Assembly (NCBI GenBank): GCA_016873215.1
Contig: VGXU01000007.1
Coordinates: 1-64,000, forward strand
Length of the DNA stretch: 64,000 bases
Reading direction: 5' to 3'
DNA from: Planctomycetota bacterium
GTDB taxonomy: Bacteria > Planctomycetota > Phycisphaerae > Sedimentisphaerales > Anaerohalosphaeraceae
The translations under genes and the position numbers were made by a program. Positions 1-64,000 of this stretch are shown piece after piece; within the stretch, counting starts at the first letter, position 1, and the number at the start of each line of letters is the position of its first letter. The notes beneath the pieces were generated by a model that saw nothing but the letters and a program-made list of their open reading frames with translations, was not told the DNA's origin and did not search any database.

Positions 1-1
1 C

Positions 2-250
2 CTTTACCGCCATAAAACATCCGGCGACCTGTTCGCCATCGAAACCGACGACCGGGGCTGTATCGTTTCATCCTGCGGCCCACTGTTGTGCGACAATCTC
101 GACCCCAGGGCATTGGACTACGATGATTATTGGAATGCCGAACTGTCCGCCAAACTGGCCGATTTCGACCGGATCACCAAAGACGACTATCTCGAACTGC
201 TCCGTAAAAATGGTTTCTTTCCACAGATCACCCAGCGTCATTTATTTTAA
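2..250 (+). CDS. C-terminal part of an unknown protein (runs off the left edge)
   Basis: An open frame enters from the left edge and ends with TAA at 248-250, giving 82 visible residues. It has protein-like composition: an acidic Asp/Tyr-rich tail with a short CGPLLCD segment and a final helix rich in Asp, Leu and Lys. I do not recognise the family. The stop lies 13 bases before the start of the nuclease-like gene at 264, so the two are probably co-transcribed and belong to the same island. An ATG-initiated reading of the overlapping frame from 123 is rejected, because this frame is the better coding candidate and the downstream gene has its own ribosome binding site. Confidence 0.6.
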   Translation, partial: LYRHKTSGDLFAIETDDRGCIVSSCGPLLCDNLDPRALDYDDYWNAELSAKLADFDRITKDDYLELLRKNGFFPQITQRHLF

Positions 251-263
251 TGGAGGGTTGAAG

Positions 264-1505
264 TTGCGTAATATATTTGACCAATATGACCAACAAGAAA
301 ATAAACTAACTCATGCCCTTATGTCCACCCTTGACCATGAACCTAACCTCATAAGACCATTTTTGCGGTTTCTCAAGATTAGCAGCATTCCACCCCTTAA
401 ATTCATTGAAATCGGAATCCAGGGTCTTCCAGGACAGGAACAGTTACTAAATCAGGAGAATCAGGGCAGTGTGCCGGATGCCTATTTCTGCGACAAAGAA
501 TCATGGGCGGTCATTATTGAGTCTAAAGTACAGGCGGGTATTTCCAATAAACAATTAATACGACATAAACAGAAAGCCATAAACTATGGCTACATTAATA
601 GTGTCGTGGTCGTGATTGCAGTTAATCCTCCTGCGATACAGTTATCAGAAGTGATTTATGTTACTTGGAAATCGGTATATAAATGGTTTGTCGCAAAAAC
701 CTCAGAATCACCTTGGGCTGGGTATTTTGTTGATTATATGGAAATTTACGAATCAAAAATGTTGGCACAAAATTATAATATAAAAGGAACGCTGACTATG
801 TTCTCAGGATTTCATTTTACAAAGGATGCTCCTTATACCTATCGGGAAGGAAAGCGTTTAATTAAAGTATTAGGCCAGGAATTTCGAACCAACAAACGAT
901 TAGTGGATGGTCTCGGAATCGATCCGGAACGTGAAGGCCGACCGGCAATAACTCAGGAGGAAAATGGAGGCGTCTGGGATTTCATTTATCTCAAGAAGGC
1001 TGCATCAAAAAACTTTACTTCGTATCCGCATGCTACAATCGGAATCCGCCCAACAAATGTGTGTGTGGCAATTACTATTCCAAATGCAATAAAAGGTGGT
1101 GTTAAAACGAAACTCAAGAATAAGCGTATAGATAGTTTTTATGCCTTATTAGAAAAAATTGAACGTAACCTTCATACGTCGATTGGAAATGTGCCTGATG
1201 CGAAACCTCTTATATATCTTGATCAGAAGTATTTTAAATCACAGCGTTCGCAAGCACGTACAGACGGAATTATAAAGGTTGATTTGCGCACATTAGTAAA
1301 TAAAGCTGATAATGGCCTTAAGCATCAGCCAATGTGGACAGAAGCTATTTATAATCTTTTGACAAATAAAAAAACAAATATGCAGTTCGGTGTCGAGGTT
1401 GAAATTCCATTTTCTGCACCATGTATGAAGTCTGAAAAAGCAATTGATGTTATGGTAGATGCCTGGATAGCATTGAAACCAATAATTGAATTTATTATGG
1501 ACTGA
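264..1505 (+). CDS. PD-(D/E)XK nuclease superfamily protein
   Basis: The 413-residue protein has the core of a PD-(D/E)XK nuclease fold. An N-terminal ENKLT helix motif lies near residues 13-17, Pro-Asp at 71-72, and the Glu-Ser-Lys (ExK) triad at 86-88 within a hydrophobic strand. D72, E86 and K88 are the expected metal and catalytic residues. The rest (about 120-413) has no recognised domain. Such proteins in accessory regions are often defence or DNA-repair nucleases, but the substrate cannot be told. I chose TTG at 264 because GGAGGG at 252-257 sits six bases before it; an upstream ATG at 123 would overlap the preceding gene. The gene is clearly more AT-rich than the chromosome to its right, consistent with island origin. 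Confidence 0.7.
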   Translation: MRNIFDQYDQQENKLTHALMSTLDHEPNLIRPFLRFLKISSIPPLKFIEIGIQGLPGQEQLLNQENQGSVPDAYFCDKESWAVIIESKVQAGISNKQLIRHKQKAINYGYINSVVVVIAVNPPAIQLSEVIYVTWKSVYKWFVAKTSESPWAGYFVDYMEIYESKMLAQNYNIKGTLTMFSGFHFTKDAPYTYREGKRLIKVLGQEFRTNKRLVDGLGIDPEREGRPAITQEENGGVWDFIYLKKAASKNFTSYPHATIGIRPTNVCVAITIPNAIKGGVKTKLKNKRIDSFYALLEKIERNLHTSIGNVPDAKPLIYLDQKYFKSQRSQARTDGIIKVDLRTLVNKADNGLKHQPMWTEAIYNLLTNKKTNMQFGVEVEIPFSAPCMKSEKAIDVMVDAWIALKPIIEFIMD

Positions 1506-1569
1506 TTCATGGGCCGGAGTTACCCGCTAAAACCTAACAGCTAATAGCCGCTCTTCTGCGTATAAAAAA

Positions 1570-1634
1570 GCCGCCTGCAGGTGAGAGTAAGAAGTCAGGT
1601 GACTTCCTTTCGGGGTCGGACAACCACAGGCGGC
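1570..1634 (-). terminator. Multi-hairpin element ending in a T-run, downstream of the HTH gene
   Basis: An 8-bp outer stem pairs 1570-1577 with 1627-1634. Inside it is a perfect 6-bp hairpin (GAAGTC/GACTTC, 1591-1606) and a CC-GAAA-GG tetraloop motif. On the minus strand the outer stem is followed by six T residues (complement of 1564-1569), so it can act as the intrinsic terminator of the HTH gene. It is far more elaborate than an ordinary terminator and may be a structured RNA of the island. Confidence 0.5.
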
Positions 1635-1700
1635 AGAAGAAGGAGCTTTTATTATGCCCTCATTATACTTCTTCCCTGCTGTAAGTCAATTGCTCTGGTA

Positions 1701-1907
1701 TCATTCTTGGCCGCTGAATCTGCCATTTTTACATCGGTCGATAAATTCGTCTAGATCTCTTTTGTCAAACCGGATAATTCTACCGAATCGTATGGCTGGG
1801 ATTTTCTGTTCTTTTATCATAAAACATACAGTTCGTTCGCAGATGGCCAAATATTTGGCTGTTTCTTTGACTGTTAGTAGCCGTGCTTGAATTTGTTCTT
1901 TTTCCAT
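1701..1907 (-). CDS. Excisionase-type helix-turn-helix DNA-binding protein
   Basis: This 68-residue protein matches the winged-helix/MerR-like 'excisionase family' HTH fold. It starts with a TVKETAKYL helix, then the recognition helix ERTVCFMIKEQ, an arginine-rich IRFGRIIRF wing, and a final KRDLDEFI helix. Members bind DNA as small regulators or recombination directionality factors. It is alone on the minus strand, between the nuclease-like gene and the tRNA fragment at 2107-2149, which is where an Xis of an integrated element would be expected. No integrase is visible; it may lie beyond the left edge. Whether it is an excisionase or only a repressor cannot be decided. Confidence 0.75.
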   Translation of the reverse strand: MEKEQIQARLLTVKETAKYLAICERTVCFMIKEQKIPAIRFGRIIRFDKRDLDEFIDRCKNGRFSGQE

Positions 1908-1960
1908 AATTGATCTCCTGTGAATAGTAGGCCCCCGTTTTTCATTATAGAGGCACTTTT

Positions 1961-2059
1961 GTAACTTTCCTTGTAACTTTATGCTTTATTTTGTGTGACA
2001 GCGGGATATAATAAGATTCAGATTAAGCGTAATAAGTGGTTACAGTATAAAAAGTTACA
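1961..2059. promoter_or_regulatory. Repeated GTAACTTT / GTTACA motifs upstream of the HTH gene
   Basis: Two direct copies of GTAACTTT (1961-1968 and 1973-1980) lie 12 bp apart, and two copies of GTTACA (2039-2044 and 2054-2059) lie 15 bp apart in the opposite sense. All are in the AT-rich gap between the HTH gene and the tRNA fragment. The arrangement suits binding sites for a small HTH protein or recombinase arm sites. This is inferred from repetition only. Confidence 0.35.
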
Positions 2060-2106
2060 ATTTGTAAGCTGATAATTTGCAAGGTGTTAAAAACCGCCCC
2101 GGTTCG

Positions 2107-2149
2107 ATTTCTAATCCGTAGGTCAGGAGTTCGAATCTCTTCGGGCGCG
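2107..2149 (+). other. 3' half of a tRNA-Arg(UCU): probable att site of an integrated element
   Basis: The segment has exact tRNA geometry from the anticodon loop onward: anticodon TCT (2110-2112), 3' anticodon stem (2115-2119), 5-nt variable loop (2120-2124), T-arm stems 2125-2129 and 2137-2141 around TTCGAAT, 3' acceptor strand (2142-2148) and discriminator G at 2149. The 5' half is missing: the bases before the anticodon loop cannot form the anticodon stem, and no acceptor partner is present. A break at the anticodon loop is the usual result of tyrosine-recombinase integration into a tRNA gene, so this marks the right end of an island extending leftward out of the window. Confidence 0.75.
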
Positions 2150-2206
2150 TTTCAAAATTAAAAATCGGATTTGTCAAAGACTCAAAAGAATCAGAAACAG
2201 GACACT

Positions 2207-2872
2207 ATGGCACAAGAAGAACAAGTACTGGTAGTGGAGCGTAAAGTTGTGGAGCAGGTTGGCATGTTCCACGGACTTATGTTTGACGTGGGAAAATATC
2301 TGGGCCGGCTTTTTGCAGCGGGGGTGCCGCGATTTATACCGCGCTCACAGGCGGAGAAGAACCTCGACTATAAACAGCTTATTCCTTATGTGATTATGGC
2401 CTGTGACGGGAAAGTCTTCAGTTATGTTCGCGGAAAACGGGCGGGCGAAACCCGACTTGTCGGCAACCGCTCTATCGGTATCGGAGGTCATATCAATCCC
2501 GCCGACGATATGCCGCTGTTCAGCAATTTTTATGACGCCTATCGTGCCGCGGTGGAGCGGGAAGTTGCCGAAGAGGTGTCCGTGGAAACGAGTTATGCCG
2601 ACCGCGTTGTGGCGCTGCTTAATGATGATTCCAATGAAGTGGGGCAAGTACACCTCGGTATAGTTCATTATTGGAATCTGGATGAACCGAAAGTCAGCCG
2701 CAAAGAGCAGATGATAACACAAATGGCGTTTATGACGCCGGTGGAACTGCAGGCGGTCAAAGAAACGCTTGAAACGTGGTCGTCGCTGTGTTTGGCCGGT
2801 CTTGACAAAATGGCAGCATCCGTAAATGCCGGAACCGGCGTTGAAAAATCCGGACGGGATGGGATAAAATAG
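2207..2872 (+). CDS. NUDIX-fold predicted phosphoesterase (COG4112-like)
   Basis: The 221-residue protein resembles the MutT-related predicted phosphoesterase family. A central IGIGGHI segment is followed by a stretched NUDIX-like helix containing EREVAEEV, the Glu-rich metal-binding signature, and then a VHLGIVHYW strand. The loop between the two halves of the box is longer than in canonical NUDIX enzymes, so the substrate (probably a nucleoside-diphosphate derivative) is unknown. I chose ATG at 2207 over the in-frame TTG at 2171, because AGGA precedes it by a few bases and the extra residues are Gln/Lys-rich and unlike the family. It is the first chromosomal gene right of the att-like tRNA fragment. 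Confidence 0.7.
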
Positions 2873-2898
2873 AGACTATCCGTGACAAGGAGAATGCA

Positions 2899-3060
2899 AT
2901 GAAAAAATATCGATGTTTAATGTGCGGCTATATTTATGACCCGGCCAAGGGCGACCCGGATAACGGCGTCGGGCCGGGGACGGCATTTGAAGACCTGCCC
3001 GACGGGTGGGTTTGTCCGGATTGCGGCGCCGGCAAAGACGAGTTTGAGCCGGTGAACTGA
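2899..3060 (+). CDS. Rubredoxin
   Basis: This 53-residue protein is a complete rubredoxin. The two Cys-x2-Cys knuckles are at C6/C9 (CLMCG) and C39/C42 (CPDCG), with the family's aromatic residues (Y4, Y11, Y13, F30, W37) and the acidic PDNGV loop. It binds one Fe(Cys)4 centre and is a one-electron carrier, usually in anaerobes for oxygen or superoxide detoxification or as a partner of flavoproteins. It starts 26 bases after the NUDIX-like gene with an AAGGAGA ribosome binding site and is probably in the same transcript. No rubrerythrin or rubredoxin oxidoreductase lies next to it, so its partner is unknown. Confidence 0.95.
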
Positions 3061-3123
3061 ACGGACTAAAAAGCCCCTCGCACTTTTTTCGATGGGTTTT
3101 ATTTTTTTACCGAGGTGTCTGCG

Positions 3124-4662
3124 ATGCGGACGATTGAGGCGACAGCGGATAAGCTGGAAATGGTTTGTGCAGAAACTCCCGCGGGGCCGGTGTCGCTGGT
3201 TGTTTTTGGCGCCAGCGGCGATTTGGCGCATCGCAAGCTCTATCCAAGCCTTTATGCATTGTATCGGCGGAATCTTCTGGCCGGCGGTTTTTATCTTCTC
3301 GGCTGCGGAAGGGCTGAATTTTCCGATACGCAATTCCGGGACACCATCAGGCAATCCCTGAAATCCGCGAACGCCGCGGAGCCTGGGGAGTACGACGCGT
3401 TTCTGGCCCATTTTTATTATGTCAGCGGAAGCTATGAGGAATTTGCATTTTACAGTCGTATTAGTCAGAAACTGATGGCGCTGGATGAGAAATATCGTCT
3501 GGGGGGATGCCGGATTTTTTATCTTTCTCTGCCGCCGTTTCTGTATCCCGTGGTTGCCGATAAACTCAGTCAGAGCCGCATGGCCTGTCCCGGCCGGGGT
3601 GGACCGACTCAGGATGTTCGGCTGATTGTGGAAAAACCGTTTGGACACGACTTGGACAGCGCAAAACAATTGAATGACCAGCTTGGAGGCTGTTTCGACG
3701 AATCTCAAATTTATCGTATCGACCATTATCTGGGCAAAGAGACGGTGCAGAATCTGCTGGTATTCCGTTTTGCCAACAGTATTTTTGAGCCACTTTGGAA
3801 TCGCGATTTTATTGACCATGTTCAGATTACAATCGCGGAGAGCGTAGGCGTCGAACATCGGGCGGGGTATTACGACACCACCGGCGCACTGCGGGATATG
3901 TTCCAGAACCACATGCTTCAAATGGTTTCGCTGATGGCGATGGAGCCGCCGGCGGCGTTTGAAGCCGAAAGTGTCCGTGATGAAAAGGCCAAATTGCTGC
4001 GATGTATCCGTCCTTTCTCATCTGAAGATATGAATACAGCGATTATCGTGGGTCAATACGGCTTCGGTAAAATCGATGGGGCGGCTGTGCCGGGATATTT
4101 ACAGGAAGAAGGGGTCCGGGAGGATTCCCAGACAGAAACCTTTGTCGCGGCCAAACTGGCTGTCGAAAACTGGCGATGGAAGGGGGTTCCGTTTTATTTG
4201 CGTACCGGCAAACGTCTGGCTCGCAAGCTGACGGAGATCGTGATTGCTTTCAAACAGGTCCCTCATTCGATGTTTGCCGCGGCGGGTCTGGATTTTCTGG
4301 AAGCCAATCAGTTGCGGTTCCAGATTCAGCCGGAGGAAGGGATGTACCTGAGTTTGCAGGCCAAACGTCCCGGCTCCAAACTCTGTATGAGCGGTCTGGA
4401 GTTGGCGGTCGATTATCAGAGGGTGTTTGAGACCAAGATGCCGGAGGCGTATCAGAGACTGCTTCTGGACTGTATGACTGGCGACCAAATGCTCTTTGCA
4501 CGGCAGGACAGTATCCTTTTGTCGTGGCAATTGCTTCAGCCGATTCTCGATTATTGGTCACAACAGGATAAAAATTTGTTTGTTTATCCTGCGGGAACAT
4601 CAGACATCAAGCCGGCGGAAGAGTGGATAAAAAAGGACGGTCGGAAATGGAGACCTCTCTGA
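3124..4662 (+). CDS. zwf: Glucose-6-phosphate 1-dehydrogenase
   Basis: The 512-residue protein is full length for Zwf. The N-terminal Rossmann signature GASGDLAHRK begins at residue 29, EKPFG is at 170-174, and the active-site motif RIDHYLGKE at 198-206 contains the catalytic His and substrate-binding Lys. A PFYLRTGKRL motif lies in the C-terminal half. It oxidises glucose-6-phosphate to 6-phosphogluconolactone with NAD(P)+, the first step of the oxidative pentose phosphate pathway. I chose ATG at 3124 because GAGG at 3112-3115 is eight bases upstream; the GTG at 3115 overlaps that site. No pgl or gnd lies beside it. A terminator hairpin follows at 4695. Confidence 0.96.
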   Translation: MRTIEATADKLEMVCAETPAGPVSLVVFGASGDLAHRKLYPSLYALYRRNLLAGGFYLLGCGRAEFSDTQFRDTIRQSLKSANAAEPGEYDAFLAHFYYVSGSYEEFAFYSRISQKLMALDEKYRLGGCRIFYLSLPPFLYPVVADKLSQSRMACPGRGGPTQDVRLIVEKPFGHDLDSAKQLNDQLGGCFDESQIYRIDHYLGKETVQNLLVFRFANSIFEPLWNRDFIDHVQITIAESVGVEHRAGYYDTTGALRDMFQNHMLQMVSLMAMEPPAAFEAESVRDEKAKLLRCIRPFSSEDMNTAIIVGQYGFGKIDGAAVPGYLQEEGVREDSQTETFVAAKLAVENWRWKGVPFYLRTGKRLARKLTEIVIAFKQVPHSMFAAAGLDFLEANQLRFQIQPEEGMYLSLQAKRPGSKLCMSGLELAVDYQRVFETKMPEAYQRLLLDCMTGDQMLFARQDSILLSWQLLQPILDYWSQQDKNLFVYPAGTSDIKPAEEWIKKDGRKWRPL

Positions 4663-4694
4663 AGATGCTGCCGGTTAATTGCCAACGAAAATAC

Positions 4695-4726
4695 AAGAGC
4701 GAGAGAACAAGGCGTCTCTCGCTCTT
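4695..4726 (+). terminator. Intrinsic terminator after zwf
   Basis: A perfect 12-bp stem (4695-4706 with 4715-4726, AAGAGCGAGAGA against TCTCTCGCTCTT) with an 8-nt loop lies 32 bases after the zwf stop. The T-run is weak. It also separates zwf from the convergent tRNA-Leu gene. Confidence 0.75.
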
Positions 4727-4757
4727 ATAATTAGCAATTGAAAACTTACAATCGCAC

Positions 4758-4843
4758 TGCCCAGGACTGGAGTTGAACCAGCACGAGGTATTAACCCCAT
4801 CAGGCCCTCAACCTGACGCGTCTGCCAATTCCGCCACCTGGGC
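4758..4843 (-). tRNA. tRNA-Leu (anticodon GAG)
   Basis: The 86-nt minus-strand gene has a 7-bp acceptor stem (GCCCAGG with CCTGGGC), discriminator A, a GGCGGAATTGGCAGACGCG-type D arm, an anticodon loop TTGAGGG giving anticodon GAG, a long class-II variable arm and a GGTTCAACTCC T arm. The long variable arm and discriminator A are typical of leucine tRNAs. CCA is not encoded. It reads CUC/CUU codons. Confidence 0.95.
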
Positions 4844-4932
4844 CAAAAAAAGTTAAAAGTAAAAATTCAAAAGCTAAAATTAAGGACAGCCCTAAAGGCT
4901 GACTTAATTGACTCAAATCGACAGAATACGGC

Positions 4933-4960
4933 ATTATAAAGCCGATTTTTGATAATGCAA
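4933..4960 (-). promoter_or_regulatory. Sigma-70 promoter for tRNA-Leu
   Basis: On the minus strand, TTGCAT (complement of 4955-4960) and TATAAT (complement of 4933-4938) are separated by 16 bp, about 80 bases upstream of the tRNA 5' end. A CAGCC/GGCTG hairpin lies in the leader between them. Confidence 0.6.
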
Positions 4961-5047
4961 GCCCTTTTTTATTCCGACAATCTATGTCCTTAAATTTGAC
5001 AAAATATGAATAATATTTCGATTTATAAAATATTATCAAGATTATAT

Positions 5048-5075
5048 TTGACTTTCAATGTCTTTGGTATAAAAT
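5048..5075 (+). promoter_or_regulatory. Sigma-70 promoter of the DUF2089 cassette
   Basis: TTGACT (5048-5053) and TAAAAT (5070-5075) are separated by 16 bp. The expected transcription start, about seven bases after the -10 element, falls on or next to the ATG at 5083. No Shine-Dalgarno sequence lies before that ATG, so the mRNA may be leaderless. Confidence 0.55.
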
Positions 5076-5082
5076 ATATTAT

Positions 5083-5454
5083 ATGAGCAAGAAAACAATT
5101 ACAAGCAAGTGTCCTTATTGCGATTTAACGATGCAGGTGGAGATGATGAGTTGTCCAACCTGCGGGGTCAAAGTAGAGGGAGTGTTTGTCCAGTCGATGA
5201 TTTCTCAGCTCGGGCCGGAAGACCAGCAATTTCTGGAGGAGTATCTGCTGGCCGGCTTCAGCATCAAAGCCCTTGAGGGAGCCAGCGAGATGGGTTATGT
5301 GGCCATTCGTTCGCGTTTGGACAGACTGATTGAGAATTATAAAGCAATCCGCAAGCACGACGCCCATAAGAGGGCGGTACTCGAACTATTACGAAAAGGG
5401 GAGATTACTGTAGCCCAGGCCCGAAGCAGGCTGGAAGAATTGACAGGAGCATAG
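5083..5454 (+). CDS. DUF2089 zinc-ribbon protein
   Basis: The 123-residue protein has a zinc ribbon at its N-terminus (CPYCD at 10-14, CPTCG at 29-33), then an HTH-like middle section around LLAGFSIKALEGASEMGY, and a C-terminal helix pair with LRKGEITVAQARSRLEEL. This order is that of DUF2089, small cytoplasmic proteins thought to act as transcription regulators. The last helix pair resembles the short SHOCT-type motif that opens the next two genes. It leads an operon of three: its stop is one base before the ATG of the next gene, whose ribosome binding site lies within its 3' end. It appears to be translated from a leaderless message. Confidence 0.85.
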   Translation: MSKKTITSKCPYCDLTMQVEMMSCPTCGVKVEGVFVQSMISQLGPEDQQFLEEYLLAGFSIKALEGASEMGYVAIRSRLDRLIENYKAIRKHDAHKRAVLELLRKGEITVAQARSRLEELTGA

Positions 5455-5455
5455 T

Positions 5456-5962
5456 ATGGAACCCATTACAAGCGAACAGGAATTGAAATCACTTCTGGAA
5501 GAGGGCAAGATTACTCACGACGAATATCAGCAGCTTTTAATAGCGATGTGTAAACAAAAATCCCGTTCAGGGGAAGACTTCAATCCTATTCTCAAAGCGA
5601 CTGACATTTCATCTAAAAAGGTTCCGTGGCAGATATGGGTTGTTGTTGTGTTATTGGGATTGGAAGGGATTGAAAATCTGTGTGCAATTCCTGGTAATTT
5701 TGCAGCCCTCGGATGGTTTTTAGCCAAAGTTATTTTCATTTGTGGTTTGTTTAAGGCGTGGAAGTGGGTGTTTGTTGCGTTTCAGATCATTGCCGGAGTT
5801 CATGTTTTGTATTTTGCCAGTGCAGGAGAAGGGGTTGTATCTTTGATAAATGCGGTGTTGATGATTTTATGTTTTACTGCCTTACGATATTATTTTCCAG
5901 TCAAAACACAGGTAAATGATTTGTATCATCGGTCCATTCCACAGGAAGAACAATCAAATTAA
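5456..5962 (+). CDS. SHOCT-domain membrane protein
   Basis: The 168-residue protein begins with a short bihelical SHOCT-like segment (about residues 5-33, ELKSLLEEGKITHDEYQQLL). It is followed by a basic/polar linker and about four hydrophobic segments (roughly 56-78, 82-98, 100-120, 124-145) typical of a small integral membrane protein. No catalytic motif is visible. GGAG at the end of the DUF2089 gene serves as its ribosome binding site, so translation is probably coupled. Its first ten residues are identical to those of the next gene apart from later substitutions, which points to a recent common origin of the N-terminal module. The function is unknown; SHOCT modules often accompany envelope-stress or membrane-associated proteins. 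Confidence 0.75.
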   Translation: MEPITSEQELKSLLEEGKITHDEYQQLLIAMCKQKSRSGEDFNPILKATDISSKKVPWQIWVVVVLLGLEGIENLCAIPGNFAALGWFLAKVIFICGLFKAWKWVFVAFQIIAGVHVLYFASAGEGVVSLINAVLMILCFTALRYYFPVKTQVNDLYHRSIPQEEQSN

Positions 5963-5980
5963 AAAGCAAGGGCATGTCAC

Positions 5981-6517
5981 ATGGAACCAATCACGAGCGA
6001 ACAGGAATTACAGACCCTTCTGGATGATGGCAAAATTACGCAGGAGGAATACAAAGAGCTTCTTGCGGCGATGAAAGACAAACCGCAGGCGTCACCTGTT
6101 TTGCCTGTCGGAGGAGTTATTCTGTGGGGAGAATATAAATCCAAACGTCGGATATTTGATTTGCCGCTGGTGCATATCGTTTATGGGCCTGCGATTGACC
6201 CTGCGACAGGAAAACTTCGTGTTGCTAAAGGAATTATAGCGATTGGAGGTATTGCTGTGGGCGTGGTGGCATTAGGCGGGGCGGCCTTTGGGCTTGTTGC
6301 TTTGGGGGGGCTGGCAGTAGGACTATTGGCGGCATTGGGTGGAGCGGCCATAGGAACGGGAATATCCATAGGAGGATTTGCGGTCGGAACAGCTGCCCTC
6401 GGCGGATTTGCATTCGGATATTATGCTCTTGGCGGGGCGGCATTTGGGGTTTATGATTTCGGCGGCAACACGCCGTTTGAACAGTGGCCAGAGTGGTTCA
6501 AGCGGTTCAGGCGGTGA
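5981..6517 (+). CDS. SHOCT-domain protein with Gly/Ala decapeptide repeats
   Basis: The 178-residue protein opens with the same SHOCT-like module as its neighbour (residues 1-33). A polar section (40-83) with a FDLPLVHIVYG strand follows, then about seven tandem ten-residue repeats of the form GGxAxGxxAL (residues about 88-160), and a basic tryptophan-containing tail. The repeats are uniformly hydrophobic and small, so they could form packed membrane helices or a beta-solenoid. It ends 11 bases before the convergent stop of RNase D. It is the third gene of the DUF2089 operon, 18 bases after the second. The function is unknown. Confidence 0.75.
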   Translation: MEPITSEQELQTLLDDGKITQEEYKELLAAMKDKPQASPVLPVGGVILWGEYKSKRRIFDLPLVHIVYGPAIDPATGKLRVAKGIIAIGGIAVGVVALGGAAFGLVALGGLAVGLLAALGGAAIGTGISIGGFAVGTAALGGFAFGYYALGGAAFGVYDFGGNTPFEQWPEWFKRFRR

Positions 6518-6527
6518 TAAAACGTTG

Positions 6528-7688
6528 TTACGGGTTGTTAAAAATCTCTTTTAACGGTTTTCGCAGCAGGTCCGCTTGCCAGGGGAGGATAGAATCTTCG
6601 CGGACCATTTCGTCCAGTCCCTCCGATCCTGCCCGGGCGAGTTTTCCAATTATGGCGCGAGACAAAATCAATTCCACGGAAAGATTATTTTGTTCGGCTA
6701 TTTTTTTGCACACATCCCTGATTTTTTCCACACGTTCCAGAAATTGTTTATCGGGGCGAGGTGCGCGGGAAAAAGCCTTGGTTTTAGGCCATTGAGCGGG
6801 CTTTTGTTCAAAGGCTTTTTTTATCGCTTTGCACAGGGCGGCCAGACGCTGGCCTTTACAATGCTTAATATCGCGGCATAGAGCATCGAAATCCAGTTTG
6901 GTTTGGGATTCCGCCCGGATAGCAAGAGCAACCAATCGTTCATTAAGAAAGATTCGGAATGGCGGCAGGTCGGCGTGCTGCGCCTGTTTTTCCCGCCACA
7001 GCCAAAGCTGCTTCAAAAATGCCAGTTGCCGCGGTGTCAGTCGGGAACTTCCTTTAACCCGCCAGTCTTTTTCCGGATTGAATTTTTGCGTGTGATTCAT
7101 CGCAGCCTGGACGGAACGCCGGCACATCTGTTGATGCCAGCCCGTCTGGTTTTGTCCCCGCAGTTGTTGTTCCAGTTTTTCAGCCAGTTCCAGCAGGTGG
7201 TGTGTATCCATCGCCGCATAGCGCAGCAAAGATTCCGGCAGGGGCCTTCTCGACCAGTCGGCCTTTTGACTGCTTTTGGAAATGGAAACATTCAAAACTG
7301 TCTGCAGTATTCCCGCCAGGTTTAACGACTCAATTTTCAGCAATTTCCCGGCCAGCATTGTGTCGAAAATTTCACCCTCGGGTTCAAATCCGAAGCTCAG
7401 CTTCAGCATTCGCAGGTCATAGCCGGAGTCATGAAAAATCAGGTTTTTGGTTTTCAGTTCTTTTAGAAAATCGGACAGGTCCAGCCCGGCCAGCGGGTCA
7501 ACAATATAATTATTTCCGTCAAAACTAAGCTGAATGAGACAAACCTTGGGGTAATAGTGATGAAAACTGTCGGCTTCGATGTCCACTGCGACATTAGATG
7601 CGGACGAAAGCTTCCCTGTCAGGTCGCTTAGTGCCGTCGCGTGGCTGATATAATGAAATAAGGGTTCCGCGTTCAATGTTGTACTCAT
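6528..7688 (-). CDS. rnd: Ribonuclease D
   Basis: The 386-residue protein is a DEDDy 3'-5' exoribonuclease followed by an HRDC domain. Exo I is DIEAD (D36, E38), Exo II is HDSGYD (D91), and Exo III is YAAMD (Y157, D161), giving all four acidic residues and the catalytic tyrosine. Residues about 205-290 form the HRDC helices with a PPFRIFLNERLVALA segment, and the tail is a second helical region as in E. coli RNase D. It trims the 3' ends of tRNA precursors and other structured RNAs. It is transcribed alone and converges with the SHOCT operon. Confidence 0.93.
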   Translation of the reverse strand: MSTTLNAEPLFHYISHATALSDLTGKLSSASNVAVDIEADSFHHYYPKVCLIQLSFDGNNYIVDPLAGLDLSDFLKELKTKNLIFHDSGYDLRMLKLSFGFEPEGEIFDTMLAGKLLKIESLNLAGILQTVLNVSISKSSQKADWSRRPLPESLLRYAAMDTHHLLELAEKLEQQLRGQNQTGWHQQMCRRSVQAAMNHTQKFNPEKDWRVKGSSRLTPRQLAFLKQLWLWREKQAQHADLPPFRIFLNERLVALAIRAESQTKLDFDALCRDIKHCKGQRLAALCKAIKKAFEQKPAQWPKTKAFSRAPRPDKQFLERVEKIRDVCKKIAEQNNLSVELILSRAIIGKLARAGSEGLDEMVREDSILPWQADLLRKPLKEIFNNP

Positions 7689-7795
7689 CGTAGAAACAAG
7701 TTACATATAGTATACTTATCGATCTTTATTTTGTCAAGCGGCAACGGATGGGGCGACCCTCCACATTTTCCGGAAACACAAATGATGTTGGCGGC

Positions 7796-7830
7796 AAAAA
7801 AAGGCCCGCGAAGAAAATCTTCGCGAGCCT
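7796..7830 (-). terminator. Intrinsic terminator of the aminotransferase operon
   Basis: On the minus strand a 13-bp stem with one mismatch (7802-7814 with 7818-7830, GGCTCGCGAAGA type) and a 3-nt loop is followed by a run of T (complement of 7796-7801). It lies 22 bases after the aminotransferase stop. Confidence 0.9.
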
Positions 7831-7852
7831 CAAACATACACAAGGAGTGAAA

Positions 7853-8941
7853 CTATTTGACTTCCGCGTCAATCCAGCTCAGCAGTTCTTTGAGGTCCTG
7901 CATCGTGTGGTCGCCCATGTGAGCGATACGGAACGTGACGCCCTTAAGGTCGCCGTAGCCGTTGCTGATAATCACATTGTGATTGGCCTGAAGCGATTTA
8001 TTCAAGGCGCCAATGTCGATGTTGCGGGTATTCTTGACGGTTGTCAGGGTGTTGGTGCAGTATTTTTCTTCACAGAACAGGGCAAAACGGTCTTTCGCCC
8101 ATGCCCGGCAGTAATCGGCCATCTCTTTATGCCGTTTCCAGACATTTTCCATGCCTTCCTTCAACAGACGCGAAGCCTGATAATTGACGGCCACAATGTG
8201 CGGAATGGACGGCGTTGTCGGCGTATTGTCTTTTTCATTATTTTTGACAAAATCCACGAAATCAAAATAATAGCCGCGTTCTGGCACGGTTTTGGCTTTT
8301 TCAATGGCGCGTTTGCTGACTGCGGCAACCGTGAAACCCGGCGGAATGGCGAACGCTTTCTGGACTGAGGCGAAAGTGACATCCCATCCGAGCTTGTCGA
8401 AATGAATCGGCATACCCACCATGGCACTGACCGCATCTACAAATACCAGCACGTCGGGGTATTTCTTTTTGAGCATCTCACTGATTTCATAGACCGGGTT
8501 GGCCATGCCGGTACTGGTTTCGCTATAGACGATAGTGACAGCAGCGTATTTGCCGGTAGCCAGTTTCTGGTCGATCAATTCGGCGGTTGTGGGCTTGCCC
8601 CATTCCACTTTGAGAGGTTCCATATTGCGCCCGCACGACTTGATGACACTGCCCCACTTATCACTGAACGCACCGCACATACAAGCCAGCACGGTTTCAT
8701 CTTTGGAGACACAATTTCGAATACTGGCTTCCCAGATGCCCGAAGCCGACGACGTGACCAGAAAAACGTTTTGCTCGGTGAACAAGACCTGTTTCAGCAT
8801 CGCGATGGTTTCATTGTGAAGTTGAGCATATTCTTTGTTGCGGTGTCCCATCGTGGGACGGGCTAACTGTTGCAGCACCTCCGGCAGTACATGCACCGGC
8901 CCGGGGATGAACAGTTTCGGTGGGTTTTTCCAGTCAACCAT
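7853..8941 (-). CDS. Class V aminotransferase (SerC / alanine-glyoxylate type)
   Basis: The 362-residue PLP enzyme has the fold-type I landmarks of the alanine-glyoxylate / phosphoserine aminotransferase group. An N-terminal FIPGPVHV and a MGHRNKEY substrate loop are followed by TSSASG, ETSTGMANP, the PLP-ring aspartate in VDAVSA, and the Schiff-base lysine K195 in SVQKAFAIPPG. Family members move amino groups between serine or alanine and keto acids; substrate specificity cannot be read here. I chose ATG at 8941 because AAGGAG precedes it by eight bases. It lies five bases after the stop of the DUF1015 gene and shares its transcript, a neighbourhood that favours a serine or phosphoserine role. 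Confidence 0.85.
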   Translation of the reverse strand: MVDWKNPPKLFIPGPVHVLPEVLQQLARPTMGHRNKEYAQLHNETIAMLKQVLFTEQNVFLVTSSASGIWEASIRNCVSKDETVLACMCGAFSDKWGSVIKSCGRNMEPLKVEWGKPTTAELIDQKLATGKYAAVTIVYSETSTGMANPVYEISEMLKKKYPDVLVFVDAVSAMVGMPIHFDKLGWDVTFASVQKAFAIPPGFTVAAVSKRAIEKAKTVPERGYYFDFVDFVKNNEKDNTPTTPSIPHIVAVNYQASRLLKEGMENVWKRHKEMADYCRAWAKDRFALFCEEKYCTNTLTTVKNTRNIDIGALNKSLQANHNVIISNGYGDLKGVTFRIAHMGDHTMQDLKELLSWIDAEVK

Positions 8942-8946
8942 AAGTT

Positions 8947-10314
8947 TTACTCCTTTCCAATACAAAGTGTTTGTGAACGATTTTCATACGGTTCCATCGG
9001 GTCGATGGGTAATATATTGATGGTGACGCCGGAGAAAACTTTTGGGTAGAAGAATGTGGATTTCTGCGGCATTTTCTCTCCGGCTGCGGCTACGGCCCCA
9101 ACCTGTTCAATCCGTGTCGGGTTGACAAAAAAGACCGCCTGACTGATGCCGCTGTCCACTTTGTTAATGGACTTGTCTATGGCGTCGCCAATGTCTTTGA
9201 TATATTCGATATTGCTTTCGGCGGCAAGCTGCTTTTCGCCGATGCCCAGATGTTTTTCGAGAATCAGAAGATGCAGAACATTCACGTCCAGCCCGCGAGC
9301 GGCGTCACTGAACGTCGGGAGAGCTTTTTTCATCGCCGCGGTATCACGCAGCGCAGCCGTGTAAAATGTTCCATTGGCGGCGTAAATCCCAAAAACATTT
9401 TTGCCTTGGCCGCCCAATCGTTTGAGCGATTTGAACATTTCCGTTTTCGCCTTGTTCTTCGACGCCAGGTCGGCAAAACCAAATTTCTGAATTTCAAATT
9501 CCGTCATTTCGCTCAGCAGCTTCTGTATGCAAAAATTCGCCAGCCCGGCGACCAGGCGATGTGTGGGCTGAATAACCAGACCTTCATTCCGCATATTGAC
9601 AAACGTCATCATCAGATACTGAGCTTCGGGCCGGCCGGTTTGTTTCCAGTAATTCAGCGCCGTTTCGTAGCGATGGTGTCCGTCGGCGATAACGGTTTTT
9701 TGCATTTTCATCATCCGACCGAAAACGTCGATTTGCTGCGGCTGGTCAATGATATGCAACCGATGACGAACGTTTTCGCCGTCGGTATAATCCAGGACGG
9801 CAGGCCCTGTTGCGGCTTTGTCAATAATTGCTTCAGCGGTTTTTTGGGTGTCGTCATAGAGCATAAAAATCTGGCCGAACTGAGCGGCGGTGACCCGCGT
9901 TAAACGCAGCCGGTCGGCCTTGGGACCTTCCAGTGTTTTTTCGTGGGGCCGTACACCCTTGCCGAACGGTTCAATTTTGCCCAGCGCGATAATGCCGCTG
10001 CGGCGATGAGATATTCCGCGGATACTGAAATCCTGAATATAAGCGTAAATTGCTTCTTTGAGGTCTTGTTTTAAGGCGCCATCAGCGACGGCCTTGTCCA
10101 GATAGGCCCGGGCACGGGTGTACTGATTTTCCTGTTTGCTGTCCGATGGAAAAATCTGTCCCCGAATGGCCCTTACGATATTATAAGGGTTCAGGTGATA
10201 AAGTTCCTGCTGAAGATTTTCGTCAATGACATCGTAAGGCGGGGCGATACATTGGCCCGCATTGCTTGTCACCGTGCCGTCAAAGCGCCATGCTCTGAAA
10301 GGTTTAATTTCCAT
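8947..10314 (-). CDS. DUF1015 family protein with a ParB/SerK-like GHHR motif
   Basis: The 455-residue protein is a full-length DUF1015 member. APPYDVI lies near residues 24-30, the NPYNIVR segment at 42-48, PHEKT at 123-127, and the diagnostic ADGHHRYETAL at 210-220. The last motif resembles the GxxR/GHHR element of ParB-fold proteins, including the free serine kinases SerK and SbnI. DUF1015 genes are often found beside serC and serA in anaerobes. Here the partner is a class V aminotransferase five bases downstream. A role in serine or O-phosphoserine metabolism is therefore plausible, but it is inference from motif and context. There is no signal peptide or membrane segment, so it is cytoplasmic. 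Confidence 0.85.
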   Translation of the reverse strand: MEIKPFRAWRFDGTVTSNAGQCIAPPYDVIDENLQQELYHLNPYNIVRAIRGQIFPSDSKQENQYTRARAYLDKAVADGALKQDLKEAIYAYIQDFSIRGISHRRSGIIALGKIEPFGKGVRPHEKTLEGPKADRLRLTRVTAAQFGQIFMLYDDTQKTAEAIIDKAATGPAVLDYTDGENVRHRLHIIDQPQQIDVFGRMMKMQKTVIADGHHRYETALNYWKQTGRPEAQYLMMTFVNMRNEGLVIQPTHRLVAGLANFCIQKLLSEMTEFEIQKFGFADLASKNKAKTEMFKSLKRLGGQGKNVFGIYAANGTFYTAALRDTAAMKKALPTFSDAARGLDVNVLHLLILEKHLGIGEKQLAAESNIEYIKDIGDAIDKSINKVDSGISQAVFFVNPTRIEQVGAVAAAGEKMPQKSTFFYPKVFSGVTINILPIDPMEPYENRSQTLCIGKE

Positions 10315-10561
10315 AGACTTGCGAGAGTTATTATTGTTTCGGTTTCACATTCAAAAGCGGCTTATTATTCTTCGCAGAACAATAACCCGCTTTCCTATCG
10401 CAACGGGAATGTCACTATAATAAAAAAATTATACATTTCAATAGAAATACGGGAAAAATTTGGTAAATAAATCAAAGGCCCCATGCCGAGGGGTAAAGTC
10501 AGGCAGATAAGGTCTTTAGGAACGGCATACCATTTCTGTTTCTGTTTTTTGAGGTATTATA

Positions 10562-10831
10562 ATGGCCAAGCGTGAATATACCAGTTATCAAAAAAAAGCA
10601 ATTTCGAATTATTATCAAAATCTCGACCAAATAGCCTTGCAGCGATTGCAGGAACTGGTGACGGAATTGTATCTCGCGGATACGGATAAAAAACGGGACC
10701 GGCTGTGGGAGCAGGTTCAAAGGGCGATGAAAAATCTCAACGTCCAGCCGGCGATTGCCGAGCATATTCTCAAAACCAAAGACGTCCAGGTGCTGGCTAA
10801 GAATCTGCAGGACTGGCTGAAGAAAAAGTAA
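10562..10831 (+). CDS. Small helical conserved-type protein of unknown function
   Basis: The 89-residue protein is highly charged and predicted to be all-helical, with an N-terminal Tyr/Lys-rich segment (YTSYQKKAISNYYQN) and a basic C-terminus ending in KKK. GAGG lies about ten bases before the ATG. Codon usage resembles the surrounding genes and a weak terminator follows. I do not recognise a family; the size and helical character would suit a nucleic-acid- or ribosome-associated protein, but nothing proves it. Confidence 0.65.
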   Translation: MAKREYTSYQKKAISNYYQNLDQIALQRLQELVTELYLADTDKKRDRLWEQVQRAMKNLNVQPAIAEHILKTKDVQVLAKNLQDWLKKK

Positions 10832-11201
10832 AAATTAAGACCACAAAGCAAAGTACTTGAGACAAAAGACCTGGGTTGAAAAAGCATGAAACGCTTTTTG
10901 TATTTATCCGGCAAATCTCAAGGTTTATCATTTTATCGCCGGTTAAAACGCCTGATTTGAAGGTGTTTAAACCCCAGCATCCCATATATCCCATCGCAGT
11001 AATAAACGCCGAAAGCGTGTGAAATTATCGGGCGAAGCGTTTTTATCGGGTAGAATTTTCTTTCGTTTGCAGTCGGTTTCATCTCTTTTTACAGGACGTC
11101 CTTATTTACCTGCCTAAGTCAGTCTTCTTATGTGCCGACGAGAACAGGGAAGATATAGTTGAACAAGATACGGTCTGGATAGAGAAAATAGGTGTACGAT
11201 T
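10832..11201. other. 370-bp gap with a terminator and no convincing gene
   Basis: The gap holds the AAAAAGC/GCTTTTT hairpin listed separately and then about 300 bases of AT-rich sequence before the histidine kinase. I see no ORF with a credible ribosome binding site. Some GC-rich hairpin-prone stretches occur around 11005-11045, but no known riboswitch is recognisable. Confidence 0.5.
10879..10899 (+). terminator. Weak intrinsic terminator
   Basis: AAAAAGC (10879-10885) pairs with GCTTTTT (10893-10899) across a 7-nt loop and ends in five T residues, 47 bases after the small helical gene. The stem is short and AT-rich. Confidence 0.5.
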
Positions 11202-13112
11202 ATGAGATTACGTGAACGAATTCTGATACTCCTGTTTCTGGCCTTCTGCGGCTATCTGGGAATGGAATATGTCATTCATTGTAATGTCGTTAAGCCTAAA
11301 CTGGAACAAATGCAGCAATTTGCCGCCCGACAGCAGATACAGCGATGTGAGAAAGGATTGAACGGAGAGGCTCGCAAGCTGCAGCAGGTTGCCGAGCAGC
11401 TTGGCTATTCGGAAAAACCGCAGGATATTTCACGGTGGTCCGATTTGCCGAAAGACCTTTCCGAAACAGTGGATTTCGTTGGAGTGGTTGGTGAGACGGG
11501 ACAATGGAGTGCCTTTATAGTACGCAAAGACGCGTCCACGGTTCCGGACGCCAACGCCGTGCTGGTTGAATTGAAAAAGGGGAAAACTCCTGTCATCGCC
11601 GCAGAGCCTTCCAAATTTTCGCGAAAAGGAATCATTTCTTCTAACGGTACATTGCTGTTCATTGGCGCAACTCCCTGCGTAATTTCTCAAGCCGGGAGTT
11701 CCAGACCGGCGACGGTAATCGTCGGACGGCTTATCAATGCGGAGTTGCTCTACAGTCTGCGAAGTCAGATTTTTACCGATTTCAGTTGTACACCTTATAC
11801 CCCGCGATCGGCGGCGATGCTGACCCGGCAATTGGGATATGAGGCCAACGGAGGACAGGATGATATTTATAGCCGAAAACTCGGTGATGAATTGCTGCAA
11901 TGTTATAAGCTGCTGTCAGATATAGAAGGAAAACCCGTTCTGGTTCTTCAGACGGATGTGGCCCGGGATATTCTGAATGAAAGTCAGCGGATTTTGTATC
12001 TTGCCGGTTATATTCGGCTTGCTACGGTGTTCCCGGCTATTGCGATTTTAACGACAGTTTTTCAGGTCGTGGTGGTTTCTCCCGTTGTGCGATTGATACA
12101 AAATATCACCGCGATTGCCAAGGGACAGTTCGTCCGCAGCCAGCGTGTGCTGAAGCGACGCGACGAAATCGGGATTCTGGCTTACGAATTTGACCAGATG
12201 ATGGAGCGACTCGATGCGGTGCAGAGAAAGCTGGTGGAAAAATCCTATATTTCTGGCATGGCGGAGATGGCCAGCGGTATTCTGCACAATGCACGCAACG
12301 CGTTAAGCCCGCTGGTGTCCGGGATGGAGCGGATGGGCGAAAAAATCACGGCGATGGACTCCTCGGAACTTCGGTGCGCGGTACAGGAAATTCAGCAGGA
12401 TAACATGGATCCGAAGCGAAAAGCGGATTTACAGCGGTTTTTGGTTTTATCCCTGCAGGACCAGCAGCAATTTATGCAGCAGACCAAAGAAAATCTCGAC
12501 GTTCTGGCCAAGCAGGTGTATCAGGTGGAAGAAATGCTTAATGGGCAGAAGTTTTTCAACAGCGCGGCAAGGCCTCTCGAAAGTATCGGTCTCAAACAAT
12601 TAATCGAGGAGTCAGCGGCGCTGATCCCAGCCCGTCTGCGGTCCGAAGTTCATGTTATTATCGACCGGGAGATTGAACAGTTTCGGCCGGTTCGTGTGCA
12701 TCGCGTGGTCTTTCTGCAAGTGCTTGAAAATCTGCTGGTCAATGCCGCCGAGTCACTGGTAAAGGCTAAACCGCTGTATCCGAAAATTCGAATCTCGGCG
12801 AAGGTCGAACCGATAGACAATATCGAAATGCTGCATTTGCGAATTGAGGATAATGGGACCGGGATTGAACCGGAGATAATGAAGAAATTATTCGAACGAG
12901 GCATTTCTTCCAAGCCGGAAGGGATGACCGGTATCGGTCTTCACTGGTGCGCCAATACCATCGCGGCAATGAAAGGCCGAATCTGGGCCGAGAGCGAAGG
13001 AAAGAATCGAGGCGCTTATTTCCATATCGTAATACCTGTTTGGCAGGACAAAGAAACTCTGACTATCAATGAAGAAAAAGGGGCAGATTATGAATCCGGA
13101 CATGAAGCGTAA
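11202..13112 (+). CDS. Membrane sensor histidine kinase (HAMP, HisKA-like, HATPase)
   Basis: The 636-residue protein has an N-terminal membrane helix (about 7-24), a periplasmic sensor region of about 235 residues of CHASE4-like character, a second membrane segment (about 267-297), and a HAMP linker (about 297-345). A phosphoacceptor region follows with H362 in MASGILHNARNALSP, then a C-terminal HATPase domain (N-box around VLENLLVNAAESL, G1 EDNGTGI, G2 GMTGIGLHWCAN). Some 90 helical residues separate the H box from the ATPase domain. It overlaps the next gene by 23 bases, so the two kinases are translated together and probably act in one phosphorelay. The stimulus is unknown. Confidence 0.88.
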   Translation: MRLRERILILLFLAFCGYLGMEYVIHCNVVKPKLEQMQQFAARQQIQRCEKGLNGEARKLQQVAEQLGYSEKPQDISRWSDLPKDLSETVDFVGVVGETGQWSAFIVRKDASTVPDANAVLVELKKGKTPVIAAEPSKFSRKGIISSNGTLLFIGATPCVISQAGSSRPATVIVGRLINAELLYSLRSQIFTDFSCTPYTPRSAAMLTRQLGYEANGGQDDIYSRKLGDELLQCYKLLSDIEGKPVLVLQTDVARDILNESQRILYLAGYIRLATVFPAIAILTTVFQVVVVSPVVRLIQNITAIAKGQFVRSQRVLKRRDEIGILAYEFDQMMERLDAVQRKLVEKSYISGMAEMASGILHNARNALSPLVSGMERMGEKITAMDSSELRCAVQEIQQDNMDPKRKADLQRFLVLSLQDQQQFMQQTKENLDVLAKQVYQVEEMLNGQKFFNSAARPLESIGLKQLIEESAALIPARLRSEVHVIIDREIEQFRPVRVHRVVFLQVLENLLVNAAESLVKAKPLYPKIRISAKVEPIDNIEMLHLRIEDNGTGIEPEIMKKLFERGISSKPEGMTGIGLHWCANTIAAMKGRIWAESEGKNRGAYFHIVIPVWQDKETLTINEEKGADYESGHEA

Positions 13113-14376
13113 GATATTACTGGTGGATGACGAATCCAAAATACTTGATGAACTGCGGGAAATTCTCTGTCCCGACATCGGTGGGCGGGAATTGCAGGAA
13201 CTGGAAAAACACCTGTTTGGCCCCGGCAGTTCCCGGTCGGCGGAAAAAGTGCAATACCAGGTCGTATGCTGTCAGCAGGGCGAAGATGCGGTCGAGCAGG
13301 TACGGCATGCCCGGGAAAAAGGCGAGCCGTTTATGGCCGCATTTTTGGATATACGGATGCCTCCGGGGATAGATGGTGTAAGCACCGCTGAGGAAATCCG
13401 TAAATTCGACTCTGACGTGGAACTGGTGATCATGACCGGCTACGCCGATTATGATGTGTCCGAAATCAGCCGGCGAATCAAGCCCGAGGATAAGTTGTTA
13501 TATCTGCAAAAGCCCATTCACGCCCAGGAAGTCAGGCAATTCGCGCTGGCACTGTCGAGCAAATGGCTGATGAATCAGCAGATTCAAAACCAGACCCGGG
13601 CGCTTCTGGAAGCCAATGAACAACTGAAGGAACATGACCGACTCAAGAGCGAATTTGTTTTGACCGTTTCGCACGAACTGCGTACGCCGCTGACCATTTT
13701 CAAAAATATCCTGTCCAACGCGATGGCCGGGGTGGCGGGTAAAATACCGCCCAAACTGCGCGGCAATCTCGAAATGGCTGACGAAGCGGTAAGCCGACTG
13801 ACTTCGATTATCAGCGACTTTTTGGATATTTCCAAGCTTGACCTGGGTAAAATGAAATTACGCCAGGAAGCAATGAGCATTCAGGATATGGTCGGTAAAG
13901 TGACGGAGATGCTGCGGCTGATGACCAACAGCAAGGGCATTGACCTGCAGGTTCATCTGCCGCAGAAAGAAGCCTTGGTCTATCTCGATTATGAGAAAAT
14001 GGCGCAGGTGCTGACCAACCTGATTGATAACGCAACCAAGTTTGTCCCTGAGCAGGGCGGTCAGATTGTGGTGGACGTCACAGACCGGATGGATTCCATT
14101 CGTGTGAATGTCAGAGACAACGGTCCGGGAGTTCCGGAACAGGACCGAGATCGTATCTTCGATCGTTTTGAGCAGGTGGAAAAGAACCTCACCTCCGCGA
14201 AACGCGGCACGGGATTGGGGCTGGCTATCTGCAAGGAATTAATTAGTCTGCACGGCGGACGCATCTGGGTGGAAAACAATCCCAAAGGCGGGGCGAATTT
14301 CCAGTTTTCTCTGCCCAAGTATGTGCATCAGGAAGAGGAAGAGTCTTCTCTTGCCGGAGTCGGCGTACAGGAATAA
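13090..14376 (+). CDS. Hybrid histidine kinase with N-terminal receiver domain
   Basis: The 428-residue soluble protein begins with a receiver domain (LVDDE at 11-15, phosphoacceptor D87 in FLDIRMP, K141 in LQKPIH). A coiled-coil linker (about 160-187) leads to a HisKA domain with H195 in VSHELRTPL and a HATPase domain with NLIDNATKF, RDNGPGV and GTGLGLAI. The receiver has an insertion of about 30 residues between its first helix and second strand. With no output domain, it probably receives phosphate from the upstream membrane kinase and relays it. I chose ATG at 13090 (GGGG upstream) over the ATG at 13069. A bidirectional terminator follows. Confidence 0.88.
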   Translation: MNPDMKRKILLVDDESKILDELREILCPDIGGRELQELEKHLFGPGSSRSAEKVQYQVVCCQQGEDAVEQVRHAREKGEPFMAAFLDIRMPPGIDGVSTAEEIRKFDSDVELVIMTGYADYDVSEISRRIKPEDKLLYLQKPIHAQEVRQFALALSSKWLMNQQIQNQTRALLEANEQLKEHDRLKSEFVLTVSHELRTPLTIFKNILSNAMAGVAGKIPPKLRGNLEMADEAVSRLTSIISDFLDISKLDLGKMKLRQEAMSIQDMVGKVTEMLRLMTNSKGIDLQVHLPQKEALVYLDYEKMAQVLTNLIDNATKFVPEQGGQIVVDVTDRMDSIRVNVRDNGPGVPEQDRDRIFDRFEQVEKNLTSAKRGTGLGLAICKELISLHGGRIWVENNPKGGANFQFSLPKYVHQEEEESSLAGVGVQE

Positions 14377-14396
14377 CCCGACTCTTACAAAAACAC

Positions 14397-14430
14397 AAAA
14401 AGGGCGGTTTATGCCGCCCTTTTTTATTTT
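14397..14430. terminator. Bidirectional intrinsic terminator
   Basis: The stem AGGGCGG/CCGCCCT (14401-14407 with 14414-14420) is extended by A/T pairs and has T-runs on both strands. It lies between the convergent kinase operon and the CYTH-hisI operon. Confidence 0.9.
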
Positions 14431-14443
14431 AAAGGGGGAATTT

Positions 14444-14995
14444 TTACCTTCTGTGGCTTAATTTTTCCGCAGCCATGCGGGCGTAGCCTTGGGAGATATG
14501 CGTGTTTTTGTCGAGACCCAGTTTATCCATCACCACGGCAATAGTTTTCTCATTCGGGCCTTCGATTTCGACAAATGTGCCTAATCGCCGAACCCTGTCG
14601 AGGCAAATTTCGCATTTGCCCAATTGCCAGATGTGGCGGATTTTATTGACTGCCAGGTGCTTTTTATATCCCAACCCCAGCAGGATATTTTTTGTCGCGT
14701 TAAAATCGCCGACTTCGACCTGAGCTTCCTGCCGGGATTTGAAAACAGATTTGCCCCGCGGGCCTTTGTAGGTCAGGATGATTTTTTCTTTCGCTTTCTG
14801 TCTTTTGCCGTTTACCGGTTGCCTTTTCCTTAACCGCAGCCCACGGTCACTTTTAATTAACGTGCCGTTGTCGCTGTTAAAATAGAGGTCTTCTTCGCAT
14901 ACGGTTTGCAGAAATTTCGCGCCGCAGCGTCGCAGTTTTTCCGCCACGGATTCCAGGCGGCCCACTTTCACCTTGGCTTCAATTTCAAGATTCAT
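14444..14995 (-). CDS. CYTH domain protein (class IV adenylate cyclase / thiamine-triphosphatase-like)
   Basis: The 183-residue protein has the CYTH signature ExExK at E4-E6-K8 (EIEAK), followed by the alternating basic and acidic residues of the triphosphate tunnel (DRGLRLRKR, ILTYKGPR, SRQEAQVEV, VEIEGPNE). CYTH enzymes hydrolyse or cyclise triphosphate substrates with divalent metal. The DRVRRLGTFVEIEG motif is that of the CyaB-like bacterial branch, so class IV adenylate cyclase, triphosphatase or polyphosphate binding are all possible. It overlaps the hisI stop by four bases (ATGA), so translation is coupled. The functional link to histidine synthesis is unclear. Confidence 0.88.
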   Translation of the reverse strand: MNLEIEAKVKVGRLESVAEKLRRCGAKFLQTVCEEDLYFNSDNGTLIKSDRGLRLRKRQPVNGKRQKAKEKIILTYKGPRGKSVFKSRQEAQVEVGDFNATKNILLGLGYKKHLAVNKIRHIWQLGKCEICLDRVRRLGTFVEIEGPNEKTIAVVMDKLGLDKNTHISQGYARMAAEKLSHRR

Positions 14996-15408
14996 TTTTT
15001 CTCGTAAGCCTGCTGGGGGTCATAGACTTTTTCAGCGATGAGCTTGAGTTTGTCTGGGGAATCTTTTTTGACCGCGCGGTAAAAGCAGGATTTATAGCCG
15101 ACATGGCATTGCCCCTCATCGACACGCACTTTCAGGACTAAGCAGTCCTGGTCACAATCGACAAGCACCTGTTCTACTTTCTGGACATGGCCGCTTTGCT
15201 CGCCTTTTTTCCAGAGTTTTCGGCGCGACCGGCTGTAATAGACCGCGTTGCCCGTGGCCAGCGTCAAATCAAGCGATTCCCTGTTCATATACGCCACCAT
15301 CAGCACATGGCCGGTTTGAGCGTCCTGTGCCACGGCGGTAATCAATCCGTTGGAATCGAATTTCGGGGCAAAATCCAGCCCTTCTTCAATACGTTTATCA
15401 GCGGCCAA
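14992..15408 (-). CDS. hisI: Phosphoribosyl-AMP cyclohydrolase
   Basis: The 138-residue protein is a single-domain HisI. It has the family strand VLMVAYMNRESL, the YYSRSRRKLWKKGEQSGH motif, the metal-binding VDCDQDC segment and the zinc-binding HVGYKSCFYR loop. It opens the adenine ring of phosphoribosyl-AMP in the third step of histidine synthesis. No HisE domain is fused. I accept the TTG start at 15408 because GGAGG lies seven bases upstream. No other his gene is nearby; the only co-transcribed gene is the CYTH gene. Confidence 0.93.
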   Translation of the reverse strand: MAADKRIEEGLDFAPKFDSNGLITAVAQDAQTGHVLMVAYMNRESLDLTLATGNAVYYSRSRRKLWKKGEQSGHVQKVEQVLVDCDQDCLVLKVRVDEGQCHVGYKSCFYRAVKKDSPDKLKLIAEKVYDPQQAYEKK

Positions 15409-15513
15409 AATGGGCCTCCAAAAGTTTTCTTCAGTCTTTGTCCAGTAGTCTCTTGCAGAGAGCCTTTTTACACGCTATGCTTAACAAAAACAAGTTTTTT
15501 TTGAGAAGCATAC

Positions 15514-16587
15514 TTGGCAGACGAACACAAACGCGCAGCGAAAAAATATCTAAGCCTTACCATGCGGGCTTTGGTGGCAATTATAGCCTGCTGGTGGGTT
15601 GCCAAAGGGATGGATTTTGGCAGAATTGGTGAAACTTTCTCAAAATCATGGCTGGTTTTGACGGGAGTTGTCTTCGTATTTGTTCTCAGCCAGATTATCC
15701 TGGCCATACGATGGTGGCTGTTTATGAGGGCTTGGGATATTCACATCGACTGCTGGTCAGCTATAAAATTGACATTTCTGGGTCTGTATTTCAATAATTT
15801 TTTACCTGGTTCAGTTGGGGGGGACTTGGTTCGGGCTTGGTATGTCTCACAGTACACACAGAAAAAAATGGCCTCCGTGATTAGCGTATTTATGGATAGA
15901 GTTCTTGCATTATTTGGCACTATCTTGATAGCTGTCATAGCCTTGATGATGACAGGTCAAAGAGAAATTTTCACAAGACAAGAAAAGTCCGGAATTCTAA
16001 GCGTATTTTCCGAAAACAGGACAGTTATTCTGATTGTTGTTGGGGTTGTTGCGGCAATGGCTGCAGGGGTGATTTCTTCCCAAAAAGGAAGAAATTTTCT
16101 TAAAACCCTGTTTGCGAAAATGTTATATCATGGAAAAAACGCTGCCAGACAGGTCTTACAGGCGGGGTTAATGTTGATGCGGAAGCCCTGGCTGCTTCCG
16201 GAATCGCTGTTGCTGACGTTTTTTTTACAGGCAATGGTAGTCATTTCGCTTTGGATACTTGGGCGGCAAATGGGAATTCCAACAGAATTAAAGATGTATT
16301 TCGTGTTTTTCCCGGTGATGTGGGTAGTTGGCTCAATTCCTATTAGTATTGCCGGCGTTGGCATTGTGGAAGGGGGACTCATTATGTTGTTTATGCAGTT
16401 TGGAGCGGTGCAGTTTGGGGCGTTGTCGCCAGACTTAAAGCCGTTGGTGGATGCCCTGGTTCTGTCGCAGCGGGCGGTATGGCTGATTGCATCCCTGCCG
16501 GGGCTGGTGATTTATCTGTCGGGAAAATATTTGCCGGCCAATTTCGACCAAGAGTTTTCTGTTGACGAAAAGCAGACAATGCAATAG
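15514..16587 (+). CDS. Flippase-like integral membrane protein (AglD/MprF-N, UPF0104 type)
   Basis: The 357-residue protein has about eight membrane segments and the lysylphosphatidylglycerol synthase TM-region / flippase-like signature. LYFNNFLPGSVGGDLVRAWY lies near residues 91-110, VFMDRVLALFG follows, and there is a C-terminal GVGIVEGGLIMLF helix. Members move or modify lipid-linked molecules in the cytoplasmic membrane. It lacks the cytosolic transferase domain of MprF. The TTG at 15514 has GAGAAG upstream; the ATG at 15562 is an alternative that would remove 16 mainly basic residues. It is divergent from hisI and alone in its transcript. The substrate is unknown. Confidence 0.82.
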   Translation: MADEHKRAAKKYLSLTMRALVAIIACWWVAKGMDFGRIGETFSKSWLVLTGVVFVFVLSQIILAIRWWLFMRAWDIHIDCWSAIKLTFLGLYFNNFLPGSVGGDLVRAWYVSQYTQKKMASVISVFMDRVLALFGTILIAVIALMMTGQREIFTRQEKSGILSVFSENRTVILIVVGVVAAMAAGVISSQKGRNFLKTLFAKMLYHGKNAARQVLQAGLMLMRKPWLLPESLLLTFFLQAMVVISLWILGRQMGIPTELKMYFVFFPVMWVVGSIPISIAGVGIVEGGLIMLFMQFGAVQFGALSPDLKPLVDALVLSQRAVWLIASLPGLVIYLSGKYLPANFDQEFSVDEKQTMQ

Positions 16588-16987
16588 AGTAAAATCAGAA
16601 TATAACTGCCTTTTGCTGGCCGTACTTAAGAAGAATCATTCAGGTTTTGCTGAAATCGCCTGAAACAGGATTGTGATAACCAAAACCGGGTCTGCAGTGA
16701 GATGACTGCAGAATGCAAGCATCAAGAAACTTCAAAAGGCATCGTTTTGGGGGGTGGAGGATGATATTGTATTTTGTTCTGAGGCATGTTGACGGCGAGG
16801 GCGGATGATTTCGTATCCTCAGGACAAAAAAGAAAGGGTTTCCCGGCCGATGAAAGCCGGAAAACAAATGGGATGTAATGGTTTTCTGGATGAAGATTTT
16901 TGAGTCCGAAACCGCAAGTGCCGAAGCGATGGAAACAATGCGGAAGCCGTAGCTGTGGAACAGATAAAAAAAGTCTGGAGATGACTT
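16588..16987. other. 400-bp gap upstream of hpf
   Basis: I see no convincing gene here. A CCGGC/GCCGG hairpin lies near 16843-16861 and purine-rich sequence precedes the hpf ribosome binding site (GGAG at 16977). A long minus-strand frame crossing the gap is mostly antisense to hpf. The hpf-PTS promoter presumably lies here, but no clear -35/-10 or sigma-54 element stands out. Confidence 0.4.
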
Positions 16988-17302
16988 ATGCTTTTTACCA
17001 TCACGGGAAGACACATTGAAATTACCGAAGCGATTCGTTCTCACGCCAAGGAGAAAGCGGAGAAGTTGCCTCGATTTTTTGATCAGATTTCGCATGTCGA
17101 TGTAATTGTCGATGCGGGGCAGGGCGGAATGCCGAGTGTGGAAATCGTTGCCCGAGCGGAACATTTCGGCGACATCATAGCTCATGAAATTGGGCCGGAC
17201 GCCTATACGTGTATCGATTTGGCAATGCACAAAATGGAAAGGCAGTTGAAAAAAGTCAAAGAAAAGCATCGCGACAATAAACAGACTTCCACCGGTCAGT
17301 AA
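16988..17302 (+). CDS. hpf: Ribosome hibernation promoting factor (short HPF/RaiA)
   Basis: The 104-residue protein is the short form of the RaiA/HPF family. It begins MLFTITGRHIEITEAIR, continues with KLPRFFDQI and the beta strand of the central sheet, and ends with LAMHKMERQLKKVKEKHRD followed by a basic tail. It binds in the 30S mRNA/tRNA channel and silences ribosomes in starved cells. The C-terminal dimerisation domain of long HPF is absent. GGAG precedes the ATG. It heads a cluster with EIIA, HPr and EI, recalling the rpoN-hpf-ptsN arrangement of proteobacteria. Confidence 0.92.
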   Translation: MLFTITGRHIEITEAIRSHAKEKAEKLPRFFDQISHVDVIVDAGQGGMPSVEIVARAEHFGDIIAHEIGPDAYTCIDLAMHKMERQLKKVKEKHRDNKQTSTGQ

Positions 17303-17387
17303 TGTCTTGTTGCCGGCGTGGTCTGCTCAGGAAAGAACACGTCCGGGTTACGGCGGCGGAATGCAGCTTTCAAATACAGGAGTTGGT

Positions 17388-17861
17388 ATGAAACTTACAG
17401 ATATCGTGTGTTTTGATGGAATCGTAGCTCAACTGAAATCAAAACAACGGGATGGTGCGATTGGTGAGTTGGTTGGGGCTTTGGCTAAGGCCAAAAAAAT
17501 CCCGGCTAATTCAGCGGATGCAATCACCAAGTCCGTCATCAAGCGGGAAAATGAGGCCAGTACCGGTATCGGTAAAGGCGTTGCGGTACCTCATGTTAAA
17601 CACCCGATGGTCAAAGAGCCGGTGGCGGTGGTCGGCTGTTCAGCGGAAGGGTTGGATTTTTCCTCGCTGGATAAGCAGCCGGTTTACAGCGTGATTCTGC
17701 TGGTCAGCCCAATGGATAACCCGGATAAACATTTGCAGGCGATGGAAACGGTGTTTCGCAACCTGCAAAAAGATGATTTTCGACGATTTTTACGTCAGGC
17801 TCAGAGCGTTGAGGAAATTCGGGAAGTTATTCTCGATGCCGATGGAGGCGGTACGGATTAA
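17388..17861 (+). CDS. PTS fructose/nitrogen-type EIIA protein
   Basis: The 157-residue protein is a stand-alone PTS EIIA type-2 domain. The region around RENEASTGIGKGVAVPH contains the phosphorylatable H69, and the following LDFSSLDKQPVYSVILLVSP strand is typical of PtsN/FruA-type domains. It accepts phosphate from HPr. With no EIIB or EIIC nearby it is probably regulatory, as PtsN is. I chose ATG at 17388, preceded by AGGAG; the in-frame ATG at 17307 adds 27 residues outside the domain. It sits between hpf and HPr in one operon. Confidence 0.88.
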   Translation: MKLTDIVCFDGIVAQLKSKQRDGAIGELVGALAKAKKIPANSADAITKSVIKRENEASTGIGKGVAVPHVKHPMVKEPVAVVGCSAEGLDFSSLDKQPVYSVILLVSPMDNPDKHLQAMETVFRNLQKDDFRRFLRQAQSVEEIREVILDADGGGTD

Positions 17862-17890
17862 CACCAGGCCGACCTAAACGGAAGGATCAA

Positions 17891-18196
17891 TTGGCGGTGA
17901 CGGATGTGGTTCATGAAATTGAGGTGGAAATTCGGAACATTCAGGGACTGCATTTGCGGCCTGCGATGCAGATTATTGATTTAGCCGGCGGGTTCAAATC
18001 GCAGATTACCGTTAGCAGCGATAAAGACACCGCCGACGCCAAAAGCATTATGCAAATGATGTTGCTCAGGGCGACATGTGGGACAAAACTGAAGGTTCGA
18101 GCCTGTGGCAACGACGCCAAGGAAGCGCTGAAGGCGATCCAGGAACTGGTGGAAGAAAAACATTTTGATGAACCGTTGCCGGGACTGACCGCATAG
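17891..18196 (+). CDS. ptsH: Phosphocarrier protein HPr
   Basis: The 101-residue protein has the HPr active site GLHLRPA with phosphohistidine H21, and the second-site serine S52 in DAKSIMQMM, corresponding to the HPr-kinase Ser46 of Gram-positive HPr. Ala after the histidine is replaced by Leu (GLHARPA is usual), as in some Npr-type proteins. It carries phosphate from enzyme I to EIIA. The start is TTG at 17891 with GAAGGA just upstream. A 9-residue N-terminal extension and a short C-terminal extension lie outside the domain. It is followed 24 bases later by enzyme I. Confidence 0.92.
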   Translation: MAVTDVVHEIEVEIRNIQGLHLRPAMQIIDLAGGFKSQITVSSDKDTADAKSIMQMMLLRATCGTKLKVRACGNDAKEALKAIQELVEEKHFDEPLPGLTA

Positions 18197-18220
18197 TCAA
18201 GCAAGGGGTAATGGACAGGT

Positions 18221-19957
18221 ATGGAAATCAGGAAAGGAATCGGGGTATCGCCGGGCATCGCGATTGCGAAGGGCGTGGTCATTGACTCCAAAGACTACCG
18301 CATTCCCCGCAGGTCGATTTTGGATTCGCAGCGCGATAAGGAAATCCAGCGGGCTCGAAACGCCTTTGCCGCGGCCATCCGAAGTCTGACCGAAATCAGC
18401 TCTCGTAAAACCATCGAGGAAGGCAAAATCAAAGATATCTTTGCCGTCCACATGCGATTCCTTCAGGACAAAACTTTCCGCAAGCGAATTACTGATTTTA
18501 TCGACAAAGAACGTGTTACAGCGGAGTACGCGGTTTCCGCCATTTTGCGGGAAATCGCCTCTCATTTTGAAGGCATTGACGACCCCTACATCAGCGAACG
18601 TGCGGCGGATATTTATGATATTGAAAAACGTTTGCTGACGCACCTGCTGGGCAAAATGCGGGAGGAAATGGAGCATCTGCGGGAGGAAGTCGTTGTTGTT
18701 GCACATGACCTGACCCCAACCCAGACAGCCAGCTTCAACAAAACATTTGTCAAAGGGTTTGCGACCGAGGCCGGTGGCCGTACCAGCCATACCGCCATTA
18801 TTTCCAAAACGATGGGAATCCCCGCCGTAGTGGCGCTGGGCGACATGACTTCGGCGGTAACGGCGGAAAGTCTGGTGATTATCGACGGCAACCGCGGCGT
18901 TGTCATTATCGACCCGGACGAGGAAACTCTGCGGCAGTATCGCAATTACGCTCAGCAAATCAGTTTGTTTGTTCATCAGCTCGACGAACTGAAAGACAAA
19001 CCCGCGCAAACCAAAGACGACGTCAGGGTGCAATTGCTGGGCAACATTGAATTTCCTGAGGAATCGCAGGCCGTAGCGGACAAAGGCGGTGAAGGCATTG
19101 GGCTGTACAGGACGGAATTTCTGTATTTATACGGCGGCGCGGAGCCGACGGAAGAAGACCATTATCAGGCGTATGCCCAGGCGGTAAAAGTTTTTTCTCG
19201 CCAGCCGGTGGTGATTCGGACGATGGACCTCGGCGCCGACAAATTGCCGCAGACGATTCGACAGGCTCCCGAGACAAACCCCGTTCTCGGACTGCGTTCG
19301 ATTCGATATTGTCTGCAGAATATGGGATTGTTTAAGACACAGCTACGGGCGATTCTGCGGGCCTCGGTGCTGGGCGATGTGCGGGTGATGTTCCCTCTGG
19401 TGACCAATCTGCAGGAACTGCGTCAGGCCAAAATGATTCTGCGGGATGTGATGGAAGACTTGGATGAATACGCCGTCCCGTACAATGCAAAAATGCCCGT
19501 GGGAATTATGATTGAAACGCCCAGCTCGGCCCTGACGGCCAACCATCTGGCGGCGGAGTGCGATTTTTTCAGCATCGGCACCAACGACCTGATTCAATAT
19601 ACGCTGGCGGTGGATCGCGGCAATGAACACGTATCGTTGTTGTTTTCCGCGGCCGAACCGGCGATTGTCCGAATCTTGCGCAGCGTTATTCACGACGCCA
19701 ACAAGGCCGGGATTGGCTTGAGCGTCTGTGGCGAAGTGGCGTCAGACCCCGAATACATTATGCTGTTGCTGGGGATGGGGGTTCGGACGCTCTCGCTGGC
19801 GTCGCCGATGATTCCGGAAATCAAAAAAATCATTCGGTCTGTTACGATTGAACAGTGCAATGCGCTGGCCCGGCGGGTGGCAACGCTGGATTCACAACGG
19901 CAGATTAAAAATCTCCTGCGAGATGCGATATCGCAGATTCTGCCGGAAACGGTCTAA
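18221..19957 (+). CDS. ptsI: PTS enzyme I (phosphoenolpyruvate-protein phosphotransferase)
   Basis: The 578-residue protein is full length for enzyme I without an N-terminal GAF domain. It has an N-terminal GIGVSPGIAIA, HPr-binding helices, the phosphohistidine H190 in GGRTSHTAIIS, and the TIM-barrel PEP site with GIGLYRTEFLY, the MFPLVTNLQEL strand, GIMIETPSSAL, FFSIGTNDLIQYT and the catalytic Cys in GLSVCGEVA. It autophosphorylates from PEP and passes phosphate to HPr. It is the last gene of the hpf-EIIA-HPr-EI operon. Confidence 0.95.
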   Translation: MEIRKGIGVSPGIAIAKGVVIDSKDYRIPRRSILDSQRDKEIQRARNAFAAAIRSLTEISSRKTIEEGKIKDIFAVHMRFLQDKTFRKRITDFIDKERVTAEYAVSAILREIASHFEGIDDPYISERAADIYDIEKRLLTHLLGKMREEMEHLREEVVVVAHDLTPTQTASFNKTFVKGFATEAGGRTSHTAIISKTMGIPAVVALGDMTSAVTAESLVIIDGNRGVVIIDPDEETLRQYRNYAQQISLFVHQLDELKDKPAQTKDDVRVQLLGNIEFPEESQAVADKGGEGIGLYRTEFLYLYGGAEPTEEDHYQAYAQAVKVFSRQPVVIRTMDLGADKLPQTIRQAPETNPVLGLRSIRYCLQNMGLFKTQLRAILRASVLGDVRVMFPLVTNLQELRQAKMILRDVMEDLDEYAVPYNAKMPVGIMIETPSSALTANHLAAECDFFSIGTNDLIQYTLAVDRGNEHVSLLFSAAEPAIVRILRSVIHDANKAGIGLSVCGEVASDPEYIMLLLGMGVRTLSLASPMIPEIKKIIRSVTIEQCNALARRVATLDSQRQIKNLLRDAISQILPETV

Positions 19958-20034
19958 TGCGAAACAAAAAACGGTATGACGGTTACGTCCGACAAATCGG
20001 CGGTAAAACGCCTTGCGGGACAAAACCGGGATAG

Positions 20035-20697
20035 ATGATGCAGTCGAATAAAACACTGATGATTCGATTCTCGATAGAGGGAGGCCTGTGCTATCTGTCG
20101 CAGCGCCAGACGCTGACGATGTGGGGGCGATGTATTGCACGAACAGGGGTAAAGGTGTTGTTTTCCGAAGGGTTCAATCCACATCCGAAAATTTCATTGC
20201 CGCTGCCTCGCTCGGTGGGCGTGGAAGGGGACGAGGAATTGCTGCGCATCGGTTTTGGCGGCGATGCGGATTCCGTCCCGGATGTACAGCATCGGTTGAA
20301 TCAGCAGCTTCCGAACGGATGCCGGGTCTGGAAAACAGAAGTATTCGACAAAAAAATCGGATGTCAGCCTCTCAGCGTTCTGTATGTTATGTCGCCCCAT
20401 CTGTCATTGTGGGATCGGGACTTGCCTGAGAAGCTGATACGATGCAAAGAGGCAATTGCATCGTCGGAATCATGTATCGTGTCCCGCGGCGGGCCAAAAC
20501 ATAAGACGGAACGCAGAATTGATATTGGCGTATACTGGCAGAGTCTGGATTGGGACAGCGAAAATATTAACGTGCGATGCCGGTTTACGCCTCAGGGAAC
20601 GGTACGGGCGGAAGAATTGCTCGACCGCCTCGGCCTGACACGAAGCGATTTGAAGCGGCCTGTGCTGCGAACGAAAATCGAATGGCAATTTCAATAA
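20035..20697 (+). CDS. DUF2344 (TIGR03936) protein
   Basis: The 220-residue protein shows the family opening (IRFSIEGGLCYLSQRQTLTMW, quoted only in part), then FSEGFNPHPKISLPLPRSVGVEG at about residues 43-65, and a C-terminal half with little conservation. Members are usually fused to or encoded next to a radical-SAM protein (TIGR03960) and lie beside the RNase E/G gene. Here RNase E/G is 22 bases downstream, but no radical-SAM partner is present. The family is thought to act in RNA metabolism; the reaction is unknown. The two adjacent ATG codons at 20035 and 20038 are both possible starts. Confidence 0.85.
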   Translation: MMQSNKTLMIRFSIEGGLCYLSQRQTLTMWGRCIARTGVKVLFSEGFNPHPKISLPLPRSVGVEGDEELLRIGFGGDADSVPDVQHRLNQQLPNGCRVWKTEVFDKKIGCQPLSVLYVMSPHLSLWDRDLPEKLIRCKEAIASSESCIVSRGGPKHKTERRIDIGVYWQSLDWDSENINVRCRFTPQGTVRAEELLDRLGLTRSDLKRPVLRTKIEWQFQ

Positions 20698-20719
20698 AAT
20701 AACAAGAACGGAATACTCT

Positions 20720-22249
20720 ATGTCTAAAGAAATGCTGATTAACATTAGCGAAGGCGAAGAATCCCGCGTGGCGATAGTCTACGACAACGTGCTGGAGGAA
20801 TTATACATTGAGCGGGCCGGGACAGCCAGCCTGGTCGGCAATATGTACAAGGCCCGGGTCGTGAACGTGGAACCTGCGATTCAGGCGGTTTTTATCGATT
20901 TTGGGGTGACCAAGAACGGCTTTCTGCACATCAGCGACCTGCATCCGCGGTATTGCGGCGGTCAGAATCAAAAGACGACGGAAGAAAACATCGGCCGGCG
21001 GAAAAGCGTCACTTCACGACCCCTCATCCAGAAATGTCTCAAGCGAGGCCAGGATATTATCGTACAGGTCATCAAAGAAGGCATCAATACCAAAGGACCG
21101 ACGCTGACGAGCTATTTGTCGCTGCCGGGAAAATATATGGTACTGATGCCGTGGATGAATAATATCGGCGTATCACAGAAAATTGAGGACGAAGAGGAAC
21201 GAAAGCGGCTGCGCGAATTAGCCGGTGACTTGAAATTGCCTAAAAACGCGGGCCTGATTATCCGCACCGCCGCTTCCAGCGCCACCAAACGAGATCTGCA
21301 AAATGATTTGTCGTATCTGACCCGCCTGTGGGAGGCAATTAGTAAACGGATGGAAAGAGAAAAAGCCCCGGCGGAATTATACCGCGAATCCGACCTGGTG
21401 CTGCGGACGGTCCGGGATATTTTCGACGGCCAGATTTCAAAAATCGTCTGCGACAGTGAATCCGTGACCCGACAGATTTGCGATTTCATCTCCATTGTCC
21501 AGCCGCGGCTGAAAAATCGGGTGGTTTATTATGATGGCAAAGCGCCCCTGTTTCATAAGTATAACATCGAAAAAGAAATCGAAAGAATTCAGACCAGTCG
21601 GGTGGAATTGAAATGCGGCGGGTCACTGATTATCGAGCAGACCGAAGCGATGGTGACCATTGACGTCAACAGCGGAAAATATCGAAAACCTGACAACGCC
21701 GAGCAGACAGCGCTGAAAATCAATCTCGAAGCGGCCAAAGAAATCATCCGCCAGTTAAAACTGCGCGACCTCGGTGGCCTGATTGTTTGCGATTTTATTG
21801 ATATGCGGGACGCGAAAAACAGGCATGCCGTCGAAAAGACGTTTCGGGACGAATTGAAAACAGACCGGGCCAGAACCCGGGCGCTGAAAATGAGCGCCTT
21901 CGGATTGATAGAACTGACAAGACAACGACTGCGTCCTTCCCTGCAGTCCAGTACCACCTATCGCTGTCCGCACTGCCGGGGCACAGGGACGATTAAAAGC
22001 TCGGAAGCCCAGGCGGCTGAGATTCTGCGTAATATCCGGATGGCGCTGAGCCGTGACGAAATCAGCCGCGTGGAAGCGGTGATTTCGACGACCGCGGCGG
22101 AGTTCTTGCTGAATCGCCGGCGCGCCATGCTGGCGACGCTGGAGCAGGAATCTGGAAAACAGATTCTGATTCACGCGGACTTCTCGGTGCCTTCATACAG
22201 TTGCCAATTGATTTGTTATGACGAACGCGGCAGCGTCGTCAAAATTTAA
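20720..22249 (+). CDS. rng: Ribonuclease E/G family endoribonuclease
   Basis: The 509-residue protein is RNase G-sized. An N-terminal RNase H-like part surrounds an S1 RNA-binding domain (about 38-130, VFIDFGVTKNGFLHISDL). The 5' sensor follows, and the DNase I-like catalytic region has TIDVNSGKY and VCDFIDMRD carrying the two magnesium-binding aspartates. CPHCRGTG near the C-terminus is the Zn-link motif needed for tetramer formation. The small C-terminal domain is present, but there is no degradosome scaffold. It processes rRNA and degrades mRNA, cutting single-stranded AU-rich sites. RNase Y is also encoded in this window, so the cell has both major endonuclease types. Confidence 0.94.
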   Translation: MSKEMLINISEGEESRVAIVYDNVLEELYIERAGTASLVGNMYKARVVNVEPAIQAVFIDFGVTKNGFLHISDLHPRYCGGQNQKTTEENIGRRKSVTSRPLIQKCLKRGQDIIVQVIKEGINTKGPTLTSYLSLPGKYMVLMPWMNNIGVSQKIEDEEERKRLRELAGDLKLPKNAGLIIRTAASSATKRDLQNDLSYLTRLWEAISKRMEREKAPAELYRESDLVLRTVRDIFDGQISKIVCDSESVTRQICDFISIVQPRLKNRVVYYDGKAPLFHKYNIEKEIERIQTSRVELKCGGSLIIEQTEAMVTIDVNSGKYRKPDNAEQTALKINLEAAKEIIRQLKLRDLGGLIVCDFIDMRDAKNRHAVEKTFRDELKTDRARTRALKMSAFGLIELTRQRLRPSLQSSTTYRCPHCRGTGTIKSSEAQAAEILRNIRMALSRDEISRVEAVISTTAAEFLLNRRRAMLATLEQESGKQILIHADFSVPSYSCQLICYDERGSVVKI

Positions 22250-22298
22250 AAGTTAAAAGTAAAAATGATGGAATCCGGCTAAAGCTGGAGGAAAAATT

Positions 22299-23276
22299 AT
22301 GTTTGATTTGGAATATGCCAAAACAGTATTGCGGGCCGAAGCGGCGTCAGTGTCGGCAATGACGCATCTGGTCGAACAGCCTGCGTTTGAACACGCCTGC
22401 CGGATGATCTATGAATGTTCCGGTTCGGTCATTGTGACCGGCGTAGGTAAAGCCGGCGTGGTCGGCCAAAAAATCAGCGGCACGCTGGCTTCAACGGGAA
22501 CGCCGAGCCACTTCCTGCATCCAACAGAAGCGGTGCACGGCGACCTCGGCAGGATACAGAATAACGATATCGTTCTGTTTTTGAGCCATAGCGGTCAGAC
22601 CGACGAATTACTGCGTCTGGTTGAACCCCTCAAGCAAAGAGAAATCAAGCTGTTGTCAATTGTCGGCGACGGCCAAAGCCGCCTGGCCCGGCACAGCGAC
22701 ATCGCGTTGTGTATGGGTAAACTAACCGAAGCATGTCCCCACGGTCTGGCGCCGAGCGTTTCGACGACGTGTATGCTGGCCCTGGGCGATACGCTGGCGC
22801 TGACGATTATGAAGGCCAGACAGTTCAGCGTGGAAGACTACGCTCGGTTTCATCCGGCCGGGGCTTTGGGCGCCCGTCTGATTACCGTCGGACAGACGAT
22901 GTGGTTTAAGTCCGGCGAGGAATTGCCGCTGACGCAGATGGAACAAACCGTTGGCGATATGCTCACTCACACCGCGCATCAAAAACGCCACGGCGCGGTG
23001 ATGGTCGTGGATAAACAGGGCAAACTGGCCGGCATCATTACCGATGGCGATTTACGCAGGGCCGTGACCAACTTCGGCAAAGAGGTGTTTAACAAGCGGG
23101 CAGGGGAAATTATGACTGCCGGCTGTAAGCGGGTCAGGGAGGATACACTGGCGGCTGAAGCGATGGCGACGTTGCACAAATATCGCATTGACGAACTGCC
23201 GGTAGTAGATGCGAAGGATCGGCCAATTGGTCTGATTGACGTACAGGATATTGTTGCGATTAAAATTGTCGAGTAA
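22299..23276 (+). CDS. kdsD: Arabinose-5-phosphate isomerase (KdsD/KpsF)
   Basis: The 325-residue protein has an SIS sugar-isomerase domain (about 35-180: VTGVGKAGVVGQKISGTLASTG, SHSGQTDEL, PSVSTTCMLALGD) followed by two CBS domains (about 205-325). This is the standard KdsD arrangement. It converts ribulose-5-phosphate to arabinose-5-phosphate, the precursor of KDO. The next gene encodes KdsC, six bases downstream, and an LptC-like gene follows, so this is an LPS inner-core operon. GGAGG precedes the ATG. Confidence 0.95.
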   Translation: MFDLEYAKTVLRAEAASVSAMTHLVEQPAFEHACRMIYECSGSVIVTGVGKAGVVGQKISGTLASTGTPSHFLHPTEAVHGDLGRIQNNDIVLFLSHSGQTDELLRLVEPLKQREIKLLSIVGDGQSRLARHSDIALCMGKLTEACPHGLAPSVSTTCMLALGDTLALTIMKARQFSVEDYARFHPAGALGARLITVGQTMWFKSGEELPLTQMEQTVGDMLTHTAHQKRHGAVMVVDKQGKLAGIITDGDLRRAVTNFGKEVFNKRAGEIMTAGCKRVREDTLAAEAMATLHKYRIDELPVVDAKDRPIGLIDVQDIVAIKIVE

Positions 23277-23281
23277 TCATT

Positions 23282-23806
23282 ATGGCCCAAACAAAACCGG
23301 ATTTAAGTCAAATTAAACTGCTCATTATGGACGTTGACGGCGTGCTGACCGACGGGGGTATTATAATTCACTCCGACGGGTCGGAAAGCAAACGATTTCA
23401 TGTCCTTGATGGGCAGCGGATTACGGTATGGCATCGGGCGGGCTTCGACAGCGCCATCCTCAGCGGACGGGATACGCCGGCGACTAATATTCGCGCCGAA
23501 CAAATTGGCATCAAATATGTATTACAAGGCTGCAAACAGAAATTACCCGCTTTCGAAAAACTCTTAAAAGATACCGGTTACAGCGCACAGCAGACAGCCT
23601 ATATCGGGGACGACTGGCTGGATTTGCCGCTGCTGCGGAGAGTGGGATTCGCGGCGGTAGTGACAAATGGGGTCGAAGAAATCAGACCTTATGCGCATTA
23701 TGTTACTCGCCGCCCCGGCGGCGATGGCGCTGTGGCGGAGGTGATTGAATATATTCTCAAGCAAACCGGCCGGTGGGATAAACTGATCGCGCGATATAGG
23801 GTCTGA
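23282..23806 (+). CDS. kdsC: KDO-8-phosphate phosphatase (KdsC)
   Basis: The 174-residue HAD phosphatase lacks a cap domain, as KdsC does. The nucleophile motif is MDVDGVLTDGG near residues 16-26, motif II is ILSGRDTPAT, and motif IV is IGDDWLDLPLL. It removes phosphate from KDO-8-phosphate. It lies between kdsD and the LptC-like gene with intergenic gaps of 5 and 16 bases. Confidence 0.94.
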   Translation: MAQTKPDLSQIKLLIMDVDGVLTDGGIIIHSDGSESKRFHVLDGQRITVWHRAGFDSAILSGRDTPATNIRAEQIGIKYVLQGCKQKLPAFEKLLKDTGYSAQQTAYIGDDWLDLPLLRRVGFAAVVTNGVEEIRPYAHYVTRRPGGDGAVAEVIEYILKQTGRWDKLIARYRV

Positions 23807-23822
23807 CGCAAGGATAGAAACG

Positions 23823-26135
23823 ATGCTTCGAAAAGTGATTATTGGCGCCGCGGCCATGGGGGTCGCGATATTACTGTTTATCGGATATATCCGTTTGACG
23901 GGAACGAAGGGAATTCGTACTTCCGATACATCGGGCATTCCGGATATTCCGGATACAGGACTGATTGGCCAGGACCGCCGGATTGATAAAACCATGGTCC
24001 GCTCCGCTCAGCAGGCTCGCTATACGATTCTGGATCCGCTGACCAAGCGAGTCCGGCGGGAGTTTGGGTTTGAAAGTCTTCTTAACCCCGATGAGCAGTC
24101 CAACAACTGGCAGGTGCGAAAGCCTTATATGAACGTGTTTGAAAGCCGCTTTCGCTGCCGCCTGGATGCCGAAGAAGGTGCGGTGCAGGTGGACTATTCC
24201 GGAGGCAACGTTGTCCCCAAAGACGCCCGGATGATGGGCAAAGTCGTGATTCGTCTTTTACCTACGGACACAAAACGACTCAGCGAAACGGTAATTTTGA
24301 TGGATGACTTAAATTACAGCAGCGAGAGATCGGAGTTTTTTACCGACGGCCCGGTGCAGCTTGTATCCGCTCAGTCTCGGCTCCTCGGCAAGGGTATGCA
24401 GATGATTTACAATCCGCAAAACGGGCGGATTGAATATTTCCGGATTAAAAAGATTGAATCCATTCGAATCAAAAAAGCCGTCACCGGCAATCTGTTGGGA
24501 CAACCGCAGACGGAAGATAAGACCGTGCCTGTCATTGTGCCCGACAACGTGTCTTCGGAAAAAACGCAAGGTCAATCGGTACAGGTCGAAGACACAAACT
24601 CCGTGGCAATCTCCCTGCCCCAACCCGCCGAAAAACAGCAATCTGTTTCCGATGAAAAATTATATTATGAATGTTCCCTGCGGAGGGATGTCAAAATCCG
24701 ATACGGCAAACAGGTGATAGTACGGGGGGCCGAGGAAATCAACATTCGCAATCTGTTGTGGGGTTCACAACCGGTGGACTCATCGCCCGCGTCGTCCCCG
24801 CAGACTCAGACTGAAACTGCGACCGGCCAACCGGCAGCTAAACAAAACGGCGAAACAGCAACTCCGACCAGTCCAGCCGTTCAAAATGCCGAACCGCAAA
24901 TCGCCGACGATTGGAACCGAAGAACACAACTGCCGCAGACGCCTGCCGATGACGATGAAACAGATGTGTTTGTCACCTGCAGCGGCGGCCTGATTGTCAA
25001 ACCGATTGACAGCGCCTTTGATCCGGCAAAGGAATCTGCCGTGAATAATCCTCCGCAGGAAGAAACCGCCGGTAACACTGTCGCCGCTGCATCGCAGGTT
25101 TCAACTCCTGCGATAGAGCCTGTGCAGGTTGAAGAACCTTCCGGTGCGACGCGAAAACCGGCTCAGTTTGAGGCGCGAAAACTGGATTATGATTTGAATA
25201 CGGGTTCAGCCGCGGCGGATGGGCCAATTCGATTTACCTTTTATCCATCCGACCCCAATGACCCGAATTTGTTGCTGCCGGTGATTATCACGGCACAGAA
25301 AAATACGGAGTTTCTGGCCGGGACGGATAAAAAAACTATTCAACAGGTGGTTTTCCACAAAAATGTTATCGGCGACGCGACGGAAGAAAAAACGAATGAA
25401 AAAACAGTGCGTCGTTTCTACGGCGATACGTTGACGGTGGATTTGGCCGCCGATCCCAATGGCAGAACACAAATCAGCCATGTCGCCGTTGCTGACGGCA
25501 GCCCGAAACTCCAGGCGATTCGGTATCGCGACGGCGCAAAAATAAATCATGTGGAACTGCATTCCAAACGCTTTGATTATCAGGGTGCGCAGCAAACGAT
25601 CATTGCCGTCGGCCCGGGCAAAATCGAATTGAATAATCAACAGGTTCCGACGGACGCCAAAACGGCGGCACAGAAAAAATCGTTTGATTTACGGCAGCCT
25701 TGTTATGCGCTTTTGGATGGATTCGATACCCTGACCTGGTATGTCGGCCTGCAAAAACTGGTTGCCGATGCGAAGAAAGACACACTGAACTTGTCTTATT
25801 TGACGATGAAAGATGGCCAGCCGGACAAACTGACCCGTGCGGCGGTGTCAACCGCAGAATTGCTTTTCGCCAAAGACGAGACCGGCAAAGAGATGTTGAG
25901 CGAGATGAACGCCGGCGGCGGAGTCTATCTGGAGCAGGAGGACAAATATGTATTAACGGGCCAGACCCTGCGTTATACCGGCGCCGACGGATGGGTGCAT
26001 ATTGAGGGCAGTGAAAATCGCCCCTGTCGCGCCAATGGCGCCTCCGTGCCGGTTATCGATTACAATTTTCTCACTGAGAAGTACAAATTCAAACTCGGCA
26101 AATCCCCCGGTGTTATCAGTCTGCCGCCCAAATAA
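23823..26135 (+). CDS. Large LptC/OstA-like membrane-anchored periplasmic protein
   Basis: The 770-residue protein has one N-terminal membrane anchor (about 5-24) and a long periplasmic part. An LptC-like beta section appears around 100-200. A Gln/Pro/Thr-rich low-complexity linker runs roughly from 225 to 450 with repeated ETA and PAT patches. A second OstA/LptA-like beta section follows (about 450-760: YDLNTGSAAADGPIRF, AVGPGKIELNNQ, GGGVYLEQ, VLTGQTLRYTG). It follows kdsD and kdsC directly, the position LptC often occupies. It is about four times the length of E. coli LptC, so it may combine LptC and LptA roles as a periplasmic bridge. That reading is inference. Confidence 0.65.
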   Translation: MLRKVIIGAAAMGVAILLFIGYIRLTGTKGIRTSDTSGIPDIPDTGLIGQDRRIDKTMVRSAQQARYTILDPLTKRVRREFGFESLLNPDEQSNNWQVRKPYMNVFESRFRCRLDAEEGAVQVDYSGGNVVPKDARMMGKVVIRLLPTDTKRLSETVILMDDLNYSSERSEFFTDGPVQLVSAQSRLLGKGMQMIYNPQNGRIEYFRIKKIESIRIKKAVTGNLLGQPQTEDKTVPVIVPDNVSSEKTQGQSVQVEDTNSVAISLPQPAEKQQSVSDEKLYYECSLRRDVKIRYGKQVIVRGAEEINIRNLLWGSQPVDSSPASSPQTQTETATGQPAAKQNGETATPTSPAVQNAEPQIADDWNRRTQLPQTPADDDETDVFVTCSGGLIVKPIDSAFDPAKESAVNNPPQEETAGNTVAAASQVSTPAIEPVQVEEPSGATRKPAQFEARKLDYDLNTGSAAADGPIRFTFYPSDPNDPNLLLPVIITAQKNTEFLAGTDKKTIQQVVFHKNVIGDATEEKTNEKTVRRFYGDTLTVDLAADPNGRTQISHVAVADGSPKLQAIRYRDGAKINHVELHSKRFDYQGAQQTIIAVGPGKIELNNQQVPTDAKTAAQKKSFDLRQPCYALLDGFDTLTWYVGLQKLVADAKKDTLNLSYLTMKDGQPDKLTRAAVSTAELLFAKDETGKEMLSEMNAGGGVYLEQEDKYVLTGQTLRYTGADGWVHIEGSENRPCRANGASVPVIDYNFLTEKYKFKLGKSPGVISLPPK

Positions 26136-26155
26136 ATATCGGACGGATTTTTGCG

Positions 26156-27007
26156 TCAGAGGCTGATTCTGTTTTGTGAGCGGGGGTCGTCGATTTCGCC
26201 GGGGCCGTTGGTAAGCGAGCCGCCGATGGCTAAATCGCGGAAGGGGGCCGACGGGTCGTAAAATGTCTGCGATGTATCCACGCGGTTGATAATCAGGCCT
26301 TCCTTGTGGTCTTCCATCTGGCTGATGATTTCACCGTCGGGCTGAATGAAGCAGGATGGGTAGGGACAGAACCACCCGCAGGAATTGGTCATACTGACCC
26401 AGAAGTGATTCGTCGCGGCGTTGGCCTGCATCGTCTGACGCATAATATGCGTATGGACGCTCGGCCCAATCTGCCGCGCATTATAAAACGACTGAAAAAT
26501 ACACTGTACCCCCTCTTTGTACAATACGCGGTAAATCTCAGGAAATCGCAGGTCAAAACAAATCAGCAGGGCGCATTTGACGCCCTGAAGGTCAAATAGC
26601 GTGAAGTGATTGCCCGGCGTATAATTTTTCAAATCAGTTTCGGTACAGAAACGTTTGTCATAACGGTCGGCAATTTGTCCCTGCGGATTAATCAGGTACA
26701 GGCAATTATGCGGCTTCTTGGGTTCGGTCAGGGGGTGTGCACTGCCCAGAGCGACCCACAATTTCAATTTCCCAGCCAGCGCCATAATCTCCAGTGTCTT
26801 TTCCCGCAGCCATCCCCAGTCAAAATCTTCAAAAGAAGAAAAATCAAATCCCGCATAGCCGCTCAGCGCGCATTCGGAGAAATGAATAATATCCGCTTTG
26901 TCTTTTGCGGCCTGTTCCATCAGCCGGCAAATCGTATCGGCGTTGGCTTCAATATCCGGGCCAACGACGAACTGACAACTCGCAATGGTTAATACCCCGG
27001 CTGTCAT
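26156..27007 (-). CDS. Carbon-nitrogen hydrolase (nitrilase superfamily)
   Basis: The 283-residue protein has the complete Glu-Lys-Cys triad of the nitrilase superfamily: E45 in FSECALSGY, K118 in RYDKRFC and C150 in LLICFDLRFPE. The spacing fits amidases such as omega-amidase, N-carbamoyl amidase or agmatine-type hydrolases; the substrate is not determined. It lies 22 bases downstream of argC on the same strand and may act on a product of arginine or polyamine metabolism. Cytoplasmic. Confidence 0.88.
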   Translation of the reverse strand: MTAGVLTIASCQFVVGPDIEANADTICRLMEQAAKDKADIIHFSECALSGYAGFDFSSFEDFDWGWLREKTLEIMALAGKLKLWVALGSAHPLTEPKKPHNCLYLINPQGQIADRYDKRFCTETDLKNYTPGNHFTLFDLQGVKCALLICFDLRFPEIYRVLYKEGVQCIFQSFYNARQIGPSVHTHIMRQTMQANAATNHFWVSMTNSCGWFCPYPSCFIQPDGEIISQMEDHKEGLIINRVDTSQTFYDPSAPFRDLAIGGSLTNGPGEIDDPRSQNRISL

Positions 27008-27029
27008 GTTTGAGGTCTCCTTTCCTCTG

Positions 27030-28037
27030 TTATTTTAGTCCAAGTGTTTCTTCTATCCCGAAAATAATATTCATATTTTGGATTGCCTGTCCCGATGCGC
27101 CCTTAATCAGGTTGTCGATGGCCGAGAAGACAATCACCTTGCCTTTGGCAAACGTCGGGAAGATATGCACGTAATTGCTCTTGGCGACATTTTTGACCGC
27201 CGGCGGGGCGGACAAAATCTGCACAAACGGCTCGCCTTTGTAAAAGTCTTGATAGAGTTTTTTAAGCGCATCCGGCGAAACCGTCGTAAGGGGGTCGCAA
27301 TAGACACTCGACAAAATTCCCCGGTCAAACGGTCCCACGTGCGGCTGAAACAATAATTCCACGGGCTTGCCCGCCACTTCGGAAGCAACTTGTTCAATTT
27401 CAGGCATGTGCCGATGAACACCGACGCCGTAGGGATAAATGTTTTCGTTCATATAAGGGAAGTGAAACCCCGCGCTTGGTTTTTTGCCGCCGCCGGAAAC
27501 GCCGGTAATAGAGCTGACGACAATGCCGGCGGTCTTAATCAGATTATTTCTCAACAGCGGCGCAAGAGCCAGGCTCGCCCCCGTTGGATAACATCCGGGA
27601 TTGGCGACTAATGTAGCTCCTTTAATTTTGGCTCGGAACAGTTCCGGCAGCCCATAGACCGCATGCGCCAGATTTTCCTTGTCCGTATGCGGCTCATAGT
27701 ATTTTTCATACAGTGCCAAATCTTTAATACGGTAGTCGGCGCTGAAGTCAATAACCTTAACGCCGGTCGCCAACAGCTTGGGCACAAAGCTCATCGAAAC
27801 CTTATGCGGCAGGCAGCACAGAGCCACATCGGCCAGCTTAGCCAACTTGTCCAAATCCAACGGCTCAATCTGCATATCACATCGTCCCCGAAGCTGGCCG
27901 TAAATGTCAGCAACGTGCCCGCACTCCTCCGGCAGCGCCGTCAGGTAGGTGAGCCTGGCCTGCGGATGCCGCAGCAGTATTTCGATGGATTCCACGCCGG
28001 TATAACCGCCGGCCCCGATAATCGCCACGCGTATCAT
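27030..28037 (-). CDS. argC: N-acetyl-gamma-glutamyl-phosphate reductase
   Basis: The 335-residue protein is a type-1 ArgC. An N-terminal Rossmann motif IIGAGGYTGVE is followed by CCLPHKVSM, the catalytic C149 in ANPGCYPTGA, and a conserved HRHMPEIEQ segment. It reduces N-acetylglutamyl phosphate to the semialdehyde with NADPH in arginine synthesis. No other arg gene is next to it. It precedes the nitrilase-type gene in the same direction. Confidence 0.95.
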   Translation of the reverse strand: MIRVAIIGAGGYTGVESIEILLRHPQARLTYLTALPEECGHVADIYGQLRGRCDMQIEPLDLDKLAKLADVALCCLPHKVSMSFVPKLLATGVKVIDFSADYRIKDLALYEKYYEPHTDKENLAHAVYGLPELFRAKIKGATLVANPGCYPTGASLALAPLLRNNLIKTAGIVVSSITGVSGGGKKPSAGFHFPYMNENIYPYGVGVHRHMPEIEQVASEVAGKPVELLFQPHVGPFDRGILSSVYCDPLTTVSPDALKKLYQDFYKGEPFVQILSAPPAVKNVAKSNYVHIFPTFAKGKVIVFSAIDNLIKGASGQAIQNMNIIFGIEETLGLK

Positions 28038-28154
28038 AAAAGTCCTTTCTGAGCATTAAACAGATACTGAGATTAAAAATCTTCAGCGACAAAAATGCAA
28101 CAAGGAATTTTTTTGTAAAACAGCCCGGCCCGGAGGCCCGACCTGAATTTTAAT

Positions 28155-28191
28155 ATAATAAAAAAAGGCCGCCAGGGTCCTGACGGCCTTT
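28155..28191 (-). terminator. Intrinsic terminator after rpsI
   Basis: On the minus strand AAAGGCCG pairs with CGGCCTTT (28164-28171 with 28184-28191), extended by an inner CAGG/CCTG pairing, and is followed by seven T residues. It lies about 20 bases after the rpsI stop. Confidence 0.92.
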
Positions 28192-28211
28192 GAAATATCT
28201 CTGTAAGTGGA

Positions 28212-28685
28212 TTACCGCTTGGAGAACTGGAAGCGTCTGCGAGCGCCGGATCTGCCGTATTTCTTTCGTTCAACCGCACGGCTGTCGCGGGTCAGGAAGC
28301 CGGTATCTCGCAGCTCATTGAGGAACGCCGGGTTGTAATTCTTCAACGCCCTGGCAATGCCAAGCATGACAGCACCGGCCTGTCCGGTGATGCCGCCGCC
28401 TTCAACATTGACAAATACATCAAATCCATCGGTGCCTTTGACGGTCTTGAGTGGGGCACAAACAGTGTTGCGGTCTTTTTCAAGCTTGAAGTACTCGTTA
28501 ACTTTTCGCTGGTTGACCAATAATTCGCCTTTGCCGGGCTTGATACGCACACGGGCGATACTGGTCTTGCGCCGGCCGATGCCCCACCAAAAACCGCTTT
28601 TAGGTGCGGCAGGAGCTGCGTTTGCGGCTTTACCGACCAGAAGGTTCGGGTCGATCAACGGGCTGATATTTTGATTTTCCGCCAT
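28212..28685 (-). CDS. rpsI: 30S ribosomal protein S9 (uS9)
   Basis: The 157-residue protein contains the S9 core: GRRKTSIARVRIKPG, a GGGITGQAGAVMLGIARAL helix, LTRDSRAVERKKYGRSGARR, and the terminal FSKR, whose basic tail reaches the P-site tRNA. An Ala/Pro-rich extension of about 30 residues precedes the core. It is the second gene of the rplM-rpsI operon. Confidence 0.97.
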   Translation of the reverse strand: MAENQNISPLIDPNLLVGKAANAAPAAPKSGFWWGIGRRKTSIARVRIKPGKGELLVNQRKVNEYFKLEKDRNTVCAPLKTVKGTDGFDVFVNVEGGGITGQAGAVMLGIARALKNYNPAFLNELRDTGFLTRDSRAVERKKYGRSGARRRFQFSKR

Positions 28686-28713
28686 AACCTTTGTATGTCC
28701 TTATCCAATTAAA

Positions 28714-29145
28714 TTACAGTTCCAGTTTCACAGGCTGCTGGGCGGCGTGCGGATGCTCGCTGCCTTTATAAACCTTCAGTTTCTTGAGCATCTGATGCGT
28801 CAGGGCATTATTCCGGGGCATCATCCGCTTGACGGCCAGCGTAATCACCCGTTCCGGATGCTCCGCAAGCCATTTTTTAATGGGGATGGTTTTTTGCCCG
28901 CCGGGATAACGCGAATAGGTCTCATACGTTTTGGTTTCCATCTTGTTGCCGGTCAAACGCACTTTTTCGGCGTTAATGACGACAACAAAATCACCGGTAT
29001 CAACGTTCGGGGCATAGACGGCTTTGGTCTTGCCCATCAATATCGTCGCAATTTTTGAGGCCATCCGGCCCAAAACCTTCCCATCAGCATCCACAAGGAG
29101 CCAATTGTGCTGGGCGGTTTCTTTTGTCGGCATATAGCATTTCAT
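28714..29145 (-). CDS. rplM: 50S ribosomal protein L13 (uL13)
   Basis: The 143-residue protein is full-length L13 with WLLVDADGKVLGRMASKIA, the GDFVVVINAEKVRLTGNK strand, and RMMPRNNALTHQMLKKLKVY. It is an early-binding 23S rRNA protein. Its stop is 28 bases before the rpsI start, the common bacterial rplM-rpsI pair. Confidence 0.97.
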   Translation of the reverse strand: MKCYMPTKETAQHNWLLVDADGKVLGRMASKIATILMGKTKAVYAPNVDTGDFVVVINAEKVRLTGNKMETKTYETYSRYPGGQKTIPIKKWLAEHPERVITLAVKRMMPRNNALTHQMLKKLKVYKGSEHPHAAQQPVKLEL

Positions 29146-29331
29146 AGATATATTGCTCCACTGAGTTAGCGAAAGCGGCCTATTATAGCCGCAGGCGGTT
29201 TGCTGTCAACCAATTTTGGGTAAAATTATGCGGAAATCAGAAAAAAACAGGCCCGGATCTCAATCTGTGTCTATTATAAATCAAGGCGTATTTCCTCAAT
29301 TTTGCCTTTTTACCTTCAACTTTTAATTTTC

Positions 29332-32300
29332 TTACGAGCAGCCCATTGAATTACCGCAGTTAAAGCACTTGTAGCAGGCGCCGTTGCGGACGGTGATGGA
29401 GCCGCAAATGTCACAGGCCGGGGCGTCATCCTGAAAATGGTCAAACTGAGCGTTAAACTGCTGCATAACCACGGCTTCCGTGCCTGCGCTGTCATTGCCA
29501 AGGACGGTATTGACCAATTCAGCCACGCGCTCGGCGGTCAGTTCTCCGGTGAATCGGCCGGCTATAGATTTTGCGGCGGGGCGACTGGCAGCGGGGTCAT
29601 CGCCGTTGCCGCCGGGTTTTTCCGGCTGTTCCGTGCTCTTTTTACGGATTGCACGGGCCTCGTCGATTTTCCTGGCCAAATCCTGCGTCTTTTCGACAAT
29701 CTGCTTTGCCGCGGTGACAGCAGTTGTCTGGGCCGGGGCCGACTCGCTGCGGTTGGGTGTGTTCTTCTCAGTGTACCCCGGAATGAACTGGCAACCCATC
29801 CAGCAGAAAATGTAATCGATCAAACTCTTGGCAAAGGGAATATTTTTGTTGGAGGTCATTCCTGACGGCTCAAAACGGGCATGGCGGAATTTCTCGACCA
29901 GTGTAATCAGCGGCACGCCGTATTGCAGCGCCATCGAGACGCAGGTTCCGACCACATCCATCAGGCCGCCGACGGTACTGCCTTCCTTGGCCATCGTGAT
30001 AAACAATTCGCCCGGCTGGCCGTCCTCGTACAGGCCGACGGTCAGGTATCCCTCATGTCCGGCAACGGAAAATTTGTGGGTGATACTATTTCGTGTCTCC
30101 GGCAGGCGTCGTCGGAAAGGTCTGGGGGAAGCAGGATCGTCGGTTCGTGTAGTTTTTTTCCCCTCTTTTTTGGCTTTGCTGTCGGTATTGACCGGCTGCA
30201 GGCGTTTGGAGCCATCACGGTAAATGGCCACGGCCTTAAGCCCCATCTTCCAGCCTTCCATATAAGCGTTCAGAATTTCTTCGGCGGTACTTTCCTTGGG
30301 CATATTAATGGTCTTGCTGATGGCGCCCGACAGGAACGGCTGCACCGCGGCCATCATTTTGATGTGGGCCATGTAGTGAATGTGCCGACTGCCGTTTTTG
30401 GGTTTAAAGGCGCAGTCAAAGACCGCCAGATGTTCCGGACGCAGCTTCGTCGCCGTTTCAATGGTATCGTCTTTGTCAATCGTGTCGCAAATGCTCTTGA
30501 TGTCGTCGGGACCGTAGCCGAGCCGTTCCAGTGCCATCGGGACGGTGCGGTTGACTAATTTGAGCATCCCGCCGCCGACCAGCAGTTTGTATTTGACCAG
30601 CGCGATGTCCGGCTCGACGCCCGTGGTGTCGCAGTCCATCATAAAGCCGATGGTGCCCGTCGGGGCAAGAACCGTCGTCTGAGCGTTGCGGAAGCCGCGC
30701 TGGCTGCCGAGCGTATAAGCTTGGTCCCAGGCGTTCTTGGCGGCGTTGAGCATATAGGCCGGGCAATACACTTCGGGGATATTGTTGGCGTGCTCGCGGT
30801 GCATCGAGATGACGTTGAGCATCGCCTGATGATTTTTCTCAAATTCACTGAAGGGCCCCTTGATGCCGGCCAGTTCCGCGCTGACGGCGTAAGCCGTGCC
30901 TGTCATAATCGCTGTAATCGCCGAAGCCCAGGTGCGGGCTTCGTCTGAGTCATACGGCAGCGACAGGCTCATCATCAGGCAGCCGAGATTGGCGTAGCCT
31001 AAGCCCAGCGGACGAAACTTATGGCTGTTTTCAGTGATGGTCGCCTCGGGATAACTGCCGTTGTCAACCAGAATTTCTTGCGAGATAATGAAGATACGAA
31101 TGGCACGTTTGAAGCTTTCAAGGTCAAATGTCCCATCTTCCCGGCGGAATTTCATCAGGTTTAGCGACGCCAGGTTGCAGGCTGAGTTGTCAACAAACAT
31201 ATATTCGCTACACGGGTTGGATGCGTTAATCGGGCCGGAATTGGGGCACGTGTGCCATTTATTAATCGTGCTGTGATACTGGACGCCCGGGTCGCCGCAG
31301 ACGCGGGTGCCTTCGGCAATCAAATCCATCAGTTCACGGGCCGGGAATTCCTCAACGGGCTTTTCGGTAGTAACTGAAAACGTCGTCCATGTCCCGTCTT
31401 TTTCGACAGCCTCCATAAACTCGTCGGTAAGCCGCACCGACAGGTTGCTGTTCTGGAACATCACACTGCTGTAGGCGTCGTCGGGGGTATAGCCTTCTTC
31501 GATTAAGGCCCATGCCTTCTTTTCTTCCTCGGTTTTGCAGGTGATGAACTCCTTAATGTCCGGGTGATGGATTTTGAGCGACTGCATTTTGGCCGCCCGC
31601 CGGGTTTTCCCGCCGGATTTGATAACCGCGGCGATCTGGTCATAGACCCGCATAAAGCTCAGTGGGCCGGAAGGTTTTCCGCCGCCGGACAGCTTTTCTT
31701 TGCTGCTGCGAAGCGTCGAAAGGTCGGTTCCCGTGCCGGAGCCGTGCTTAAAGAGCATCGCTTCGCTGCGGGCCAGACGCATGATATCTTCCATCGTATC
31801 GACCACCGACTGAATAAAACAGGCCGACGCCTGCGGAAACTCGTAACTGCCGGCGCAGGGCGCAGCCTTACCCTCGGTTTCATCCCAGTGGAAGTTGTGT
31901 TCGCTGCCCTTGATGCCATAGATGTCGTGCAGACCGACGTTGAACCACACCGGCGAATTGAATGAGCCGTATTGGTTGACGCACAGCCAGGTCAATTCAT
32001 TGTAGAAATTCTCCGCATCGGCGTCGGTATCGAAGTAGCCGTCCTTTTTGCCGCGGTCGGCAATGGTTCGGCAGACGCGATGAATCAGTTGCTTGACGGA
32101 GTTTTCCCGCTGGCCCGCGACGTCGCCGTAAAAATACTTGCTGACGACAACCTTGGTTGCCAGCGGACTCCACGAAGCGGGAACCTCGATATCTTTTTGC
32201 TCGAAAATGGCCTTGCCGTTTTCGTCGGCTATTTTAGCCGTCCGGTTTTCCCATTCGATCTGCTCGAACGGGTGCACGCCGGGCGTTGAAAATCGCTGCT

Positions 32301-32403
32301 CAATTTTCAGACCGGGACCCTTTTTGCCGTGCGAATTAACCCACGGCTGAAACCCCGAGCCTGAATTGTTCTTTTCGTGTCTTGAAATCCGTTCATCCGA
32401 CAT
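29332..32403 (-). CDS. nrdJ: Vitamin B12-dependent (class II) ribonucleoside-diphosphate reductase
   Basis: The 1023-residue protein has the long class II NrdJ layout. The N-terminal section has SFNSPVWFNVGLHDIYG, the KHGSGTGTDLSTLRSS loop and the CSEYMFVDNSACNLASLNL barrel region with the radical-site cysteines; APTGTIGFMMDCDTTGVEPD follows. A Lys/Pro/Asp-rich linker (about 760-790) and a later Ala-rich linker lead to a C-terminal zinc-finger-like tail (CDICGS and CYKCFNCGNSMGC) that carries the redox-active cysteines. It makes deoxyribonucleotides using adenosylcobalamin, so it works with or without oxygen. GGAGG precedes the ATG, and two NrdR boxes lie 19-65 bp upstream, indicating NrdR repression. 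Confidence 0.96.
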   Translation of the reverse strand: MSDERISRHEKNNSGSGFQPWVNSHGKKGPGLKIEQRFSTPGVHPFEQIEWENRTAKIADENGKAIFEQKDIEVPASWSPLATKVVVSKYFYGDVAGQRENSVKQLIHRVCRTIADRGKKDGYFDTDADAENFYNELTWLCVNQYGSFNSPVWFNVGLHDIYGIKGSEHNFHWDETEGKAAPCAGSYEFPQASACFIQSVVDTMEDIMRLARSEAMLFKHGSGTGTDLSTLRSSKEKLSGGGKPSGPLSFMRVYDQIAAVIKSGGKTRRAAKMQSLKIHHPDIKEFITCKTEEEKKAWALIEEGYTPDDAYSSVMFQNSNLSVRLTDEFMEAVEKDGTWTTFSVTTEKPVEEFPARELMDLIAEGTRVCGDPGVQYHSTINKWHTCPNSGPINASNPCSEYMFVDNSACNLASLNLMKFRREDGTFDLESFKRAIRIFIISQEILVDNGSYPEATITENSHKFRPLGLGYANLGCLMMSLSLPYDSDEARTWASAITAIMTGTAYAVSAELAGIKGPFSEFEKNHQAMLNVISMHREHANNIPEVYCPAYMLNAAKNAWDQAYTLGSQRGFRNAQTTVLAPTGTIGFMMDCDTTGVEPDIALVKYKLLVGGGMLKLVNRTVPMALERLGYGPDDIKSICDTIDKDDTIETATKLRPEHLAVFDCAFKPKNGSRHIHYMAHIKMMAAVQPFLSGAISKTINMPKESTAEEILNAYMEGWKMGLKAVAIYRDGSKRLQPVNTDSKAKKEGKKTTRTDDPASPRPFRRRLPETRNSITHKFSVAGHEGYLTVGLYEDGQPGELFITMAKEGSTVGGLMDVVGTCVSMALQYGVPLITLVEKFRHARFEPSGMTSNKNIPFAKSLIDYIFCWMGCQFIPGYTEKNTPNRSESAPAQTTAVTAAKQIVEKTQDLARKIDEARAIRKKSTEQPEKPGGNGDDPAASRPAAKSIAGRFTGELTAERVAELVNTVLGNDSAGTEAVVMQQFNAQFDHFQDDAPACDICGSITVRNGACYKCFNCGNSMGCS

Positions 32404-32421
32404 GAATACACCTCCATGTTG

Positions 32422-32468
32422 CTACTATATATAGTTAATTCCCCTTTTATAAAATCAATATATTGCCA
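32422..32468 (-). promoter_or_regulatory. Tandem NrdR boxes controlling nrdJ
   Basis: Two perfect palindromic cores matching the NrdR consensus CWATATATWG are present: CTATATATAG at 32425-32434 and CAATATATTG at 32456-32465. Their start-to-start distance is 31 bp, three helical turns, which is the spacing known for NrdR operators. They lie just upstream of the nrdJ ribosome binding site. Confidence 0.88.
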
Positions 32469-32497
32469 TTTACTACTACGTCATCATAATAGCAGAA

Positions 32498-32512
32498 ACT
32501 TGAGACTCAAGT
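32498..32512. promoter_or_regulatory. 15-bp palindrome upstream of nrdJ
   Basis: ACTTGAG-A-CTCAAGT is a perfect 7+1+7 palindrome 30 bp beyond the second NrdR box. It could be an operator for another regulator, or part of the promoter. No T-run supports a terminator. Confidence 0.35.
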
Positions 32513-32872
32513 CCAAAAAATCAAAAAAATTATTTGGTTTTTGTTAGTCCTTGTGATTATTGAACCTATAGCGAAAAAGATTTTTCTATCCATTTTTCAA
32601 AATAACCAAAACCGCTGTAAAAATAGTTTTTGATGTTTTTTGGATACGTTGTAAGTTGTTGACAGATAAAGAGATATTGTATTTTTGTATGGATTTGTTA
32701 GAGTTGGCGTAAATTTTTGAGAAAAAAAGGGATTTTTATGGCTTTCATCAGGTAAATCGGCAACATATCTGGATTTTTCGGGTCTGGCGGCTTGGGGGTT
32801 GCTGTAAATGCTCCTTTTCTTATGAGGGCCGGGAAGATACAATTATCTTCCAAAATATAGAGAGGAAAACAA

Positions 32873-33082
32873 ATGAAGGCATTGGTTGTTTTATTGTTAT
32901 GGGCGATACTGCTGGTGTTGTGCTGGCCGATTGCGCTGCTGATTTTGATTCTCTGGCCGGTCGTCTGGCTGCTGTCTATCCCGTTTCACATCGTTGCCAT
33001 CGCCGCCGATGTGCTTCTGGCCTTAGTCAAATCCATCCTCTTCCTCCCGGCCAAAATCCTCGGATATAGGGAGAAAATATAA
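32873..33082 (+). CDS. Small two-helix membrane protein, unknown function
   Basis: The 69-residue protein is almost wholly hydrophobic, with segments at about 3-27 and 28-62 broken by prolines (CWPIALL, LWPVVWL, SIPFH) and a short basic C-terminus (YREKI). GAGG lies eight to ten bases before the ATG. It resembles no family I can name. It is upstream of the pRiA4b ORF-3-like gene on the same strand, but a gap of 77 bases makes co-transcription uncertain. Confidence 0.65.
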   Translation: MKALVVLLLWAILLVLCWPIALLILILWPVVWLLSIPFHIVAIAADVLLALVKSILFLPAKILGYREKI

Positions 33083-33159
33083 GACTGCTTACTGAAAAAC
33101 AAATGTGGCACAAATAGTTGAAGATGTTGTTCAAATGATTCAATCTTAAGGATTTGATG

Positions 33160-33672
33160 ATGAAAAAAGACAACAAGGCAGGTAGTGCGGGAAAGGGCGG
33201 CTTATTTACACTCGGTGTGTCCATTTGCAGTGGGCCGATGATGGATGAATTTGCCCGGGAAAATCCGATCATTTCGCGCGCCATTCAAATTCGCGGCGAC
33301 CAGACACTCGCGCAATTGCATAAGGCTATTTTCAAGGCCTTTGACCGCTGGGAAGAACATTTATATGAGTTTCAGGTCGGAGGCAAGGGGCCGATGGATA
33401 AAAAAGCCAGACGGTATGGATTGGCTGAGGTCGAAGAGGATTCGATCTTTGGAAGTTCCATGGCCGGCGATGTGAAGAAAACCACGATAGGCTCTCTCGG
33501 TTTGAAAAAAGATGACTCGTTCGGGTACTGGTTTGATTTCGGTGACGACTGGTGGCATCAGATTAATGTTATGACGATTGAAAATACTATTCCGAAAGGC
33601 GCCTATCCCAGGGTAATTAAGCGACGAGGCCAAAGTCCTCCGCAGTATCCGGATATGGAGGAAGACGAATAA
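33160..33672 (+). CDS. Plasmid pRiA4b ORF-3-like family protein
   Basis: The protein of about 170 residues matches the PRiA4_ORF3 family. The segment RGDQTLAQLHKAIFKAFDRWEEHLYEF carries the family's LHxxIxxAFxW-like motif (only fragments quoted), and SFGYWFDFGDDWWHQINV corresponds to the conserved YDFGDxWxH motif. The acidic tail is typical. The biochemical role of the family is unknown; members occur on plasmids and chromosomes. I chose ATG at 33160 because AAGGA (33148-33152) is seven bases upstream; ATG at 33157 is nearly as good. Confidence 0.85.
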   Translation: MKKDNKAGSAGKGGLFTLGVSICSGPMMDEFARENPIISRAIQIRGDQTLAQLHKAIFKAFDRWEEHLYEFQVGGKGPMDKKARRYGLAEVEEDSIFGSSMAGDVKKTTIGSLGLKKDDSFGYWFDFGDDWWHQINVMTIENTIPKGAYPRVIKRRGQSPPQYPDMEEDE

Positions 33673-33730
33673 ATCAATAGCCTGACGTTCATATATAATT
33701 TTCTCCCGCTTGTCCGGTACAATAAGGACG

Positions 33731-35065
33731 ATGACGACAAACAAAGACAGGATAGAACGAATTCACCAACAGATACGGTCTTTCCCGGCCGGGCCGGGCC
33801 TGTATCTGATGAAAGACGCTCGCGACCGCGTGCTGTACATCGGCAAGGCCGCCAATTTGCGTAGCAGGGCGGGTAGCTATTTTCAGCCGTCGGCTGACCT
33901 GGCCAAAAGCCGCGGGCCGTGGATTGTCGAAATGATCGAAAAAGTCGAGATGGTGGACTATATTCAAACCGCCAGCGAGGTCGAAGCGATTTTGCAGGAG
34001 GCCCGGCTGATTAAGGACATCCATCCGCCGTACAACACCGACCTTAAAGACGCCAAGACATTTCCGTATCTTGAAATCACAACCCGGCAGGAATTTCCCG
34101 GCGTGTATATCACACGCAACCCGCAGGATTCCCGCAGCCGATTGTTCGGGCCGTTCACCAGCGTCAACGAATTGCGAGAGGCCTTTGTCGTGCTGCAAAA
34201 AATTTTCCGCTTTCGCACCTGCAAACTCGACATCCGCGCCAAAGACGAAAAACGTCGATTCTTCCGCCCGTGCATCTTGTACAATATCAAACAGTGTACC
34301 GCCCCCTGCGGCGATAAAATCTCCAAAGCCGATTACAAAAAAACCATCACGGAACTGATCAAATTCCTCCAATCCAAACGCACAGCGGTCTTGAATGATT
34401 TCAAGAGACAGATGGAACGAGCTTCGGCAAATCTGGATTTCGAGGTCGCGGCGATATACCGCGACCGCATCCGCCTGATTGAAAATCTCGACAAACGCGG
34501 CACCACCGACGTTCATATCCAGCCCGAGTCATTCCAGACCGACCCGGCCGAGGCCCTCGAAAAACTGCAAACCATTTTCGAAAGTCTTCAGCCCATACGC
34601 ATCATCGAAGGCTTCGATATTGCCCATCTCGCTGGTGAAAGCACCGTCGGCTCATTGGTGCAGTTTATCGACGGAAAACCCTTCAAAGACGGCTATCGAC
34701 GATTCAAAATCAAAACCGTTTCAGGTATTGACGATTACGCCTGTCTGCAGGAGGTGCTGATCCGGCGGTACAAAAGGGCGGCAGGCGGTGAAGAACTCTG
34801 GCCCGACCTCGTATTGATTGACGGCGGTCTGGGCCAGCTCAACGCTGCCAAAGAAGTCTTTGAAAAAATGAAGGTGCTGATGCCCAATTTATTGTCGCTG
34901 GCCAAACGTGAGGAAGAAATTTTTATCGATGGCCGTCCAAAACCGCTGAAACTGCCCGCCACCTCGCCGGTGCGGAAGTTATTGCAATACGTCCGCGATG
35001 AAGCTCACCGTTTCGCTCAGCATTATCACCACCTCCTGCGCAGCAAAAAACTGCTGGAAAAATAA
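33731..35065 (+). CDS. uvrC: UvrC-like excinuclease subunit lacking the C-terminal HhH domain
   Basis: The 444-residue protein has the GIY-YIG nuclease domain (GLYLMKDARDRVLYIGKA at 23-40), a cysteine-containing middle part (RPCILYNIKQCTAPC), a UVR helix pair (ANLDFEVAAIYRDRIRLIENL) and the RNase H-like second nuclease. All three expected catalytic residues of the latter are visible: Asp in GFDIAHLAGE, Asp in VLIDGGLGQL and His in RDEAHRFAQ. The protein stops 12 residues after that His motif. The two helix-hairpin-helix motifs of normal UvrC (about 600 residues) are absent. Both incision sites are therefore intact, while DNA binding for the 5' cut may be altered. I chose ATG at 33731 with AAGGA just before it. 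Confidence 0.9.
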   Translation: MTTNKDRIERIHQQIRSFPAGPGLYLMKDARDRVLYIGKAANLRSRAGSYFQPSADLAKSRGPWIVEMIEKVEMVDYIQTASEVEAILQEARLIKDIHPPYNTDLKDAKTFPYLEITTRQEFPGVYITRNPQDSRSRLFGPFTSVNELREAFVVLQKIFRFRTCKLDIRAKDEKRRFFRPCILYNIKQCTAPCGDKISKADYKKTITELIKFLQSKRTAVLNDFKRQMERASANLDFEVAAIYRDRIRLIENLDKRGTTDVHIQPESFQTDPAEALEKLQTIFESLQPIRIIEGFDIAHLAGESTVGSLVQFIDGKPFKDGYRRFKIKTVSGIDDYACLQEVLIRRYKRAAGGEELWPDLVLIDGGLGQLNAAKEVFEKMKVLMPNLLSLAKREEEIFIDGRPKPLKLPATSPVRKLLQYVRDEAHRFAQHYHHLLRSKKLLEK

Positions 35066-35102
35066 TGACGGCGGGGGAGGCAAGTTGTGAACGGCAAATA
35101 TT

Positions 35103-35342
35103 TTAATTCTTCAATGGGGCAGGCTCGGCCAACGCCTGAATTTTACGCCGGAGCTCTTTAAATGTCCGTCGAAAATGAAAACCGTAAATTGAAAACCGCA
35201 CAGCCATCGGAAAACGTCGCGGCTTACACAGCGACCAGAGGATAAGTTTCCAATAATGCAGCCGGCCCTTGTCGAGAATGCCGATATGCCAGATGGATTT
35301 TAAAAAAGCCACAATGTCATGATAGCGGAGTGCGAATTTCAT
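35103..35342 (-). CDS. Orphan DUF4070-like segment (C-terminal module of B12-binding radical SAM proteins)
   Basis: The 79-residue reading frame resembles only the C-terminal module (DUF4070) of B12-binding-domain radical SAM proteins. Basic and aromatic residues run through RYHDIVAFLKSIWHIGI, a PRRFPMAVRFSIYGFHFRR segment carries the hallmark YGFHFR-type end, and a charged tail follows. No cobalamin-binding or CxxxCxxC domain lies upstream, so it is either a relic of a lost gene or a stand-alone module. ATG at 35342 has CAGGAAA upstream; an earlier ATG at 35375 is also possible. It is convergent with the uvrC-like gene. Confidence 0.5.
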   Translation of the reverse strand: MKFALRYHDIVAFLKSIWHIGILDKGRLHYWKLILWSLCKPRRFPMAVRFSIYGFHFRRTFKELRRKIQALAEPAPLKN

Positions 35343-35467
35343 TTTTCCTGAGAGGGTATATTTAAATGAACACAAGTATGTCTTTGATGAGCATTCACAT
35401 AAAAATCATTATAACAGACATACCGCCGGCCTTCCTGTAATTTAACGGTATTTATTCCGAGAGATTT

Positions 35468-35998
35468 TCAGGCGGATGCAATCACTCGTTTAATAATCTC
35501 ACGCACGGATTTCAGGCCGAATTTGTCCGGCTCAAGCTGGCGGACGGCAATCCATTGCACCGCTGTCACATCGTCTGCGGCTTTCAGTTCTGTAAAACCG
35601 TCCACCCGGCAGCGATACACCATATCCAGCGTGTGATACAAAACGCCGCCGTAAGGATACTCGTTGGGGATGGAAAAAAGATACATTGTCTCGACGACTT
35701 CGAGATTTAATTCTTCGCGGACTTCGCGTCCGATGGCTTCTTCGGCGGTCTCGTCGGGGTTCACGAATCCGCCGGGCAAATCCAGGGTACCCTTGGCCGG
35801 GTCTTTGGCCCGCGTGGCGACCAGCAGGCGATTTTGTTCGTCTATGATAATCGCCGCCGCTGCCGCCGCGATGTTCATATAAAATGTAAAGCCGCACGCG
35901 TCGCAATGATAGGCATACGGCGGCTGCGGCCGCAGCATTCTTGCTCCGCATTTGGGACAAAACACAAAACAGGAATAATCAATCGGACTTTTTTCCAT
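35468..35998 (-). CDS. NUDIX hydrolase with N-terminal zinc ribbon
   Basis: The 176-residue protein begins with a zinc ribbon (CPKCG near 14-18, CDACG near 32-36), followed by an alanine-rich strand and the NUDIX box GGFVNPDETAEEAIGREVREEL, which has all the metal-binding glutamates. The layout is that of NudC-like enzymes and other zinc-ribbon NUDIX hydrolases, but the NudC-specific SQPWPFPxS motif is not seen, so the substrate is uncertain (NADH-type dinucleotides or nucleoside diphosphate sugars are possible). It appears to be transcribed alone. Confidence 0.9.
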   Translation of the reverse strand: MEKSPIDYSCFVFCPKCGARMLRPQPPYAYHCDACGFTFYMNIAAAAAAIIIDEQNRLLVATRAKDPAKGTLDLPGGFVNPDETAEEAIGREVREELNLEVVETMYLFSIPNEYPYGGVLYHTLDMVYRCRVDGFTELKAADDVTAVQWIAVRQLEPDKFGLKSVREIIKRVIASA

Positions 35999-36121
35999 AC
36001 GAAGGGTTCCTATCAGTTATCATAAATTGCTCTCTATATTAATGATAACAGACGGCAGACCGATTGGAAAGATTCTTTACGAGGAATGTTCAGGCGGCGG
36101 CAAAATCATCGGATGCGGTTT

Positions 36122-36697
36122 TTACAGAATCGAGCAGACCTGCTGAATGGCTCCAAGAATCTGCTCCGGATTCTGCGGGTCCGTCACCGTTGCGTCGAAG
36201 CCGTTTTTCTGGAGCGATTTGACTTCCGTTTCACCCAGCCCCGCGGCGATGGCGATGATTTTGCTGTCTTTCAGGTCGTTATTTTGCCGAATCTGGAGAC
36301 AAAGCTGATGTGCGTCGATGGCCGATGCCATCAGATTGATCAGAATAATGTTGGGCAGAAATTTCTGCGCCAGAAGACCCGCGTCAAAACTGGTGTGAAC
36401 ACAGCGGATATCAAAGGCGCCTTTCGACGTGAGCATCGTTTCGAAGGAAGTACACATCTCTTCGCTGCTGTCGATCAGGAGTATTCGGATATGGCCTTTT
36501 TCAAGGGTGTCGGTCGGAATATTGTTCGCCTTCATAAAACGAATCAGTTCGCTGACCGGAATTCTTCGGTCCCGCGACCCGGGGATACGATAGCCCCGCA
36601 GTTGACCTGAATCGAACCATTTGGTGACGGTTCGAGGTGCCACATTGCATATTTGAGCAACCTGTCCGGTCGTAAGAACATCTTTTCGTTTCAGCAT
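36122..36697 (-). CDS. HTH (MerR/excisionase-type) protein fused to a degenerate receiver domain
   Basis: The 191-residue protein joins an N-terminal MerR/excisionase-type HTH (about 6-58: TTGQVAQICNVAPRTVTKWF, wing GYRIPGSRDRRIPV) to a receiver-like domain (about 69-190). Key receiver residues are missing. The phosphoacceptor Asp is N121 in LINLMAS. Only one acidic residue of the first pair is followed as usual (LIDSSEE), and the conserved Lys before Pro is replaced (VTDPQ). It is therefore probably a phosphorylation-independent (pseudo-receiver) regulator. Planctomycetes and myxobacteria carry related HTH-REC fusions. It is alone on its strand. Confidence 0.8.
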   Translation of the reverse strand: MLKRKDVLTTGQVAQICNVAPRTVTKWFDSGQLRGYRIPGSRDRRIPVSELIRFMKANNIPTDTLEKGHIRILLIDSSEEMCTSFETMLTSKGAFDIRCVHTSFDAGLLAQKFLPNIILINLMASAIDAHQLCLQIRQNNDLKDSKIIAIAAGLGETEVKSLQKNGFDATVTDPQNPEQILGAIQQVCSIL

Positions 36698-36944
36698 AAT
36701 TTTACCCTGTAGCGAAGGGGGTTAACTTCTACCATTTGCGGACACAGGTTCCGCCGTTCATGAGGTCGGCCCGCAGGGGCAGCGAATTAATCAAAACCCT
36801 GTTATTTGGGGAATATCCGGGTTTCTGGGTAGGACAGGTCCGATAAAGTATTTCTGTCCACCAAAGTGCGGTAATTTTCGGGATTACCGGGATAGACAAA
36901 AGACTTGTTTGTAAAAACTTTCCATTTTTCGGAATGCTTTTTGC

Positions 36945-36974
36945 TTGACCTCAGACTTGGAATATAGGTATGAT
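36945..36974 (+). promoter_or_regulatory. Strong sigma-70 promoter 490 bp upstream of rny
   Basis: TTGACC (36945-36950) and TATGAT (36969-36974) are 18 bp apart, with the transcription start expected near 36981-36982. The first transcribed bases form the hairpin ACCCTCT-GCGT-AGAGGGT. Confidence 0.65.
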
Positions 36975-36981
36975 AAAAATA

Positions 36982-37466
36982 GACCCTCTGCGTAGAGGGT
37001 TAGAATATAAAACAGTGTTTCACGGCCGGCGAAGGCGTTATTTAGGGTCAATGGCCGGGAAACCCGCACAGCAATCCGCATGGGGCGGATTGGTGGCAGA
37101 GCTTCATAAACCATCGGTTTCAGACAGATGGGCGAAAGGCAGCGGCGAAAAATCGTCCTGTCAAGTCCGTGACCTTTTCTGTGCCGGTGGATGTGATCGA
37201 AAAAGATGGAAATCGCCGTATTTTCAAGTTTCTTCGGCTCCGGGAGTTGTTGAAGTATGAACATCAGCAGCGGCAGGGAAATTCCGACAGCCGGTCAAAT
37301 CGCAGGATGCGGGTTTGAGCCGGCGCAAAAGAAAAAGGGTATTTGCCTTCCACACTGCTGAGAGTTTATTTCTGCGATTGTCCGGGTTCCATCGCCGTGT
37401 CTGCCGCTTCAATCCCCGCGGTGCTGTGGATGACATTGTAATCCCATAGTTGGGGAAAGGCGCAAC
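36982..37466 (+). ncRNA. Long untranslated leader or small RNA upstream of rny
   Basis: About 485 transcribed bases separate the promoter at 36945-36974 from the rny start, without a convincing gene. The stretch begins with a perfect 7-bp hairpin (ACCCTCT/AGAGGGT around 36983-37000) and contains GC-rich complementary patches around 37023-37095. Short frames exist (for example 36970-37260), but they have no ribosome binding site and random-looking composition. It may be a structured 5' leader controlling RNase Y, an independent small RNA (a 6S-like RNA is one possibility), or both. I could not match it to a known riboswitch consensus. Confidence 0.4.
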
Positions 37467-39047
37467 ATGGAAACCATAGCACAATTGCAGGGAGGTAGTA
37501 TCGTTTTGGGGGTTGTTTTGGGGGTTTTAACGGGCGGTCTTGTCGTTTTCGCGTTAATTCAGATGTTGACGAAAGCCCGCGCTTCCAAAGTGGAAATGGA
37601 AATTAATAATCGGGTTGAGACCGCACGTCGGGAAGCTGAAACCATCATCAAAGAGGCACGCCTTGATATCGCTGCCGAACAGATGAAAAAGCGGGAAAGC
37701 TTCGCCAAAGAAATTGCCGGAAAGGAAAACGAACTGCGAAATATGGAGTCGCGGCTTACCAAACGCGAAGATGCAGTTGAGCGGCAGGCAGAGCAGCTCG
37801 TTCAGCGCGAAAAGCAAGTCAAACAGGTCGAACAGGAAGTCCAGCGGCAAATTCAGAGCTACAATGCCAAGCACAAGGAATTATCTGCGACTCTGACCCA
37901 GCAGAAAAACCAGCTTCTGAAAATCACCGGTATGGATACCGAGCAGGCCAGGCAGCTTCTTCTGACTAATCTCGAGCAAGAATGCGAAAAAGAAATGAGC
38001 CAGCTCATCACCCGAAAGACGGCACAGATGGAGGAACAGGCGGAGGAAAAATCCAAAGAAATCATCAATCTGGCCATTCAGCGGTATGCCGCGGAACAAA
38101 CGTGCGAAGTGAGCGTGTCGATGGTGGACATTCCCAATGATGAAATGAAAGGTCGGATTATCGGCCGGGAAGGTCGCAATATCCGGGCCTTTGAAAAGGC
38201 TACGGGTGTCGATGTCATTGTCGATGATACGCCCGGCGTGATTGTCGTCAGCGGCTTTAACCCGATTCGGCGCGAAGTGGCCCGGCTGAGTATGGAACGG
38301 CTTATTCAGGACGGCAGAATTCACCCCAGCCGCATTGAGGAACTGGTTGCCCAGACCAAAAAAGACGTTCACGCCCGCGTGATTCAGATAGGCAAAGAGG
38401 CCGCCGAGGAAGTCGATGTCCGCGGCCTGAACAATAAAATTATCGGGATGCTCGGCGCATTGCACTACCGAACCAGCTACGGCCAGAACGTGTTGCGGCA
38501 CAGTGTGGAAGTGGCGTTTTTGGCGCAAGTGATGGCCGACGAACTGGGACTGGACGGTGCGATGGCCAAACGGGCCGGCCTGCTGCACGATATCGGCAAG
38601 GCGATGGACCGTGAAATCGAAGGCGGCCACCCGGCTATCGGCGCCAATTATCTGCGCCGCTTCAAGGAGCCGCAGATTGTCATCAATGCCGTCGAAGCCC
38701 ATCACGGCGATTGTCCGCCGGACAATCCCTATACGCCTCTGATTTCCGCCGCCGACGCCATCAGTGCATCCCGGCCCGGCGCCCGGCGTGAAACGCTTGA
38801 ACGCTATATCAAGCGGCTCGAAAAACTCGAGGAAATTGCATGCAGCTTTAAAGGCGTGGAAGGGTGCTTCGCCATCCAGGCCGGCCGCGAGGTTCGCGTG
38901 ATTGTCGATGCCAACCAGGTCAACGACGATTCCGCCATCAAAACCGCCCGCGACATCGCCAAGAAAATCGAAGAAGAAATGACTTATCCGGGCGAAATCA
39001 AAGTCACGCTCCTGCGTGAAGTCCGCTGCATCGAATACGCTCGGTAA
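37467..39047 (+). CDS. rny: Ribonuclease Y
   Basis: The 526-residue protein has the RNase Y layout: an N-terminal membrane segment (about 10-33), a long charged coiled coil (about 35-205), a KH domain ([26 protein letters not shown], about 228-253), and an HD phosphohydrolase domain with [10 protein letters not shown] and VEAHHGD. It is a membrane-attached endoribonuclease that starts mRNA decay. AAGG precedes the ATG. Its partner gene of the YmdB family lies 101 bases downstream. The control region upstream is unusually long. Confidence 0.96.
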
Positions 39048-39058
39048 AATTGACGATT

Positions 39059-39112
39059 GACGATTTTCGATTGACAATTGGCCGGTCGCGCCTTTCCAAA
39101 TCGAAAATCGTC
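39059..39112. repeat. 14-bp inverted repeat between rny and the YmdB-type gene
   Basis: GACGATTTTCGATT (39059-39072) is perfectly complementary to 39099-39112 across a 26-nt loop. A further ATCGAAAATCG copy follows at 39114 and then a T-rich tract (39130-39136). It could attenuate readthrough from rny. Related 'attgacgatt' sequence also occurs near 40263. Confidence 0.6.
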
Positions 39113-39148
39113 CATCGAAAATCGAAAATGTTTTTTAGGGTGGTTTAA

Positions 39149-40000
39149 GTGAAGCTGAATATCCTTTGTATTGGTGACATCGTGGGTCGTCCGGGCCGGC
39201 GGGTGATGGCGCAAAAACTGGCCGGCCTCGTGCGCGATATGCAGATTGACTGCGTCATCGCAAACGCCGAAAATTCCGCCGGCGGCTCCGGCCTGACGCC
39301 GCAAATTTATGACAAACTCCTTAAATACGGCGTCCATCTGATTACACTCGGCGATCACGCCTACCGCAAAAAGGAAATCATTCCAGTATTGGAAAGCAAT
39401 ATCGATATCGCCCGCCCTGCAAATCTTTCGCCCGGCTCGGCCGGGAAGGATTTCGCCCTCTACCGCACGTCCAAAGGGCCGACCGTGGCGGTGATTCCAT
39501 TGATCGGACGCATCTTTATGAAGCCGGCCGATTGCCCTTATGCCAAAATCGACGCCATCCTGGCAAAAGTGCAGCAGCAGGCCGAAATCGTGCTTGTGGA
39601 AATGCACGCCGAAGCGACCAGCGAAAAAGTCGCTATGGGCTATTATCTCGACGGCAAAGTCGGCTGTGTCTATGGCACGCATACACACATCGTCACTGCC
39701 GACGAACGCATCCTGCCCAGAGGCACGGCCTATATCACCGACATTGGTATGACTGGCTCGCACGATTCAGTGCTGGGCCGGAAAGCCGAATGCGTCATTC
39801 GCGCCTTTCGCACCCAGATGCCGTATCCGTTTGAGCTTGCCACCGGCGACGTGCGTCTCAGCGCCATCGTCGTGACCATTGACAGCCACACCAAAACCGC
39901 CGAGCGGATTGAACGCATTCAAATCCGTCTTGACGAGGCCGACACCACCGAATACGACAGCGATGACGGCAGACCCGATTACAGCAACACCGGCTTTTGA
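39149..40000 (+). CDS. YmdB/TIGR00282 family metallophosphoesterase
   Basis: The 283-residue protein is a YmdB-type calcineurin-like phosphoesterase. D10 lies in CIGDIVGRPGR, E41-N42 in NAENSAGG, the H70 motif in TLGDHAY, and later VEMHAEATSEK, YGTHTHIVTADE and DIGMTGSHDSVLG. The usual Gly-Asn-His motif is Gly-Asp-His here (D69), so one metal ligand is changed. In Bacillus YmdB hydrolyses 2',3'-cyclic nucleotides and interacts with RNase Y, matching the gene order here. The start is GTG at 39149. Confidence 0.92.
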   Translation: MKLNILCIGDIVGRPGRRVMAQKLAGLVRDMQIDCVIANAENSAGGSGLTPQIYDKLLKYGVHLITLGDHAYRKKEIIPVLESNIDIARPANLSPGSAGKDFALYRTSKGPTVAVIPLIGRIFMKPADCPYAKIDAILAKVQQQAEIVLVEMHAEATSEKVAMGYYLDGKVGCVYGTHTHIVTADERILPRGTAYITDIGMTGSHDSVLGRKAECVIRAFRTQMPYPFELATGDVRLSAIVVTIDSHTKTAERIERIQIRLDEADTTEYDSDDGRPDYSNTGF

Positions 40001-40291
40001 AATGTAGCATAGCCGCCCCCGGCTGTGTCATTCCGGCGAAAGCCCCAATCCAGTCAAAACCGGACTCCGGCTTCCAAGCCTGAAATAGTTAAAATTTTTA
40101 AGATTTTTTGGAAATAGCAGAATAGTACCATCGCACTTTGTGCGAAAAAAATATGCAGGGATACAAGAAAGTGGAGTCAAGAGGAAGGGGTCGAAAAGAT
40201 AAGTAATGGTTTTATAAAGGGTTACAGAAAAAGCGTAATTCCTTTAGTTTGCTGACCCCAAATCGTCAATTGACAATAACCCAGCTAAATC
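40001..40291. repeat. Intergenic block of dispersed repeats
   Basis: There is no gene in this block. Positions 40013-40034 are the exact reverse complement of 56875-56896 (22 bp). Positions 40088-40142 match 56591-56644 in the same orientation with scattered differences. A CCGGCGAAAGCC-type segment follows the first unit. The block separates housekeeping DNA from the AT-rich accessory genes to its right. Confidence 0.7.
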
Positions 40292-41059
40292 CTATTTAAT
40301 TTGAGTTACTCCAACAGCGCGGTCGATCCCATCGACCTTCATCTTGTATCCTGCGCCAGAATAGTAAATGAGAACCTTCGGCATGTACGCATAATGGTAG
40401 TGGTAATGATATTCCGTCTGTTGCCATATCTGTCCGTTTGTGAGTTTCACAATTGTTTCTCCCTCCCATCCCTCAAACTCGCCATCAATCTGGCTTTCGA
40501 TTGTTGAGGCTGTTGCTCGCGGGGTCGCTGTTGAGGAAGAGGATGCTGACTGACTCTGTTTTCCTTGCTTAATGCCTTGAAGATAGAGGTTGATCAAGTA
40601 TACACGCAGCCTTTCTTGCTCCACTGCTGTGAGTTTTTGTATTCCTATTAGCCGCTGCTGGTCCAGAGGCATCAATCTGTCAAGTGGTATATCTTTGAAC
40701 GAGGCCGCATCGGGTGGTGATGTACTTTTTTGATCGGACTGTGTGTCTATTTTTATCGCCGTTGGCGGTACGAGTTGCTTGCAGATCAAAGGCGAATCGA
40801 ATCCCTTAATGGAAAGCTTGAACTGAGCACCGTCCTTCAGGACTAAAGCTTCAGGAGCTAGTTCTAATACAAGTTGAAGAGTTAAGTCCGTTACCTCATA
40901 GACGCTTCCAGACTGCATCTTGATGACACTGCCCTTTTTTATAGTGCCACTGATAGTGCCCTCCACGTTGGTTTCCTCGTATAGTTCCCAAGCTGCGAAC
41001 ACTGGCACAATCGCCACGACGATTAACAGACATAAGAGAAGTAGGTATCGCAAACGCAT
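40292..41059 (-). CDS. Secreted protein of unknown function
   Basis: The 255-residue protein has a Sec signal peptide (RLRYLLLLCLLIVVAIV then an AWELYEE mature start). The N-terminal domain is beta-rich (about 25-105), a Ser/Thr/Ala-rich linker lies around 185-205, and the C-terminal domain carries paired aromatic and histidine residues (YHYHYHYAYMPK). The strand order VKLTNGQIWQQTEYHY resembles a small SH3-like fold, but I cannot assign a family. I chose ATG at 41059 with AAGGA six bases upstream. GC content and codon use are lower than in the flanking rny/ymdB genes. Confidence 0.65.
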   Translation of the reverse strand: MRLRYLLLLCLLIVVAIVPVFAAWELYEETNVEGTISGTIKKGSVIKMQSGSVYEVTDLTLQLVLELAPEALVLKDGAQFKLSIKGFDSPLICKQLVPPTAIKIDTQSDQKSTSPPDAASFKDIPLDRLMPLDQQRLIGIQKLTAVEQERLRVYLINLYLQGIKQGKQSQSASSSSTATPRATASTIESQIDGEFEGWEGETIVKLTNGQIWQQTEYHYHYHYAYMPKVLIYYSGAGYKMKVDGIDRAVGVTQIK

Positions 41060-41110
41060 TCTGAATCCTTTCTTGAGACCTAACAATAATTAGTTTGGAT
41101 TTCCCATAAT

Positions 41111-41157
41111 AATCCGCCTCTGGCGGATTAAACGCTTGGCTACATAGCCAAGCGTTT
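41111..41157. terminator. Two back-to-back hairpins
   Basis: AATCCGCC/GGCGGATT (41111-41118 with 41122-41129) is followed directly by a perfect 12-bp stem (41130-41141 with 41146-41157) with a 4-nt loop. They sit downstream of the minus-strand gene at 41319 and upstream of the 41059 gene, so they may terminate or protect the transcript between them. Confidence 0.6.
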
Positions 41158-41318
41158 CAATTTTATAATCTTCCTCGAATTGCCTTAAAATTAACGACCC
41201 ACATATCTTTTTGCCCATTTTTAACCCAAAAACACGCTTTTCGGCCTTTCCCCGTCATTTCTTCGTCTTCCAATATCTTTTCATAACCGTTCAACGAATC
41301 GTTACAAGTTTGTTATGC

Positions 41319-41909
41319 CTATCTACGAGAACAAACATACTTCCAAAAGCGTTTGGCGATTTCCTTGATATTAACGGTTATGCCAAACACACCGGGCTTG
41401 ACCTCGATGATTTCCTTTGCGTTGATTTTGTCTGTACATCCTGCATTTGTTGAAAGCAGTTGAGAATACAAGTGGCATGCCGAATAATGGAGGGGCGTTA
41501 TGTACGCCCATTGCCAACGCCAATCATTTGCCGAAGCTCCATTTTTAGCCAATTGAACATGTGCGGCATGGGTATCTATTTCATCAGCATAACGATGAAG
41601 TTCTGAAGCAAATAATCCAAAGACATCGTAAGCTACCTCCGGGCAGAAATTGTGCAAGTCCTTATTGTTCCATATAGAAGATTCGTGCTCTCTCACTTTT
41701 GGCCAATGTTCTGAATTTTTCCACTTTTTAAAGAGTCTGTTTTCTTCGGATGATTGAAGAGTTGTTGTAACGCCAGCGATACCGAGCAATGAAAGGCATT
41801 CGTAATAACGTGGACATCTGTCCACATTTGCGTATGGGCATCGAGGGGGAATACTCTTTTGTGAAGACACTGAAGAATACCATTCAATATTCGGATCTAT
41901 CGATTCCAA
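41319..41909 (-). CDS. Hypothetical cysteine-rich protein of a family seen in accessory regions
   Basis: The 196-residue protein has an N-terminal cysteine cluster (PPRCPYANVDRCPRYYECLSLLG, about 22-44) with three cysteines that may bind metal. A central charged part contains EHWPKVREHESSIW and a helical C-terminus follows. Proteins with this CPYA..RCPRYY motif occur sporadically in diverse bacteria; I do not know a function. The start is TTG at 41909 with AAGGCG about eight to ten bases upstream. It lies in the AT-rich accessory block, same strand as its neighbours. Confidence 0.6.
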   Translation of the reverse strand: MESIDPNIEWYSSVSSQKSIPPRCPYANVDRCPRYYECLSLLGIAGVTTTLQSSEENRLFKKWKNSEHWPKVREHESSIWNNKDLHNFCPEVAYDVFGLFASELHRYADEIDTHAAHVQLAKNGASANDWRWQWAYITPLHYSACHLYSQLLSTNAGCTDKINAKEIIEVKPGVFGITVNIKEIAKRFWKYVCSRR

Positions 41910-41974
41910 TTCAATCGCCTTTTTTTATATACACGACATTTTTTGTAATCAGTTGTTAAGGCCATTTGTAGGGC

Positions 41975-43042
41975 TTACATTTCTTCTTCTACAATTTGAA
42001 AGTTTAATATTCTGAATTCTACTTTTGTATATGGAATATCATCGAAATTGCTTGAATCAACATGTTTTGTTGTGAGCCTCTTAATGCTGTATTCTACAAA
42101 GCTGCTGACACGTTTTGCTGAGCGGGGAGATACAATTCCTTCGTAGCTGGCAAAAACAGATTCTATAGGTTGTTCCTGTTTATCGTAAAAGACCAGAAGG
42201 ATAATTACATCCTTAATCGGCTCATTCAAGCTATTACTGATAGAAAATGTGAAGCCTTGATTTCTCATATATTCGTTATCATAATTCGTGTCCCATAGAA
42301 ATTGTGTGCAACGAACACCTTCGGTACTACGTCCACCTAAATCTACAAGAATAGATTTTACTTTCTTTTCAGACTTTTCTTCAACTGATAGTAGTTTCGC
42401 AGATTTTATGTTGACTAAAAGATTTGACAAATACGAAACAGGTATGGCAAAATTTAGATTCTGACCGCCTTTAAATGTAGCAACCGAGATACCTATAACA
42501 TTGCCTTCACTGTTCAAAATCGGACCACCGCTGCTTCCGGGGGATATTGGTGCTGTTATTTGCAATAGAGTATCTTCTTCGATTTTACGGATTGCACTGA
42601 CAATGCCTTTTGAAAAAGTACCCTCCAATCCCTTTGGATTGCCAACTGCAAAAATTTCATCTCCTATTGCAATTTTAGAGCTGTCCCCCAGTGTAATAGC
42701 AGGTGCTTTTACGTCGTTAATTTTGAGAAGCACTAAATCCATCTTATTGTCAATAGCTACATAACCAGCTATGTCATATTTTTGTTTTTCACCAACAATT
42801 TTGGCATATCCTCCTGCGGCTCCTTCCACAACATGCAGATTTGTGGCGACTATGTCCTCTCGCACAAAGAAACCACTACCTAATGATAATGGTTGGCCGC
42901 TATTGTCTTCCATGACAAGCATAACAACGGAAGGGAAGGCCTGTTTGGCAATGTCGCGAGACTCTTTCGCCTCAGTTACACCATTTAACACGAGAACGCC
43001 AAGAATTGACCAAAAGCAAAAAAAGAAGTGTTTGGGTATCAT
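41975..43042 (-). CDS. Trypsin-like serine protease (HtrA/DegP core, no PDZ)
   Basis: The 355-residue protein has a signal peptide (about 1-25) and an S1C protease domain with the complete triad: H70 in ATNLHVVEG, D102 in KMDLVLLKI and S171 in SPGSSGGPIL. The sheet residues GDEIFAVGNPKG and GIVSAIRK are typical of HtrA. There is no PDZ domain; the last 150 residues are a beta-rich region of unknown type ending in Glu-rich residues. It is probably a periplasmic or exported protease. I chose ATG at 43042 with GGAG about ten bases upstream. It is AT-rich and part of the accessory block. Confidence 0.85.
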   Translation of the reverse strand: MIPKHFFFCFWSILGVLVLNGVTEAKESRDIAKQAFPSVVMLVMEDNSGQPLSLGSGFFVREDIVATNLHVVEGAAGGYAKIVGEKQKYDIAGYVAIDNKMDLVLLKINDVKAPAITLGDSSKIAIGDEIFAVGNPKGLEGTFSKGIVSAIRKIEEDTLLQITAPISPGSSGGPILNSEGNVIGISVATFKGGQNLNFAIPVSYLSNLLVNIKSAKLLSVEEKSEKKVKSILVDLGGRSTEGVRCTQFLWDTNYDNEYMRNQGFTFSISNSLNEPIKDVIILLVFYDKQEQPIESVFASYEGIVSPRSAKRVSSFVEYSIKRLTTKHVDSSNFDDIPYTKVEFRILNFQIVEEEM

Positions 43043-43162
43043 AAATAAAACTCTCCATAAAAACACTGGCACAATGCTCCCATTTTCTGCGATTTGAACA
43101 GTTACTCACCAGACGGAAATCATAAATTAATAATAATCTATTGTCAATAATAGATAACGGAC

Positions 43163-43279
43163 TTACAGCACAAGCATTTCTGCATTAGATGGCTTGCCTT
43201 CGCCGGATTTATTTATTGCTATAACGTGATATTCAAGTTCTGTTTTTAGCGGGTAGTCAACCAAAGCTGATTTTGTCAT
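43163..43279 (-). pseudogene. Remnant of a fibronectin type III domain
   Basis: A 38-codon frame encodes a segment with the C-terminal signature of an FN3 domain: a LKTELEYHVIAINKSGEGKPSN stretch (positions about 12-33; the Tyr-x-Val-x-Ala-x-Asn and Gly-x-Pro-Ser-Asn elements are key). The upstream frame ends at a stop after about four more codons. It looks like the last third of a domain left from a larger secreted protein. Confidence 0.6.
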
Positions 43280-43503
43280 CGATGTACCGACTCCTTACTT
43301 CTCAGCTATAATACCTATAAAATGTCGGAAAAGCAAGGAGGAAAATGTGTCGGACGATTTGGATGGATAGATAGAACAAGTAGGATAGAGATAGAAGGGC
43401 ATCTGTGAATCTTTTCTATTGACAAGCACTCGTATGGGGATAAACTATGCGGTCTTAATTTTGTGAAAAAACGAACAATAGCAGCCAACTATGGAGGTGA
43501 TAC
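43280..43503. promoter_or_regulatory. Promoter region of the etf operon
   Basis: TTGACA at 43419-43424 and TAAACT at 43441-43446 are 16 bp apart. GGAGGTGAT at 43495-43503 is a near-perfect Shine-Dalgarno sequence, but lies very close to the GTG at 43504. No gene is seen in the rest of the gap. Confidence 0.55.
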
Positions 43504-44415
43504 GTGGTTTATCACTGCGTTGTATTAGTTAAACAAGTGCCTGATACGAAACGAATTACCGGTCAGGCGATGAATGAAGACGGCACGGTCAACCGCGCGG
43601 CCCTTCCGGCCATTTTCAACCCGGAAGACCTCAACGCGCTGGAAATGGCCCTGCAAATCAAAGATAAATTCGGCGGTTCCGTCACGATTATGACGATGGG
43701 CTTGCCCGTCGCGGCGGATGTCCTGCGGCAGGGATTATTCCGCGGCGCCGACAGGGCGATTCTCATTACCGACCGTCGATGCGCCGCCAGTGACACGCTG
43801 GCCACCAGCTATATTCTCAGTTGCGGCGTCAAAAAACTCAATCCCGATATCGTGCTTTGCGGCCGGCAGGCGATTGACGGCGATACCGCACAGGTCGGCC
43901 CTCAATGCGCTGAAAAACTCGGCGTACCCCAAATTACTTATGTCGAACAGCTTCTGAAACTGAACAGTAAAATTATCGTTGTCAAACGCAACCTCGGCAA
44001 CGGCTGGCAGGAAGTCAAAGCCAAACTGCCGGTGCTGCTGACGGTGATTGATTCGGCCAATGAGCCGCGGGTGGCCTGTGCCAAACGCCTGATGAAATGC
44101 AAAGCCGCCGCCGGCACCTCCGAAATCGAACAGCAGATTCGCGCCGCCGACCCCACAGCCTCAGACGAACAGGTTAAAGCGGCGGCCAAGGCAAAGTGCG
44201 CCCAGCTCAAACAAAAAGACCTTCTGATTGAACAGTGGGATTTGGATATGCTCAACGCCGACCTGCAATGGTGCGGACGCGACGGTTCGCCGACCAAGGT
44301 GCATCGCATTCAAAGCGTCGTACTCACGGCCAAAGAAAGCAAATCCGTTGAGCCGACACAATCTGCGGTTGACGCGATGATTCACGAACTGATTATCGAC
44401 CACACGCTGGGATAA
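43504..44415 (+). CDS. etfB: Electron transfer flavoprotein beta subunit (bifurcation-type motif)
   Basis: The 303-residue protein is EtfB. VKQVPDT lies at 9-15, NPEDLNALEMAL at 39-50, SDTLATS at 96-102, and CGRQAIDGDTAQVGP at 119-133. The Asp-Gly-Asp-Thr-Ala-Gln run (125-130) is the form found in electron-bifurcating EtfB proteins, where it contacts the second flavin; classical EtfB binds AMP there. The C-terminal part is longer than usual (about 40 extra residues). It pairs with EtfA to move electrons between an acyl-CoA dehydrogenase and other carriers. The start is GTG with a strong ribosome binding site. Confidence 0.92.
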   Translation: MVYHCVVLVKQVPDTKRITGQAMNEDGTVNRAALPAIFNPEDLNALEMALQIKDKFGGSVTIMTMGLPVAADVLRQGLFRGADRAILITDRRCAASDTLATSYILSCGVKKLNPDIVLCGRQAIDGDTAQVGPQCAEKLGVPQITYVEQLLKLNSKIIVVKRNLGNGWQEVKAKLPVLLTVIDSANEPRVACAKRLMKCKAAAGTSEIEQQIRAADPTASDEQVKAAAKAKCAQLKQKDLLIEQWDLDMLNADLQWCGRDGSPTKVHRIQSVVLTAKESKSVEPTQSAVDAMIHELIIDHTLG

Positions 44416-44481
44416 GTAAAAAGGCAAAAGGGAAAAGGCAAAAGAGAAGAAGCCCTTCGGGCAAAAAATAAGGGATAGATA

Positions 44482-45525
44482 ATGATCGATGTCAATAAAC
44501 AGGGAGAAGTTTGGGTCTTTGCCGAGCAGCATCACGGCAAAGTCGAAGATACGCCGCTGGAATTGATGAGCAAGGCCCGCGAACTGGCGGACACGCTGAA
44601 AGTCAAAATGGCCGCCGTATTACTCGGTGATAATGTCAAAGAACTGGCTGTCAAGCTGGGCCATTTCGGCGCCGACAAAGTTTATCTGGCCGAGCATCCG
44701 TTGCTGGTGCATTATCAGGCCGGCAGCTATGCCAAAATCATCGACGGCCTGGTTCATAAGTACAAACCGCAAATCGTTCTTTACGGCGCGACGCCGGCCG
44801 GACGCGACCTGGCCCCGCGAATCGCCAGCATCATCAAGGCGGGTCTGACTGCTGACTGCACCGACCTGCAGATTGGCACACACGAAATCAAAAAGACCGG
44901 CGAAGTCTATGAAAACCTCCTCTTTCAGATTCGCCCGGCCTTCGGCGGCAACATCATCGCCACCATTATCAATTATGACCGCTGGCCGCAGATGGCGACT
45001 GTTCGCGAAGGCGTCATGCCGATGCCCATCGCCGACGGACGCCGCAAGGCCGAAATCGTCGTCGAAAAAGTCCAGTTGACGCAAACGGATTTGGCGATTG
45101 AAATTCTCTCCGAGCATGTGCAGCAGAAAAAAGTCAACCTCAAGGCCTCCCGCGTGATTGTCGCAGGCGGCGCAGGCGTCGGCAGTAAAGACAATTTCAA
45201 GCTCATCTGGGATTTGGCCCATTGTCTCGGCGGCGCCCCCGGCGCGACACGCGCCGCGGTGGACCTCGGCTTCATCGACCGCGACCATCAGGTTGGACAA
45301 ACCGGCACAACCGTTCGCCCCAGCCTCTATGTCGCCGTCGGCATCAGCGGCGCCATCCAGCATCAGGCCGGGATGAGCGGCAGCCAGAAAATCATCGCCA
45401 TCAATAACGACCCCGAGGCGCCGATTTTCAATCTCGCCCATTACAAAATCATCGGCGACCTCAATCAGGTGGTGCCGATGATGATTAAATCGCTCAGGGA
45501 AAAGACGATAAAAGAAAAAAATTAA
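44482..45525 (+). CDS. etfA: Electron transfer flavoprotein alpha subunit
   Basis: The 347-residue protein is EtfA. An N-terminal domain (VWVFAEQHHGKVEDTPLELM) is followed by LYGATPAGRDLAPRIAS, and the C-terminal FAD domain has SRVIVAGGAGVGSKDNF, VGQTGTTVRPSLYVAVGISGAIQHQAGM and AINNDPEAPIF (key positions only quoted in part). There is no ferredoxin-type N-terminal extension. It follows etfB after 66 bases and precedes the acyl-CoA dehydrogenase gene. Confidence 0.94.
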   Translation: MIDVNKQGEVWVFAEQHHGKVEDTPLELMSKARELADTLKVKMAAVLLGDNVKELAVKLGHFGADKVYLAEHPLLVHYQAGSYAKIIDGLVHKYKPQIVLYGATPAGRDLAPRIASIIKAGLTADCTDLQIGTHEIKKTGEVYENLLFQIRPAFGGNIIATIINYDRWPQMATVREGVMPMPIADGRRKAEIVVEKVQLTQTDLAIEILSEHVQQKKVNLKASRVIVAGGAGVGSKDNFKLIWDLAHCLGGAPGATRAAVDLGFIDRDHQVGQTGTTVRPSLYVAVGISGAIQHQAGMSGSQKIIAINNDPEAPIFNLAHYKIIGDLNQVVPMMIKSLREKTIKEKN

Positions 45526-45553
45526 CGCTCCATAGCGAATAAGGAAAAATACA

Positions 45554-47365
45554 ATGGGAAATTTCTTCCGCGATAACGATGATATTCAGTTTTTATTTCG
45601 ACATTTGGACCTCGAAACCGTCGCCGGCTATGCCGAGGAAGGTTTCAAGTATGCCGGGCAGTTCGATACCGCCCCGGCCGATGGCGCCGAAGCCCGTAAA
45701 AATTATGAATTGGTTCTGGATGCCCTCGGTCAGCTCAGTGCCGACTTCATCGCCCCGCGCGGCGAATCCATCGACCGCGAAGGCAACACCCTTAATCCCG
45801 ACGGCTCCGTCAGCTACGCCAAAGGCATTGCCGAATCGCTGAACGCACTGGCCAAAATGGAAGTGATGGGCTTCACCCTCCCGCATCGTTTCGGCGGCCT
45901 GAATTTTCCCAGCACCATTTACTCCATCGCCATCGAAATCGTCTCCCGTGCCGACGCCTCGCTGATGAACATCTTCGGCCTGCAGGGCATCGCCGAGACA
46001 ATTAATTTCTTCGCCGATGAAGACATTAAAAAACATTACCTGCCCCATTTTGCTTCCGGCAAAGTCACCGGCGCGATGGTCCTGACCGAGCCGGACGCCG
46101 GGTCGGATTTGCAGGCCGTCAAGTTACGTGCCTTTCAGAATGATAGCGGCCAGTGGTATCTCCACGGTGTCAAACGTTTCATCACCAATGGCTGCGGCGA
46201 AGTCCTTCTCGTCCTGGCCCGCAGTGAACCCGACCGCAGCGGCGGCCTGGGCCTGAGCCTCTTCGTCTGCGACCGCGGCTCAACCGTTCGCGTTCGTCGC
46301 CTCGAAGAAAAACTCGGCATTCACGGCTCGCCCACGTGCGAATTGTTCTTCGACAATACGCCGTGTCAGATTATCGGCGAACGCCAGCGCGGCCTCGTCA
46401 CCTACGTGATGAGCCTGATGAACGGCGCCCGCATCGGCATCGCCGGCCAGTCGATGGGTATCGCCGAGGCGGCATACCGCATTGCCCGCGATTACGCCCG
46501 TAGCCGTGAACAATTTGGCGGCCCGATTGAAAAACTGCCTGCCGTTCGCGATCTGGTCATCAAAATGAAAATGGATGTCGAAGCCGGCCGGGCGCTCCTG
46601 TACGAAACCAGCCGCATCGTGGATTTGGAACTGTACCTCACCAAAATCGCCGAAGGCCCAGACGCCGCGACGAATAAGGAAGCGGCCAAAGAAGCTAAAC
46701 AGCAGCTTAAGAAAATCAAGCGTCTGGCGGCATTGCTGACGCCCATGAGCAAATACTACTGCTCCGAAATGTCCAATCGCGTCACCTACGATTCGATTCA
46801 GGTGCTCGGAGGCAGCGGCTATATGCGGGATTACGCTTGCGAGCGTCTCGCCCGCGATGCCCGCATCACCACCATTTATGAAGGCACCAGCCAGTTGCAG
46901 GTTGTCGCGGCGGTTCGCGGTGTCTGCGGCGGAGCGGCTGAAAAATATCTCGAAGAGCTGGCCGCGATGAATTATGCCGATAGTGTCAAAGATTTGATTG
47001 CGATTCTCGACGAAGGCCGCAAGACACTTCTCGACTGTGCCGCGTTCGCCAAAGAGCAGGGCGTGGATTATATGGATTTGTACGGCCGGCAGTTGGTCGA
47101 TATGGCGATGGCCCTCATTATCGGCTATCTGTTCTGCGGCCAGGCATCGAGGGAAGTGCAGATGAATGCCTCTGTGGCCGACAGCGGCCAGGCCGACGCC
47201 GTCAAGAACATTCCGATGACCGAACGCAAACAAATGCTGGCCCGCCGCTGGGTCACCCGCAACGCCGCCCAGATCAAAGCCTGGGCCGAAGAAATCAAAG
47301 CCGGCGACAAGTCCTCCTTCCGCCAGTACGAAATCCTTGCCGGCCCCGTCCCCGAACTCGGATAA
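45554..47365 (+). CDS. Acyl-CoA dehydrogenase
   Basis: The 603-residue protein contains the acyl-CoA dehydrogenase core: GFTLPHRFGGLNFP, MVLTEPDAGSDLQAV, the FAD-binding RFITNG region, SREQFGGPIEKLPAVRD, and QVLGGSGYMRDY followed by the catalytic Glu in TTIYEGTSQLQ. A 30-residue helical insertion around 370-395 (NKEAAKEAKQQLKK) and an extra C-terminal domain of about 140 residues make it longer than the usual 380. Such long forms occur with EtfAB in anaerobes. It is co-transcribed with etfBA (28-base gap), so EtfAB is its electron partner. The acyl substrate is unknown. Confidence 0.92.
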   Translation: MGNFFRDNDDIQFLFRHLDLETVAGYAEEGFKYAGQFDTAPADGAEARKNYELVLDALGQLSADFIAPRGESIDREGNTLNPDGSVSYAKGIAESLNALAKMEVMGFTLPHRFGGLNFPSTIYSIAIEIVSRADASLMNIFGLQGIAETINFFADEDIKKHYLPHFASGKVTGAMVLTEPDAGSDLQAVKLRAFQNDSGQWYLHGVKRFITNGCGEVLLVLARSEPDRSGGLGLSLFVCDRGSTVRVRRLEEKLGIHGSPTCELFFDNTPCQIIGERQRGLVTYVMSLMNGARIGIAGQSMGIAEAAYRIARDYARSREQFGGPIEKLPAVRDLVIKMKMDVEAGRALLYETSRIVDLELYLTKIAEGPDAATNKEAAKEAKQQLKKIKRLAALLTPMSKYYCSEMSNRVTYDSIQVLGGSGYMRDYACERLARDARITTIYEGTSQLQVVAAVRGVCGGAAEKYLEELAAMNYADSVKDLIAILDEGRKTLLDCAAFAKEQGVDYMDLYGRQLVDMAMALIIGYLFCGQASREVQMNASVADSGQADAVKNIPMTERKQMLARRWVTRNAAQIKAWAEEIKAGDKSSFRQYEILAGPVPELG

Positions 47366-47400
47366 AACATTTGTCAAACAGGGTGTTAATTATATAATGA

Positions 47401-47430
47401 AAGCCCCGGCGAAATCGCCGGGGCTTTTTT
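47401..47430 (+). terminator. Intrinsic terminator of the etfBA-acd operon
   Basis: A perfect 12-bp stem (47401-47412 with 47415-47426) is followed by a T-run, 36 bases after the stop of the acyl-CoA dehydrogenase gene. Confidence 0.95.
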
Positions 47431-47455
47431 ATAAATAGACAGGTAATTAAACTTT

Positions 47456-48154
47456 ATGCTCAAAGCAGTAATATTTGATTTTGACGGCGTAGTGGCCGAT
47501 TCCGAGTTGCTGCATTACAAGGCGCTCAATCAGGCCTTCGCCGCGCGCGGCCTCGAAATCCCCAAAGAAGTCCACTGGCAGAAATATCTCGGCTATACCG
47601 ACCTCGAAAATATCATGGCCGTCAGCGAAGACTACAAAATGAACTGGTCTCAGGCCGACGTCCGGCAGATTTCCGAACTCAAGGCCGCCAATTTTCACGC
47701 CCTCGCTCATGCCGAGGCTCCCATCCTTGACGGTGTGGAACCCTTCGTGCGGATGCTCAAAAAAGCGGGGTTGCCGCTGGCCATTTGCTCAGGTGCTATT
47801 AAGACGGACATCCAGCTTATGCTCAAACACAGCGGCTTTGCCGATGCCTTCGATGTCATCGTCTCCGCCGAAGACGTCACCAAAGGCAAGCCCGACCCGC
47901 AGGGGTATCTTTTGGCCCTAAAGAAACTCAACGAAAAAACAAGCCGCAAAATCGGCGCCAATGAATGTGTGGTCATTGAGGATTCGCACTGGGGTCTTCA
48001 GGCTGCCGCTGCGGCCGGGATGCGCCTTCTGGCCGTCACCAATACCTACTCCAAAGACCATCTCAGTCCCTGGGCCGACTGCGTGACCGACCGCCTCGAC
48101 AAAATCACAATTCAAGACCTGCAAAGGATTTGCGATTCATCCGATAAATCGTGA
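47456..48154 (+). CDS. HAD-superfamily phosphatase (beta-phosphoglucomutase-like)
   Basis: The 232-residue protein is a subclass I HAD enzyme with an alpha-helical cap. Nucleophile D8 lies in IFDFDGVVADSE, the Ser motif in AICSGAIKTD, Lys in DVTKGKPDPQGYLLAL, and the acidic pair in VVIEDSHWGLQAA. The KGKPDP motif and the GLxAAAAAGM end are those of the beta-phosphoglucomutase / sugar-phosphate phosphatase branch. The substrate is unknown; the neighbouring genes give no clue. It is probably a single-gene transcript between the etf terminator and the dnaG promoter. Confidence 0.88.
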   Translation: MLKAVIFDFDGVVADSELLHYKALNQAFAARGLEIPKEVHWQKYLGYTDLENIMAVSEDYKMNWSQADVRQISELKAANFHALAHAEAPILDGVEPFVRMLKKAGLPLAICSGAIKTDIQLMLKHSGFADAFDVIVSAEDVTKGKPDPQGYLLALKKLNEKTSRKIGANECVVIEDSHWGLQAAAAAGMRLLAVTNTYSKDHLSPWADCVTDRLDKITIQDLQRICDSSDKS

Positions 48155-48277
48155 CACCAAATAGAATAGAAAGCCATTTTCAGCTTCAAAAAAACTCGAT
48201 TAGTTAAATTGGCCAAGTGTCTATTTTTATTAAAAAGTGCGTTTTCAGTACTAAAATAAAGATTTACATATTATGAT

Positions 48278-48305
48278 TTGACTTTTTGACTTTTCAGTCT
48301 ATACT
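48278..48305 (+). promoter_or_regulatory. Sigma-70 promoter of the dnaG-rpoD operon
   Basis: TTGACT (48278-48283) and TATACT (48300-48305) are separated by 16 bp in an AT-rich gap, about 150 bases before the dnaG start. Confidence 0.6.
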
Positions 48306-48456
48306 TTAATGTCCGTCTTTTTGTCCCTTTGTCAATCCGGGGTAGCCGTCTCGGTTTGTACGGATGAGAAGATAATTCTGTTTACAAATGGGCTTGTTTT
48401 GAAAAATCGGCCCCGGAAGATACTACGGATAGCGTTTGGAATCGAATGGAGCGGGT

Positions 48457-50256
48457 TTGCCGATACAATTTGACGCCAGTTTAATCAGCCGGATTCAGCA
48501 GGCTAACGATATCGTTGATGTCGTCGCGGAACATCTCAGCCTTGCCAAAAAAGGCAAAGAGATGGTCGGGCTGTGTCCGTTTCATACCGACCACAAGCCG
48601 AGTATGTACGTCAATCCCGCTAAACAGATTTTCAAATGCTTCGCCTGCGGTGCGGGCGGAGACGTCTTGAAGTTTGTTCAGATGAAGGAAAATCTGTCCT
48701 TCACCGCCGCCGTGGAACGGCTGGCACAGCGGGCGGGAATCCGTCTCGAACGAAAAAAGCAGGCCGCCGGTGAATCCGCCGGCTCAATCGACCCCAATCG
48801 TCTGGCTAAGCTGAACGAATGGGCCGAAAAGCTCTGGGCCGGAAATCTCTGGGACGAACAAAAAGGCGCCGCCGCTCGAAGTTATTTAGACCGGAGGAAA
48901 ATCAGCTCCGAGATGGCTAAGCAATGGCGCCTCGGACTGGCGATGGACAGTTGGGATGACCTGACGCAAAAGGCCCTGGCCACCGGCAGACTCAATGACC
49001 AGATACTCATTGACGCAGGCCTTTCCGTCCGCCGGGAAAACGGCTGTTATGACAAGTTTCGCAATCGGTTGATGTTTCCGATTCATGATGTCACCGGCCG
49101 GGTGATTGGCTTTGGCGGGCGAACGCTCGGCGATGACCCTGCGAAATATATGAATTCGCCGGCGACGGCCCTGTTTGACAAGAGCCATTCGCTCTATGCC
49201 TTAGACAAGGCCCGGCAGACGATTTCGGAAACACAGACTGCCGTCGTGGTTGAAGGTTATACCGATGTGATGATGGCCCATCAGCATGGCGTGTGCAATG
49301 TGGTCGCGGCGCTGGGTACGAGTCTCACGACAGGCCACGCACGCATCATACGGCGGTATGGAAAGCGTGTGGTGCTGGTTTTTGATAGTGATATCGCCGG
49401 TAAAGCCGCCGCCGGTCGGGCGCTCGAAGTATGTTTGTCGGAAAAACTGGATTTACGTCTGGCGTTTGTGCCGGAAGGCAAAGACCCGTGCGATTTTCTG
49501 ATTGCCGCCGGCGCCGATGCTTTTCGCTCCGTGCTGGATAATGCCATTGATGTGATGGAATACGCGTGGAAAGCGATGGCGGGGGATTTGACCGGCGATA
49601 AGGCTCTGGCGGAAAAAACCCGCATCGTGGAACAGTTTCTGACCACCGTTGCTTCCGCACTGGTGGCCGGCAATGTCGATGACCTCAGCCGGGCGGTCTT
49701 GTCCGCACGACTTGGCGAGCTGATTGGAATCTCGCAAAGCCGGATTGATTCGGAATTGACCCGGCTGGTACGACACAAACAAAAGCCGCAGGAATCCGCG
49801 ATGCCGCAGCCGAAAGCCAAAACGCCCGGCGATGTGTTTTATACGGCGCAGCGTGAGATCATTGAAGTCCTTTTGCGGCAGCCTGATATGTTCGGCAAGA
49901 TCGAGGGGCGGATTGCCCCGGCGATGTTCGAAGAGAATTTGCGGGCCATTGCCGAGCCGTTATTTGAGACCCTGCGCAGCGGGCAGGAGCCGACCATGAC
50001 TTTGCTGCTGGGTCGGATTGAACAGCCCGAAGCGGCTAAGATACTTCTGGAACTGGACGAACAGGCCGGCCAAAAAGGCGATTTCATCCGTCGCCTTGAC
50101 GATGCGATGGACACGATTCAGCATTGTCTGTCCCGGCGGCAGACGCATGCCCTCGGAGGCACGCTGACCGATAACGACACCGAATCGCTGCAAAAAATAA
50201 ATGATTTGATTCTGCGAAGAAAAGATAATCTCAGAAGCCCCGGAATCAGGCGATAA
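48457..50256 (+). CDS. dnaG: DNA primase
   Basis: The 599-residue protein has the DnaG order. An N-terminal CHC2 zinc finger (GLCPFHTDHKPSMYVNP then CFACGAGGDV, about 38-70) is followed by a catalytic-core region (RNRLMFPIHDVTGRVIGFGGRT) and a Toprim domain (VVVEGYTDVMMAHQHG, then VFDSDIAGKAAAGRAL). The C-terminal helicase-interacting domain is about 150 residues. It synthesises RNA primers for replication. I chose TTG at 48457: GGAG at 48448-48451 is five bases upstream, and the resulting N-terminus is the usual PIQFDASLISRIQQANDIVDV type. It is followed by rpoD, a relic of the macromolecular-synthesis operon without rpsU. Confidence 0.95.
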   Translation: MPIQFDASLISRIQQANDIVDVVAEHLSLAKKGKEMVGLCPFHTDHKPSMYVNPAKQIFKCFACGAGGDVLKFVQMKENLSFTAAVERLAQRAGIRLERKKQAAGESAGSIDPNRLAKLNEWAEKLWAGNLWDEQKGAAARSYLDRRKISSEMAKQWRLGLAMDSWDDLTQKALATGRLNDQILIDAGLSVRRENGCYDKFRNRLMFPIHDVTGRVIGFGGRTLGDDPAKYMNSPATALFDKSHSLYALDKARQTISETQTAVVVEGYTDVMMAHQHGVCNVVAALGTSLTTGHARIIRRYGKRVVLVFDSDIAGKAAAGRALEVCLSEKLDLRLAFVPEGKDPCDFLIAAGADAFRSVLDNAIDVMEYAWKAMAGDLTGDKALAEKTRIVEQFLTTVASALVAGNVDDLSRAVLSARLGELIGISQSRIDSELTRLVRHKQKPQESAMPQPKAKTPGDVFYTAQREIIEVLLRQPDMFGKIEGRIAPAMFEENLRAIAEPLFETLRSGQEPTMTLLLGRIEQPEAAKILLELDEQAGQKGDFIRRLDDAMDTIQHCLSRRQTHALGGTLTDNDTESLQKINDLILRRKDNLRSPGIRR

Positions 50257-50316
50257 CAAAATAATGTCACGAATAATAAATTTGCGACGCAAATAAAAAT
50301 CAGGATAAAACAGAAT

Positions 50317-52200
50317 ATGTCGGAAAAGAAGAAAAAGAATGAAGATCAGCAGCCTCTAACCCCTCCGGGCCTTCCCGATGGTGTGAATTTCGACTCTGAT
50401 GAGGAACAGGATTTTCCCAATGTCCCGGTCGGAAAGGTTCTTGAGCCGGCGGTTCCGGGCGAGGCCGATTTGTTCGAGAGCGATGCCGCTGCAAAAGAAA
50501 AAGTGGACAAGGCCATTCAGACGATTATCGAGAAGGGTAAAAAGAAAGGCTACCTGACTTACGAAGAACTGAACGATGACCTGCCCGATGAAGTCATCAG
50601 TCCCACCCAGTTGGACAGCCTCTTGATGACTCTCGATGAGATCGGTATTCAGCTCCTCGACGAGGCCCACGTCAAAAAAGCCCCGGAAGACGAAGAATTT
50701 GAACAAGCCGTTCCGATCGGAGCCGAGGAGGAGATTTCCGCCGAAGACCTCACGCTCGAAGAGGAACTCACCGAGACGGAAGGCCGCAGAATCGACGATC
50801 CCGTCCGGATGTATCTGACACAGATGGGCGAAATCCCGCTGCTGACCCGCGAACAGGAAATCAGCCTGGCCAAGAAAATCGAACTGACGCGAATGGCCTT
50901 CCGCCGCAAAGTTCTCGAATGTGATTATTGCGCCCGCACCGCCGTGGACATTTTGCAGCAGGTGGACGATGGCTCTCTGCCCTTTGACCGCACGATGAAG
51001 ATGGGCAGCAGTGAGCTGCCGGTGCGCTCGACGCTGAAAAATCGTATGCCGCTTAATCTTAACACGGTGACGCTTCTGTTGAATAAGAACGCCGAAAATT
51101 TCACCCAGTCGCTGGCGGCCCAGACGATAGAAGAGGCCCGCCTGCCGTTGAAATTTATACACCGTAATCGCCGCAAAGTTGCCACGCTGCTGGAAGAACT
51201 TGGCCTGCGCACCAGCCGCATTCAGCCGATGATGAAAAAACTCCAGGGCATCCAGCAGAAAATGCACCAATTGGAACATGCTATCGGCGCCGGTCCCGGC
51301 CGGGAATACACCGTCGAAGATATCGAAGCGATGAAACAGGAACTCCTCGGCTTGCAGGAACTCATTCTGGAAACGCCGCGTCTCCTCGATAAACGGCTGC
51401 GCGCTATCGAGGCGGTCTTCAGTCAGTATGAGCAGGCCAAGCGGGAATTGTCCGGCGGAAACCTCCGCCTCGTCGTCTCCATCGCCAAAAAATACCGCAA
51501 TCGCGGCCTCAGTTTTCTCGATATTATTCAGGAAGGCAACACCGGCCTGATGCGCGCCGTCGATAAATACGAATATCGCCGCGGCTACAAATTCAGCACC
51601 TACGCCACATGGTGGATTCGGCAGGCCATCACCCGCGCCATCGCCGACCACGCGCGCACGATTCGTATTCCCGTGCACATGATTGAGACGATGAGCAAAC
51701 TGCGCGTCGTCAGCAAGAATCTGATGCAGGAACTGGGCCGCGAAGCGACGATGGAAGAAATCGCCGAAGCCGCCGAAATGAGCCTGTCCGAAACCCGCCG
51801 GGTACTGAAAATCAGCAAGCATCCCTTCAGCCTCGACCGGCCCATCGGAGAAAGCGAAGACAGCTATTTCGGCGATTTCATCGAAGACGAACGCGCCGAG
51901 TCTCCCGTCCAGTCCGCGGCTCAGGAAATGCTCCGCGACCGCATCGACCAGGTGCTCAAAACCCTCACCTACCGCGAACGCGAAATCATCAAACTTCGCT
52001 ACGGCATCGGTGACGGCTATACCTATACGCTCGAGGAAGTTGGGCGCATCTTCAAGGTCACCCGCGAACGCGTCCGCCAGGTCGAGGCCAAGGCCATCCG
52101 CAAACTCCAGCACCCAGTCCGTGCCCGCAAACTCGAAGGCTTCCTCGACCATAACCAGCCGCTCATCGAGGAAGAGCAGCAGAAAGAAGAAGAGTCTTAA
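50317..52200 (+). CDS. rpoD: RNA polymerase primary sigma factor (sigma-70)
   Basis: The 627-residue protein has region 1.1 (about 59-111), 1.2 with [16 protein letters not shown], a non-conserved spacer (about 195-365), region 2 ([47 protein letters not shown]), region 3 ([15 protein letters not shown]) and region 4 ([41 protein letters not shown]). This is a complete housekeeping sigma factor and should recognise TTGACA/TATAAT promoters, as seen around this window. It is about 60 bases after dnaG, in the same operon. Confidence 0.97.
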
Positions 52201-52207
52201 ACGGGTT

Positions 52208-53308
52208 TTGGTTCCTGTGGAACAATCGCTTTCGGAATTGATTGCAATCTCCCGCGCGTTCGGCTCGGATATTCGTTTGGTCTGGGCCGGCGGCGGTAAT
52301 ATCTCCGTTAAGACCGGCGATGGCGCGATGTTCATCAAAGCCAGCGGGACCGAACTGGGCCAAATGACCCGCCGCCGCGGCTGGCGCAAAGTCAATATCG
52401 AAAACGTCCGCCGGCTTCTCGATAATCTGCTGGAACGCAAGGCCGGCGCCGACAATATCAAAACAGGATTGCTGAATGCCTGTTGCGACGGCCTGCCCGA
52501 TGCCGGGATGCCCTCTATCGAAACATTTTTCCATTCCCTACTGGGCCGCTGTGTCATCCATCTGCATCCGATGATTCTGCTGCCGTATCTGTGTTCGAAA
52601 ACCGGCCAAAAACGCTTGCGGCAAATCCTGCCTGCCAATATGGACTTTCACTGGATTGCCTTTCGAGGCCTCGGCGTCGTCACCGCAGGACAAATCCGCA
52701 ACTGCATCAGCCGAAAAAGACTGGACCTTGCCCAAACAAATATTTTTTTTCTGTCCAATCACGGCATTATCGTCAGTGGCCCTTCCGCCGCCGGCGCCGC
52801 CAAAATCATTCAAAAAATCCTGACTGCCTGCCGGAAAAATATGCCGCCTTCGAAACAAATCAAATTGCACGCAGTGAAAAAGAAAACATTGCAAATCGCC
52901 GCGATGATTCAATCCTGCTGCGAACAAATGTGCAGTTCTTTTGAAAATCGAAAAACGGTACTGATTGCGCCGCTCTATACTCCCGGCGGTATTCCGCCGG
53001 CAAAGCAGTGGTTTCACGGCGTCATTACTCCCGAAGAGCTGACCTATCTCGGTGCCGGCATCGTCTGGCTGGAAAAGCCGGATAGAAATGGAATACGCAA
53101 AGCCATGCACGCCCATTTTCACAGAACAGGTCTTTGGCCAAAGGCATTTTTCATCCCCCGGCACGGCCTTTTCATTTCAGAGAAGGAAGAAAACCTGTCG
53201 ATGTATCAAAAGGTCTTCGCGCAGTATCTGCAAATCCGCGCCTCGGCAATGCGTCTGGGCGGCTTAAAACCGCTTTCTTCGAAATATCTTCTTGGCGAAG
53301 GATTGTGA
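52208..53308 (+). CDS. Class II aldolase/adducin-family protein
   Basis: The 366-residue protein has class II aldolase features. An N-terminal GGGNISVKT phosphate-binding motif and IKASGTELGQMT are followed by zinc-ligand-type histidines in VIHLHPMILLP and the C-terminal SNHGIIVSG motif. It is longer than fuculose aldolase (about 215 residues), with a C-terminal domain of about 130 residues. The start is not certain: TTG at 52208 and GTG at 52217 are both possible, neither with a strong ribosome binding site; the frame is open further upstream, but overlaps rpoD. It follows the rpoD stop by a few bases. The substrate is unknown. Confidence 0.75.
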   Translation: MVPVEQSLSELIAISRAFGSDIRLVWAGGGNISVKTGDGAMFIKASGTELGQMTRRRGWRKVNIENVRRLLDNLLERKAGADNIKTGLLNACCDGLPDAGMPSIETFFHSLLGRCVIHLHPMILLPYLCSKTGQKRLRQILPANMDFHWIAFRGLGVVTAGQIRNCISRKRLDLAQTNIFFLSNHGIIVSGPSAAGAAKIIQKILTACRKNMPPSKQIKLHAVKKKTLQIAAMIQSCCEQMCSSFENRKTVLIAPLYTPGGIPPAKQWFHGVITPEELTYLGAGIVWLEKPDRNGIRKAMHAHFHRTGLWPKAFFIPRHGLFISEKEENLSMYQKVFAQYLQIRASAMRLGGLKPLSSKYLLGEGL

Positions 53309-53394
53309 TCGTTGCAGCGCCGCGAATAGATAGAACGAAACCATGAATTCGGACGTATAGTATTTTACCGAAGCGATATAGATAAAGGCTGCAA

Positions 53395-54417
53395 ATGCAG
53401 AATTATATACAAATGCTGATTATGAAATTCTGGGCGACAATGACCGAAATGTCGCCTTACCTGCTGTTCGGCTTTTTAGTGGCGGGACTGCTCAGCATGT
53501 TCATCTCCGCCAAAACCGTCGAACGGCATCTCGGCCGCAGAGGTTTCTGGTCCGTCTTAAAAGCGTCCCTGTTCGGCGTCCCTTTGCCCCTCTGTTCCTG
53601 CGGCGTCATTCCTGTCTCAATGTCCTTATACAAGCACGGCGCCAGCCGCGGTGCGGTCATTTCATTTCTGCTTTCAACGCCTCAGACCGGTGTGGACAGC
53701 ATCCTCGTCACCTACAGCCTCCTCGGCCCCGTGTTCGCGATATTCCGTCCCATCGCCGCTCTTCTCACCGGCCTTTTCGGCGGAACGCTCGTCAACGCCT
53801 TCGACCAAAATCCTGCCGAACTAAATCAGCCCTGCACCGACGATTGCTGCAATAAAACGAAAAAAGAAAATCGCCTCCTCAGATCTTTGCGTTACGGCTT
53901 TCTCGTTCTGCCCGCCGACATCGGCAAGGCCATGCTATTGGGCTTGGTAATCGCCGCCGTCATTTCGGCCACCATTCCCGATGATTTCTTCGCCGTTTAT
54001 CTGACTGCCGGCGGCGGATTGCTGGCGATGGTCATAATGATGGCCGTCGGTATCCCCATGTATGTCTGCGCCACGGCTTCCGTCCCCATTGCCGCGGCCT
54101 TAATCGAAAAAGGCCTTGACCCCGGCGCCGCAATGGTCTTTTTAATGACCGGCCCCGCAACCAACGCCGCCGCCTTCACAACCTTATGGTCCATCCTCGG
54201 CAAAAAGACAGCCTTGCTGTATTTGCTGTCGGTCGTCGTCTGTGCCTTCGCCGCCGGGTTTGCACTCGATTTGATTTATCGCGGCGTCCTCAAAAACGCC
54301 GTTCATGTCCACGGCTGGATGATGCCCGCATGGTTTGGCAATCTCAGCGCCATCGTCCTTCTGGCCGTCCTGGTCTGGGCCATCCTCCACAACCCCCACA
54401 AAAAATCCGACGACTAA
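53395..54417 (+). CDS. SO_0444-type / ArsP-like permease (metal efflux)
   Basis: The 340-residue integral membrane protein has about eight to nine segments and the signature PLCSCGVIPV (C67, C69) of the permease family that includes SO_0444 Cu/Zn efflux proteins and ArsP. A second repeat half contains MAVGIPMYVCATASVPIAAAL and FLMTGPATNAAAFTTL. A cytoplasmic cysteine cluster (CTDDCCNKT) lies in the central loop and could bind metal. It probably exports a metal ion or organoarsenical. ATG at 53395 is used. It overlaps the convergent dus gene by four bases. No metal regulator is adjacent. Confidence 0.85.
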   Translation: MQNYIQMLIMKFWATMTEMSPYLLFGFLVAGLLSMFISAKTVERHLGRRGFWSVLKASLFGVPLPLCSCGVIPVSMSLYKHGASRGAVISFLLSTPQTGVDSILVTYSLLGPVFAIFRPIAALLTGLFGGTLVNAFDQNPAELNQPCTDDCCNKTKKENRLLRSLRYGFLVLPADIGKAMLLGLVIAAVISATIPDDFFAVYLTAGGGLLAMVIMMAVGIPMYVCATASVPIAAALIEKGLDPGAAMVFLMTGPATNAAAFTTLWSILGKKTALLYLLSVVVCAFAAGFALDLIYRGVLKNAVHVHGWMMPAWFGNLSAIVLLAVLVWAILHNPHKKSDD

Positions 54418-55391
54418 GAGCTTTTTTGAAACCATTCCGCAATCAACTCCCGAAGCAGGGCGGGATCCTTAACCGTCATAAACGGCAGCAGGGCTTTCTT
54501 CCGTTTCGGCAACCGCCGAATATAGCCGATGCTGAATTTGCGGAAAAACGATACGCCGCGCCGGCCCGGACGCGTCTTTTGAATCATCTCAAAATGCTCC
54601 AGCATAATCTCGGCCTGCTCGGCTAAGCTCGGCGGCTCAGCCTGTCGGCCTTCCCGCAGCGCGACACATTCGCGGAATATCCACGGGTTGCCGATGGCGC
54701 CCCGCGCGATAAGTACGCCGTCAACGCCGCTCTCGTGCAGCCGCTGCATCACCGTCGCCGCATCCATCAAATCGCCGCTGCCGAAAACCGTCATCCGCGG
54801 AAATCTTTTCTTCACCTCGGTTATCACCGACCAATCCGCCTTGCCTTTATATTTCTGCTCCACGGTCCGGCCGTGAATCCCGATGGCGTCAACGCCGTCA
54901 GCCGCGGCATTTTCGATGATTTCCCAGAAATCGCCTTTGGCTGCTTCGCTGCCGTCATAACCGATGCGCAGCTTTATCGTCACCGGGCAATCGACCGCGT
55001 CGCGCGTCCGCCGAAATGCCTCGCGGACAATACCCGGCTTTCGCATCAGCCATCCGCCGCGTTCCCGCCGCAGTACCTTGGGCACGGGACAGGCGAAATT
55101 CAGGTCGATCATATCGTAGCTGAGCTTGCGGAATGCGACCGCCGATTGTGCGATGACTTCCGGGTTGTCGCCGAAAATCTGCGCCGCGATGGGGTGCTCA
55201 TCCGCCCGACAGTGAAACTTGCTCTGCCTGATGGCCTTGGGGTGCAGGGAGATGCGGTCGAGCATCACGCCCGTCAGCACCAGCGCGCAGCCGAAACGCT
55301 TGGCAAGGATTCGCATCGGGTAGTCGGTATAGCCGCTCAGCGCCGCCTGCAAAAACGGGTTATTCAGTTCTATCGTGCCGATTTTCAGCAT
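54414..55391 (-). CDS. dus: tRNA-dihydrouridine synthase
   Basis: The 325-residue FMN enzyme has the Dus landmarks: LQAALSGYTDYPMR, QIFGDNPEVIAQSA, the catalytic Cys (C101) in DLNFACPVPKVLRRERGG, IKLRIGYDG, IGIHGRTVEQKYKGKADW, GSGDLMDAATV and RGAIGNPWIF. It reduces uridine in the tRNA D-loop. The sequence is closest in form to DusB. It converges with the permease gene, overlapping it by four bases. Confidence 0.94.
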   Translation of the reverse strand: MLKIGTIELNNPFLQAALSGYTDYPMRILAKRFGCALVLTGVMLDRISLHPKAIRQSKFHCRADEHPIAAQIFGDNPEVIAQSAVAFRKLSYDMIDLNFACPVPKVLRRERGGWLMRKPGIVREAFRRTRDAVDCPVTIKLRIGYDGSEAAKGDFWEIIENAAADGVDAIGIHGRTVEQKYKGKADWSVITEVKKRFPRMTVFGSGDLMDAATVMQRLHESGVDGVLIARGAIGNPWIFRECVALREGRQAEPPSLAEQAEIMLEHFEMIQKTRPGRRGVSFFRKFSIGYIRRLPKRKKALLPFMTVKDPALLRELIAEWFQKSS

Positions 55392-55478
55392 TCTTCCTCA
55401 TCTTGATTAAGACGAGGGATTGTAGTTTTGTTTAGGTGTAAAGTCAAGCTACATACCCGCATAGAAAGCCTTTCTTAA

Positions 55479-55807
55479 ATTGGGTTCGTTTTGTTTTTTC
55501 AGCAGGCGACAGCGGCGATGTCGTGCAGGAATTTTTCAGGGTCTTCAAGGTTCATCAAAACAGAGTCGGCCAATTTATTCAGTTTTGGCTGAGACATTCT
55601 ACGCTTATGGAGGGGATAGTGGACTTTGTCTAAGACTTTCTTCGCCCAGTCTTTAGGCAAAGGCTCTTTGGGTTCGTTTTGTAAAGAGTTCATAGACGAT
55701 AGACCAGAGTCAAGAGAAGGAAGGGATTCTTCACCACGCTCGATGATGACAGAGCCACTGCCGGGGGTGGGTTCGTTATTACAATTTTCGATTTTGGGTT
55801 CGTTTTG
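55479..55807. repeat. TTTGGGTTCGTTTTG repeats encoding 'NEP' motifs
   Basis: The 15-mer TTTGGGTTCGTTTTG occurs exactly at 55667-55681 and 55793-55807, with one change at 55479-55493 and partial copies at 55768-55780 and around 55831-55855. Inside the gene they encode Asn-Glu-Pro (NEPK/NEPT). One copy lies outside the gene, after its stop. This looks like a short spreading repeat. Confidence 0.75.
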
Positions 55808-56392
55808 CGGATTGTTATTACGAAGCACGGATGGTTCGTCCACGTTAGGTTCGTCTTTGAATAAGGGGTCGCGGGGTTGGTAGCCGCGGACATATTCGCG
55901 GATGTCGGTGTAGTTAATCAAGTTAGAGTTGCGGAGGACTCGCAATTGCTTCGTGCAGCGGAGCATGGAACGCTCAAGCTGAGTTTCATATCGCTGGATT
56001 TTCTCGAGAGTGCGCTGGTTTCGGAAATCGTCGGTAAGTATTTGGCCGAGGGCCTCGTCGGCGGACTGGCCGGGGTCGCTGTCGGAGGTCTTGCAGAGAT
56101 TATCGAGGACTAATGTTTCATAACGGGCGGCGCGCTGGAGACGCCAGGCTAAGCAGGCGATACGGCGGGAGAGAAATTCCTCGACGGGATTCAGGGGGTC
56201 AAGATTGGCGATAAAGTCGTTTGCAAAACGGTCGAATTCGTCCTTGTTTTCGACGGCCAGAACAGGCCTGGCGGAACAGAGGCCGTGCGTGATGGCATTT
56301 TGGGATGATTTGGCTTTGCCTTCGGGTGTACGCGGGCCGGTGGATTTTTGGGCGTTAAGGCGGTTGGCTTGGATTTTGTTTGGGGTGGTCAT
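55499..56392 (-). CDS. Planctomycete-type family protein with TGPRTPEGK motif
   Basis: The 297-residue protein begins with the family motif NRLNAQKSTGPRTPEGKAKSS (key residues TGPRTPEGK then NAITHGL), followed by helices with RRIACLAWRLQRAARYE and a low-complexity central part rich in Asn, Glu and Pro. This family is multicopy in Planctomycetota and Acidobacteria genomes. No function is known; it is sometimes found near mobile elements. The central part carries the NEP repeats listed separately. I chose ATG at 56392 with GGAG nine bases upstream; the ATG at 56410 is possible. Confidence 0.75.
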   Translation of the reverse strand: MTTPNKIQANRLNAQKSTGPRTPEGKAKSSQNAITHGLCSARPVLAVENKDEFDRFANDFIANLDPLNPVEEFLSRRIACLAWRLQRAARYETLVLDNLCKTSDSDPGQSADEALGQILTDDFRNQRTLEKIQRYETQLERSMLRCTKQLRVLRNSNLINYTDIREYVRGYQPRDPLFKDEPNVDEPSVLRNNNPQNEPKIENCNNEPTPGSGSVIIERGEESLPSLDSGLSSMNSLQNEPKEPLPKDWAKKVLDKVHYPLHKRRMSQPKLNKLADSVLMNLEDPEKFLHDIAAVAC

Positions 56393-57102
56393 TTGTTTTT
56401 GCTCCTTCAAAAAAGTTCTTGGTTCTTTGTTCCCGCCATCGTCAGGACTACGGCGGGTAGGCGTAGTTCTTAGACAGAACCACGGGGGCGCAAAATAAGC
56501 GTCTCCTATATGGGCTGGACTTGCGTGCCGGTGTCGAAAATTCGTGATTTTTGGAGGGCGGGAAAGCTGTAAGTCTTTACGGAAAAAAGAGTTAAAAATT
56601 TATGGAATTTTGTAATACAGCAGGATAGTACAATCGTAATTGTGTTGAAATAACATAAACCACAGATTGACGCAGATTGTCACAGAGAGAAAAAAGGGAG
56701 AAGGCAATAGACAAAAGGTATGTAGATATACAGGTATGCAGAGATGGAACAAAGACAAAGGGCAAAAGTTAAAAATCATCCGTCGTCGCTAAAGCTATGA
56801 CGGACAAGAAAGGCAAAATTAAGGACCCGCCTTCGTTAAAACTACGGCAAGACAAGTCGGCGGGACAGGTCGCGGGAATGACACAGCCGGGGGCGGGCGT
56901 TTTAATTGAGAATTAAGAATTTAGAATTGAGAAATGGGACTGACATGGACGGGCACGGACGTAATGGACCCCCGCCTGCGCGAGGGCAGGCTGCATGGAC
57001 GGAGTGGACATAACAAAGTCAAAAGTTAAAAGGTAAATAGCAAAAAGAATAAAGAAGTTCTTAGTGCTTAGCAAATATCCGCTACGCGCTGTCCGTTGCC
57101 CG
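56393..57102. repeat. 710-bp gene-free block of dispersed repeats
   Basis: I see no gene. It contains the second copies of the 40.0-40.15 kb repeats (56591-56644 and 56875-56896), a cacagattgacgcagattg stretch, A-rich AAAAGTTAAAA motifs (56766, 57016), and direct repeats of ATGGACGG / CATGGAC type around 56940-57010. Such patchy repeats suggest old insertions or slipped-strand growth. Confidence 0.6.
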
Positions 57103-57900
57103 CTACTTCTTGATATATGTTTTGCGGGAGATGGGGCTTAAGAGCTTTCCGTTGGGGGCGATTTTGCGGCAGGCGATTGAGGCGCTTTGACGCAGTGTGA
57201 ACGGTTCCTCATAATACAGGCTGCTGGAGTTCGGGTCGGTGCCGTCGAGCGTATAATAAATCCGGTACGAATCATCGACCACAAAATCACTGAATGTGAT
57301 ATCAATCGGCCGGGAGAAGGTGGTTTCGACGGGGAAAATTTCCGGGCCGTAGGTGATTTCGGGCGTCTTGTCAAATTCGAGCTTAATCACCGTCACAAGG
57401 CTATCCGGTGCGGTGTCCGGCACGGCCAGAATCACATCAGTGGCATCGCCGGTGATGCCGACAGGGCAGTTTGGCTCACAGAGAAACGTTGCCTCGGCCG
57501 GTGTGGTCATCAGGCCAGGCAGGGTAAGCCGGCCGTCTTTGGGCCAGTCGAAAATGTGCAGGTAGATGCAGTTGTCTTTGGTGGTGCTGCGGCCGAAGGG
57601 AAGGTCGCGGAATCGCCCGGCGGTCGTGTCCTGAATACTCTGGATATTGGTCTGCATCCACTGGTTGAGTTCTTTGATGCGGGGCTGCTGGTCGGCTGGG
57701 AAGGCCACTTTGGTACCTGCGATACCGTTGGGCAGGGCGTTTTCGCCTTTGGCGGCCGTGTCGATTAACTGCCGGATGCAATCCCCAATGGAGTCGTAAT
57801 GTTTAGCATGGTTGGGGTCGGCTGGCGACACACCTGCCCATGCAAGCGTGGGCAGGGCACCCAGCAGCAGGAAAATCGTTATGGCCTTATACAAAGTCAT
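57103..57900 (-). CDS. Secreted GH29 (alpha-L-fucosidase) C-terminal-like protein without catalytic barrel
   Basis: The 265-residue protein has a signal peptide (1-22). A region (about 36-180) resembles the end of GH29 alpha-L-fucosidases: IRQLIDTAAKGENALPNG aligns with their LVDxVSKGGNLLLNVGP end, and RFRDLPFGRSTTKDNCIYLHIFDWP and RLTLPGL align with their C-terminal beta domain. A chitobiase/beta-hexosaminidase C-terminal-like module (185-265, IYYTLDGTDP) follows. The N-terminal TIM barrel with the nucleophile Asp is absent, so it cannot be a fucosidase. It may bind glycans or be a decayed gene kept with a signal peptide. I chose ATG at 57900; the longer reading starting near 57999 runs into efp. 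Confidence 0.7.
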   Translation of the reverse strand: MTLYKAITIFLLLGALPTLAWAGVSPADPNHAKHYDSIGDCIRQLIDTAAKGENALPNGIAGTKVAFPADQQPRIKELNQWMQTNIQSIQDTTAGRFRDLPFGRSTTKDNCIYLHIFDWPKDGRLTLPGLMTTPAEATFLCEPNCPVGITGDATDVILAVPDTAPDSLVTVIKLEFDKTPEITYGPEIFPVETTFSRPIDITFSDFVVDDSYRIYYTLDGTDPNSSSLYYEEPFTLRQSASIACRKIAPNGKLLSPISRKTYIKK

Positions 57901-57976
57901 TCCATTGGCCTTAAAATTACAAGGGGCGCATCCCTGCGCCCCAAGACTACAACATCCTGTTTTGCCGCAACCTGCG

Positions 57977-58537
57977 TTATTCCTTGACGCGGGTGACATA
58001 TTCGCCGGTGCGGGTATCGACGCGAATCATTTCCCCGATTTTCACAAAGGACGGAACCGAAACAATCGCCCCCGTTTCGAGCGTAGCGGGCTTATACTGG
58101 TTGGTTGCCGTTGCGCCTTTGATTTCCGGGGCGGTGTCAACGACTTTCAGGTCCACGGTGTTGGGCAACTGAATCTGTACGGGTTTATTCTGGTATATGC
58201 TGACCTGAAGCTGGGTATTTGGCTTGAGGTATTTGGGGCCGTCGCCGAATGCGGCGTCGTCGAGCGAAATCTGGTCGTAGGTTTCGAGGTCCATCAGGAT
58301 ATGCTCGCTGCCTGTGGAATAAAGATATTCAAAATTGCGTTTGTCGAGATAAGCATCTTCGAGGGTTTCTTCGGCCCGGATACGGATATCGCGAATTAAG
58401 CCGTCGGCGAGGCTTTTGAGCTTGGTCTGATAGACGGCGCCGCCTTTGCCGAGTTTGACATGCTGATAATCAACAATGGCGTAAAGGATGTTGTCGACCT
58501 TGATGGTCTGTCCTTTTTTCATTTCCGACGCTTTCAT
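57977..58537 (-). CDS. efp: Elongation factor P
   Basis: The 186-residue protein has the three-domain EF-P layout. An N-terminal KOW-like domain contains the loop VKLGKGGA with K31 at the modification tip, an OB domain follows, and the C-terminal domain includes TNQYKPATLETGAIVSVPSFVKIGEMIRVDTRTGEYVTR (only key parts quoted). It relieves ribosome stalling at proline runs. The usual Pro before the tip Gly-Lys-Gly is Leu here (KLGKG). No EpmA/B or 5-aminopentanol genes lie nearby, so the modification type is unknown. Confidence 0.94.
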   Translation of the reverse strand: MKASEMKKGQTIKVDNILYAIVDYQHVKLGKGGAVYQTKLKSLADGLIRDIRIRAEETLEDAYLDKRNFEYLYSTGSEHILMDLETYDQISLDDAAFGDGPKYLKPNTQLQVSIYQNKPVQIQLPNTVDLKVVDTAPEIKGATATNQYKPATLETGAIVSVPSFVKIGEMIRVDTRTGEYVTRVKE

Positions 58538-58701
58538 TCGCTTCTCCGCTTTATTTCGGGACTTTTTGTATGTATCCGTTTTTACCGGCTACACGCCGAC
58601 GGACACAGCACACATTGGGTTAAGGGGCCACAGTATTGCACAGACGGATGAAAAAGTCAAGATTGTGGTGCGTGGAAAGGTGAAAAATTTGTTTTGCGGA
58701 T

Positions 58702-58736
58702 AAAAAAAGGCCGTCGGAGAGACTTTGACGGCCTTT
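58702..58736 (-). terminator. Intrinsic terminator after the PilZ gene
   Basis: On the minus strand a 10-bp stem (58706-58715 with 58727-58736) is followed by seven T residues, 23 bases after the PilZ stop. Confidence 0.92.
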
Positions 58737-58759
58737 GGATTAATAAAGGAAAAGTGGGT

Positions 58760-59146
58760 CTAAACGGCGGCAGGCTCGATTTCGACGGCCATTTCGTTGT
58801 CGAATTTTTCGGAATCGGCCGGTTTGAACGGCAGGGGGTCTGCGAACTGGACGGCCACTCTGCGGACATAAGGGCTGATTTCCTCAACGCGGCAGATTTT
58901 GCCGTGGCGGACGAAATTGGTCATATCGAAGCTGTGGGGGCCGGTATATTTGGGTACGCTGAAGCGGGCGGTGATTTTGTCGCCGGCGTAGGGGCAATTG
59001 TCGGCAAAACAGCTAAATGCCGCTCCGCCGCTGGATATGTCGATCATTTGTCCCTGGGTCAGTTCGTCGGCGAAGTCCTCCGCGAACCACATAGGCCAAT
59101 TGTAGCGAAGTCTTGCCTCAGTCCTGCGTTCCTGATTTGTGAGCAT
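58760..59146 (-). CDS. PilZ domain protein (c-di-GMP binding type)
   Basis: The 128-residue protein is a single PilZ domain with both c-di-GMP-binding motifs: RxxxR at R8-x3-R12 (ERRTEARLRY) and DxSxxG at D36-G41 (DISSGGAAF). The rest is the beta-barrel. It is probably a c-di-GMP effector for motility or surface behaviour. It is transcribed alone and followed by a strong terminator; no partner gene is adjacent. Confidence 0.9.
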   Translation of the reverse strand: MLTNQERRTEARLRYNWPMWFAEDFADELTQGQMIDISSGGAAFSCFADNCPYAGDKITARFSVPKYTGPHSFDMTNFVRHGKICRVEEISPYVRRVAVQFADPLPFKPADSEKFDNEMAVEIEPAAV

Positions 59147-59466
59147 TTTACTCTCCTGCTGGGTACCTGTTTATAAAAGTCGTTTTTATTTGGCCTTTTT
59201 TTTCGTTTTAATGACGTTAAGTGGTTCGGACTTTACGGGGAGACAGATAACGCACAGCGGGGAAAAAAATGAAAGAAAATGAAGATTTTAACGGCGGCGA
59301 AAAAATAAAAGCGAGAAAAACAGAGTCGATATTTTCTCGGACGTATCCGAGGCTACGGTGCCGGCGGGAAATTCCATCCGTGAGATTTTTTATCGCCCGT
59401 CCGATAACCGCATTGGGCATCGGGCAGAAAAACCGGTGGAAAGGTACACGGGGAATCGGACAAATT
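59147..59466. other. 320-bp gap, no convincing gene
   Basis: Between the divergent PilZ control region and the murD stop I see T-rich sequence near 59181-59210 and A-rich sequence near 59265-59325. A 69-codon frame on the plus strand (59269) has no good ribosome binding site and Arg-rich composition typical of chance. Confidence 0.45.
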
Positions 59467-60834
59467 TCAGCGGTTTAAGACACTTTCGGTGAAAATTCTG
59501 GCCCGCTGCTGATAATTTTCGAACATATCCCAGCTAGCGCAGGCGGGGCTCATGAGGACGACGTCTCCGGGGCGGGCCAATTCGCGGCAGATTTTGACGG
59601 CCTGGGGCATCGAGTCGGCTCGGCGCAGGATGACGTTTTTGCCGCCGGCGTTTTGTATGGCGGTTTGGATTTTTTCGGCGGTCTGGCCGAGGAGAACGAC
59701 GGCTTTGACCCGGCGGGCGATGACTTTGCCAAGTTCGTCGAAAGGCAGGTGTTTGTCATAGCCGCCGGCGATGAGGATTTTGGGTTCGTCGACGCCTTCG
59801 AGGGCGGCGATGGCGCTGATGGGAGTGGTGGCTTTGGAGTCGTTGTACCAGCGGATGCCGTTGATTTCGGCGACGAACTGCAGGCGGTCGGGCAGCGATT
59901 GGAAGCTGCCGACGGCGGCGAGGATTCGGTCTTTGGCGAGGCCGAAATGCCAGGCGACTTTCAGTGCGGCGGCCAGATTGGCGCGATTGGCGCGTCCGAC
60001 GAGGGTAAAGACCTTTGCTGTATCCGCAGGGACATCGTCGGGATGGAAGAGGGCGGAAATTCGTCCCGGCTGGGATTTGTATTTTTCGTACCAGCCGCGG
60101 GTAATCGGGTCTTCGGCGTTAAAAATGGAGACGCAGGGGTTATTGGGGCTGCATTTCTGGCTGCTGAAGATGAGTTCTTTGGCGGCGCAATAGGCTTCAA
60201 AGGTGCCGTGGCGGTCGAGGTGGTTGGGCGTCAGGTTGGTGATGACGGCCACCTGCGGTGCGGCGGCGATGCGGCCGAGCTGTTCGATTTGAAAGCTGCT
60301 GAGTTCGAGTACGACGAGGTCGTTGGGCTGGATTTGGTCAAGCATTCCGAGCAGGGGGCGGTCGCCGATGTTGCCGGAAAGCCAGACATTGTTATACGAG
60401 ATATTTTGTTTTTGCCCGGCGCCGACGGACAGGAGGTGATAAATCAGCGAGGTGGTGGTGCTTTTGCCGTTAGAGCCGGTGATGCCGACGATAGGTGCAG
60501 GGCAGAGCAGAAAGAACAATTCCACCTGCGAGGTGATGGTGACGCCGGCCTGATGGGCGGCGGCCAGAAATTTATTGTCCGGCGGTATGGCGGGATTGGC
60601 GATGATGGCGTCGGCGGTTGTGAAATCCTCCATCCGGTGTTCGCCGAGACGATATTCGATGGCAAGGCCTTCGAGCTGCTTGAGGGTTTTGGACAATTCT
60701 TCGGGTTTGGCCAGGTCGGTGGCCAGGACTTTAGCGCCGGCATTGACAGCGAAGACAGCGCTGTCGAGGCCGCCGCCGAAACGTCCAAGCCCCATTACAA
60801 CAACACGCTTACCGACAAGAGAATTGGTTGTCAT
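59467..60834 (-). CDS. murD: UDP-N-acetylmuramoylalanine--D-glutamate ligase
   Basis: The 455-residue protein is MurD: GLGRFGGG N-terminal Rossmann motif, the ATP-binding GITGSNGKSTTTSL, ELSSFQIEQLG, ITNLTPNHLDRHGTFEAY, WYNDSKATTPISAI and GGYDKHLPFDEL. It adds D-glutamate to UDP-MurNAc-L-Ala in peptidoglycan synthesis. Its presence indicates a peptidoglycan wall in this lineage. It is not in a dcw cluster; the flanking genes are PilZ and pyrF. Confidence 0.95.
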   Translation of the reverse strand: MTTNSLVGKRVVVMGLGRFGGGLDSAVFAVNAGAKVLATDLAKPEELSKTLKQLEGLAIEYRLGEHRMEDFTTADAIIANPAIPPDNKFLAAAHQAGVTITSQVELFFLLCPAPIVGITGSNGKSTTTSLIYHLLSVGAGQKQNISYNNVWLSGNIGDRPLLGMLDQIQPNDLVVLELSSFQIEQLGRIAAAPQVAVITNLTPNHLDRHGTFEAYCAAKELIFSSQKCSPNNPCVSIFNAEDPITRGWYEKYKSQPGRISALFHPDDVPADTAKVFTLVGRANRANLAAALKVAWHFGLAKDRILAAVGSFQSLPDRLQFVAEINGIRWYNDSKATTPISAIAALEGVDEPKILIAGGYDKHLPFDELGKVIARRVKAVVLLGQTAEKIQTAIQNAGGKNVILRRADSMPQAVKICRELARPGDVVLMSPACASWDMFENYQQRARIFTESVLNR

Positions 60835-60865
60835 AATTGCTCTGTAGAAAAGATCAAATTATGTC

Positions 60866-60950
60866 GCCCCTTCGGGGCTTAGAGTAAGAAAAGAACCATT
60901 CGTTCCGGGGGTTGCCACCCCCGGCTATTTTATTTGACCCCTTCGGGGTC
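60866..60950. repeat. REP-like cluster of three GC-rich hairpins
   Basis: Three hairpins follow one another: GCCCC-TTC-GGGGC (60866-60878), CCGGGGGT-TGCC-ACCCCCGG (60905-60924), and GACCCC-TTC-GGGGTC (60936-60950). The CCCCTTCGGGG units flank the central one like a REPIN. This type of element is widespread in several bacterial phyla and often associated with RAYT transposases. It also lies between the pyrF stop and the murD start on the same strand, where it may stop pyrF transcription. Confidence 0.75.
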
Positions 60951-61027
60951 TGAAAAATGAAGATTTCTATAATCGAAATTCCAAATATTCAAAACGGTTT
61001 GAATTTTAGATATTGTACCGGATATTT

Positions 61028-61966
61028 TTATTGCATTGCCTTTGAGAGTTCAATTTTGGCGTCGATGGCGGCCTGCTCGATACATTTTTCCCAGTTATCG
61101 CCGAACTGCTGGGCGTACTGCGGATTTTCGTAGGCGTAAATAATGGAGCGTGAGGCATTGATGAGGGCGCCGAGGCCGTCAGGATTGCAGAACCGCACGC
61201 AATCGGCGGCGGTTGCTCCCTGTGAGCCGTAGCCGGGGACGAGCATCCAGCATTTCGGATATTTTTTTCGCAGGGCGGCGGTTTCCTGCGGGCTGGTTCC
61301 GCCGATGACCATGCCGACGTTGCTGTAGCCGGATTTTCCGATGCGGTCGGGCTGAGCGGCGATGTCGCCGACGACGGCGGCCAGTTTTTCATACATTTTC
61401 ATGCCGGAGGCATCCGCGAAATCCTGAATCACGGCGGCGGAAGGGTTACTGGCCCGTACCCAAACGAAGACGCCTTTGCCGTTTTCGAGGGCGGCATCGG
61501 CGAAGGGGAGGATGCCGTCAGCGCCGGCGAAACCATTGACTGTAATGGCGTCGGGGGCGAGGACGGAATCCATGCCGTCAAATTCGGGGTTGACGAGGTG
61601 GGCGTCGGCGTAGCATTCGGCGGTATGGCCGATGTCGCCGCGTTTGACGTCGCCGATGACTTCGATGCCGAGAGCCTCGGCTTCGGAGAGGAGTGAATAG
61701 TATATCTCCAGTCCTTCCCAGAGATATTTTTCAAAATAGGCGATATTGATTTTGACGGCCGGTACAATTGGCGCGACGATTTTGAGTATCCGGGTGGAAA
61801 AATCGAATAAGGAGTCTATCGCCGCGGCCATATCGATTACGCCGTCGCCGCGTTCATCCTGCAGTGAGCGGGGGAGACGTGTATAGACCGGGTCAAGCCC
61901 CACGATGAGAGGAGTATTCTTTTTCTTTACGCTATCCGCGATTCTGTCGCCAAAATGACTTGCCAC
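61028..61966 (-). CDS. pyrF: Orotidine 5'-phosphate decarboxylase (type 2)
   Basis: The 312-residue protein is the long (type 2) PyrF. VGLDP begins near residue 22, AVKINIAYFEKYLWEG at 70-85, and the catalytic DVKRGDIGHTA with D106, K108 and D111. It decarboxylates OMP to UMP. A later VGGTSPQE-like element (VIGGTSPQETA) and the GYGSQGA phosphate loop are present. It is transcribed alone, upstream of the REP-like hairpins. Confidence 0.95.
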   Translation of the reverse strand: MASHFGDRIADSVKKKNTPLIVGLDPVYTRLPRSLQDERGDGVIDMAAAIDSLFDFSTRILKIVAPIVPAVKINIAYFEKYLWEGLEIYYSLLSEAEALGIEVIGDVKRGDIGHTAECYADAHLVNPEFDGMDSVLAPDAITVNGFAGADGILPFADAALENGKGVFVWVRASNPSAAVIQDFADASGMKMYEKLAAVVGDIAAQPDRIGKSGYSNVGMVIGGTSPQETAALRKKYPKCWMLVPGYGSQGATAADCVRFCNPDGLGALINASRSIIYAYENPQYAQQFGDNWEKCIEQAAIDAKIELSKAMQ

Positions 61967-62167
61967 AAGTACACCCTTTCTTTTTTTAATACTGTCGTTT
62001 ACAATAAATTTGTCGTTTCATGAACGGAATACTATAATCGGCGAGGCCGGAACGTGCAAGAAAGATTCTTGTAAATGTAGAAAGATAAAAGAATAATATA
62101 TATATTATTTGCAATACTGCGATACCATTAGTTGAGCTGTCCGGGGAATAATCAGAAAGGAGTCGTT

Positions 62168-64000
62168 ATGGCAGCGTTCGTGGGGTTAATAGTTCTGTTT
62201 GGAATTATTTTGGTCTTTATGGTGCCGGCGTCGTTTATTCTGGCGCTGGTTTGCCTGAACAAAATCAATCAACTGGAACGCCGATTGATTGCGGGTTTGA
62301 GGGAGAAGCCTTTCGTTCCCCCGGCCGGGGTTGAAAATCCGATGCCGGTTTGCGCGGCAGCGCCGACGATGAAGACGGTGGAAACGGCGGCACCTGTTGA
62401 AACAGGCGTGCCGCCGGTGTCGGCGTCGCCGGCCAAGCCGCCGTTCGCGGAGGTGTCGGATATGGCTGCGATTATGGAGAAGTGTTACGAAAAGAAGCCC
62501 GCCCCCGTGCCGGAGACGAAGGCATCGGAATCGCTGGAACAGCTTATTGGTACGCGTGCGATTCTGATTGCCGGCGTGGTATGCGTCATCGCGGCAGTCG
62601 CGTTTTTCCTTAAATTTGCGTATGATAAAATGTGGCTTGGGCCGTGGGCACGGGTGTGTGTGGCTGCCGGGGGCGGGTTGGCGGCGCTGCTGATTGGTGA
62701 AATTACCCGCAGACGCGGTTATGATATTGTTGCCAAGGGGGTAACGGCACTGGGGTTTGCGATCTTGTACGTGGCGGCATTTTCGGCGTATCGTGTGTAT
62801 CATTTGATTGATGCGTTTCCAGCGTTTGCGGCGGCGATTGTAATCACGGCGGCAGCGATGGCTTACGCAGTGGTGCTGGACGAGGTTTTGGCCGCATTTT
62901 TGGCGCTGCTGGGCGGATTCCTGACGCCGGTGATCGTCTCGACGGGCAGGAATATGCCTCATCATCTATTTGGATATGTACTGGTCTTGAGCTGCGGCGC
63001 GATGGCCTGTGCGATGTTTCGGCGATGGCGTGCGGTCAACATAATGGCGTTTATAGGCACATTTCTGCTTTACACGCTGTGGTTTGAGAAGTTCCTGCGG
63101 CCGATCTTGCCGTACGTTCAGGCTCATCAGGATAAAATCCTGGTTGCGAAAGGGTGGCTGGGAGTATTTTTTGTCATTTACCTGACTTTGCCGCTGCTGT
63201 ATGGATTTATCAAAAAAGTGCAGGCTTACGAGGAAGATATTGTATTGCCGGGAGCGGCGGGTGTCGTCTGTTTTTATTATTTATGGACGATGCTGGCGGG
63301 ATTTTTCCGTACGGAACTGGCGATTTTGACGGCGGGGATGGGTATTGTGTACCTTGTGACGGCCGGCACTGCATTCGTCCGCTGCAAAGAAGACCGGAAT
63401 CTGCGGAGGATATTAACGGTGGCCGGAGCAGCATTTATTACCGCGGCGCTGCCGCTGTATTTCAAAGCATACGGTTTGGTCATCGGGTGGACGATCGAGG
63501 CGGTAGTACTGATTGCGGCAGGGGTGATCTACGGCAGCTATTGTGCACAGCTTCTTGGGTTTATTGTGACGGGCCTGAGTTTTGCGGGGCTGTATTGGAT
63601 CGACCGGCATACCGGCGTATTTACGCCTGTCTTTAACGGTATTTTCGGGACATGGATGTTCGCGGCGGCGGGCGTATTTGTCAGTCATTTATTCTATCGA
63701 TGTAAAAAGGAAGTCGAATGGAATCGGTTGCTGAGTGAGATATTTTTTGTCGTTGCGGTTGTGTTTACCACTGCAACGTGCATTATTGAATGGAGGGGGT
63801 ATTGGGAGAGTCAGTTATTAGAGAGAGAGATTTTTAATCTGGTGGTCTTGCAGGGTGTATTGTGCGCGTGGTCTGTGTGTCTTGTTGTGCTGGTGCTCCG
63901 GCCGGTAAGTCCCGGCGGACCATTTTGCCGGACGGTTGCTGCCATTGCTGGCGGAATTGCGGGATTGACCGCCGTCAGCGAGGCCGGAGAATTGTACCGT
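62168..64000 (+). CDS. DUF2339 multi-pass membrane protein (incomplete, runs off the right edge)
   Basis: The frame is open from ATG 62168 (AAAGGAG upstream) to the window end, 611 codons with no stop. An N-terminal membrane helix (about 5-28) is followed by a short coiled coil (LNKINQLERR), a Pro/Ala-rich linker (about 45-115) with an SLEQLIGTRAILIAGVV element, and then about 14 hydrophobic segments. The LGTRWLLxxGxxxLxxG-like start of the membrane part and the FLKFAYDKMWLGPWARV region match DUF2339. The protein is inner-membrane; the function is unknown. Members usually have 800-1000 residues, so roughly a quarter to a third may be missing. Confidence 0.88.
   Translation, partial: MAAFVGLIVLFGIILVFMVPASFILALVCLNKINQLERRLIAGLREKPFVPPAGVENPMPVCAAAPTMKTVETAAPVETGVPPVSASPAKPPFAEVSDMAAIMEKCYEKKPAPVPETKASESLEQLIGTRAILIAGVVCVIAAVAFFLKFAYDKMWLGPWARVCVAAGGGLAALLIGEITRRRGYDIVAKGVTALGFAILYVAAFSAYRVYHLIDAFPAFAAAIVITAAAMAYAVVLDEVLAAFLALLGGFLTPVIVSTGRNMPHHLFGYVLVLSCGAMACAMFRRWRAVNIMAFIGTFLLYTLWFEKFLRPILPYVQAHQDKILVAKGWLGVFFVIYLTLPLLYGFIKKVQAYEEDIVLPGAAGVVCFYYLWTMLAGFFRTELAILTAGMGIVYLVTAGTAFVRCKEDRNLRRILTVAGAAFITAALPLYFKAYGLVIGWTIEAVVLIAAGVIYGSYCAQLLGFIVTGLSFAGLYWIDRHTGVFTPVFNGIFGTWMFAAAGVFVSHLFYRCKKEVEWNRLLSEIFFVVAVVFTTATCIIEWRGYWESQLLEREIFNLVVLQGVLCAWSVCLVVLVLRPVSPGGPFCRTVAAIAGGIAGLTAVSEAGELYR

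Follow-up and report, generated by a model that had tools for sequence, protein, structure and literature searches.

We consider it very likely (probability about 0.93) that positions 2106-2152 of the DNA analyzed here are the attR site at the right end of a prophage, which in this Planctomycetota-type bacterium is inserted in the one tRNA-Arg(UCU) gene detected. The window, by which we mean the whole 64,000-nucleotide stretch, corresponds to C7:1-64000, with its left edge at the start of contig C7 (base 1). At 2107-2149 lies a tRNA-Arg(UCU) 3' half that runs from the 5' anticodon stem end to the discriminator base, with the anticodon loop TTTCTAA at 2108-2114, the anticodon at 2110-2112, and the discriminator G at 2149. 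The 5' half is missing, given that ARAGORN reports only a tRNA-Leu in the window and nothing complete at 2107-2149. The attR core on the plus strand (2106-2152) consists of this 3' half plus three 3' flanking bases and is identical over 47 bp to positions 6239-6285 of contig C76 from the same genome. The repeat begins two bases ahead of the anticodon loop, and the loop itself (2108-2114, plus strand), which lies within the core, is the probable 7-bp crossover region. The identity with C76 and the ARAGORN result confirm the claim of the initial annotation that a tRNA-Arg(UCU) 3' half stands here without its 5' half. Genome-wide searches covered contigs of at least 3 kb, with shorter ones read as N, and the 39-base 3' part of the tRNA was found with up to three mismatches at two places in the 2.69-Mb genome, C7:2111-2149 and C76:6244-6282. 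The reversed-pattern control of this search gave 0 matches, and with only two copies present, a chance match is thus excluded. The GC content is about 35-42% directly before the scar and rises to 51-54% beyond it. In its arrangement, the scar is a textbook attR, here in a Planctomycetota-type genome.

The initial annotation had also predicted an intact tRNA-Arg(UCU) with the same end bases, and a tyrosine recombinase, beyond the left edge. Given that the window begins at the end of its contig, both were to be expected on another contig, and both were found on C76. The whole tRNA-Arg(UCU) occupies C76 6209-6282, and directly downstream, starting 134 bp after it, is a tyrosine recombinase gene (6416-7708, 430 amino acids). 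Its product scores 41.4 bits against PF00589 (cut-off, 27.1) and has a PHROG integrase match. In a four-sequence alignment, R236, R383, H405, and Y414 are invariant, and the first position of the HxxR motif (residue 380; L012 6416-7708) is Tyr in the C76 protein and one relative and His in the other two. Between the tRNA and the integrase gene lies a terminator-like perfect 13-bp inverted repeat followed by a T-run (C76 6292-6324). This pairing of an intact tRNA-Arg with a downstream recombinase supports the proposal that the window fragment is a scar of tyrosine-recombinase integration, with a crossover in the loop as the inferred part of that proposal. C76 (at base 8841) and C7 (at base 1) both end inside the element; comparison of these ends with the small contigs gave no joining overlap, and searches with the terminal 200 bp found no joining contig either. 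Because the element interior is not assembled, we infer, rather than read directly, that the two contigs carry the opposite ends of a single element.

The two ends are connected by a second, short motif. A pair of TTGTAACTTT copies at 12-bp spacing lies at window 1959-1980 on the plus strand, with a third copy of the same 10-mer, inverted, at 2051-2060 on the minus strand. The same pair, at the same 12-bp spacing, is located beside the integrase gene at C76 6358-6379. The exact pair occurs four times in the whole genome, on C7, C76, C74, and C70. At the level of sequence, these pairs are an independent link between the C76 and C7 ends, and they are candidate sites for integrase arm binding.

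We propose that the phage attP carried a copy of the tRNA-Arg 3' half and that the C76 integrase would have recombined attP with the tRNA-Arg gene inside the 7-bp anticodon loop. At attL, the host 5' half would then have been joined to the phage 3' half to give a whole tRNA again, with the phage-supplied terminator-like hairpin behind it, and the original host 3' half would have been displaced to attR, where it would now form the window fragment. Excision would be driven at the adjacent arm by the excisionase-type protein encoded at 1701-1907. That the crossover took place in the loop, that the integrase binds the arms, and that excision occurs is our reading of the anatomy of the two ends. 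In the tRNA-Lys and tRNA-Met relatives of this element in the same genome, identity starts exactly at the anticodon loop.

One of these relatives is found on C74, whose end is formed by an attR-like site that contains a tRNA-Lys(CUU) 3' half (L036 8600-9178). Its arm block is identical over 75 bp to window 1957-2031, within a wider region of 87.6% identity over 137 bp. The last 126 bases of C74, from the tRNA-Lys anticodon loop on, recur in C106 behind an intact tRNA-Lys, and the tRNA-Lys site of C106 (L067 2709-2781) is empty and shares its right flank with C74. The assembly thus holds both an occupied right junction and an empty tRNA-Lys site, which is explained most simply by a mixed sampled population. 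A contig with the attL of the C74 tRNA-Lys element was not found. On C70 (L032 9620-10361, minus strand), arm motifs flank a tRNA-Met(CAU) 3' half on both sides in an attP-like arrangement, which adjoins a broken integrase gene and a transposase-like ORF. The intact tRNA-Met that matches C70 is on C42 (L232), and here too the identity begins exactly at the loop.

The initial annotation had assigned everything left of the scar to the element, namely, an excisionase-type helix-turn-helix (HTH) gene, an unusual hairpin, and an AT-rich nuclease-like gene. The first was borne out: the minus-strand gene at 1701-1907 encodes a 68-amino-acid excisionase-family HTH protein that matches Pfam HTH_17 (E = 2.3e-13), PHROG excisionase families, and TIGR01764 (50 bits; cut-off, 28.8). 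The hairpin and following T-run at 1562-1650, also on the minus strand, have a fold z-score of -3.49, with 0 shuffles folding equally well, and no Rfam match. We read this hairpin as probably the minus-strand terminator behind the excisionase gene. It is not private to the element, given that kin of the hairpin are found elsewhere and some of them stand without a visible prophage. The kin share a conserved stem and flank (CCACAGGCGGCAGAAGGAG), which in this genome occur at window 1545-1665, C1:65035-65141, and C74 (L036) 8771-8800; in related genomes, kin are present on G001:C328, G002:C53, and G015:C148.

The AT-rich ORF at 264-1505 (plus strand, start codon unsettled) contains a weak PD-(D/E)XK nuclease-like stretch (PDDEXK_4, E = 0.61). 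It had no PADLOC or NCBIfam match and only weak Pfam matches, and a known defense protein, which we considered as a candidate, was rejected on these results. Its position left of attR and its low GC content are what suggest that it is probably cargo of the element, as the initial annotation had assigned it. The ORF at 2-250 (plus strand) is the 3' part of a gene cut by the contig end. Copies of this small protein are encoded in the same genome on C45 (L124, 2037-2516), adjoining a weak Mrr-like gene; on C74 (L036, 6760-6837), downstream of type I restriction and GmrSD/HNH-like genes; and on C11 (L125, 3398-3643).

The first gene beyond the scar on its right side (2207-2872, plus strand) has homologues in 99 of 148 related genomes, and this distribution, together with the rise in GC content, identifies the DNA beyond attR as chromosome, with this gene as the host gene that borders attR outside the element. 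Gene order around it is not kept among relatives. The initial annotation had suggested a comparison with related genomes lacking the island. Two genomes of the same genus, G001 and G002, each have one intact tRNA-Arg and no fragment within three mismatches; an empty tRNA-Arg site was not found in relatives, whether queried with the tRNA 3' half or with the right-flank gene.

Two other explanations of the fragment deserve consideration. Several related elements are present in this genome (C74 and C70), and the interior between C76 and C7 is not assembled, so that the two contigs could carry ends that belong to two different, related elements or to a tandem array, with tRNA-Arg(UCU) as the site of both and the fragment as a second attR. 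We regard this as improbable, given that the readable assembly holds only two copies of the core, one per end type, and that the arm motif and its spacing are alike at both. Partial tRNA genes can also originate by other routes, and the fragment could in principle be a tRNA pseudogene in decay or a duplicated part of a tRNA gene, with integration not involved. The chance of this is, in our estimation, negligible. A pseudogene would not be expected to retain 47 bp without decay or to break next to the anticodon loop, and this explanation leaves aside the integrase at the intact copy, the arm motifs at both ends, the excisionase gene beside the fragment, and the single intact tRNA-Arg, without a fragment, in each of the two congeners.

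The genes beyond the integrase on C76 bear on the nature of the prophage whose right end we place at 2106-2152. They comprise a convergent spanin-like gene and two further protein-coding genes that reach the contig end, and all three have relatives in G032. There, the order is portal, probable scaffold, major head, two small proteins, spanin, and a displaced tRNA-Arg 3' half, and this gene content points to our element as a possible temperate tailed phage, although its interior is not assembled. A search with the G032 query found no major head gene in the contigs of at least 3 kb. A P22-like portal gene (PF16510, 278 bits) is present in the genome on a small contig, C101, and could not be assigned to the C76/C7 element. 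Displaced tRNA-Arg(UCU) 3' halves are also seen elsewhere in the order, on G036:C54 (L128 6907-10990), G032:C23 (L126), and G047:C83 (L129). The G036 scar has genes for a methyltransferase and a DpdB-like protein close by, a situation reminiscent of the window with its nuclease-like gene. The C76 integrase had no match among 50,697 phage records, a sign of how poorly phages of this group are represented in reference collections, and the scar establishes where one prophage in such a group ends on the right.

Relatives of the integrase were collected by searching contigs with the four-sequence alignment, and the best 80 of 120 were kept (L138-L217); these best 80 are mostly from Planctomycetota genomes. 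The loci considered further were those of this best-80 scan plus C76 and G036, each with at least 600 bases upstream, 72 in all. At 52 of the 72 loci, a same-strand tRNA lies upstream of the integrase, no more than 700 bases from its matched start, a count that is not fully independent given that L127 and L211 are apparently one G036 site. With tRNAs on either strand counted, 59 loci have one nearby, and these comprise 23 anticodons. On a quick tree of 74 integrases, at least 39 anticodon changes are needed over 53 labelled rows; support is weak for roughly half of its inner branches, and the number is to be taken as rough. The integrases of L142 and L144, which are from one genome, are 84% identical and differ in target, one being tRNA-Met and the other tRNA-Arg(CCG); beyond the tRNA end, their DNA is very similar. 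Between tRNA and integrase, 12 of the 59 loci contain TAACY pairs with a 12-bp spacing, and every other spacing up to 30 occurs at one locus at most.

These observations lead us to a tentative proposal, which we hold to be possible but less likely than not, that the attP of this Planctomycetota integrase family is modular. Arm blocks would be kept while the tRNA core, bounded on its right by the 3' end of the tRNA, is swapped as a cassette, and close phages, even within one genome, could thereby occupy different tRNA genes. The retention of arms with exchange of the core is our interpretation of a few natural pairs. Such pairs are near-minimal natural comparisons: in one genome the arms are the same and the cores differ, and in another, integrases that are 84% identical have different targets. 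They could reveal the integrase residues and core bases that determine which tRNA is targeted. If the modular proposal is true, sites with shared arms and different cores would permit a direct test of how an integrase changes its target.

Integrases of the lambda type use arm-type and core-type sites and are assisted by an excisionase. The element described here is similar in its paired short repeats on both arms, its excisionase-family gene by one arm, and its tyrosine integrase; the arm sites in this comparison are candidates recognized by sequence, and the integrase is one with 0 matches in the 50,697 phage records. The likeness to the elements in Islander is close as well, given that a tyrosine integrase lies beside a restored tRNA, a 3' fragment marks the far end, and the break is at the anticodon loop. 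In Islander, 3' fragments are listed for 3760 islands and anticodon-centered sites for 2083, and displaced 3' fragments and anticodon-centered sites are the common pattern in that collection (PMC4383910). Our element differs in belonging to another host group and in having its ends on two contigs, so that it is not delimited in one piece. The Islander authors, citing Williams 2002, describe frequent switching of tRNA targets in integrase evolution (PMC4383910). Our family resembles what is described there in that related integrases use different tRNA genes, and it differs in that the arms are nearly unchanged while the cores differ, with 75 identical bases beside tRNA-Arg in one case and tRNA-Lys in the other. 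The attR in the window is itself ordinary and target switching is already known, and this genome provides a new and well-resolved example.
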